35,443 bases of DNA, taken from Candidatus Zhuqueibacterota bacterium. GTDB lineage: Bacteria; Zhuqueibacterota; Zhuqueibacteria; Zhuqueibacterales; Geothermadaptataceae. This document shows, piece after piece, positions 1 to 35,443 of this stretch. A program made the position numbers and the translations under genes. Within the stretch, counting starts at the first letter, position 1. Each line of letters opens with the position of its first letter. The stretch spans positions 1 through 35,443 of the forward strand of contig WFTM01000282.1 in assembly GCA_015485525.1 (NCBI GenBank), written 5' to 3'. Under the pieces are notes generated by a model. It searched no databases, had not been told where the DNA came from, and saw nothing but the letters and a program-made list of their open reading frames with translations.

Positions 1-172
1 GCTCATCGATCATCAGAGTATTCACGCAGTAGCCGAGACACTCACCGAAGGACGTCCCGAATCGAATGCTGAGGAGCTCATCGCCGGAAGATGCTTTCTC
101 TACCGGTGCGAAGATACAGCCGCCGGCAATCAGGCCGGCAGCGAGCAGTGTTACAGAGATTTTTTTAGTCAT
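1..172 (-). CDS. Putative lipoprotein, partial (continues beyond window start)
   Basis: Reverse strand reads MTKKISVTLLAAGLIAGGCIFAPVEKASSGDELLSIRFGTSFGECLGYCVNTLMIDE...; signal peptide with lipobox (IAGGC). Confidence 0.6.
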   Translation of the reverse strand, partial: MTKKISVTLLAAGLIAGGCIFAPVEKASSGDELLSIRFGTSFGECLGYCVNTLMIDE

Positions 173-282
173 AGCCTGGGAACTCCATAGACCCCATTTA
201 ACAGCATTTTAATCAACAGACGACAGGGAAACTCAGCAGGCAGTAAGTTTCCATCAGTTCTGACACAAAATAAAAAACCGGC

Positions 283-1377
283 TCAGTCCCCGACTGCTCC
301 GGACACCCCCGGACGGATACGGCCTTTTGTTTTCTCATCGCGGAACAGGCGGATAGCGAACACAAACAGGACGAGGGCGGCAAAGCCGAAGCCGCCGCTG
401 TCCTGATAGATAATTTCCCGATACTCGCGCCGGTCCGTGACTGAATAGACGACAAAATCCCTGTCCATCTCATCTTTTCTGAATTTGCGGCGCAGCTTGG
501 TCACGAACTGGCCGGGGCGCAGGACATCGGCAACGGCTGGCCAGTTGCGTTCGATCGCATCGTATTCATCCGCAGTGATGGCATTGGCGTACTCGAGCCT
601 TGCCTGCCCGAAACGCAGAGGCTTGTCACCGATGGCATACACCAGCACGTCTGCGCTGCGTTGAGTACTGATGGCGGTAACGCTCAGGGGGTAGAGAATA
701 CTGTCCGGGTTGGCGGCAAAGGTGATTTCAGCCGGTGTCGTGGTCGCGCCCCACCATCCGCCGATATAGCCGGAAACCTGCGCTGTATCCAGGCGCATGG
801 CGACAAAATACCAGTTGCGCTCGACATAGTCCTGCAGGGCGAGGGAATCCTGCGCGCGGTAGTTGTAGCCATTGCGCTGCAGCCACTCCGCAAGGTCTGC
901 GGCATTACCTGCCTGCAGCACAGCAGCCTGGTACATCCCGACCAGTTGCTCGAAGACCAGATCAACCCCACTGTCCCGGGTATCCACGACAGCACCGTCT
1001 TCACGCATGGTGGCAAAAGCAGGCGAGACGACATTGGTTTCGCCATCGCAGCCGCAGCCATCATTTCTGCTGCGAACCAGCGGCTGGGTCATGAAACTGA
1101 GCTGGGAAAAAATCCCGGCATCAGCGCTCGCCAGCTTCGGCAGGGAGGGCACGGGGATGAGCACTCCGAAATCGCGGGCATTCCCTTCAAAAGCGACCTG
1201 CGGGATCAGAGAGACCTGATTTTCGCTGAGGAGAAAAACATTGCGCTGTTCAACACCGAACATGTCACGCCCGTTTTGCGGGAACAGCACACAATAACCG
1301 TTGCCGGTTTCGTAGAGCGTCGCTGATGACAGCAGCAGGGCCGCGACCATCAACACGACAGAAAACGCTTTTCGCAT
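283..1377 (-). CDS. DUF2330-like exported protein with C-terminal TM segment
   Basis: 364-aa ORF, N-terminal signal peptide, 'GNGYCVLFPQNGRDMFGVEQRNVFLLSENQVSLIPQVAFEGNARDFGVLIPVPSLP' resembles DUF2330 proteins; C-terminal hydrophobic helix 'FGFAALVLFVFAIRLF'. Confidence 0.65.
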   Translation of the reverse strand: MRKAFSVVLMVAALLLSSATLYETGNGYCVLFPQNGRDMFGVEQRNVFLLSENQVSLIPQVAFEGNARDFGVLIPVPSLPKLASADAGIFSQLSFMTQPLVRSRNDGCGCDGETNVVSPAFATMREDGAVVDTRDSGVDLVFEQLVGMYQAAVLQAGNAADLAEWLQRNGYNYRAQDSLALQDYVERNWYFVAMRLDTAQVSGYIGGWWGATTTPAEITFAANPDSILYPLSVTAISTQRSADVLVYAIGDKPLRFGQARLEYANAITADEYDAIERNWPAVADVLRPGQFVTKLRRKFRKDEMDRDFVVYSVTDRREYREIIYQDSGGFGFAALVLFVFAIRLFRDEKTKGRIRPGVSGAVGD

Positions 1378-1525
1378 GATGAGACCTTTCGCAACGCACT
1401 GGTTCAGTAAACACGCCGTAAAAGCAGCCGGATGCGTGTTGTTTTTTTCATTCCATTACAACCGCTGCGCGCCTGCCCCTGCCAGCCGGTTCAATGAGGG
1501 CGGCCGAAGCGCGGCACCCGCATCG

Positions 1526-2134
1526 TCACTCCTGCCGAAATCGCCAGGCAAGGCCGAGGGTTAAAACCACGCCACTCAAATTCTGGCGGTACCGCGTTTT
1601 GCCTTCCCGAAACGAGCCTTCGAGAAAGCGAAAGGCGATTTCCCCCTGTATCACCAGCGTTTTGGTGAGGGCGATCTCGGGATTGATTCCCACGACGCCG
1701 CCGACACCGAGCAATGCACTATCGCTGACGCCATCGATCTTTTCCGAGCCTGTGACAAAGACCACGCCGACACCGGGCCAGAGCACCGGGCCGGCACCCT
1801 CATGCCCCCGGGTTTCAAGCATAAAACCCAGCGTACGCATGCGCAGATGCGCTACATCGCCTGCGTAGAAATCTGGTGTACTGAAATAAGGATCACCGCT
1901 TGCCGAGGCGAGGTTAACCTGGGCGCGGATGCGGGATTTCGTGCCCAGAGGCATGGTCAGGCCGGCTGTCAGCGCTTTGGCTGTGGCATAAATGTCCTGA
2001 ATATCCGCTGAAGCCGGATAATACATTCCAGCCTGCAGCCGGGCCTGCCAGCGGCTGTTCTCCTGCGCCGGCAACGCCGCGACCGGTAACAAACTGGCGA
2101 GCAGCACGGCAATGGTGACTTTTCTGGGGTTCAT
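1526..2134 (-). CDS. Outer-membrane beta-barrel-like protein
   Basis: ORF of 213 aa; preferred start MNPRKV at 2134 preceded by ACAGGAG. Signal peptide and alternating barrel-like strands. Confidence 0.6.
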   Translation of the reverse strand: MNPRKVTIAVLLASLLPVAALPAQENSRWQARLQAGMYYPASADIQDIYATAKALTAGLTMPLGTKSRIRAQVNLASASGDPYFSTPDFYAGDVAHLRMRTLGFMLETRGHEGAGPVLWPGVGVVFVTGSEKIDGVSDSALLGVGGVVGINPEIALTKTLVIQGEIAFRFLEGSFREGKTRYRQNLSGVVLTLGLAWRFRQE

Positions 2135-2236
2135 ACGGTCTCCTGTGTAAAGCCTGCTAAGTTCCATCAGCCCGAACAGTTCCCGGTACTGTTATTCTGA
2201 ACTCCGGCGCGGCGCCGGACTGATGAGCAGGCCGGC

Positions 2237-3136
2237 TTAATCCTCGTCTTTCAGATACAGCGCAAGCCAGGGAGAGCGCCCTCCTGGCGCAGAAACCAGC
2301 TCCCCGGCCAGCAGATACTCACCTGCGATAAAGCGTCCAGAATTATCGCGGCCATCCCAGGTTGTGAAAAACTCCAGCGAATCACCGGCCGCGAGATCAA
2401 TCTCATGCATGACCTGCGCAAACGCCTTGTCGGCATCCCAACGCCAGACCGCCGACTGCTGGCCCCGTTTTTGTTGCCGGTCACGGTCATACTTTCTGAA
2501 AGCGAGAAAGTTGAACTCCTGCATGTCGGAAAAATTCAATTGCGCTGTACTATTGGTGCGGTTGTAAACGGTGAGACTGAGCTGTACGCTGTTGCCACTG
2601 GCCAACGTATCAGCAGAGGCCACGAAACGATAGTCGAGAGCGGTAATCAGGCGGGTATTGAGCTCAGCTATCCATGTAATCAGGCGTTTCAGGTTTTCCG
2701 GGGCATCAAAAACATCGGCCGTAACCATGCCGGCGAGGTCTGCATGGCGGAAGAAAATATCATAATACAACGCATCCTTAACCCGATCATTGACATACTT
2801 CCTGTTGAGCAGGAAGAACCCATTTCCGATGAAATACTGCTGCATCGCCGTCAGTTGCTCGCGACTGAACCGGTCCCACCAGATTCGGCCGCTGCGCCAA
2901 CCATCTTCCAGAACTACGAGACCATTTTCGTACACGCGCAACTGCTGCTGGATGCCGGCGATACCACCGCTGATATCCACCTGCAGTATCACGGTGCTGT
3001 CTGCCGCGATTTTATCAACCAGTTCCTGAGAACCAGCAGGTGCAAACACCGCAGGATGCTCGCAGCTTGCAAGCCCGAATACAAAGGCAATGATCAAAAG
3101 TGACTGCGTTTTCCTCAATATTTTTCTTCGTTCCAT
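2237..3136 (-). CDS. Putative lipoprotein, function unknown
   Basis: MERRKILRKTQSLLIIAFVFGLASCEHPAVF: signal peptide with lipobox LASC; 299 aa. Confidence 0.6.
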   Translation of the reverse strand: MERRKILRKTQSLLIIAFVFGLASCEHPAVFAPAGSQELVDKIAADSTVILQVDISGGIAGIQQQLRVYENGLVVLEDGWRSGRIWWDRFSREQLTAMQQYFIGNGFFLLNRKYVNDRVKDALYYDIFFRHADLAGMVTADVFDAPENLKRLITWIAELNTRLITALDYRFVASADTLASGNSVQLSLTVYNRTNSTAQLNFSDMQEFNFLAFRKYDRDRQQKRGQQSAVWRWDADKAFAQVMHEIDLAAGDSLEFFTTWDGRDNSGRFIAGEYLLAGELVSAPGGRSPWLALYLKDED

Positions 3137-3382
3137 CTTTGCATCCCTTTCTCAATTCATTCCCTCCAAAAACGTAAAACGTAGCCGAAGTGGCAACACT
3201 TCGGGCAACACCAACGCAAGTACGGTGCCACGCGCGCACCATATTCTTTTTCCCTCCTTTCTGCCGGAGAAAATATAGCCTGTATTATTCACAAAATACT
3301 TTAAGAGTAGGAGCAACTACTTTAATATTTTATATGTTACGGCTTGTAACCCTTTCAAACGTAGTTTTTGAAAGACTTGTAT

Positions 3383-3467
3383 ATCTCGCAGTGACGCAGA
3401 GCACGCAGTTTATTGTTTTAGCAGAAATTAACCATTCTTTCTCTGCGCTCACTGCGTCTCTGCGAGA
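3383..3467. repeat. Imperfect inverted repeat (degenerate intergenic palindrome)
   Basis: Left arm TCTCGCAGTGACGCAGAGCACGCAG, right arm CTCTGCGCTCACTGCGTCTCTGCGAGA (near reverse complement). Confidence 0.6.
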
Positions 3468-3648
3468 ATAATGCAGGATAGTTCCCCTTTCTGCCGGCAC
3501 CGGTTTTTACGCGTGAAAATGTTCAGATTTCCGCAGGAATCTTCAAAATTCTGCATACGCCATAAGACGGATTTCATGCCAGCCGTGACACGAAAAGTCC
3601 GGCTGGCCGGCTTTTCCAGGGCGACTGCCTTGTCAGAAATTCACCGGC

Positions 3649-4701
3649 TTAAAAACGGTACTCGGAACCGAAGAGGAGCTGTCTTTTGCTGTAATAAAAA
3701 CCGCGGAAGGCGGCTTCGTTATTATACAAAGCCAGGCGGACGAGCCACGAGAACTGCCGGCTGCGATCGTATGTGAGGTCGATGACGAGGTAGTTGCTCT
3801 CGCTGCGTTCGAGGTCGAGCTCGATCAGGGGGATGGCGAGATCAGTCGGTGTGTAGCGTTTGCGCTGGCCCATGAGCGCGATGCGCAACAGCCAGCTCGT
3901 CGCCAGCGGCTGAGCGGCGACAAGGTAGAGACGCCGGCGCTGCCAGGAATATCCTTCGCTGTTCGAATCGTTGCTTTGCAGTTCGAGACGAATCTGGATG
4001 ACGCGCGAGCCGCTATAGGCCAGGCGCAGGAAAAACGTCCGGCGGGTATCCTGCTGCTGGGCGGCGCGGATGATGCGTACTCCGTTTTCGCCGGCGAAAT
4101 ATGCGGGCCGCAGGAACTCAAGCCGGCCTTGCTCTACCCCGACTCCGGCTTGCCAACGGCGGGCAAATCTGCGGCCCAGGTCTGCGACCAGGCTGCGTTC
4201 GAGAAAATCGAAACGATCCGAGGCACGATAATCCAGCCGTGCGCTGGCTGCCTGCACCTTCAGACGCAGGCCCGCGGGCAGGCGAAACGTACTGCCGGCA
4301 GCCGTCCATGTCCAGACGTGATCATAAGGCGCGCGCAGAAAAAGCTTCGCCTGCGCATTTGCTTTCAGGGAGATGCTCCACCAGCGCGACAGAGCGCGGC
4401 CCCATGCAGCAGAGAGCAGATGGTTGAGTTTGTTTTCCGCTGTCCACGCGGGATAGAGCTGCATACCGGCAGACCAGCCCAGAGCGAGCTTGCCCTGCGC
4501 CAGCATACGGCTGGCACTGGTTTTCAGTAGTCCCCGCGCTGCCATGGCCTCAACCGGGAACCGGGTCGATTCAAAAATATTGCTGTCGTATTCACTGCCC
4601 ACCTGCATGCGCGTCTGAAACTGCCATTTCCCGCCAGTCTGGCTTGTAGCAGGGACGGTCAAAAGGGCCAGAAATACGACCAGAACCCCGGGCCGGCTCA
4701 T
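3649..4701 (-). CDS. Outer-membrane beta-barrel protein
   Basis: 350 aa, signal peptide, 'GSEYDSNIFES' near the N-terminus, ends in aromatic C-terminus '...LLFGSEYRF'. Overlaps the upstream gene by 4 nt. Confidence 0.65.
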   Translation of the reverse strand: MSRPGVLVVFLALLTVPATSQTGGKWQFQTRMQVGSEYDSNIFESTRFPVEAMAARGLLKTSASRMLAQGKLALGWSAGMQLYPAWTAENKLNHLLSAAWGRALSRWWSISLKANAQAKLFLRAPYDHVWTWTAAGSTFRLPAGLRLKVQAASARLDYRASDRFDFLERSLVADLGRRFARRWQAGVGVEQGRLEFLRPAYFAGENGVRIIRAAQQQDTRRTFFLRLAYSGSRVIQIRLELQSNDSNSEGYSWQRRRLYLVAAQPLATSWLLRIALMGQRKRYTPTDLAIPLIELDLERSESNYLVIDLTYDRSRQFSWLVRLALYNNEAAFRGFYYSKRQLLFGSEYRF

Positions 4702-5687
4702 CGTTCCTCCTGTTGCTGCGCGCGGGCTTTCGCGAGCACATCACGGGCACGGGCGGAAAGACTGTCGGCGAGAAAAAGCATCTGCTGCACTCTGGCGCGC
4801 GCGCTCTGCAGGCCTTCTTCGCGGGCCTGGCCTGTCAACTCAGCCAGCCCGACACTGAGCAGCAGTTCGTCTGAGAACAGGAGATTTTCGCCGGCACCGG
4901 TTTTATTCGCAGCCCGGTCCAGCATATCAGGAGAAAAACTTTCCTGCCCGGCTCCTTCCTCCCTGCCGACCGATTCGGAGAGCGGATCAAAAAGCTGGAC
5001 ATCCTCGACAAAGGCCTGCAACCGGCTGTGCAGCCGTTGCTCTGCCTCGGCCTGCTGCACCTGTTGCTGCAACAGCCGCGCTTTGCGGCGCAGGCCATCG
5101 GCCTGATCCATGAGCAGATCGGCTTTTTCTTCCAGCAGCCCCGGCGAGTCACCGGGCGCTATGTGCACCGGCGCCAGCAGAATGGCAGCATTCTCCGATT
5201 GCAGCCATTTCTCCGCTCTACGACGCAGTGCTCCAGCAGCAGCCAGCGACCGGCGCAGGTGCGGCACCAGGGCCTGATCGCCGCGTTTTTCTGCCTGCCG
5301 GAGTTCATGCTCGAGAGTGCGGGTCCTGACGGCAAGATAGCGCAGAACGCGCACCGCCATGCGCCGTATTTCCTGCTGTGCAGAGTCGCGCGCTGCTTCT
5401 GCAGCCTGCAGTTCTTCAGCCAGAACATCCGCGCGGTGCAGCGCTGCTTCGAGGGCACGATCCTGCAATACGCCGCGGCCGGCGGTTTTGTGGTCGGCAA
5501 TGATGGCAGCCAGGCTGTCTGCACGCGCGGAAAGAGCTGCCACCCGTCCGTCATGCTGCAGCACGATCTGCTCCAGAGAATCGAAACGCGCTGCAACAGT
5601 GCGCAGCTCAGGTGTCTGTGCCGAGATGAACGTGCTGCAGAAGATCAGCACAGCAAGTGCGCATGGAATCCGTAATAATGCTTTCAT
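4698..5687 (-). CDS. Secreted coiled-coil protein of unknown function
   Basis: 329 aa, signal peptide followed by long Ala/Glu/Arg/Leu-rich coiled coil; 4-nt overlap with the barrel gene. Confidence 0.6.
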   Translation of the reverse strand: MKALLRIPCALAVLIFCSTFISAQTPELRTVAARFDSLEQIVLQHDGRVAALSARADSLAAIIADHKTAGRGVLQDRALEAALHRADVLAEELQAAEAARDSAQQEIRRMAVRVLRYLAVRTRTLEHELRQAEKRGDQALVPHLRRSLAAAGALRRRAEKWLQSENAAILLAPVHIAPGDSPGLLEEKADLLMDQADGLRRKARLLQQQVQQAEAEQRLHSRLQAFVEDVQLFDPLSESVGREEGAGQESFSPDMLDRAANKTGAGENLLFSDELLLSVGLAELTGQAREEGLQSARARVQQMLFLADSLSARARDVLAKARAQQQEER

Positions 5688-5853
5688 TTGACCGCCTGAA
5701 AAATTCCTGCCTAAACCGAACGATTTGCCGCCGGGGACAGAATCCCTTTAATACTGCAATACAGTATTATTATTTTAGCTGCGAAGGTATTGAAACGCGC
5801 CTTCTTGCCCGGCTATAACCGATTCGTGCTTTCCGTTGAACGAACGGGCTACC

Positions 5854-6250
5854 TTTTTTCATTCTCATATCAGAAATAATGGAAACGTTCTGGCTGTTGA
5901 GTTTGAATGTCATCTGTGCATTTTTTTGAACCACGAAGTGCACTATGGACACGAAGAAAAACAAGGAGAAATGCCTGAAATTGCTGGCCCTGATTTTTTC
6001 GACATTTCAATATTCTTCGTGCTCTTCGTGGCCTTCGTGGTGAACCCGGACTTCAGCTAAGGCTCCGAGTATCTGTGCATTTTTTTGAACCGCCAGGGCG
6101 CAAAGACGCTAAGAAAAAAATGAAAGGCCGGGTACTGGTGGTACTGATTTTTTCGACAGTTCAACACCCTTCGTGCTCTTCGCGCCTTCGCGGTGACAAC
6201 AAAAGACATCTGCCCAAATCTGTGCAAAATGGAACAATCCATTCAAACAG
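5854..6250. repeat. Composite intergenic repeat with two tandem degenerate palindromes
   Basis: Units start with the identical 21-mer ATCTGTGCATTTTTTTGAACC (5912-5932 and 6071-6091). Unit 1 has arms CCACGAAGTGCAC...CACGAAG / CTTCGTGCTCTTCGTGGCCTTCGTGG; unit 2 has CGCCAGGGCGCAAAGACGC / CTTCGCGCCTTCGCGG. Confidence 0.7.
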
Positions 6251-6292
6251 TTTTTTAGTCATTTTACTCTGGAGCAGAACAGAACCTCGCCA

Positions 6293-7684
6293 TCAGTCCA
6301 GCCCGTACTTCGACAGCTTGTACAGCAATGTCGTGGTTTTGATGCCCAGCCGGCGGGCAGCTTCGGCCTTGACACCGTGTGCCTGGCGCATGGCCTGGCG
6401 GATCAGGCTGCTCTCGACTTTTTCCAGAATGCTGGTGAGGTCGCTGTCGCCATAATCCTGCAGCAGAAAGGCATCGGCATCCCGGCTGAGGGGCGGCAGG
6501 TCATCCACACCGATGACTTCGTGATCGCAGAGGACTGCGGCGCGCTCGATGATATTTTCCAGCTCGCGTACGTTGCCGGGCCAATGGTACTCCTGCAAGA
6601 CCGCCAGAGCGTGTGCATCGATTTCCCGGGCGATGAGCGCGTGTTTGCGCTTCAGTTTTTCGAGAAAAAATCGCGCCAGCTCCGGGACATCTCCGAGGCG
6701 CTCGCGCAAAGGCGGCAAAGTGATGGGCAGGATATGCAGGCGGTAGTACAAATCCTCGCGGAAGCGGCCGGTCTCGACCTCTTTTTGCAAATCCCGGTTC
6801 GTGGCCGCGATGATGCGCACATCGACGCGCAGGGTTTCCTCACCACCGACGCGCTCGAACTCCTGCTCCTGCAGCACGCGCAGCAACTTGATCTGGATCG
6901 CCGGGGTGATTTCTCCGATTTCATCGAGAAAAATCGTGCCGTGGTCAGCGAGCTCAAAACGGCCGCGTTTGCGGTGCAATGCACCGGTAAATGCTCCTTT
7001 TTCATGGCCAAAGAGCTCGGACTCGATGATCCCCTCGGCCAGCGCGCCGCAATTGACTTTGATGAACGGCATGTGGTGGCGCGGGCTGTTTTTGTGCAAA
7101 GCGCGCGCGACCAGCTCCTTGCCCGTCCCGCTCTCGCCGTAGATGATCACAGAGGCCTCGCTACGGGCTGCCCGGGCGATGATTTTGTAAATTTCCTGCA
7201 TCTGCACCGAGGTGCCGATGATCTCGCCCTGGTTGAACTCCTGCGCTACCTCCTCGCGCAGGTAGCGGTTTTCATCCTGAAGCTGCTGCATGACCCTGCG
7301 GCTGCGGATAGCCTCGGCAATGCGATCGATCTTGACGCCGATCTCGTCAACCGAAAAGGGCTTGGTGATGAAATCCGCAGCGCCCTGCTGCATGGCCTGA
7401 ACAGCCAGCTCGATGGAACCAAAAGCAGTGATCAGCACCAGCTCGATGCCGGGGCGAACAGCCCTGGCTTTCCCGATAAAATCGACGCCATTCATGCCCG
7501 GCAATTTATAATCTGCGATCGCCAGATCGGCTGTTTCCCGTTGCAGAAACGCGAGGGCCGGTTCAGCTTTTTCAAAACTGCTCACTGAATGCCCGAGATG
7601 CGTGAGCACCTGTTGCAGCCCCTCACGCATAGTCTGGTTATCCTCGACGACGATGATATGCAAACCAGCGGTCTGTCGTGTCAT
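6293..7684 (-). CDS. Sigma-54-dependent response regulator (REC-AAA+-Fis), NtrC family
   Basis: N-terminal REC (VVEDN...DYKLPGMNG...TKPF), Walker A GESGTGKE, GAFTGA loop, C-terminal HTH '...AEAARRLGIKTTTLLYKLSKYGLD'. Confidence 0.93.
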   Translation of the reverse strand: MTRQTAGLHIIVVEDNQTMREGLQQVLTHLGHSVSSFEKAEPALAFLQRETADLAIADYKLPGMNGVDFIGKARAVRPGIELVLITAFGSIELAVQAMQQGAADFITKPFSVDEIGVKIDRIAEAIRSRRVMQQLQDENRYLREEVAQEFNQGEIIGTSVQMQEIYKIIARAARSEASVIIYGESGTGKELVARALHKNSPRHHMPFIKVNCGALAEGIIESELFGHEKGAFTGALHRKRGRFELADHGTIFLDEIGEITPAIQIKLLRVLQEQEFERVGGEETLRVDVRIIAATNRDLQKEVETGRFREDLYYRLHILPITLPPLRERLGDVPELARFFLEKLKRKHALIAREIDAHALAVLQEYHWPGNVRELENIIERAAVLCDHEVIGVDDLPPLSRDADAFLLQDYGDSDLTSILEKVESSLIRQAMRQAHGVKAEAARRLGIKTTTLLYKLSKYGLD

Positions 7685-7733
7685 TTTTTCTCCACATTAC
7701 CCTGTTCCTGGAGCCATACCGGCAAGCATGCGC

Positions 7734-9182
7734 TCAGGCTTCTTGCAGGTAAAGGGCAAAACAGGCCCCCTGTGAAACCGGCTCCAGCTCGATGCGCCCG
7801 CCGTTAGCCAGTGCAAGCAAGCGCACGAGGGCCAGTCCCAGGCCTGTGCCTTCGTTTTTGGTCGTGTAAAAGGGTTCGAAAATTCGCTGCATCTGGTCTT
7901 CAGCAATTCCCGGGCCATTGTCTGCGATGCGAATACATGCGTATCCGCTGCTCCGCTGCGCGCTGATCTCAACCGCGGGTGCTGCCCCGCAGCGTGCCGC
8001 CTCGGCTGCGTTGCGCAGCAGGTTCATCATCATCCGGCGTACATGGCCGGGGTCTGCCTGCACGCGCACGCCGGGCTTGCAGTCCGTGCGCACGGAAATA
8101 TCAGCCAGTTCTTCAGCCATGAGGGCAAGCAGCTCATCGATGATTTTTTCAACAGCAACCGGTTCCGGCTTCGCCTGAACGGGGCGGGCATAATCGAGAA
8201 AATCGCTGACGATCTGCTTGAGGTGGTGCACTTCCCGGCGGATTTTCTCGATCTCATGCTCGCCACCTGCGAGCTTTTTCTTCTCCAGCAATCCGGCGAA
8301 AAGCTCGATGCCGCCGAGGGGGTTGCGGATCTCATGAGCGATTCCCGCCAGCATCATCTGTTGCTGGCGCTGGCGCTGCTCGATAGCCGTACGCATCTCC
8401 GCGATGGTCTGCGCCAGGCTGACGATTTCTCTGCTGCCCTTTGCCGGCAGCGGCGTGCCGAATTCGCCCCGGCCGGCATCGCGGGCGGCGAGAGACAGGG
8501 TTTCAAGCGGGCGGGTGATGCGGCGCGCGAGCACACCGGCGAGAAGAATGGTCAGCAATACGGCCAGGACCGCGATGCTGATCAGCATGCGCCGGACTTC
8601 GGCAACAGCAGCCAGACTCGCAGCACTGCCCTCGATGCAGACGATGGCACCTGCAGGATTCTCATCGATGCGCACCGGGGCATAGGCTGCCTTGAAAAGC
8701 TCGCCCCGGCTGTCGCGAAAAAGTTTCGAGGTCACCGGGATCGCAGACTCACGCACCCTTTGCAGCTCCACACGGTCGAAACGCAGACGAACGTACTCAT
8801 CGCCGGTGCGCAACGAGCCGGCGCTGTCGTAGATCACGCGCAGATCCGGTGCGAGCAGCAGCACGCGAGCGACATGCTCCGGGCTGGTCCGGACGATAGC
8901 AAGTTTTTCGCGCAGGCGTTTCATGGTGCGCGTTTCATCATCGCCGGGCTGCAGCAGCACAGCACGGGTATCGCGCACCTGTTCTGCCAGCATTTCCGCG
9001 ACCACGAGCAGCTTCCTGCCAAGCTCATGCTCGACCATCGTGCGCATACGCCAGTCGATGTACATACCGGTGCCTGCCAAAACGATCAGCATTTGCAGGA
9101 TAAAAAACAGCAGTATCTGGCTGTGCAGGGGATACCGGCTGCGGCTGAATGGCCCGGGACGGCGTGTCGGCACGGTTTTCAT
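7734..9182 (-). CDS. Membrane sensor histidine kinase (HAMP, HisKA, HATPase_c)
   Basis: TM helices flanking a periplasmic region, HAMP 'RRITRPLETLSLAARDAGRGEF', H-box 'GIAHEIRNPLGGIELFAGLLE', N-box 'NLLRNAAEAA', 'DNGPGIAEDQMQRIFEPFYTTKNEGTGLGLA'. Start at MKTVPT (9182) preferred over the ORF start 9275. Confidence 0.92.
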   Translation of the reverse strand: MKTVPTRRPGPFSRSRYPLHSQILLFFILQMLIVLAGTGMYIDWRMRTMVEHELGRKLLVVAEMLAEQVRDTRAVLLQPGDDETRTMKRLREKLAIVRTSPEHVARVLLLAPDLRVIYDSAGSLRTGDEYVRLRFDRVELQRVRESAIPVTSKLFRDSRGELFKAAYAPVRIDENPAGAIVCIEGSAASLAAVAEVRRMLISIAVLAVLLTILLAGVLARRITRPLETLSLAARDAGRGEFGTPLPAKGSREIVSLAQTIAEMRTAIEQRQRQQQMMLAGIAHEIRNPLGGIELFAGLLEKKKLAGGEHEIEKIRREVHHLKQIVSDFLDYARPVQAKPEPVAVEKIIDELLALMAEELADISVRTDCKPGVRVQADPGHVRRMMMNLLRNAAEAARCGAAPAVEISAQRSSGYACIRIADNGPGIAEDQMQRIFEPFYTTKNEGTGLGLALVRLLALANGGRIELEPVSQGACFALYLQEA

Positions 9183-9813
9183 CTTTCTGTTCAGAGTGAT
9201 TTTGCGATGCTGCGGGCGGACTGAGCAGGCAATGTATGAAGCCGCATCACTCCGGCGCAAGGCATTTTGCTTCAACTTGTGTCACCGCCCCACAGATGGA
9301 CACCCGCCACCGGGCCCATGCAGCGCAGAACTGCTTTCACCAGCCCGGTGCTGGCAGCAGGTCTTCTTCTGCGGCACACGAGCGATCGTGGCATTTTTTC
9401 TGCAAAGCAGATCGACGATCTATGACAGCATCCAGAGGAAAGGAGCCAGGCGGCCCCGATTTTTGCAGACGTGAGCGCTGTGCGCAAGAAAATTCAGGAT
9501 AAAAATACGCATCACATGAAGGAAAGCAGGATAAAACCTTGCTGTTTTCAGAGTATATTGTTATCATTTCTTCTACTTCACGTCTCTTCTGCAAAAATCG
9601 CGCTTCGCCGGGGGTACTCCCGATCGCGCCTGCAGCGGCGAGGTGGTGCAGACACCTGTCCGGCCCGAAAGAAAATTTTCTGTTTTCCCGACTTCCCTCA
9701 GCGCGAAGCGATAATTTATGAATATTGCAGGACAAGCAACCCACGACTCCAAGCGCATGAGTTCATTTTTTACACAGGCACCGCGTTCATCCGTGTCCAT
9801 AAAAAGGTAAAGA

Positions 9814-11730
9814 ATGATTTTTGATCATCTGCGAAACAAGACGTTTCTCGCTTTCACTCTCCTCACCCTGTTGACCGTTGCCCTGTCCGGCCAGACGCGC
9901 TTCGGCGCACGCAATCTGGCCCGGATCATCGAAACCGATGACTCGGCATTCCGCTTCACTGAAACCATCATCGCGCTATCCAGGGACGGTAGTGAAGACC
10001 TGCTGGGGGAGCCTTTCGACAGCGAAGCCTATCTGCTCTATATCCGCAAGATGGCGCAGAAAGTCGGCATGCGCATCGACCGCAACGACCCTCCGCGTAA
10101 AATTGTCAGCACCATCAGCTCCTACCTCTATGACGAAATCGGATTCCGTACAGACTATGCGGACACCAACGGCATTAACCCGCGCAATCTGCTGCTGAAT
10201 ACTGTTCTCGACCGTAAAAAAGGCTACTGCCTGTCCCTGTCACTCCCCTGGCTGATCATCGCCGAAGAACTCGACCTGCCCATCTATGGCGTGGCTGCGC
10301 CCGGGCATTTTTTCGTCCGCTTCGATGACGGCGTGATCGCCATCAACATCGAGACCACTGCCGGCGGGCAGATCATCGACGACGATTACTATCTCGAAAA
10401 ATACAAGCTCAAAGACGATACCTCCTTTTACATGCGCAACCTGACCCCGCGCCAGGTCGTCGGTGTCTTTCTCAACAACTACGGCAACTGCTACCGCAGG
10501 AAGGAAAAAACGCGGGAGGCTCTGCTGGCGCTGGATGGCGCCACGCGCATCAATCCTGACTATGCTGAAGCGCATACCAACCTCGGTATCGCCTATTTCG
10601 ATCTCGGTGATTACAAACGTGCGGTGATCGAACACCGCAAAGCGATCGCCCTCAACGCCAACCTGCCCGAGGCACGCATCAACCTTGGCAGTGCCTACGG
10701 AGAGGTGGGGCGATACAAAGACGCCATCCGTGAACTGCGCACAGCCCTGAAACTCAACCCGGATCTCCCCGGTGCGCACATCAACCTGGGCAATATTTAC
10801 CTGAAAATGAAAAATTACCCTGCTGCCATCAGTGCATTCACCACCGGCATCAGCATGCGGCCGGTCTCGGCTGAAGCCTGGTCCAACCTCGGCTCAGCCT
10901 ACGACGCCATGGGCAAGCCGGAACAGGCCATGAAAGCATACCGCCGCGCCCTGAGCCTGAACCCGAAACTCGTCGAGGCCTATATCAACCTCGGCAATCT
11001 GTTTGTCGGCCTTGGGCGTTACCCCGAGGCATCGCAGTACTACCTGCAGGCACGGGATATCGCTCCGGAACGCCCCGGGATTTACATCACGCTGGGCAAT
11101 ATCTACAAAAAACAGAACCAGAATGAGAGAGCGATCCGCGCCTACCGCAAGGCCGTAAGCCTCAACCCGAACCTGCCTGCCGTGCACTACAACCTCGGCA
11201 TCCTGTACGCCGAACATCTCGGCAAGATAGACCAGGCGATTCTGGCCTACCAGGAAGCTATTCGCCATGATCCGGATTTCGCCGAGGCGTACTATAATCT
11301 CGCCCTGCTCTACCACCAGGACGACCGCAATCTGAACCGGGCCATCAGCTATTACAAACAGGCGATCCGCCACAAGCCCGAGCTGGCTGAGGCGCACATG
11401 AATCTGGGCATCATCTATTACTCGCGCAAGCAGTACAAAGAGGCAATCCGTGCTTACAAACGCGCTCTCCGCAACGGCCTGAATACAGCAGACAGCTGGT
11501 TCAACCTGGCCCTGGCCTACAGCGCAGCCGGAAAAACCTCCGATGCTATCGCTGCTTACAAGAACGTGCTCAAACGCGAACCCAGACACCCGGAAGCCAC
11601 CTATCATCTCTCTATAACCTACTACAACGAACAGGAGTATGCGCTGGCGATCCGCTACTGTGACCGGGCGCGTTCCCTCGGCTACCCCGCTGACCCCAAA
11701 TATCTGCGCATTCTGCAGCGGTTCCGGTAA
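9814..11730 (+). CDS. Transglutaminase-like (SirB1/Transglut_core2-type) N-domain plus TPR array
   Basis: 'DRKKGYCLSLSLPWLIIAEELDLPIYGVAAPGHFFVRF' resembles the transglutaminase-like domain; followed by roughly a dozen TPR units (e.g. AEAHTNLGIAYFDLGDYKRAVIEHRKAIALN). Confidence 0.85.
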   Translation: MIFDHLRNKTFLAFTLLTLLTVALSGQTRFGARNLARIIETDDSAFRFTETIIALSRDGSEDLLGEPFDSEAYLLYIRKMAQKVGMRIDRNDPPRKIVSTISSYLYDEIGFRTDYADTNGINPRNLLLNTVLDRKKGYCLSLSLPWLIIAEELDLPIYGVAAPGHFFVRFDDGVIAINIETTAGGQIIDDDYYLEKYKLKDDTSFYMRNLTPRQVVGVFLNNYGNCYRRKEKTREALLALDGATRINPDYAEAHTNLGIAYFDLGDYKRAVIEHRKAIALNANLPEARINLGSAYGEVGRYKDAIRELRTALKLNPDLPGAHINLGNIYLKMKNYPAAISAFTTGISMRPVSAEAWSNLGSAYDAMGKPEQAMKAYRRALSLNPKLVEAYINLGNLFVGLGRYPEASQYYLQARDIAPERPGIYITLGNIYKKQNQNERAIRAYRKAVSLNPNLPAVHYNLGILYAEHLGKIDQAILAYQEAIRHDPDFAEAYYNLALLYHQDDRNLNRAISYYKQAIRHKPELAEAHMNLGIIYYSRKQYKEAIRAYKRALRNGLNTADSWFNLALAYSAAGKTSDAIAAYKNVLKREPRHPEATYHLSITYYNEQEYALAIRYCDRARSLGYPADPKYLRILQRFR

Positions 11731-11890
11731 TCCCTGCACGGTGCGATATATAGGCGTCCACTGCCCTGTTACCTTCGCTGCCCCTCGTCAGCGCGCTCGA
11801 TCTTCTGTCAGGGCGTAGTATCAATAATCATATTTTACAGTTGATCGCACCAGTGCACTGCAAAATAAGGAGCGAGCTGGCCTGCTGGTC

Positions 11891-12451
11891 TTTTCATGCT
11901 CATGCCAGAAACGATGGAAATGTTCTGACTCCTGAGATTTGAATGTCATCTGTACTTTTTGGGTGAAACACGAAGTGCACTCTGGGTATCCAGTTTACTC
12001 AGCAAACCAGGCCTGACCCAGTTTCCGACATTTGTCATTCCGGCCAGGCGAAGCGCAGTGCCGGAATCTCATCTTTTCGGGCACGTGCCGGAGTCTGGGG
12101 GGTACCGGTCTTCCGCTGTGAGGAAACCGAAATGGCGGTTCTGAGGTTGGCACGTGCCGTGCTCTAACGGGCTGGCTGAAAAAAAGCAACCAAGCTGAGT
12201 TAAATGGATAGCCAGAGAAGTGCACGATGAACTCGAAGAAAAACAAGAAGAAAGGCAGGAACTGCTGGCATTGGTTTTACGATACTTCAGCTCTCTTCGT
12301 GCGCTTCGCGAACTTCGTGGTGCAACCCGGCTTCAGCCCAAAGCTGTGAGAATGGAATAACCAGACACAATGCGGACAGATAGAGATAAAAATATCCATG
12401 ACGCCCTGACAGCAGGTACTGAAACTTGAATGGAACAATCCATTCAAACAG
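11891..12451. repeat. Second copy of the 5.9-6.25 kb composite intergenic repeat, interrupted by a MITE-like insert
   Basis: CAGAAACGATGGAAATGTTCTG...TTTGAATGTCATCTGT...GAAGTGCAC matches 5871-5943; post-insert GAAGTGCACGATGAACTCGAAGAAAAACAAG...CTTCGTGGTGCAACCCGGCTTCAGC matches 5935-6056; shared terminal 23-mer AATGGAACAATCCATTCAAACAG (6228-6250 and 12429-12451). Confidence 0.75.
11981..12216. mobile_element. MITE-like non-autonomous element, 236 bp, with TIRs and 9-bp target duplication
   Basis: Left TIR TCTGGGTATCCAGTTTACTCAGC (11981-12003); right end 12194-12216 reverse-complements to TCTGGCTATCCATTTAACTCAGC (20/23 identical). Flanked by direct repeats GAAGTGCAC at 11972-11980 and 12217-12225; the uninterrupted homologue has one GAAGTGCAC at 5935-5943. 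Confidence 0.8.
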
Positions 12452-12656
12452 CTCTGTCTGCTGCTTTTTGTCCCAAATAATAAATCAATCGCTCAGGTCA
12501 GGTTCAAATTGCCCCTGACAGGGACGCGATGGCCGGCGTCATCCGGTTTTATCGAGCGATCAGCAAACACGCCTCCCGCCCCATGATTTTCAGTTGCAAT
12601 ACAGGGATTTTCTGATTATTTTCAACCGCAAAATCGATCCCATCATCGGAGTAAGC

Positions 12657-13058
12657 ATGCGAAATAAAAACGGGGACAAAGAGCTGATCGTCATCGGAGA
12701 CCGGGTTTTGCTCATACCGGATGACAGCGAACAACGGACGGAAGTGGGCCTGTATCTGCCGCAGACGGTTTTGGAAAAAGAGCAGGTGCGCGCAGGGCGT
12801 GTGGTCGCTGTCGGGCCGGGCATCCCTCTGCCTGATCCCGGTTCCTCATTTGATGAGCCATGGAAGGCATCCAGCCACGAAGACCTGCGTTTTCTGCCCA
12901 TGCAGGTTGAAGAAGGCGACTATGCCCTCTATCTCAAAAAAGCTGCCGTCGAAATCCGCTGGGAAGACAAAACATACCAACTCATCCCCCAGTCTGCGAT
13001 ACTCGTCGTCATTCGCGACAGCGAAGACGGTCTGGACGATTCACCCCTGCATTTTTGA
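12657..13058 (+). CDS. Divergent GroES/Cpn10-like protein
   Basis: 'IVIGDRVLLIPDDSEQRTEVGLYLPQTVLEKEQVRAGRVVAVGPG' and 'VEEGDYALYLKKAAVEIRWEDKTYQLIPQSAILVVI' match the Cpn10 fold, with an extra segment after VGPG. Confidence 0.8.
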   Translation: MRNKNGDKELIVIGDRVLLIPDDSEQRTEVGLYLPQTVLEKEQVRAGRVVAVGPGIPLPDPGSSFDEPWKASSHEDLRFLPMQVEEGDYALYLKKAAVEIRWEDKTYQLIPQSAILVVIRDSEDGLDDSPLHF

Positions 13059-13177
13059 TCCACTTTATCCCTGAGCACGGTGCCCGGCATTTTTCTCCCG
13101 CACTATGCACGCACTAGCACAGCGCCGCGCTCAGCCCGGATATCAACTTTTCAGATCATCGACAAACAGGAGGTCAA

Positions 13178-13387
13178 ATGCTCTACGGCACGGTCAAACT
13201 CTGGAATGAGGAAAAAAATTTTGGTTTTATCGAGGGCGATGATGATGTGGATTACTTCGTCCAACGTGGGGACCTGACGCCGACGGTACCCGGGAAACGC
13301 CTGCGAACCGGCCAGCGTGTCGGTTTTGATGTGCGCAGCGATATGAAGGGCGACCGTGCTGTGAACGTCCGGCTGGTGAACCGATAA
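13178..13387 (+). CDS. Cold-shock-domain protein
   Basis: 69 aa, 'YGTVKLWNEEKNFGFIEGDDDVDYFVQRGDL...LRTGQRVGFDV'; AGGAGG Shine-Dalgarno just upstream. Confidence 0.85.
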   Translation: MLYGTVKLWNEEKNFGFIEGDDDVDYFVQRGDLTPTVPGKRLRTGQRVGFDVRSDMKGDRAVNVRLVNR

Positions 13388-13492
13388 ACCTCGCTCACCG
13401 CCCGATCGCCTGCACTCCTTTTGTCCCGTTTTTTTCAGGAATCAATGCGCAAGGCACGGAAAGCAGGGAGAGCTGCAAACTCTGTTACCCGA

Positions 13493-14488
13493 CTATTTTC
13501 CGGTGCTGCTTTCGTGCAGCAATTCCTTGATCGATCCGACCGCACCGAGCACTCCCGTGGCCTCATAAGGCATGAAAACCACTTTCGACTGGCCGGACTG
13601 CACCATTTCTTTCAGCGCTTCGATGTATTTGATCGAGACCAGATACTGTGTCGGGTCTGCTTGTGATTCTTTCAGCGCTTCAGCGACGCGGAACAGCGCT
13701 TCCCGTTCTGCCTGGGCAACGCGTTCGATCGCCTGTGCCTCGCCGTCTGCGCGCAGCACTGCTGCCTGCTGCTGCCCTTCGGCTTCCTTGATCGCTGCCT
13801 CGCGCAGGCCCTCGGCCTGCAGAATGCGCGCTTTCTTTTCTCCTTCTGCTTCGAGAATCGTCGCGCGGCGATCCCGCTCAGCCTTCATCTGTTTTTCCAT
13901 GGCAACCCGGACATCCTCCGGCGGGCTGATATCCTGCAACTCGACCCGATTGACTTTCACGCCCCATTTGTCGGTTGCAGTATCGAGGATCGTGCGCAGC
14001 TTCTGGTTGATCGTGTCGCGGCTGACCAGAGTTTCGTCCAGAGTCAGCTCACCGATGACGTTCCTCAGCGTCGTCTGCGTCAGCTTTTCGATAGCGTCGG
14101 GCAGGTTGGATATTTCATACACGGCCTTGACCGGGTCGGTGATCTGAAAATACAATAACGCGTTGATCTCGATGCCGACATTATCTTTGGTGATCACATT
14201 CTGGCGCGGAAAATCATACACGGTTTCGCGCAGATCGATGCGGTCAACTTCTTTCTGAATGATGATATTCTGGTTGGACACATCGGTTTTGAGATAGCGC
14301 CAGATGATCTTCCGGCGGGTATCGATAAACGGCCAGATGATGTTGATCCCGCTCTGCAGCGTGGTGTGGTAACGGCCGAGACGCTCGACGATGACCACTT
14401 CAGCCTGCTTGACGATGACCAGCCCCTTGACCGCCAGAAGCAGCACAAGGATGGCAAATGCGAGAACGATGACAAAGAAGGATTCCAT
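13493..14488 (-). CDS. SPFH/band-7 (stomatin-like, QmcA-type) membrane protein
   Basis: N-terminal TM, 'VIVKQAEVVIVERLGRYHTTLQSGINIIWPFIDTRR', Ala/Glu-rich coiled C-terminal region. Confidence 0.92.
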   Translation of the reverse strand: MESFFVIVLAFAILVLLLAVKGLVIVKQAEVVIVERLGRYHTTLQSGINIIWPFIDTRRKIIWRYLKTDVSNQNIIIQKEVDRIDLRETVYDFPRQNVITKDNVGIEINALLYFQITDPVKAVYEISNLPDAIEKLTQTTLRNVIGELTLDETLVSRDTINQKLRTILDTATDKWGVKVNRVELQDISPPEDVRVAMEKQMKAERDRRATILEAEGEKKARILQAEGLREAAIKEAEGQQQAAVLRADGEAQAIERVAQAEREALFRVAEALKESQADPTQYLVSIKYIEALKEMVQSGQSKVVFMPYEATGVLGAVGSIKELLHESSTGK

Positions 14489-14612
14489 GATACCTCCTGT
14501 TGGTTCGCTATTCCGGTTTCTTCACTATTTTGTTTATTCACAAATTTGCGCCGCAGGCTAATTCATGAACAAAGCAGGTTAACACGGCATACCGGCCATG
14601 CTCACGCAGGGG

Positions 14613-15056
14613 TCATGCTTCCATTCCCTGCACGAGCACCTTGTTTCCGTCGATGCGGACAACCCGGACGCGCTCGCCTTTTTTATAGCTCTGTCCGTCG
14701 ATAGCGCGCGCAGACCACTCTTCACCGCCGACCGAGACCAGCCCGCTGTACTCATCCGTTACCTGCAGAACCAGGGCGGTCATACCGATGAGGCGGTCAA
14801 TATTCGTCGGTTGAGCGGATTCGTTATCTTCCAGCCAGCGCATGACGATAGGACGAATAGAAAGGAAAGCGATAAATGTCCCCACGGCAAACCCGGCAAC
14901 CTGCACGGTGAGGGAAAAACCCAGGCCGGCGGCAAGAGCTGCCAGGACAGCACCGAGTGCAAAACACAGAACCACGAACCCCGGTGTCAGCATCTCGATG
15001 ATGCCGAAAATCACAGCCGTAATAATCCACAAGTGCCAGTTTTCCATCGAAATCAT
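14613..15056 (-). CDS. NfeD-like membrane protein
   Basis: 'WLWIITAVIFGIIEMLTPGFVVLCFALGAVLAAL' TM region plus C-terminal OB-like 'LIGMTALVLQVTDEYSGLVSVGGEEWSARAIDGQSYKKGERVRVVRIDGNKVLVQ'; adjacent to SPFH gene as usual. Confidence 0.88.
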   Translation of the reverse strand: MISMENWHLWIITAVIFGIIEMLTPGFVVLCFALGAVLAALAAGLGFSLTVQVAGFAVGTFIAFLSIRPIVMRWLEDNESAQPTNIDRLIGMTALVLQVTDEYSGLVSVGGEEWSARAIDGQSYKKGERVRVVRIDGNKVLVQGMEA

Positions 15057-15432
15057 TCCTTAACGTTTTGTTACCACGACCGCACCGGAATCTGAAGCCC
15101 GATTCGCTGCGAAAAAATCGGATTAAAACGAGCAAGTAAATGCTGATTCATCAAAAAGGCAAGCAAAAACAGCCTCACGCCGGGTGTTTCGTACCGGGCT
15201 GTGCCGTTTCATTCTGACACAAAACGAACCGCATTCTGGCCTGTCACCATGTAGAGCCGCAAGGATTCACATCTTCCTGCGCCGGAGAACGGCATAACTG
15301 AACCGCAGTGCGCCGGGGTGCTTCTCCCCCCAAAACAGATGCTGCAGACGTGTATGCGCCGGGGAGAAGGCGAACAATCAGGAAGAACAAATGTTAACCC
15401 GAAGTTTACACAAAAGTTACGGCCATAAAAAA

Positions 15433-15448
15433 TGGCATTAATATTGCT
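15433..15448 (+). promoter_or_regulatory. Candidate sigma-54 promoter (-24/-12)
   Basis: TGGCATTAATATTGCT matches TGGCAyr-N4-TTGCw with correct GG/GC spacing; intergenic, upstream of the methyltransferase gene. Confidence 0.45.
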
Positions 15449-15674
15449 AAATCAAACCGGCTTCCAGCCGATGCTCTGGGTAACGTATGCCAACTCGCCC
15501 GCGTACGGAGCTTTTGGGCAAAAGTTCGCCGTTCAGCCGTTTTTTTCACACCGGTTTATTCGCAAATGCGCCTTTGCGCAGCAAAGACGGGCTCTCCGGC
15601 ACAACGTGCTGATTGATCAATAATCCGGAGCGACCGCATCACACAGCTTTACATTGAAAGAAAACGAGGGAAAA

Positions 15675-16508
15675 ATGGATGCAAGCATGACACAGGAGAA
15701 ACAAACCGCCAATCCCCCAGCCGGTGGGCCGGCGAAACTGAACCTCACCGGGAAACTCGAAGAGGTTCGCCGTTACTGGAATGATCATATCCACGATCTC
15801 GAGCTGGCCAAACACCCCGTGGGCACGCCGGGATTTTTCGAAGACCTGGCAGAATATCGCTTTGACAAACTCCGCTATTTGCCCAAAGTCGTGGACTTTG
15901 CTTCCTACAAGGGCAAGTCTGTACTCGAAATCGGCTGCGGTGTCGGTATCGATCTGGTGAAATTTGCTGAAAATGGAGCACACGTCACCGGTGTCGATCT
16001 CTCGGAAACCGCCATCGACCTGGCGCGCAAAAACTTCGCCCACCGCAAGCTCGATGGCAACTTTCTGGTGATGAATGGTGAAGACCTCGACTTCCCCGAT
16101 GCTTCTTTCGATGTCGTCTATGTGCACGGTGTTTTGCAGTACACTGCCGACCCGCATCAGATGGCGCGGGAAATGTACCGCGTCCTGCGCAAGGGGGGCG
16201 AGGCGATAGGAATGGTTTACAACCGGATTTCCTGGCTCAATGCCCTGTCAAAAGTGATGAAAGTTGATCTCGAGCACGAGGACGCTCCTGTACTGGAAAA
16301 ATACACCATCGGAGAGTTCAGGGATATCCTTTCTCCCTTCGATGAAATCGAAATCATCCCGGAGCGTTTTCCTGTAGCCAGCAGATTGCATAAAGGCTGG
16401 AAAGGTGCGCTGTACAACGGCCTTTTTGTGCCGGCTTTCACTATTTTGCCCAAAGCTATCGTCCGCCCGCTCGGGTGGCACATCATGGCCTTTGCCAGAA
16501 AAAAATAA
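15675..16508 (+). CDS. Class I SAM-dependent methyltransferase
   Basis: Motif I 'VLEIGCGVGIDLVKFAENGAHVTGVDLS', 'FPDASFDVVYVHGVLQYTADPHQMAREMYRVLRKGGEAI'. ATG at 15675 preceded by GAGGG. Confidence 0.9.
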   Translation: MDASMTQEKQTANPPAGGPAKLNLTGKLEEVRRYWNDHIHDLELAKHPVGTPGFFEDLAEYRFDKLRYLPKVVDFASYKGKSVLEIGCGVGIDLVKFAENGAHVTGVDLSETAIDLARKNFAHRKLDGNFLVMNGEDLDFPDASFDVVYVHGVLQYTADPHQMAREMYRVLRKGGEAIGMVYNRISWLNALSKVMKVDLEHEDAPVLEKYTIGEFRDILSPFDEIEIIPERFPVASRLHKGWKGALYNGLFVPAFTILPKAIVRPLGWHIMAFARKK

Positions 16509-16521
16509 TCCAGGGACGGAT

Positions 16522-18225
16522 ATGAAAAGGAATGTAGCACGACTTGCAGCCCAGCAGTATGATGTCATCATCATCGGTGGCGGGATTTACGGTGCCTGGG
16601 CAGCCTGGGATGCAGCCCTGCGCGGCCTCACCGTGGCTCTGCTGGAAAAAGATGATTTTGGCGGCGCGACCTCTTCCAACAGCCTGAAAATCATTCACGG
16701 CGGTCTGCGCTATCTGCAGCATGCGGATATCAAACGCATGCGCGAATCCATCCACGAACGGGCTGTGCTCATGCGCATTGCCCCGCAGTACGTCCACCCC
16801 CTGCCCTGCGTCATGCCGACCTACGGCCACGGCATCAAGGGGCGTGAGGTCATGCGTATCGCCCTGTTCCTCAACGACCTGATCGGCTTTGACCGCAACC
16901 GTGGCGCAGCACCACAGAAATTCATGCCCCGCGGTGGAGTTATATCCAAAAAAGAACTGCTGAACATCCTGCCCGGCATCGATGAAAACAAACTCACCGG
17001 CGGCGCGGTGTGGTATGACTGCCAGGTATATAATTCAGAACGCCTGCTGATCAGCGTGCTCAGAGGCGCGGCTAACAAAGGCGCTGAGCTGGCAAATTAT
17101 GCACCTGTGACAGGCTTTCTCCGTCGCGGGAACCGCATCGAGGGGGTGCGTGTTCGCGATGCTCTCGAAAACCGGGACTACGATGTGCGCGGCAAAATCG
17201 TACTCAACGCTGCGGGACCGTGGATCAACAAAACGCTCGGGCTGGCGGATGTTGCGCCGGAAAAACCGTTTAAGCTGTCCAAGGCCATGAACCTGGTCGT
17301 CCGGCGGCAGCTCATCGCCCGCTATGGCGCCGGTATTCCCAGCAAATACGAATTCAAAGATGCCGATGCCGTGATCAACAAGGGTTCCCGCCTGCTGTTC
17401 TTCACACCGTGGCGGCACTACACCCTGATCGGTACGACGCATGTGCCGTACGAAGGCGATCCGGATGACTTTGCCATCACCGAAGAGGATATCACGACGT
17501 TCCTCGATGAATTCAATGCAGCTTATCCGGCCAAAGCCGTGCAGCGCGAAGACATCTGTCATGTGTACGGCGGCTTGCTGCCCATGGATGGTGTTGCCGC
17601 CAATGGCCGGGATGTCACTCTGAGCAAACACTACCGGCTCATCGACCACGCCCGGCAGGATGAACTCGAGGGGCTGGTCAGTCTGCTCGGCGTCAAATAT
17701 ACCACTGCCCGTGATGTCGCCACGCGGAGTGTTGACCTCCTGTGCAAGAAGCTGCAGCAAAAACAGCCCACACGCACGGAGGAGACTCCGATCCCCGGAG
17801 GGGACATCCCCAGTTTTGACACCTACCTCGAAGAGGAAAAAGCCAAACGCGCCTGGGGGCTGGCGCCGCAAACCATCGAGCATCTCATCTATAATTATGG
17901 CACGCTTTACCCGCAGGTTCTCGCAGCCATCGACGACAACCCGGGCCTGGCCGAGCAGGCGTGCGAGCACGAGCAGGTCGTGCTGGCGGAAATTCTGCAT
18001 GGAGTGCGTGAGGAAATGGCCATCAATCTTACGGATGCGATCATGCGGCGTACTGAGCTGGCTTCAGCGGGCTTCCCCGGGGAGCAGGCTGTGCAGCGTG
18101 CGGCCCGGGTTATGGCAAATGAACTCGGTTGGGATGAAAAAGAGACGGGAAGACAAAAGGACAGCGTGAGAAAGCTTTTCGGCATCGCTGCCGGGAAGGA
18201 GTCAGAGCATGAGGTCCCTGCCTGA
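16522..18225 (+). CDS. glpD: FAD-dependent glycerol-3-phosphate dehydrogenase
   Basis: 'YDVIIIGGGIYGAWAAWDAALRGLTVALLEKDDFGGATSSNSLKIIHGGLRYLQ' dinucleotide-binding and signature regions; C-terminal DAO_C-like domain. Confidence 0.88.
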   Translation: MKRNVARLAAQQYDVIIIGGGIYGAWAAWDAALRGLTVALLEKDDFGGATSSNSLKIIHGGLRYLQHADIKRMRESIHERAVLMRIAPQYVHPLPCVMPTYGHGIKGREVMRIALFLNDLIGFDRNRGAAPQKFMPRGGVISKKELLNILPGIDENKLTGGAVWYDCQVYNSERLLISVLRGAANKGAELANYAPVTGFLRRGNRIEGVRVRDALENRDYDVRGKIVLNAAGPWINKTLGLADVAPEKPFKLSKAMNLVVRRQLIARYGAGIPSKYEFKDADAVINKGSRLLFFTPWRHYTLIGTTHVPYEGDPDDFAITEEDITTFLDEFNAAYPAKAVQREDICHVYGGLLPMDGVAANGRDVTLSKHYRLIDHARQDELEGLVSLLGVKYTTARDVATRSVDLLCKKLQQKQPTRTEETPIPGGDIPSFDTYLEEEKAKRAWGLAPQTIEHLIYNYGTLYPQVLAAIDDNPGLAEQACEHEQVVLAEILHGVREEMAINLTDAIMRRTELASAGFPGEQAVQRAARVMANELGWDEKETGRQKDSVRKLFGIAAGKESEHEVPA

Positions 18226-18235
18226 GGCAGCTCTT

Positions 18236-19183
18236 TCACGCCGTTTTTTTCTGCGGCAGCCGCTTGCGCATGCGGATGCGGTTGCCCTTTCTGTTAAAGC
18301 TGACGCGGTCCATCAGGTTGTAGATGATGCGCAGGCCGCGACCGTAAATTTTCATCGACACACTGCCTGAAACCTCACGCTTGCGAAAGCCCGGGCCATC
18401 ATCCTCGATGCGGACATCGAGCCATTCCTCGTCACTGGCGAGAGACAGCCGGATGGTGCGCTCTGCATAGACCGGGTCGCGCAGGCGCTCGCGTTTGCGT
18501 ACCTCGAACAGCGAGACTTCCTTCCCCTCTACCTTGCCGCTCTCATCCTTCCATTCCGACAGCAGCTCGAGATTCCCGTGCTCATGAGCGTTCTGCAGCG
18601 CTTCTTCGATAGCCAGCCAGATGTTCAGCAGAGCGTCGGTCTCGAAATAGGTATAGTTCAACAAAATATCCTGCACCACCTTTTGCACCGCTTCGAGCTG
18701 AAAATCTCCGGTATGCATGACCATTTCGATCTTGAACCTCTGCACCAGCTCCGATGCAATCGAGCCTTCACGTTGCTTGTTAAAAAAATATTCCGCACGC
18801 TTGATCGTCTGCAACAGATGATCCGTATCGATCGGGCGGGACAGGCAATCGAACATGCCCAGGGAAATAGCCTCCAGGATGCGCTCGTCATAGTGCCGGC
18901 TGGCGATGAGCACAACCGGAACGGGCGGACTGAGCAAACGGCACGAGCGCAAAACCGTAAAGCCATTGTCGTAGTCTTCGAGAATATCGCAAATGACAAG
19001 GTCTGCGGCGTGGTTTCGAATCGCTTCTCTGACTTCCCGGTCGATGGCACTTCGGGCTGTGACCTCATACCCATGATGCTCCAGGATATCCCGTACTTTC
19101 GCAAGCAGGTTATCGTTTTTGTGGATCAGGAGTATTTTTTTCATCATCGCGGTTGTGCACTCTGTATGGTGACAGGATATCAA
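18236..19183 (-). CDS. Degenerate receiver + HATPase_c (SpoIIAB/RsbW-like) protein
   Basis: N-domain receiver-like (KKILLIHKNDNLL...ADLVICDILED...LSRPIDTDHL), C-domain 'IWLAIEEALQNAHEHGNLEL...VRIEDDGPGF...GRGLRIIYNLMDRVSFN'. Confidence 0.85.
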   Translation of the reverse strand: MISCHHTECTTAMMKKILLIHKNDNLLAKVRDILEHHGYEVTARSAIDREVREAIRNHAADLVICDILEDYDNGFTVLRSCRLLSPPVPVVLIASRHYDERILEAISLGMFDCLSRPIDTDHLLQTIKRAEYFFNKQREGSIASELVQRFKIEMVMHTGDFQLEAVQKVVQDILLNYTYFETDALLNIWLAIEEALQNAHEHGNLELLSEWKDESGKVEGKEVSLFEVRKRERLRDPVYAERTIRLSLASDEEWLDVRIEDDGPGFRKREVSGSVSMKIYGRGLRIIYNLMDRVSFNRKGNRIRMRKRLPQKKTA

Positions 19184-19531
19184 CTTCAGGGAAAATCAAC
19201 GGAATTTTTTCAATAGCCATGTTGCCAAACTGCTTTCTGCATCCCGGCCTGCATCATTCCTGATGCAACCCCGGTGATAAACACACATGCCAGCACTTCG
19301 CACCGCCCAACAGCCTGAAGCAGGCCCGGCGTTCTGCCTCGCCGGAGGCCGGCGTGAACAGGCACATGCGCAGAGCAGAGTCATGTACTGCGCAGATTAA
19401 TAAAATCAGGGGAAAATCGAAAGAAAAAAGTCAGAATACATCCTGCAGAGGATGAATCGGAGGATGAGCAGGGTACTGCCAAAGGGGGAGTAATAAGAGG
19501 GCGGATATCTTCCGGGGAGGTTGGCCGCAAA

Positions 19532-20440
19532 TTAAGCCGCACGCAGTGAGACGGTCTTGATCAGAGTGATTTCGTTCCCTTTTTCATTGAACAGGATTTT
19601 ATCGACCAGGTTATTGATGATCATCAGTCCCATGCCGTGCACCTCGCCGGTTGCTGCGTCGCGGATATGGCTGGTATCAAAACCATCACCCTCATCATGA
19701 AAGACGATGTGCAGCTCGGGTTTCCGATACTTCAGATCAAAATCGATGTGGCGCCCGCCATATTCAGGCGTTGCCAGGCGCTCTTTTTTGATCTTGTCAA
19801 AACGCGTGCAATAAGTTGCCTCATCAATGCACTCTTCCTTCCAGCGTGAATCCAGCTCCAGGCAGCCGTGGTCGAGGGCATTCATCCCGGCTTCTTCAAC
19901 AGCCAGCAGCAAATTGGTTTCATCATTCTGATTGCAGCCGATGTAGTTGCGCAGGACATCCTTGACCAGATTTTGCATCCCTGAAGGAGAGAAATCCCGC
20001 GCTTTGATGCTGAGATGCAGGCAAAACTCCGTAACAAATGTGCTCAGGTCCTGGTTCTCCGTACTCCCCTTTATCAGCTTGCGCGCCCGTTCGATAACGT
20101 CGAGCACCTTATCCTGATCAAAAGGTTTGATGATAAAATCAAACGCCCCTTCGCGCAACGCAGAGATAAAAATCTCATCTTCAGCATAGCCGGTCATCAG
20201 GATAAAGGGAATCTGTGGATAAACCTGCCGGCACACTCTCAGCATTTCCATCCCCGAGGTCTCATCTTCCCCCATATAGATATCCGACAGTATCAGGTCG
20301 ATGTCGTTTTCATCCTGCAGGAGCTGCAGCGCTGAGGTCGCATTATCGGCCTTGTAACTTTCGATACCATTTTTAGACAAAATCGATGTGAGCATTTTCA
20401 CTATCTGCACATCATCATCAACCACGAGAACCTTTTGCAT
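19532..20440 (-). CDS. Receiver + HATPase_c (SpoIIAB/RsbW-like) protein, canonical receiver
   Basis: REC 'KVLVVDDDVQ...DLILSDIYMG...FILMTGYAED...FIIKPFD'; HATPase 'LLLAVEEAGMNALDHGCLEL...FHDEGDGFD...GMGLMIINNLVDKILFN'. Confidence 0.88.
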   Translation of the reverse strand: MQKVLVVDDDVQIVKMLTSILSKNGIESYKADNATSALQLLQDENDIDLILSDIYMGEDETSGMEMLRVCRQVYPQIPFILMTGYAEDEIFISALREGAFDFIIKPFDQDKVLDVIERARKLIKGSTENQDLSTFVTEFCLHLSIKARDFSPSGMQNLVKDVLRNYIGCNQNDETNLLLAVEEAGMNALDHGCLELDSRWKEECIDEATYCTRFDKIKKERLATPEYGGRHIDFDLKYRKPELHIVFHDEGDGFDTSHIRDAATGEVHGMGLMIINNLVDKILFNEKGNEITLIKTVSLRAA

Positions 20441-20572
20441 CCTTTATCCTAACCCTTCTGGCTGAGCCTGAGCTCAAATTGCATGATTCTGTTACTATCC
20501 CGATTTATCCACAAACAAGTGCTGTGCAGGGCAAACCGGTAAATCCTCTTCCATATTCTGAAATCCCATGAA

Positions 20573-21439
20573 CTATTTGATCCACAGACTTTTGCCCTCT
20601 TCCGAGACATAGAACGCCGCGTTGTCGATGAAAATCGGCTGGAAATAATCATCCACACCATAGGTCGTTTCTGAGCCCCCGAGACAGAGCAGACCACTGG
20701 GATGCAATACCTTACGGATATGACCGAGGATCTGCTGCTTTGACTGCAAATCGAAATAGATCAGAACATTGCGACAAAAGACCATATCGAACTTGCCGAG
20801 ATACGTCGCGTCGGATTTCAGATTATGGGCTGAGAAGCGAGCCATATTTTTGATCACCGGTTTGACCCGCCAGGTATTGTCATCGACCTGATCGAAATAC
20901 TTGATCAGCAATTTGACCGGCATACCCCGGCTGATTTCGAGCTGGGAATAGACCCCTTCCTTGGCCTGCTGCAAAGCCGACTGGGAAATATCCGTACCCG
21001 TTATCTTCACATTCCAGCCGTTAAACAACCCGGTCTCCTGAATGATCATGGCGATGGTGTATATTTCCTGGCCGGTGGAGCTGGCAGCAGACCAGATATT
21101 CAGCGTCCGCGTCGTTGCTTTCAACTCAGCCATTTTTTTCAGAATGGTTTTCTCCAGAGCTACAAAGGGCTTACCATCGCGGAACCAGGAGGTCTCATTG
21201 GTCGTCAATGCATCGATGACCAGGGTTTCGACCTGAACATTAAAGCCTTTGCGTAATTCCTGACACAGCTCATCCATCGTGTTCAGGTTGGCAATTCGCA
21301 GGACTGTTTTCAGGCGGCTCTCGATCAGATAGCGTTTTTCTTCGCCGAGCTGGATACCGGTTTTCTTATAGAAAAACTCAGACACGAACCGCAGATCTTC
21401 AGTCGAAAGCTTCGTGGTGTTTTCTTTTGTTTCAAGCAT
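20573..21439 (-). CDS. cheR: CheR chemoreceptor methyltransferase
   Basis: 'LLIESRL...TNETSWFRD', 'LNIWSAASSTGQEIYTIAMII', 'FDMVFCRNVLIYFD', 'GLLCLGGSETTYGV'. Confidence 0.92.
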   Translation of the reverse strand: MLETKENTTKLSTEDLRFVSEFFYKKTGIQLGEEKRYLIESRLKTVLRIANLNTMDELCQELRKGFNVQVETLVIDALTTNETSWFRDGKPFVALEKTILKKMAELKATTRTLNIWSAASSTGQEIYTIAMIIQETGLFNGWNVKITGTDISQSALQQAKEGVYSQLEISRGMPVKLLIKYFDQVDDNTWRVKPVIKNMARFSAHNLKSDATYLGKFDMVFCRNVLIYFDLQSKQQILGHIRKVLHPSGLLCLGGSETTYGVDDYFQPIFIDNAAFYVSEEGKSLWIK

Positions 21440-21453
21440 GGATATCGTCTCGT

Positions 21454-22506
21454 TTAAATGATAAACTCTGATATGGTTTGATAAACCTTCTCGATCGGCA
21501 CCACTTCATCAGCAAGGCCGGCCTGCACAACGGCACCGGGCATCCCCCAAACGACACTCGTCTCAGCATCCTGAGCAATGATAGGAATTCCAGCTTCCTT
21601 CATCACCTGCATGCCACGCATCCCGTCTTCACCCATGCCGGTCAAAATGACACCAATCGCCCTCTCCCCGTAACTTTTCGCCACAGAACGAAAGAGGACG
21701 TCAACAGCCGGCCGGCAAAAGTTCTCCGGTGGTTTCTGATGCAAGTGAATTGCCTTGACACCGTTGCGCTCTGCCACTTCCATGTGATAATCCCCCGGGG
21801 CAATATAGGCATGCCCGGGCCTGACAGGCTCACCCGCACGGGCTTCATGCACAGGCATCCTTCCCACTTTGTCGAGCTGCTCCGCAAGCTTTTTCGTAAA
21901 AATGGGTGGCATGTGTTGCACGATCAGCACAGCCTGTTTCAGTTCACGCGGGAATTGGGAAAACAGCTTGTGCAGCGTGGGTGGCCCGCCTGTGCTGACA
22001 CCGATAGCGATCACATCTCTGGGCAACAGCTTCTGCATGCTTCTCTTCTGCAGCCCGGTTCCTGAGTGGTTTGCCAGGGGTTGCCGGCGCGGCATCTGTG
22101 CCTGACGGTTGCGTGTCAGCGCCTGCAACTTGGGCAACAGTTCCTCACGCATCTTGCGCATGCTCAGTTCGATCGACTGGCCACCGGACGGTTTGGTGAC
22201 AAAATCCACAGCGCCCAGTTTCAGGGCATCCAGAGTGAGCTCTGCACCTTTTTCCGTATGCGCACTGAACACCACAGATTTGATCCGGGGGTGTTTCCGG
22301 GTCAGTTCGCGCAGCGTTGCGATGCCGTCCATCTCCGGCATTTCCATATCAAGGGTCAGCATATCCGGTTGCAGCTCCGGAATTTTCATCATCGCGATGC
22401 GCCCGTTGGGTGCACTGCCCACGACCTCGATTGCCGGGTCTTCTGCCAGAACGTCCGCTATCGTCTTGCGGTACAGGGCGGAATCATCGACTACCATAAC
22501 TTTCAT
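21454..22506 (-). CDS. cheB: CheB receiver-methylesterase
   Basis: REC 'KVMVVDDSALYRK...LTLDMEMPEMDG' plus 'VIAIGVSTGGPPTLHKLFSQFP', 'VQHMPPIFTKKLAEQLD', 'GVILTGMGEDGMRGM'. Confidence 0.96.
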   Translation of the reverse strand: MKVMVVDDSALYRKTIADVLAEDPAIEVVGSAPNGRIAMMKIPELQPDMLTLDMEMPEMDGIATLRELTRKHPRIKSVVFSAHTEKGAELTLDALKLGAVDFVTKPSGGQSIELSMRKMREELLPKLQALTRNRQAQMPRRQPLANHSGTGLQKRSMQKLLPRDVIAIGVSTGGPPTLHKLFSQFPRELKQAVLIVQHMPPIFTKKLAEQLDKVGRMPVHEARAGEPVRPGHAYIAPGDYHMEVAERNGVKAIHLHQKPPENFCRPAVDVLFRSVAKSYGERAIGVILTGMGEDGMRGMQVMKEAGIPIIAQDAETSVVWGMPGAVVQAGLADEVVPIEKVYQTISEFII

Positions 22507-22539
22507 ATGCGAGCTCTTATTTTCAAGGTTCAGAAAGAG

Positions 22540-22902
22540 TTATCCGGCTACAGCATGAATTTTTTCCAGCACAACATCTGGTGTGAAGGGTTTCATGATG
22601 TATTCATCCGCACCTGCTTCGATCGCCTTGAGAATGTTCGACATCTTGTTCAGCGTCGTCAGCATGACGATTTTGGTAGATGGCGCCAAATTTTTTGTAC
22701 GCACTTCGGTGAGGAAAGTGAAACCATCCATGATCGGCATTTCCCAGTCGAGCAGGATCACGTTGATATCCTGCTGGCTGGTAACGACATCGAGGGCTTC
22801 CTGACCATTTTCCGCCTCGACGACTTTGATGCCCTCTTCCTCGAGAATATTGCGGACCATGGTGCGCACAGTCAACGAATCATCTACGGTAAGTACTTTC
22901 AT
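22540..22902 (-). CDS. CheY-like single-domain response regulator
   Basis: 120 aa 'KVLTVDDSLTVRTMVRNIL...VILLDWEMPIMDG...VMLTT...IMKPFT'. Confidence 0.93.
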   Translation of the reverse strand: MKVLTVDDSLTVRTMVRNILEEEGIKVVEAENGQEALDVVTSQQDINVILLDWEMPIMDGFTFLTEVRTKNLAPSTKIVMLTTLNKMSNILKAIEAGADEYIMKPFTPDVVLEKIHAVAG

Positions 22903-22935
22903 GTTTTGACCTTATATTATTCGTTCAATCCTGAT

Positions 22936-23166
22936 TTATCTGGTAACATACAGGGAAATATAGAGCGGGATAGCCACGTACAATATCAAATCGCGAATGA
23001 GATAATAGGTAAAAACCACTGCAAACAGTTTCCACCCTCTCTCACGAATCAACGCTTTGAACCCATCGCGTTTCACGATCAAAATACTGTCGATGATATA
23101 TTTCTTGTACAGCCGAAAAACGAATGAGGTCTTCAGCGTTGTCAGTTTGAAAACCGATGATTTCAT
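22936..23166 (-). CDS. Small (76 aa) single-TM protein of unknown function
   Basis: MKSSVFKLTTLKTSFVFRLYKKYIIDSILIVKRDGFKALIRERGWKLFAVVFTYYLIRDLILYVAIPLYISLYVTR; GGAAAGGA SD-like sequence upstream; same strand as cluster. Confidence 0.6.
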   Translation of the reverse strand: MKSSVFKLTTLKTSFVFRLYKKYIIDSILIVKRDGFKALIRERGWKLFAVVFTYYLIRDLILYVAIPLYISLYVTR

Positions 23167-23357
23167 GGATCCTTTCCGGCAATCCGGCGCGATCACCTCG
23201 TTTATCCCAGTATGTTTCCGGAATCTGTTCTGATGTCGTATGCCTAACAAACTTCACCAGCACGCTGTTTTTCCAGACAGATCAGAATTCTCCCGACAGG
23301 CCTGCCGGGGTATAGTCCCCGTCAGGCACTGCCAGTCGTCACAGTCCGTTGACAAGA

Positions 23358-25502
23358 TCAGATATTAATTTTACTGACCAGTGCATTGAGCTGACGGGAG
23401 AGGTCTGTCAGGCTTTCTGCATGGTCCTTAGTCTTCGCAGCGCCACCGGAAGTCTCGTTGGCTGCCTGCGTGACCTGAGAGATGTTCTCAACGATAGACT
23501 CAGCACCTTTGGAGGCTTCCATAACGTTGCGGGAGATGTCGTTGCTGGTTGCTGCCTGCTCTTCCACCGCAGCCGCAATGGTATTGGAAATATCGTTGAT
23601 CTTGTTGATGATCTCAGCGACCGACTCGATTGCTTCAACCGAAGCCTGGCTGTCTTTCTGGATCTTCTCGATCTTCTGGGTGATGTCTTCTGTGGCCTTG
23701 GCGGTTTCCTTCGCAAGCTCCTTGACCTCGTTGGCGACGACGGCAAAGCCCTTGCCGGCTTCACCTGCCCGCGCCGCCTCGATGGTAGCATTCAACGCCA
23801 GCAGGTTGGTTTGCTGGGCGATTGAAGTAATCACCTTGATCACATTGCTGATCTCCTGAGAACTGACGCCGAGATTACCGATGATCTGGTTGGTATCGCG
23901 GGCCACGCTCACAGCCTCATCTGCAACATTGGCTGCTTCTGCAGCGCGCTGTGCCACTTCGCGAACACCGGTGTTCATCTCTTCGATAGAGGAAGCCACG
24001 CTCGAAATATTGCGGCTCACCTGCTCACTGGCGATGGAAACGTTGTTGGCCTGCACCGAGGTTTCTTCCGCATTGCCGGCCATCTGATTACTGATATTAA
24101 CCAGCTCATCCGAAGACGCGCTCAGCTCCAGGGCCGTTTTCTCGATCGATTCCTTGACAGCCAGGTTATCCGTTACTTCATACCACTCCAGAGTATTGCC
24201 GACATAGTCGCCATTCTGGCCATACATCGCCGTCACGTTCAGGCGGAATTTGAGATCACCGACGCTGATCACCGTATTGTAGGGCAGATTGTTCGGGTCA
24301 TCGAGCAGGCGGCGCTGATGTTCCGGATTTTTGTGAAACTGGTCGATGCTCGAGCCAATGAGTTTTTCCACATCAAAACCGGGATAAATCTGCCGGAAGG
24401 CCATCTCATGCTTGCGCAGCAGATTCTTCGTGGCCGGGTTCAAATAGGTGATATTATAATCACGATCCACCATCATGATCGGCGTGGTAATACCCTCAAC
24501 CGAAGAGAACAGCCGCGCTGTTTCTTTCTGCTGGCGGATCAGCTCGCCGATCTCCTCCCAATTGACCACATAACCGACGATAGCACCGCTGTCGTTGTAA
24601 ACAGCATTGATGTTGGTCTCCAAGGTGACATTACCAAAAGAAAAGCGCGCAGCATGCGGGAACGATGCCGGATTTTTAAGAATGCGTTCGACACGGTCCG
24701 GATCGCGGTGAAAACGATGAATCGAACCACCGATGATTTCATCGACAGTGACGTTAAAGACCTGCTTGATTTCATTCTCGATCGAACGCAGAGTTTTGAC
24801 CGCTTTATCGTTCGCATAGATCAGCTTGAAATCGAGATCACCGATAAAGACGTTGGTCTGCAGGGCATCCAGTGCAGCCTTGGACATGCCGAGCACAGTA
24901 TCAGTAGCCGGCTCCGCGGCAGCGCCTTTCATCGGCTTTCTCGCCTGTGCGGTGGCCTGTTCGCTGACGACCTGCACGCCGGCATCAGTTGGATTGCTGT
25001 TTCTTGTTGCCATATCATCGTTCTCCTTTGTATAAGCGTTCAGCATTGTTGTCGAAACGGTATTGAGAGCCTCACTCCAGGCAGCCTGCACTTCATCTGT
25101 CCAGAGCTCGCCCGCAAACTCCTGCATGGTTTCCAGCAATGTGTTGGTTACAATCGGATAGTGCTCCGGCAGCACACCATAGGCCTGGTGACGCTCTCCC
25201 ATTGCTGTCAAGGCCGGCACCAGCTTATCCGGCTTGCGCAGGTTATTGACCACCAGCACAAGCGACGCCAGCAGCTTTTTGCGCTGCTCTTCCGGCGTGG
25301 TGTTGGCAAACAGAGGCTTGACCTCGGGGTGGCGCGAAAACATATTTTCATAAAAACGCGCGACCAGCTGTTCTCCTTGCGGTGCCAGGGCATTAAAGGT
25401 TTTCTCGAGTAGCTCAACCTGTAACCCCAACGGATTCGGCTTCTTCTGCCGACTACGCGGCTTCCTCGCCGTGGTTTTCTTTCCTGTTTTGACTTCCGGC
25501 AT
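23358..25502 (-). CDS. Soluble chemoreceptor: globin - PAS - PAS - MCP signalling domain
   Basis: Globin '[17 protein letters not shown]...[17 protein letters not shown]', two PAS units ([13 protein letters not shown]..., [20 protein letters not shown]), MCP tip '[37 protein letters not shown]'; no TM helix. Start at MPEVKTG (25502) preferred. Confidence 0.92.
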
Positions 25503-25989
25503 CGTGTGCTTCTCCTTGATGATAACCATTCAGCATTACCCTGGACGCTGCCTGCAAGGCTGCATTCCAGACGGATCGTATTTCGTTATTCCAGTTTTTG
25601 CCGCAAACCACCCCCATGGTATCCAGCAGTATGTCTATCGCAATCGGGTAGTGAACCGCAAGAGCGCCATAATGCTCATGCTTGCGGCCGAGCTCGAGTA
25701 GTGTAGGCACCAGGATATCTGGACGATCGAGATGCTTGACCAGATGAATCAGAGACTGCATGATCTTTGTCTGCATTTTTTTGCTGTGTTTGTTGACAAA
25801 CAGTCTCTCGACTTCAGGATATTGCGCAAAGAAACGTTCATAAAACCCCGGCACCAACTCGTCCTGTTTGCTCAGCAGCTCTTTCAGGTTCTCCAGAAGC
25901 AACTCTTTTCCCCGCGTGCCGATCTGCATGAATTTCCCCAGTTCCCCCGGGAAGCTGTTTGGTGTACTCTCCGGCGGCTGTGTCGTCAT
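25453..25989 (-). CDS. Single-domain globin (flavohaemoglobin-like type)
   Basis: '[17 protein letters not shown]...[26 protein letters not shown]...[11 protein letters not shown]'; start MTTQPPES at 25989. Confidence 0.85.
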
Positions 25990-25994
25990 ACTCT

Positions 25995-26423
25995 TTACCC
26001 TGTCTTTCCCCCCCGATATGCCATAATCATTATTTTTGCCCCATCCAGCAGGGCATGGTGCCACGCAGCCCTGACCTGTTCGTTCCAATAGCGGCCGCAG
26101 AAAACCGCAAGGACATCCAGCATCACCTCGATCATCTGGTTGTAATACACTGCCTTGACACCCATCTGCCCGTGCTGCCGGCCCAGGCGAGCAAGAGAGG
26201 TACGAAGCTTTTGAGGTTCACTGGCATATTTCACCACATTGACAAGCGCCCGTGCCATCTGCTTTTTCCGGGCATCAGCATTACCCTTCTTGAATAAGCC
26301 GGCATATTCCGGGTGGCGGCGGAAGAACTCTTCGTAAAAGGCATCAACCACATCGCTGAAATTATCTTCGATAACCGAAAAACTGTTTTGCAAGAGTCTC
26401 TCTTCATTGCTGCCCAGAAGCAT
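25995..26423 (-). CDS. Single-domain globin, more divergent
   Basis: 'AFYEEFFRRHPEYAGLF...LGRQHGQMGVKAVYYNQMIEVMLDVLAVFCGRYWNEQVRAAWHHAL'. Confidence 0.82.
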   Translation of the reverse strand: MLLGSNEERLLQNSFSVIEDNFSDVVDAFYEEFFRRHPEYAGLFKKGNADARKKQMARALVNVVKYASEPQKLRTSLARLGRQHGQMGVKAVYYNQMIEVMLDVLAVFCGRYWNEQVRAAWHHALLDGAKIMIMAYRGGKTG

Positions 26424-26469
26424 GGTCTTCTCTCAGGCCTTTCTCAGCGGTTGCGGTTATCAGCAGACT

Positions 26470-26955
26470 TTACTCCTGCCGGTTATCGAGAATACGCTCG
26501 ACATCAAGCACCATGAGCAGCTCATCATCGAGCTTGCAGACGCCCTTGAGATACTCGATGTGGATGGATTTGATCGTCGGCGGCACCGGCGCCATCAAGT
26601 GCTTATCCACTTCGATGACATCACCGATTTCATCCACCAGCAAGCTCACTGTGCCATCACCGGTGTTGACCACCAGATTGTTGCTGTCCGTGCTCGCCGC
26701 ATCCGGGCGGTTCGTCAGCCGGCGGCCCAGGTCGATCGCTGTGACGATCTGGCCCCGCAGGTTGATCAGTCCGGATACATAGTCCGGAGCCAGCGGTACC
26801 GGTGTCATCTCCTGGCCGAGCAGAATTTCCTGCACACGCAGGACATCCACACCGAAAAATTCGCCTTCGAGGCGGAACGTGGCATATTGAATCTTGCCCT
26901 CATCCGTCTCAAACTGATATGTATCTTGCTCCAATCCTGTCATTTCAAACCTCAC
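26470..26955 (-). CDS. cheW: CheW coupling protein
   Basis: 'QYATFRLEGEFFGVDVLRVQEILLGQEMTPVPLAPDYVSGLINLRGQIVTAIDLGRRL'. Confidence 0.94.
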   Translation of the reverse strand: MRFEMTGLEQDTYQFETDEGKIQYATFRLEGEFFGVDVLRVQEILLGQEMTPVPLAPDYVSGLINLRGQIVTAIDLGRRLTNRPDAASTDSNNLVVNTGDGTVSLLVDEIGDVIEVDKHLMAPVPPTIKSIHIEYLKGVCKLDDELLMVLDVERILDNRQE

Positions 26956-26990
26956 TGCTGTTCAATTTCCGGCGTCCATTGTCATCCCCA

Positions 26991-29795
26991 TCAGGCGGCT
27001 ACGGATTGCGCTTCCTCCAGCAGGCGCTGGATTGAGCTGAGAATCTCCTCGCGGTTCAGCTTGATCAGGTAATCATCGATGCCGATCTCCTGGCTGGCCT
27101 GGATCTTCTCCGGATCGTTCAGACTCGATACTGCGATGATCGGAATATGTCCGAATTTTTTGTTCGCCCTGATATTTCGTCCGAGCTCAAGCCCGTCCAT
27201 CTTCGGCATTTCGACATCCGTGATGATGAAATCGACATCCTCGGAGGATAGTTTTTCCAGGGCATCTTCGCCGTCCCGCGCTTCGACGACCTGATAACCG
27301 ACCGACTCCAGATAGGCCCGGTGTGTCGCGCGGATAAAATGGGAATCATCGACGACCAGAATACGCGGCCGGGTGCGGACGATGTCCTCACCCTTGCGGT
27401 TAAACCATTCCGGGAACTCTGCCTGTATGATCCTGAACGCATCGACGAGCAGGGTAATTTTGCCATCGATGATGATCGTGCCGAGGATACCGGTTTGCTG
27501 CAGGGCTGAACTGTTGACCTTCTCACTCGTTTCGATAACATCGAGAATCTCATTGACGACAAAGCCGACGTCATTATTGTCAACGGTAAACGTGAGTACG
27601 GAAATGGTCTCGCTCTGTGGCATCGGCCGGATAGGCAGGTGATTTTCCAGACGCAGAAGCGGCATGATCGTGCCGCGGTACTGGATCACTTCGCGGTTGC
27701 CAGCCTGCTCAACAGCCGAGGCAGGGAAGGTTTCCAGACGTGAAACCAGAGACAGGGGCAGAGCATATTGATCTTCATCTGCGACGGAGAAAAGCAGCAG
27801 CGTGTGGCTATACTCATCACTGAGGTCTGTGCCCTCCTTATGGTCAGCAAAAGACTGGTTCTTTTCCAGAGCCACGCGTGCCGTTTCAGCAAGGCCAACC
27901 ACATCGAGGATCAGCGCGACCTTGCCGTCGCCCATGACCGTGGCGCCGGCAAAACTGCCGATTTCCTTCAGGTGCTTGTCCAGCGGCTTGACGACGATCT
28001 CCTCTGTGTCGTGAATCAGGTCCACGACCAGGCCGAACTGGGTATCGTCAGCGCCGAGCACGACGATATTCACTGTGTCGCCGGGGGTATCGTCATCATC
28101 CTCGAGCTGCAGGATGTTTTTCAGCCGGATGATCGGCAACAGCTTGCCGCGCAGCCGGTAAATCTCCGCATCACCCATATTCTCGATGGCGTTGACGTCC
28201 TCGCCTTCGAGACTGACCAGCTCGAGCAGATTGATCTGCGGAATGGCAAAGCGTTGTGAGCCGGCGGTCACAACCAGGGCCGGAATAATTGCCAGGGTCA
28301 GAGGGATTTTGATCTTCACCGTCGTGCCCTTGCCCTGAGTACTGATGATCTCAACCGTGCCCCCGATTTTTTCGATATTGGTTTTGACCACATCCATCCC
28401 CACGCCGCGGCCGGAGATGTTCGTAACTTTTTCTGCTGTGGAAAACCCGGCGCGGAAAATCATGTTGATGGCGTCGCGGTCACTGAGATTCTTTGCCTGA
28501 TCAAAAGAGAGCAAGCCACGTTCGACCGCTTTGTTGCGAATCTTTTCCGGATCGATGCCTCGGCCATCATCGATAATTTCGATATTGACCTGTCCCCCTT
28601 CGTGATAGGCACGCAGAATGAGCGTGCCCTGAGCGTCTTTTTTCAGATTCGTGCGCGTTTCCGGGTCTTCCAGGCCATGATCGATGGCATTGCGCACCAG
28701 GTGTGTCAACGGGTCGCGAATTCCCTCGATGATAGTCTTGTCCAGCTCTGTCTCCTGCCCTTCGATTTTCAGGGCAACGCGTTTACCCGTATCACGGGCG
28801 ACATCGCGGACCACGCGCGGGAAGCGGTTGAACACATTGCCGATCGGCTGCATGCGTGTCTTCATCACGCTTTCCTGCAGTTCGCTGGTGACCAGGTTGA
28901 GGCGTTGCGTCGTGGCATGAAAGTTGGCGTTTTCCTGCGAGGTGGAAAACTGTACGATCTGATTGCGCGCCAGCACCAGTTCACCGACCAGGTTCATCAT
29001 CTTATCCAGCAAGCCGACATCGACCCGGATCGCTGACTCCGCCTTGTTCCACTTCGAGCCGACATCTGTTTTTTGCGTCGAACCGTTATTCTTTGCTTCT
29101 CCCTGCTGAGTCGGTGTTGTGTTCCCGGACTGAGGGGGGGCAGTGTCCGCGGCTGCGGCCGGCTGCTGGCCCGGTTTGGAGATGTTCTCTGTAAAAAGTC
29201 CCCAGCTGCCATCTTCGGCAACGATCTCCTCAGGCTGCGCGCCCGACGGTGCCCCCGCGTTGGGTTGGTTTTCCGGGAAAAGCCCCCAGCTGCCATCTTC
29301 AGCGACGATTTCATCCGGAACAGCGCCATCAGCGGCCGGTGCATTTTTCTTCGCATCTGCGGCCTGCTCAGTATCTGGTTGCTCTGTACGATCCGTGGCA
29401 GGTGCAGTCGCTTCCCTGGGCACAACCACAGGGGCCTGGGGACTTTCAATTTCCTCACCGGCATCGGTTTCATGCTCCTCGATCGCCTCATGGAGAACTT
29501 TCAGACGATCCAGTGAGTCGAGAAGAAAGGTGATAATATCCGCGGAAATCTCGATTTTACCATCCCGGATATCGGTGAGAATTTCTTCGGTCACATGGGC
29601 GATCTTTTCGAACTTTTTCATGCCGACCAAACCGGCATTCCCTTTCAATGTGTGGAATGCGCGAAAAATCTCGTCGAACAAAGCCTTATTGTCCGGCTCG
29701 TTCTCAAATTTCACAATCGCCTGATCGAGCAGGTCGATATAATCACGGCTCTCCTCGATAAAAATCTGAATCAGATCATCGTGCTGGCCCATCAA
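26991..29795 (-). CDS. cheA: Hybrid CheA: Hpt - linker - dimerisation - HATPase - CheW - CheW-like - REC
   Basis: Hpt 'RAFHTLKGNAGLVG', 'LLDKMMNLVGELVLARNQ', 'HLVRNAIDHGLE', 'ISGRGVGMDVVKTNI', two CheW-like segments, terminal REC 'RILVVDDSHFIRA...FIITDVEMPKMDG'. Confidence 0.94.
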   Translation of the reverse strand: MMGQHDDLIQIFIEESRDYIDLLDQAIVKFENEPDNKALFDEIFRAFHTLKGNAGLVGMKKFEKIAHVTEEILTDIRDGKIEISADIITFLLDSLDRLKVLHEAIEEHETDAGEEIESPQAPVVVPREATAPATDRTEQPDTEQAADAKKNAPAADGAVPDEIVAEDGSWGLFPENQPNAGAPSGAQPEEIVAEDGSWGLFTENISKPGQQPAAAADTAPPQSGNTTPTQQGEAKNNGSTQKTDVGSKWNKAESAIRVDVGLLDKMMNLVGELVLARNQIVQFSTSQENANFHATTQRLNLVTSELQESVMKTRMQPIGNVFNRFPRVVRDVARDTGKRVALKIEGQETELDKTIIEGIRDPLTHLVRNAIDHGLEDPETRTNLKKDAQGTLILRAYHEGGQVNIEIIDDGRGIDPEKIRNKAVERGLLSFDQAKNLSDRDAINMIFRAGFSTAEKVTNISGRGVGMDVVKTNIEKIGGTVEIISTQGKGTTVKIKIPLTLAIIPALVVTAGSQRFAIPQINLLELVSLEGEDVNAIENMGDAEIYRLRGKLLPIIRLKNILQLEDDDDTPGDTVNIVVLGADDTQFGLVVDLIHDTEEIVVKPLDKHLKEIGSFAGATVMGDGKVALILDVVGLAETARVALEKNQSFADHKEGTDLSDEYSHTLLLFSVADEDQYALPLSLVSRLETFPASAVEQAGNREVIQYRGTIMPLLRLENHLPIRPMPQSETISVLTFTVDNNDVGFVVNEILDVIETSEKVNSSALQQTGILGTIIIDGKITLLVDAFRIIQAEFPEWFNRKGEDIVRTRPRILVVDDSHFIRATHRAYLESVGYQVVEARDGEDALEKLSSEDVDFIITDVEMPKMDGLELGRNIRANKKFGHIPIIAVSSLNDPEKIQASQEIGIDDYLIKLNREEILSSIQRLLEEAQSVAA
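29184..29315 (-). repeat. Duplicated 48-bp coding repeat in the CheA linker
   Basis: Copies at 29184-29231 and 29268-29315 encode EEIVAEDGSWGLFTEN and DEIVAEDGSWGLFPEN. Confidence 0.85.
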
Positions 29796-29825
29796 CGTCT
29801 CCTTCTTTCCTTGAACAAAACAGGT

Positions 29826-30203
29826 CTAATTTGCGAGCTTCTTGACGACTTCGAGAATCTGCTCGGGCTGAAACGGCTTAACCAGCCATCCGGACGCACC
29901 CGCGGAACGGCCTTCCTGCTTCTTTGTATCCTGAGATTCCGTCGTCAAAACCAGAACCGGCGTATCTTTGAAACGACCTTGTTTGACATTGCGCGTAAAT
30001 GTGATGCCGTCCATAACCGGCATATTGACATCCGTGATGATCATCGAAACCTGATCACCCGAATTGGCGAGGTGCTCCAGTTTCGATAACCCGTCCGAGC
30101 CATCTGTTGCCAGAGCAACATCGTATCCGGCTTGTTTGAGGACGAATTCTACTGAAGAGCGTGTTGTCGCAGAGTCATCAACGACCAGGATTACTTTTCC
30201 CAT
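29826..30203 (-). CDS. CheY-like single-domain response regulator
   Basis: 'VILVVDDSATTRSSVEFVLKQAGYDV...MIITDVNMPVMDG...LVLTTES...LVKPFQ'. Confidence 0.93.
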   Translation of the reverse strand: MGKVILVVDDSATTRSSVEFVLKQAGYDVALATDGSDGLSKLEHLANSGDQVSMIITDVNMPVMDGITFTRNVKQGRFKDTPVLVLTTESQDTKKQEGRSAGASGWLVKPFQPEQILEVVKKLAN

Positions 30204-30372
30204 TTACCTACCCTACTGTTTTGAATGAGACCAACATAATCTGAAAAATTCATACTTCGTGAAATTTCTCAGTTACACCGCTGTGCGCGAGGCGCACGTT
30301 TAGAATAAAGCGGGATATTCAGAACACTGCATCCACCTGACACTTCAGGCCATATCACCATCCGGCAACGGC

Positions 30373-30675
30373 TCAGGCAAGCTTGAACAGCTTGTCGAGA
30401 TGAATGGATTCAAACAGCGTTTTCAGGCTCTCGTGGATTCCTTCGATGCGAAACTCACGGTTCTGGGCATTCACCTTGCGATACAGCGAGATCAGCTTGC
30501 CGATTCCGGAACTGGTGATCGTCGGCACGTAAGTGAGATCGATGACCACTTGTTTTTCATTGGATTGCTGCAAGCGCGCGAATGCTTCCTTCAGCGATGA
30601 GGCATCAGAGTCTGCTATGGGGCCGACAAGTTTGGCACGAATCGCGTCGCCGGCATTTGTGATCGTCACATCCAT
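30373..30675 (-). CDS. STAS-domain protein (anti-sigma factor antagonist-like)
   Basis: 100 aa 'KQVVIDLTYVPTITSSGIGKLISLYRKVNAQNREFRIEGIHESLKTLFESIHLDKLFKL'. Confidence 0.85.
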   Translation of the reverse strand: MDVTITNAGDAIRAKLVGPIADSDASSLKEAFARLQQSNEKQVVIDLTYVPTITSSGIGKLISLYRKVNAQNREFRIEGIHESLKTLFESIHLDKLFKLA

Positions 30676-30785
30676 CTTATCTTCCTTCCATTATTTTCAT
30701 TTACCCCGATTCTGCATGAATTAACGCTTCGAAAAAGGACAGCAGGCTGGCCGTTTTTTATATTTGGCCATACCATCCCCCCTTA

Positions 30786-31118
30786 TCAGATTACTGGTAT
30801 CGTCGCTTTCTTCTTAATTTTAACCAGCTTATCGAAGTGAATCGACAACAGCAGTGCGTACAGGGAATCATGGACCCCGTGCACTTCGAGAGTTTTGTGC
30901 TGGTCTTTCAGCAGCCGCTGGTACTTCATGATAACGCCCAAACCTGCGCTGCAGATATTGGGAACATACTCCAGGGCCAGGGCGACCTTTCTGACCTTCT
31001 GACCGAGTACTTCACGAAACGCTGTCTCCAGTTTCGCGATTTCCCCATCATTGACCGATCCACTGAGCATGATATAGGCATACTCATCTGTGCTCACCGT
31101 TGAAATTTCCATATACAC
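30786..31118 (-). CDS. STAS-domain protein, paralogue
   Basis: 110 aa 'KVALALEYVPNICSAGLGVIMKYQRLLKDQHKTLEVHGVHDSLYALLLSIHFDKLVKI'. Confidence 0.82.
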   Translation of the reverse strand: MYMEISTVSTDEYAYIMLSGSVNDGEIAKLETAFREVLGQKVRKVALALEYVPNICSAGLGVIMKYQRLLKDQHKTLEVHGVHDSLYALLLSIHFDKLVKIKKKATIPVI

Positions 31119-31191
31119 TCTACTCCGATCTTAGCCACTAACTCCGATCACGCTTGCATTATCGACCTGTAGCGGACGATGTTGGAGCTGA

Positions 31192-33078
31192 TTAAAATAA
31201 CGTCAACTCTCCACTCGCATCGCCTTCTTCGATATCCACGTCATAAATTTCGCTGGCAATCTCTTTATCTGAATAAACCGTAAATTTGGAAATCATGCGC
31301 ATAAAACCGGGGAACCGTTCGGGGATCACCGGACTGAGAAACTCCGTAAAGCCCATCTGATGGCCCTGTACGCGGAATTCTTCACTTTGGGAGATAATCT
31401 GGCCATACTGGCGCGAGATCGATTCTGCCTGGCCGATCAGCCCTTTGATCGTGCGCGCACCGTTGAGAGAATCTTCGATCAGGGCAAACAACTCTGTAGA
31501 ATTTGCACCAACAGCACGGATGGCATCGTTGAGATTTTCGCGCATGGTTTCCAGGTTGCTGACAGACTGTTCCATATTATGAGTCAGGGCAGCAACGTCA
31601 TCCTGCTGCTGAGCCAGGTTGGCCGACAGCGTCATCAGATTTTCACGAATGGAAACATCCGCTGTGTGCAGTTGTTTGCGTACCTGCAGAATGGTTGTCT
31701 CCATTTTCTCAGTCAGCTCTTCGAACATTTCGGAAGAGGCTGTGATGTTGCGCGACAGTTCCATCTCCCGGGCAATCTCCATCTTGGATGCAACCTTGAT
31801 CAGAGAAAACCCCTTGACGATATCATGCATCTCATCAAAACAGCGGATGGTTTTTTCCATATTATCGATCAGCAGCGTTCCCAGCTTACTGGCTTCACGC
31901 TTCTGGACGATGGAATTCCTGATAAACTGCAACAAGTCGGTGATCATCTCGCTGGACTCATCGAAGATCATTTCTATACTGCTCTTATTGCCCAGCCCTT
32001 CCTGTGCATTAGCGAAAAAATCGACCAGGGATTTGCGATCTTCCTCAACATCGCGAAGCTGTTGTTCAAACTCACCCAGGTCTGAGCTGAGCTTGTGCAG
32101 GGACTCATCGAGGTTCTGGGTAATCTTGCCGATGAGCTCGTTGGCCAGTTTGGACATCAGGATCGTCAGCGCACTGGTTCCCTCCATCATCGAGGTATCC
32201 ACCTCATCGACACGCTGATTGCTGTACAGGCGCAGGTTCGATTCGAGCTGCTGTACCATATCCAGGTTAATCGAAGAAGCCTGCTCAAGAGACTGACGGA
32301 TGATATCCTGGTCCTGCAGGGAAATCATGATCTTGGGGACATATTGCTTGATGGAGTTCACGCTGTCGAGATTTTCCATCAGCAGACCAGCGATATTTTT
32401 AAGGCCGGTGTTGTACTTATTGAAGATCGAACCGAGATGATCTTCGATGTTATTCAGGCGCTCATCTGTTTCAGTATTGATCTTCTCGATTCGCTCGTTG
32501 AACTGACGATAGCTTTCGACGAGCTCTTCGGTATTGCGCCGCATACGCTCGACCAGGCTGGTCGTGCGGTTGGAGAGCTTTTTTATCTCCCTCGCGATAT
32601 AGGTAAAAGCAGCTCCGGACGAACCCGCCCGGCTGGCGACAAAGCCTGCGTTGTAGGACAGCAGTTCGATATCATCAGATATCAGGGCAATCTCTGAGAT
32701 CGAATCCCGGATTTCGCTCATCTGACCAACCTGCTCTTCGATTTGCTGAAACAGCTCCTTGTCATCTGTGCGCATCAGGCGCATCGAAGAAGCGGCGTCA
32801 CTTAGTTTCACCTGCACATCTTTGAGCTCCTCACTGACCACGCTGTCCTGGTTCAGCTCGGAATCGCCGGAGATGAAATAGGAAACCAGAACGCGTGACT
32901 CATCATTATTGCTCTCGATCGTTTCCATGATCGCCGGCAACTGTTCAGCGATGCGCTCATAAACATCCGCAGTATAGATCTGCAGCTTCTGCAAAACATT
33001 TTCGCAGCTCATCGTCTCAGAACGGACCGTATCGAGATAATTTCGGAATTCTTCCCGGAGTGACTGCAGTTGATTCAA
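31192..33078 (-). CDS. Soluble divergent MCP-like coiled-coil protein
   Basis: 628 aa, no TM; hairpin-like region 'ISEIALISDDIELLSYNAGFVASRAGSSGAAFTYIAREIKKLSNRTTSLVERM' resembles the MCP tip. Confidence 0.7.
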   Translation of the reverse strand: MNQLQSLREEFRNYLDTVRSETMSCENVLQKLQIYTADVYERIAEQLPAIMETIESNNDESRVLVSYFISGDSELNQDSVVSEELKDVQVKLSDAASSMRLMRTDDKELFQQIEEQVGQMSEIRDSISEIALISDDIELLSYNAGFVASRAGSSGAAFTYIAREIKKLSNRTTSLVERMRRNTEELVESYRQFNERIEKINTETDERLNNIEDHLGSIFNKYNTGLKNIAGLLMENLDSVNSIKQYVPKIMISLQDQDIIRQSLEQASSINLDMVQQLESNLRLYSNQRVDEVDTSMMEGTSALTILMSKLANELIGKITQNLDESLHKLSSDLGEFEQQLRDVEEDRKSLVDFFANAQEGLGNKSSIEMIFDESSEMITDLLQFIRNSIVQKREASKLGTLLIDNMEKTIRCFDEMHDIVKGFSLIKVASKMEIAREMELSRNITASSEMFEELTEKMETTILQVRKQLHTADVSIRENLMTLSANLAQQQDDVAALTHNMEQSVSNLETMRENLNDAIRAVGANSTELFALIEDSLNGARTIKGLIGQAESISRQYGQIISQSEEFRVQGHQMGFTEFLSPVIPERFPGFMRMISKFTVYSDKEIASEIYDVDIEEGDASGELTLF

Positions 33079-33341
33079 CGCGATAGCTCCTGTCTGCTTT
33101 TTGGGGATCAGTACTGTACATGTCTAGCAACATGCCGGAATTCATCAGCCTGATGTCTGATATCAACCCTATTGATCGTCGGCGGTCAATCTTTCTATAG
33201 GCCGTGAAATAAAATTAACAGCTAAAGTTGTGTCATTTTTCCGGTAAACTCAGTATATTGCCCGGTTCACAAGGCCCGTTCGGGCTGATGTGCAGAAGGG
33301 AGTGATCACTCGTTTTTATTGCGCAAGAGCGGAGGAAACTA

Positions 33342-35443
33342 ATGAAAAGAAAAAATGCAGGAATCGGATTACTTGCCGGAGTTTTATTTATGGGACTGAC
33401 AGCACAGGCACAGGAGAAGAGCAATCCCTTTTTCCAGGAATGGGATACCCCTTATGGAGTCGCCCCCTTTGATCAGATCGAAGACGAGCACTACATGCCC
33501 GCTTTTCGCGAAGGGATGAAACAGCATCTCGCTGAGATCGAGGCCATCGCATCAAATCCGGAACAGCCGACTTTTGACAACACCATCGCAGCGATGGAGA
33601 GAGCCGGGAAACTGCTGAACCGTGTTGCCGGCGTCTTTTTCAACATCGTTTCTGCCAACACCAATGATGCGCGCCAGGCTATCGCACGGGAGATCAGCCC
33701 GTTGCTTTCGCAGCACAACGACACTATTTTTCTCAACCCGCGCCTGTTCCAGCGCATCAAAACGCTTTACGAGCAGCGCAATACGCCTGGCCTCACAGGC
33801 GAACAGAAACGCCTTCTGGAAGACAGGTATAAGCAGTTCGTTCGCGGCGGCGCCAATCTTTCCGAAGCAGACAAAGACAAGCTGCGCACAATCAACGAGC
33901 GCCTGTCCTCTCTGCAAGTCGCATTCAGCGAGAACGTGCTCAAAGAGGACAACAATTTTAAACTGCTGCTGGATGAAAAGGACCTCACCGGCCTGCCCGA
34001 AAGCGTCAAAAAAGCGGCTGCCGAGGCAGCGAAAGCCAGGGGCTACGAGGGCAAGTGGCTGTTTACTCTGCACAAGCCCAGCCTGATTCCGTTCATCCAA
34101 TATTCGGACCGCCGCGACCTGCGCGAGAAGCTGTACACCGGCTACATCATGCGCGGCGACAACAACAACGCCTTTGATAACAAAAAAATCTTCAACGAGA
34201 TCGCCAATCTGCGCATCCGCAAAGCTCATCTTCTCGGCTATAAAACGCACGCAGACTATGTCCTCGAAGAGCGCATGGCCAAAACACCGGAAAAGGTTTA
34301 CGAGCTGCTCGACAAAGTCTGGCCTGCAGCGCTGAACAAGGCCAAAGAAGAGCGCGCCATGATGCAGAGCATGATCGACGCCGAAGGTGGCGGTTTCAAG
34401 CTCGCCTCGTGGGACTGGTGGTACTATGCGGAAAAAATCCGGCAGCAGAAATATAACCTTGATGAAGACGAAGTCCGGCCCTATCTGCAGATCGACAACG
34501 TCATCAAAGGGGCGTTTATCCTGGCGCAAAAACTCTATGGCCTGACTTTCGAAGAAAAGCAGGACATCCCCAAATATCATCCTGAGGTCAAAACCTATGT
34601 CGTGCGCGATGAGAAGGGCGATATCATCGGCATCTATCTGTCCGACTGGTTCTACCGCTCCAGCAAGCGCGGCGGGGCCTGGATGAACAACTACCGAGAA
34701 CAGAGCAACATGGACGGCAAGCGCGTTCTGCCGATCATCGTCAATGTCGGTAATTTCACCAAACCGACCGCCGATACACCCAGCCTGCTCAGCCTTGACG
34801 AGGCCAACACCCTGTTCCACGAGTTCGGCCATGCCCTGCATGGCCTGCTCTCCAAATGCACGTATCCATCGATATCCGGCACCAACGTACCGCGTGATTT
34901 TGTCGAGTTCCCTTCCCAGGTGATGGAAAATTGGGTGCTGGAGCCGGAGATGCTCAAGCTCTATGCCTTCCACTACCAGACCGGCGAGGTCATGCCGCAA
35001 TCTCTGATCGACAAAATCAAAAAAGCCGGGCAGTTCAACCAGGGCTTTGCTACCGTGGAATACATGGCGGCCTCATACCTCGACATGGCCTGGCACACTC
35101 TGACTGAGGAGCAGGAACGCGACGTCAATGCCTTTGAGAAGTCTGTGCTGGACAAAATCGGGTTGATACCGGAAATTATCAGCCGGTACCGCACCACCTA
35201 CTTCCGGCATATCGTCGGCGGCTATTCGGCCGGGTACTACAGCTACCTCTGGTCTGAAGTGCTCGACGCTGATGCCTTTGAAGCATTCAAAGAAAACGGC
35301 ATATTTGACCGCGCGACCGCACAGTCTTTTCGCGACAACATCCTTTCGCGAGGCGGCACTGAAGATGCCATGCAAATGTACATCAATTTCCGTGGACGTG
35401 AGCCGGAGATCACACCGCTGTTGAAACGCCGGGGGTTGCTGCC
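33342..35443 (+). CDS. M3-family metallopeptidase (oligopeptidase A / peptidyl-dipeptidase Dcp-like), 3' truncated by window
   Basis: Starts MKRKNAGIGLLAGVLFMGLTAQAQEKSNPFFQEWDTPYGVAPFDQIEDEHYMPAF; zinc motif 'LFHEFGHALHGLLS' (about 34815-34855). GGAGG RBS. Confidence 0.93.
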   Translation, partial: MKRKNAGIGLLAGVLFMGLTAQAQEKSNPFFQEWDTPYGVAPFDQIEDEHYMPAFREGMKQHLAEIEAIASNPEQPTFDNTIAAMERAGKLLNRVAGVFFNIVSANTNDARQAIAREISPLLSQHNDTIFLNPRLFQRIKTLYEQRNTPGLTGEQKRLLEDRYKQFVRGGANLSEADKDKLRTINERLSSLQVAFSENVLKEDNNFKLLLDEKDLTGLPESVKKAAAEAAKARGYEGKWLFTLHKPSLIPFIQYSDRRDLREKLYTGYIMRGDNNNAFDNKKIFNEIANLRIRKAHLLGYKTHADYVLEERMAKTPEKVYELLDKVWPAALNKAKEERAMMQSMIDAEGGGFKLASWDWWYYAEKIRQQKYNLDEDEVRPYLQIDNVIKGAFILAQKLYGLTFEEKQDIPKYHPEVKTYVVRDEKGDIIGIYLSDWFYRSSKRGGAWMNNYREQSNMDGKRVLPIIVNVGNFTKPTADTPSLLSLDEANTLFHEFGHALHGLLSKCTYPSISGTNVPRDFVEFPSQVMENWVLEPEMLKLYAFHYQTGEVMPQSLIDKIKKAGQFNQGFATVEYMAASYLDMAWHTLTEEQERDVNAFEKSVLDKIGLIPEIISRYRTTYFRHIVGGYSAGYYSYLWSEVLDADAFEAFKENGIFDRATAQSFRDNILSRGGTEDAMQMYINFRGREPEITPLLKRRGLL

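Follow-up and report, generated by a model that had tools for sequence, protein, structure and literature searches.

The window, the whole stretch of 35,443 nucleotides analysed here, contained a cluster of 14 co-oriented genes and one doubtful small ORF at 18236-33078, all on the minus strand. The cluster was flanked by an M3 peptidase gene on one side and a glpD-like gene on the other, both on the plus strand. The host genome is a marine Calditrichota MAG. The cluster encoded CheA, CheW, CheR, CheB, two CheY proteins, two STAS proteins, two REC-HATPases, two free globins, one receptor of globin-PAS-PAS architecture and one receptor-like protein without a sensor domain, arranged as follows.

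31192..33078, minus: solMCP, sensorless soluble MCP-like protein of 628 aa (Pfam MCPsignal 4.4e-11, alignment, structure model)
30786..31118, minus: STAS1, Ala at the SpoIIAA-type Ser58 position (CSAG) (profile match, alignment)
30373..30675, minus: STAS2, TSSG kept (Pfam, alignment)
29826..30203, minus: CheY1, intact receiver (family match, receiver residues)
26991..29795, minus: CheA with Hpt, dimer domain, HATPase_c, CheW, CheW and REC (domain matches)
26470..26955, minus: CheW (family match)
25995..26423, minus: globin 1, flavohaemoglobin-like single domain (family matches)
25453..25989, minus: globin 2, flavohaemoglobin-like single domain (family matches; start revised from 26088)
23358..25529, minus: soluble receptor with flavohaemoglobin-like globin, two Aer2-like PAS-haem domains and MCP signalling domain (family/structure matches)
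22936..23250, minus: small ORF of doubtful status, perhaps with a membrane segment, restricted to the genus (no family match)
22540..22902, minus: CheY2, intact receiver (family match, receiver residues)
21454..22506, minus: CheB (family match)
20573..21439, minus: CheR (family match)
19532..20440, minus: REC-HATPase B with intact receiver and a GHKL domain of the RsbW/SpoIIAB type (Pfam, receiver residues)
18236..19147, minus: REC-HATPase A with degenerate receiver and intact GHKL motifs (Pfam; start revised from 19183)

Family calls were made with the Pfam curated cut-offs, which were exceeded by CheA, CheW, CheR, CheB, both CheY proteins, two REC-HATPase_c_2 proteins, three globin domains, the PAS-PAS-MCP receptor and, more weakly, the MCP-like protein. 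The full Che core and the three globin modules of the first-pass annotation were thereby confirmed, as were its two STAS and two REC-HATPase proteins, with HATPase_c_2 and STAS2 above cut-off and STAS1 recognized through TIGR00377. That annotation had counted fifteen co-oriented genes; 14 of these held, and all 14 were under purifying selection, with an approximate dN/dS of 0.00-0.34 against the nearest relative. The exception was the ORF at 22936-23250, which was without any family match, conserved within the genus only and weakly constrained. Two starts were revised: REC-HATPase A probably begins at 19144-19147, and globin 2 probably begins around 25989. Repeats in the operon gaps matched nothing in the other loci compared.

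The PAS pair of the receptor matched Aer2 (NF041847, 3.1e-94; PDB 6ceq, 2.9e-27), and the FHxxP and Trp motifs were present in both PAS-haem copies. With the His (FHxxP) and Trp characteristic of Aer2, the receptor is predicted to bind haem. It resembles the Aer2 receptors of Vibrio cholerae and Pseudomonas aeruginosa in carrying PAS-haem domains with FHxxP on an MCP-type receptor, but differs in its extra N-terminal flavohaemoglobin-like globin. The globin domains best matched flavohaemoglobin-like and Vitreoscilla-type globins, and the protoglobin match of the receptor was below cut-off; a HemAT-type globin-coupled sensor was therefore rejected. Two soluble receptors had been annotated, and this protein was upheld as one of them, whereas solMCP was a weaker, sensorless case. 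The hairpin tip of solMCP was degenerate, its C-terminal G(E/D)L(T/V)LF tail was conserved in a three-way alignment, and the structure model was all-helical with a disordered tail. The protein was present in 7 of the 82 phylum genomes, and a genome scan with solMCP patterns returned five loci of Calditrichota type plus a single weak match in a deltaproteobacterium.

CheA comprised an Hpt domain, a dimerisation domain, HATPase_c, two CheW domains and a C-terminal REC. In a small tree it clustered with alphaproteobacterial two-CheW CheA proteins (Azospirillum/Rhodovastum), and a CheA with two CheW domains has been described as almost restricted to the F5 class. Judged by CheA domains, gene order and the small tree only, the system appears F5-like. 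The cheA-cheW-cheY-cheB-cheR order was that of a che operon on an Azospirillum plasmid, which lies close to flagellar genes. This shared order bears on a motility explanation, in which the chief role of the operon would be to govern flagellar or surface motility by way of CheY1 and CheY2, with the STAS/HATPase part limited to tuning sensitivity or array composition. The two intact CheY proteins and the full set of adaptation enzymes are in its favor, as are the presence of FliM in the window's genome and, in family f4, a cluster adjoining a flagellar che/FliM locus. The earlier argument that missing flagellar genes in the window indicate a non-motility output was rejected on the same grounds: the genome is flagellated, so such an output does not follow. 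However, the genome holds a separate flagellum-linked cheA/cheB/cheR/cheY locus on another contig (C239), and the switch genes also occur as a triad without a che core in a relative (G011, below). We consider the motility explanation quite unlikely.

The two REC-HATPases matched HATPase_c_2 at 1.6e-16 and 7.5e-15, and the N, G1 and G2 motifs were intact in every homologue; by sequence, they are GHKL Ser/Thr kinases of the RsbW/SpoIIAB type. The closest solved full-length REC-HATPase was Leptospira LvrC (PDB 9qih, whose sequence file names it SenB; 2e-20 by sequence and E 1e-21 by fold). Identity between LvrC and the REC-HATPase here was only about 25%. To our knowledge, LvrC has no known chemosensory context. 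Against plasmids, REC-HATPase B gave weak matches only, mostly driven by the receiver, and STAS2 gave none. The acidic residues, Asp, Ser/Thr and Lys were intact in the receivers of CheY1, CheY2, CheB, REC-HATPase B and a REC-PP2C from another part of the genome. REC-HATPase B was the only REC-HATPase of the window with an intact receiver; that of REC-HATPase A had lost the acidic pair and the lysine. Direct phosphorylation of both REC-HATPases by CheA, as first proposed, is thus plausible for REC-HATPase B only.

STAS2 exceeded the Pfam cut-off, and its closest solved structures were TM1442 and SpoIIAA. Its TSSG aligned with the DSSG of SpoIIAA, and its orthologues retained Ser or Thr, suggesting that STAS2 is an antagonist with a phosphorylatable Ser/Thr. 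STAS1 fell slightly under the Pfam cut-off (21.9 vs 22.6 bits), matched TIGR00377 at 2.7e-7 and carried Ala in place of the SpoIIAA-type serine; among the loci compared, this second copy was confined to the window's genus. The REC-PP2C (SpoIIE-type), which the first-pass annotation had missed, was encoded by an orthologue outside the operon, on contig C158, close to a fragment that looked like a hybrid kinase on visual reading. REC-PP2C is a putative switch phosphatase, and its orthologue on C158 means that the full partner-switch triad exists in the window's genome. The proposed STAS/RsbW-type partner switch was thus strengthened. As to its suggested output, no client sigma factor or other target was linked to the cluster, and the genome holds 16 matches to Sigma70_r2 along with numerous further RsbW and RsbU genes.

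Gene neighbourhoods of relatives were compared. The order solMCP-STAS-CheY-CheA-CheW-PAS-MCP-CheY-CheB-CheR-REC-HATPase was kept in G003, a member of another genus, and in G032, a member of another family, so the STAS and REC-HATPase genes passed the neighbourhood check that the earlier annotation had set, over two genera and two families. A STAS2 orthologue was seen in every relative cluster examined. The REC-PP2C gene immediately followed REC-HATPase in G032 and G031, and in G011 a che-free triad of REC-PP2C, STAS and REC-HATPase had the STAS2 orthologue in the middle. REC-HATPase was found in 10 and REC-PP2C in 12 of the 82 phylum genomes, with 9 common to both (naive hypergeometric p about 7e-9, which takes no account of shared ancestry). 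In G036, a deletion had fused the beginning of solMCP with the last part of CheR, and both REC-HATPase and REC-PP2C were missing; chemosensory and switch genes were lost together. In G002, the CheA kinase domain and phospho-His were lost and both REC-HATPase receivers were degenerate, and in G031 most of the che core was lost and the REC-HATPase had no REC.

According to a second explanation, the modules were joined in the operon by history alone, with no signal flow between them. The switch standing alone in G011 fits this reading, as do two observations that were counted against a common pathway. Both REC-HATPase receivers of G003 were degenerate although its CheA was intact, so that CheA is not expected to act through them there; in genus g2 the two copies were degenerate even alongside an intact CheA. 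In family f1, REC-PP2C lay outside the operon and could therefore serve another histidine kinase. Also counted against the pathway were the disregard of shared ancestry in the p-values, the restriction of all intact clusters to two families and the unlinked target. On the other side are the gene order kept over two families, the joint loss in G036 and the decay of receivers where CheA was dead or missing (G002, G031), which make a purely historical association very improbable. Relatives gain, lose and keep both halves together, and comparative genomics gives good support to their predicted wiring; the chemosensory and switch halves probably work as a single pathway.

A STAS gene beside cheY-cheA was likewise counted against the pathway, since this arrangement also occurs where the STAS protein acts on CheA itself. 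The che operons of rhizobia encode a STAS-only protein, CheS, near cheY1 and cheA, and in Sinorhizobium meliloti, CheS binds to CheA and changes which CheY is selected (PMC12654446). STAS2 might similarly bind CheA and direct phosphate between CheY1 and CheY2, the REC-HATPases being a separate output that shares the operon. The same order was seen on a Rhizobium plasmid: a small CheS-like ORF (assigned by eye and position), then a CheY1-like gene, then cheA. However, this ORF lacked the phosphorylatable serine, whereas STAS2 and its orthologues kept Ser/Thr, and the CheA of the Rhizobium operons fell in a different clade. Moreover, the STAS2 orthologue of G011 lay between REC-PP2C and REC-HATPase without a che core, and that of G002 persisted next to a dead CheA. 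A CheS-like role for STAS2 is thus unlikely.

Gene content, conserved order, intact and lost catalytic residues, co-occurrence and joint loss were observed directly, and from them we infer ligand, signal direction, phosphotransfer, STAS phosphorylation and target. We favor, with somewhat better than even confidence, a chemosensory operon that senses oxygen or redox state and has as its output a partner switch of split proteins. The soluble receptor, with its flavohaemoglobin-like globin and two Aer2-like PAS-haem domains, would signal through CheW to CheA, with adaptation by CheR and CheB. Phosphate from CheA would pass to receivers, the likely targets being REC-HATPase B and the REC-PP2C encoded elsewhere; CheY1, CheY2 and CheA's own REC may also receive it, as additional targets or as phosphate sinks. 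How far STAS2 is phosphorylated on its Ser/Thr would depend on the kinase-phosphatase balance. Unphosphorylated STAS2 would bind REC-HATPase and free a client (a sigma factor, an FlgM-like or another protein); alternatively, it may act directly on a target. REC-HATPase A and STAS1 would be later duplicates that no longer take the signal in the usual manner and are probably constitutive or scaffold partners. More tentatively, the operon may represent a class specialised for control of gene expression or cell state, in which a haem-rich cytoplasmic array (the globin and dual PAS-haem receptor with the sensorless LTLF-tail protein) sets STAS phosphorylation through phosphorylation of separate kinase and phosphatase receivers, one kinase copy with a pseudo-receiver giving a fixed baseline; we regard this extension as doubtful.

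The first-pass annotation had left open whether the combination was already described, and the concept proved to be known, both from Shewanella che1 with CrsR-CrsA and from STAS genes beside cheY-cheA (CheS). In Shewanella oneidensis, the che1 locus combines CheA1, Aer2 and the CrsR-CrsA partner switch; action of this switch on RpoS was shown, and control of CrsR-CrsA by Che1 was proposed (PMC9855816, PMC6482189). Shared by the two loci are CheA, CheW, CheY, CheR and CheB, together with an oxygen receptor of the Aer2 type, a kinase/anti-sigma protein linked to a REC domain and an antagonist of the STAS family. CrsR, however, is a single REC-PP2C-HATPase protein, whereas here its parts are split into REC-HATPase (two copies) and REC-PP2C. 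In addition, the CheA here belongs to the two-CheW+REC type, the locus contains globins as well, CheD was not found in the window, and there is no known RpoS link. The HptB-HsbR-HsbA system of P. aeruginosa, linked to RpoS, FlgM/FliA and c-di-GMP, likewise has a receiver that controls STAS phosphorylation, with PP2C and kinase activities working against each other, but its input is hybrid kinases and HptB rather than a chemosensory array, and its domains are fused in one protein (PMC6482189). In Nostoc punctiforme, the chemotaxis-like Hmp and partner-switch HmpU-W systems act on the same process; in the parts of that paper considered here, HmpU-W is a separate system with the STAS protein HmpV as output, and direct Che-like wiring is not stated (PMC6495340). 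Even in Shewanella, the array-driven partner switch is only proposed. The present cluster, from a distant phylum, is built differently: its CheA is of another type, kinase and phosphatase are separate proteins, and genes of the two halves were lost jointly. It thus offers independent comparative support for chemosensory to partner-switch wiring.

Every domain that the first-pass annotation had named in the operon was confirmed by Pfam. On the minus strand, the genes were arranged in the order solMCP (a sensorless, soluble MCP-like protein, used here as the marker of the cluster), STAS1, STAS2, CheY1, CheA, CheW, globin 1 and globin 2, followed by a globin-PAS-PAS-MCP receptor, CheY2, CheB, CheR, REC-HATPase B and REC-HATPase A, the last two being SpoIIAB/RsbW-type kinases with a receiver. 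The contig belongs to a draft genome of 4.55 Mb, and comparison with the nearest relative revealed purifying selection in 14 of the 14 main operon genes. The features referred to by position are as follows.

18236-33078, minus strand: the chemosensory operon
31192-33078, minus strand: solMCP
22936-23250: small, uncertain ORF
12065-12217: copy of an interspersed repeat of about 150 bp

The small ORF lies within the 455 bp that separate the globin receptor from CheY2 and had no family match; it encodes a possible membrane helix and was kept only within the genus. The repeat was present on many other contigs of the same genome, and its RNA folding energy was not unusual.

It had been proposed that the STAS and REC-HATPase genes belong with the che genes, and the results supported this, since the same order was observed in G003, a relative from another genus, and in G032, from another family. 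The G003 locus contained solMCP, STAS, CheY, CheA, CheW, a PAS-PAS-MCP without the globin, CheY, CheB, CheR and two REC-HATPases. The G032 locus was arranged in this order as well; its receptor was of the globin-PAS type, STAS and REC-HATPase were each present as a single copy, and a REC-SpoIIE protein came after the REC-HATPase. In a third relative (G035), the beginning of the same operon was visible. SolMCP was found in 7 of the 82 genomes of the phylum, and a REC-HATPase was present in six of these seven genomes (naive p 4e-6, with shared ancestry ignored). The named relatives with solMCP were Calditrichota-type MAGs (HyVt-473, Calditrichaeota CLD5, Dive96_bin3.88 and KSB1 OFTM177).

Joint loss and decay were also observed among the relatives. 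In G036, a deletion scar (L136:3727-4620) fused the start of solMCP, up to about residue 228, to the final third of CheR, beginning near residue 197; the intervening operon was gone, and neither a REC-HATPase nor a REC-PP2C (REC-SpoIIE phosphatase) was detected in this genome at the thresholds used. The CheA of G002 (L035:2-1849) was without HATPase_c, and its Hpt histidine was changed from H to R; it is apparently a dead kinase, retained beside STAS, CheY and two REC-HATPases, and the receivers of both REC-HATPases were degenerate. In G031, little of the che core remained, and the REC-HATPase had lost its receiver. G011 carried a REC-PP2C/STAS/REC-HATPase triad without che genes, in which the kinase receiver was degenerate; at L056:7720-12914 of this genome, genes for an MCP-like and a REC-PAS protein came after the STAS/REC-HATPase pair. 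G003 was contrary to this simple picture, for its CheA was intact, yet its REC-HATPase receivers were degenerate.

No phosphatase gene was found within the window, although the kinase and the antagonist were both present. Another contig of the same genome (C158) carried an orthologue of the G032 REC-SpoIIE protein (E 2e-124). Its receiver was intact, as in nearly all copies read, two of the compared copies being truncated or poorly aligned at the N-terminus. Across the 82 genomes of this one phylum, REC-PP2C occurred in 12, REC-HATPase in 10 and both in 9 (naive p 7e-9, again ignoring shared ancestry); the exception to this sharing was G001, which is 67% complete. In another locus of the window's genome (L103:736-3667), RsbW-like, REC-SpoIIE-like and CheR-like proteins were joined.

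The receiver of REC-HATPase B retained the acidic pair, Asp, Thr and Lys, and that of REC-HATPase A had lost the acidic pair and the Lys. The position of SpoIIAA Ser58 was retained in STAS2, with Ser or Thr in its orthologues, and was occupied by Ala in STAS1. The nearest solved STAS structure, TM1442, has Ser-Ala at the same place as STAS1, so that phosphorylation of STAS1 might still occur on the adjacent Ser. The closest solved REC-HATPase was Leptospira LvrC (9qih); our structure models were built from 3-4 sequences. We infer all of the biochemical steps of the system.

The receptor globin was nearest to bacterial flavohaemoglobin-like globins, Vitreoscilla haemoglobin and flavohaemoglobins. 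The PAS pair matched Aer2 (NF041847, 3.1e-94; 6ceq, 2.9e-27), and FHxxP and the Trp were retained in both copies. Because G003 has the PAS pair without the globin, PAS-haem sensing appears to be the input common to all intact clusters. Of the ligands suggested earlier (O2, NO or redox), oxygen is the likely signal, and NO or redox would be conceivable alternatives. Neither receptor contained a strong hydrophobic segment. SolMCP, which weakly matched Borrelia BB0569 (NCBIfam), ended in a conserved C-terminal G(E/D)L(T/V)LF tail that was predicted to be disordered and is possibly a docking motif or a CheR/CheB tether.

The first-pass annotation had also proposed a non-motility output. We found that FliM was present in the window's genome, together with a second, flagellum-linked che locus apart from the operon, and that in one family (f4) the cluster adjoined flagellar che genes; a non-motility output was therefore not shown. 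The genome also contained many further RsbW and RsbU genes and 16 Sigma70_r2 matches, and thus no target can be named.

The CheA of the window is of the two-CheW+REC form, a form reported almost exclusively from class F5. In a small tree it grouped with the Azospirillum and Rhodovastum CheA, and the order cheA-cheW-cheY-cheB-cheR was common to the window and the Azospirillum operon. At the Shewanella che1 locus, CrsR and CrsA are encoded together with Che proteins and with two receptors, one of them Aer2, and control of RpoS has been proposed (PMC9855816, PMC6482189). CrsR and HsbR carry REC, PP2C and kinase as a single protein (PMC6482189), whereas these parts are split in the window's system. 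CheS, a STAS protein adjoining cheY1-cheA, acts on CheA (PMC12654446). Collectively, these comparisons indicated that the window's system is a split, haem-rich form of an already known type of system.
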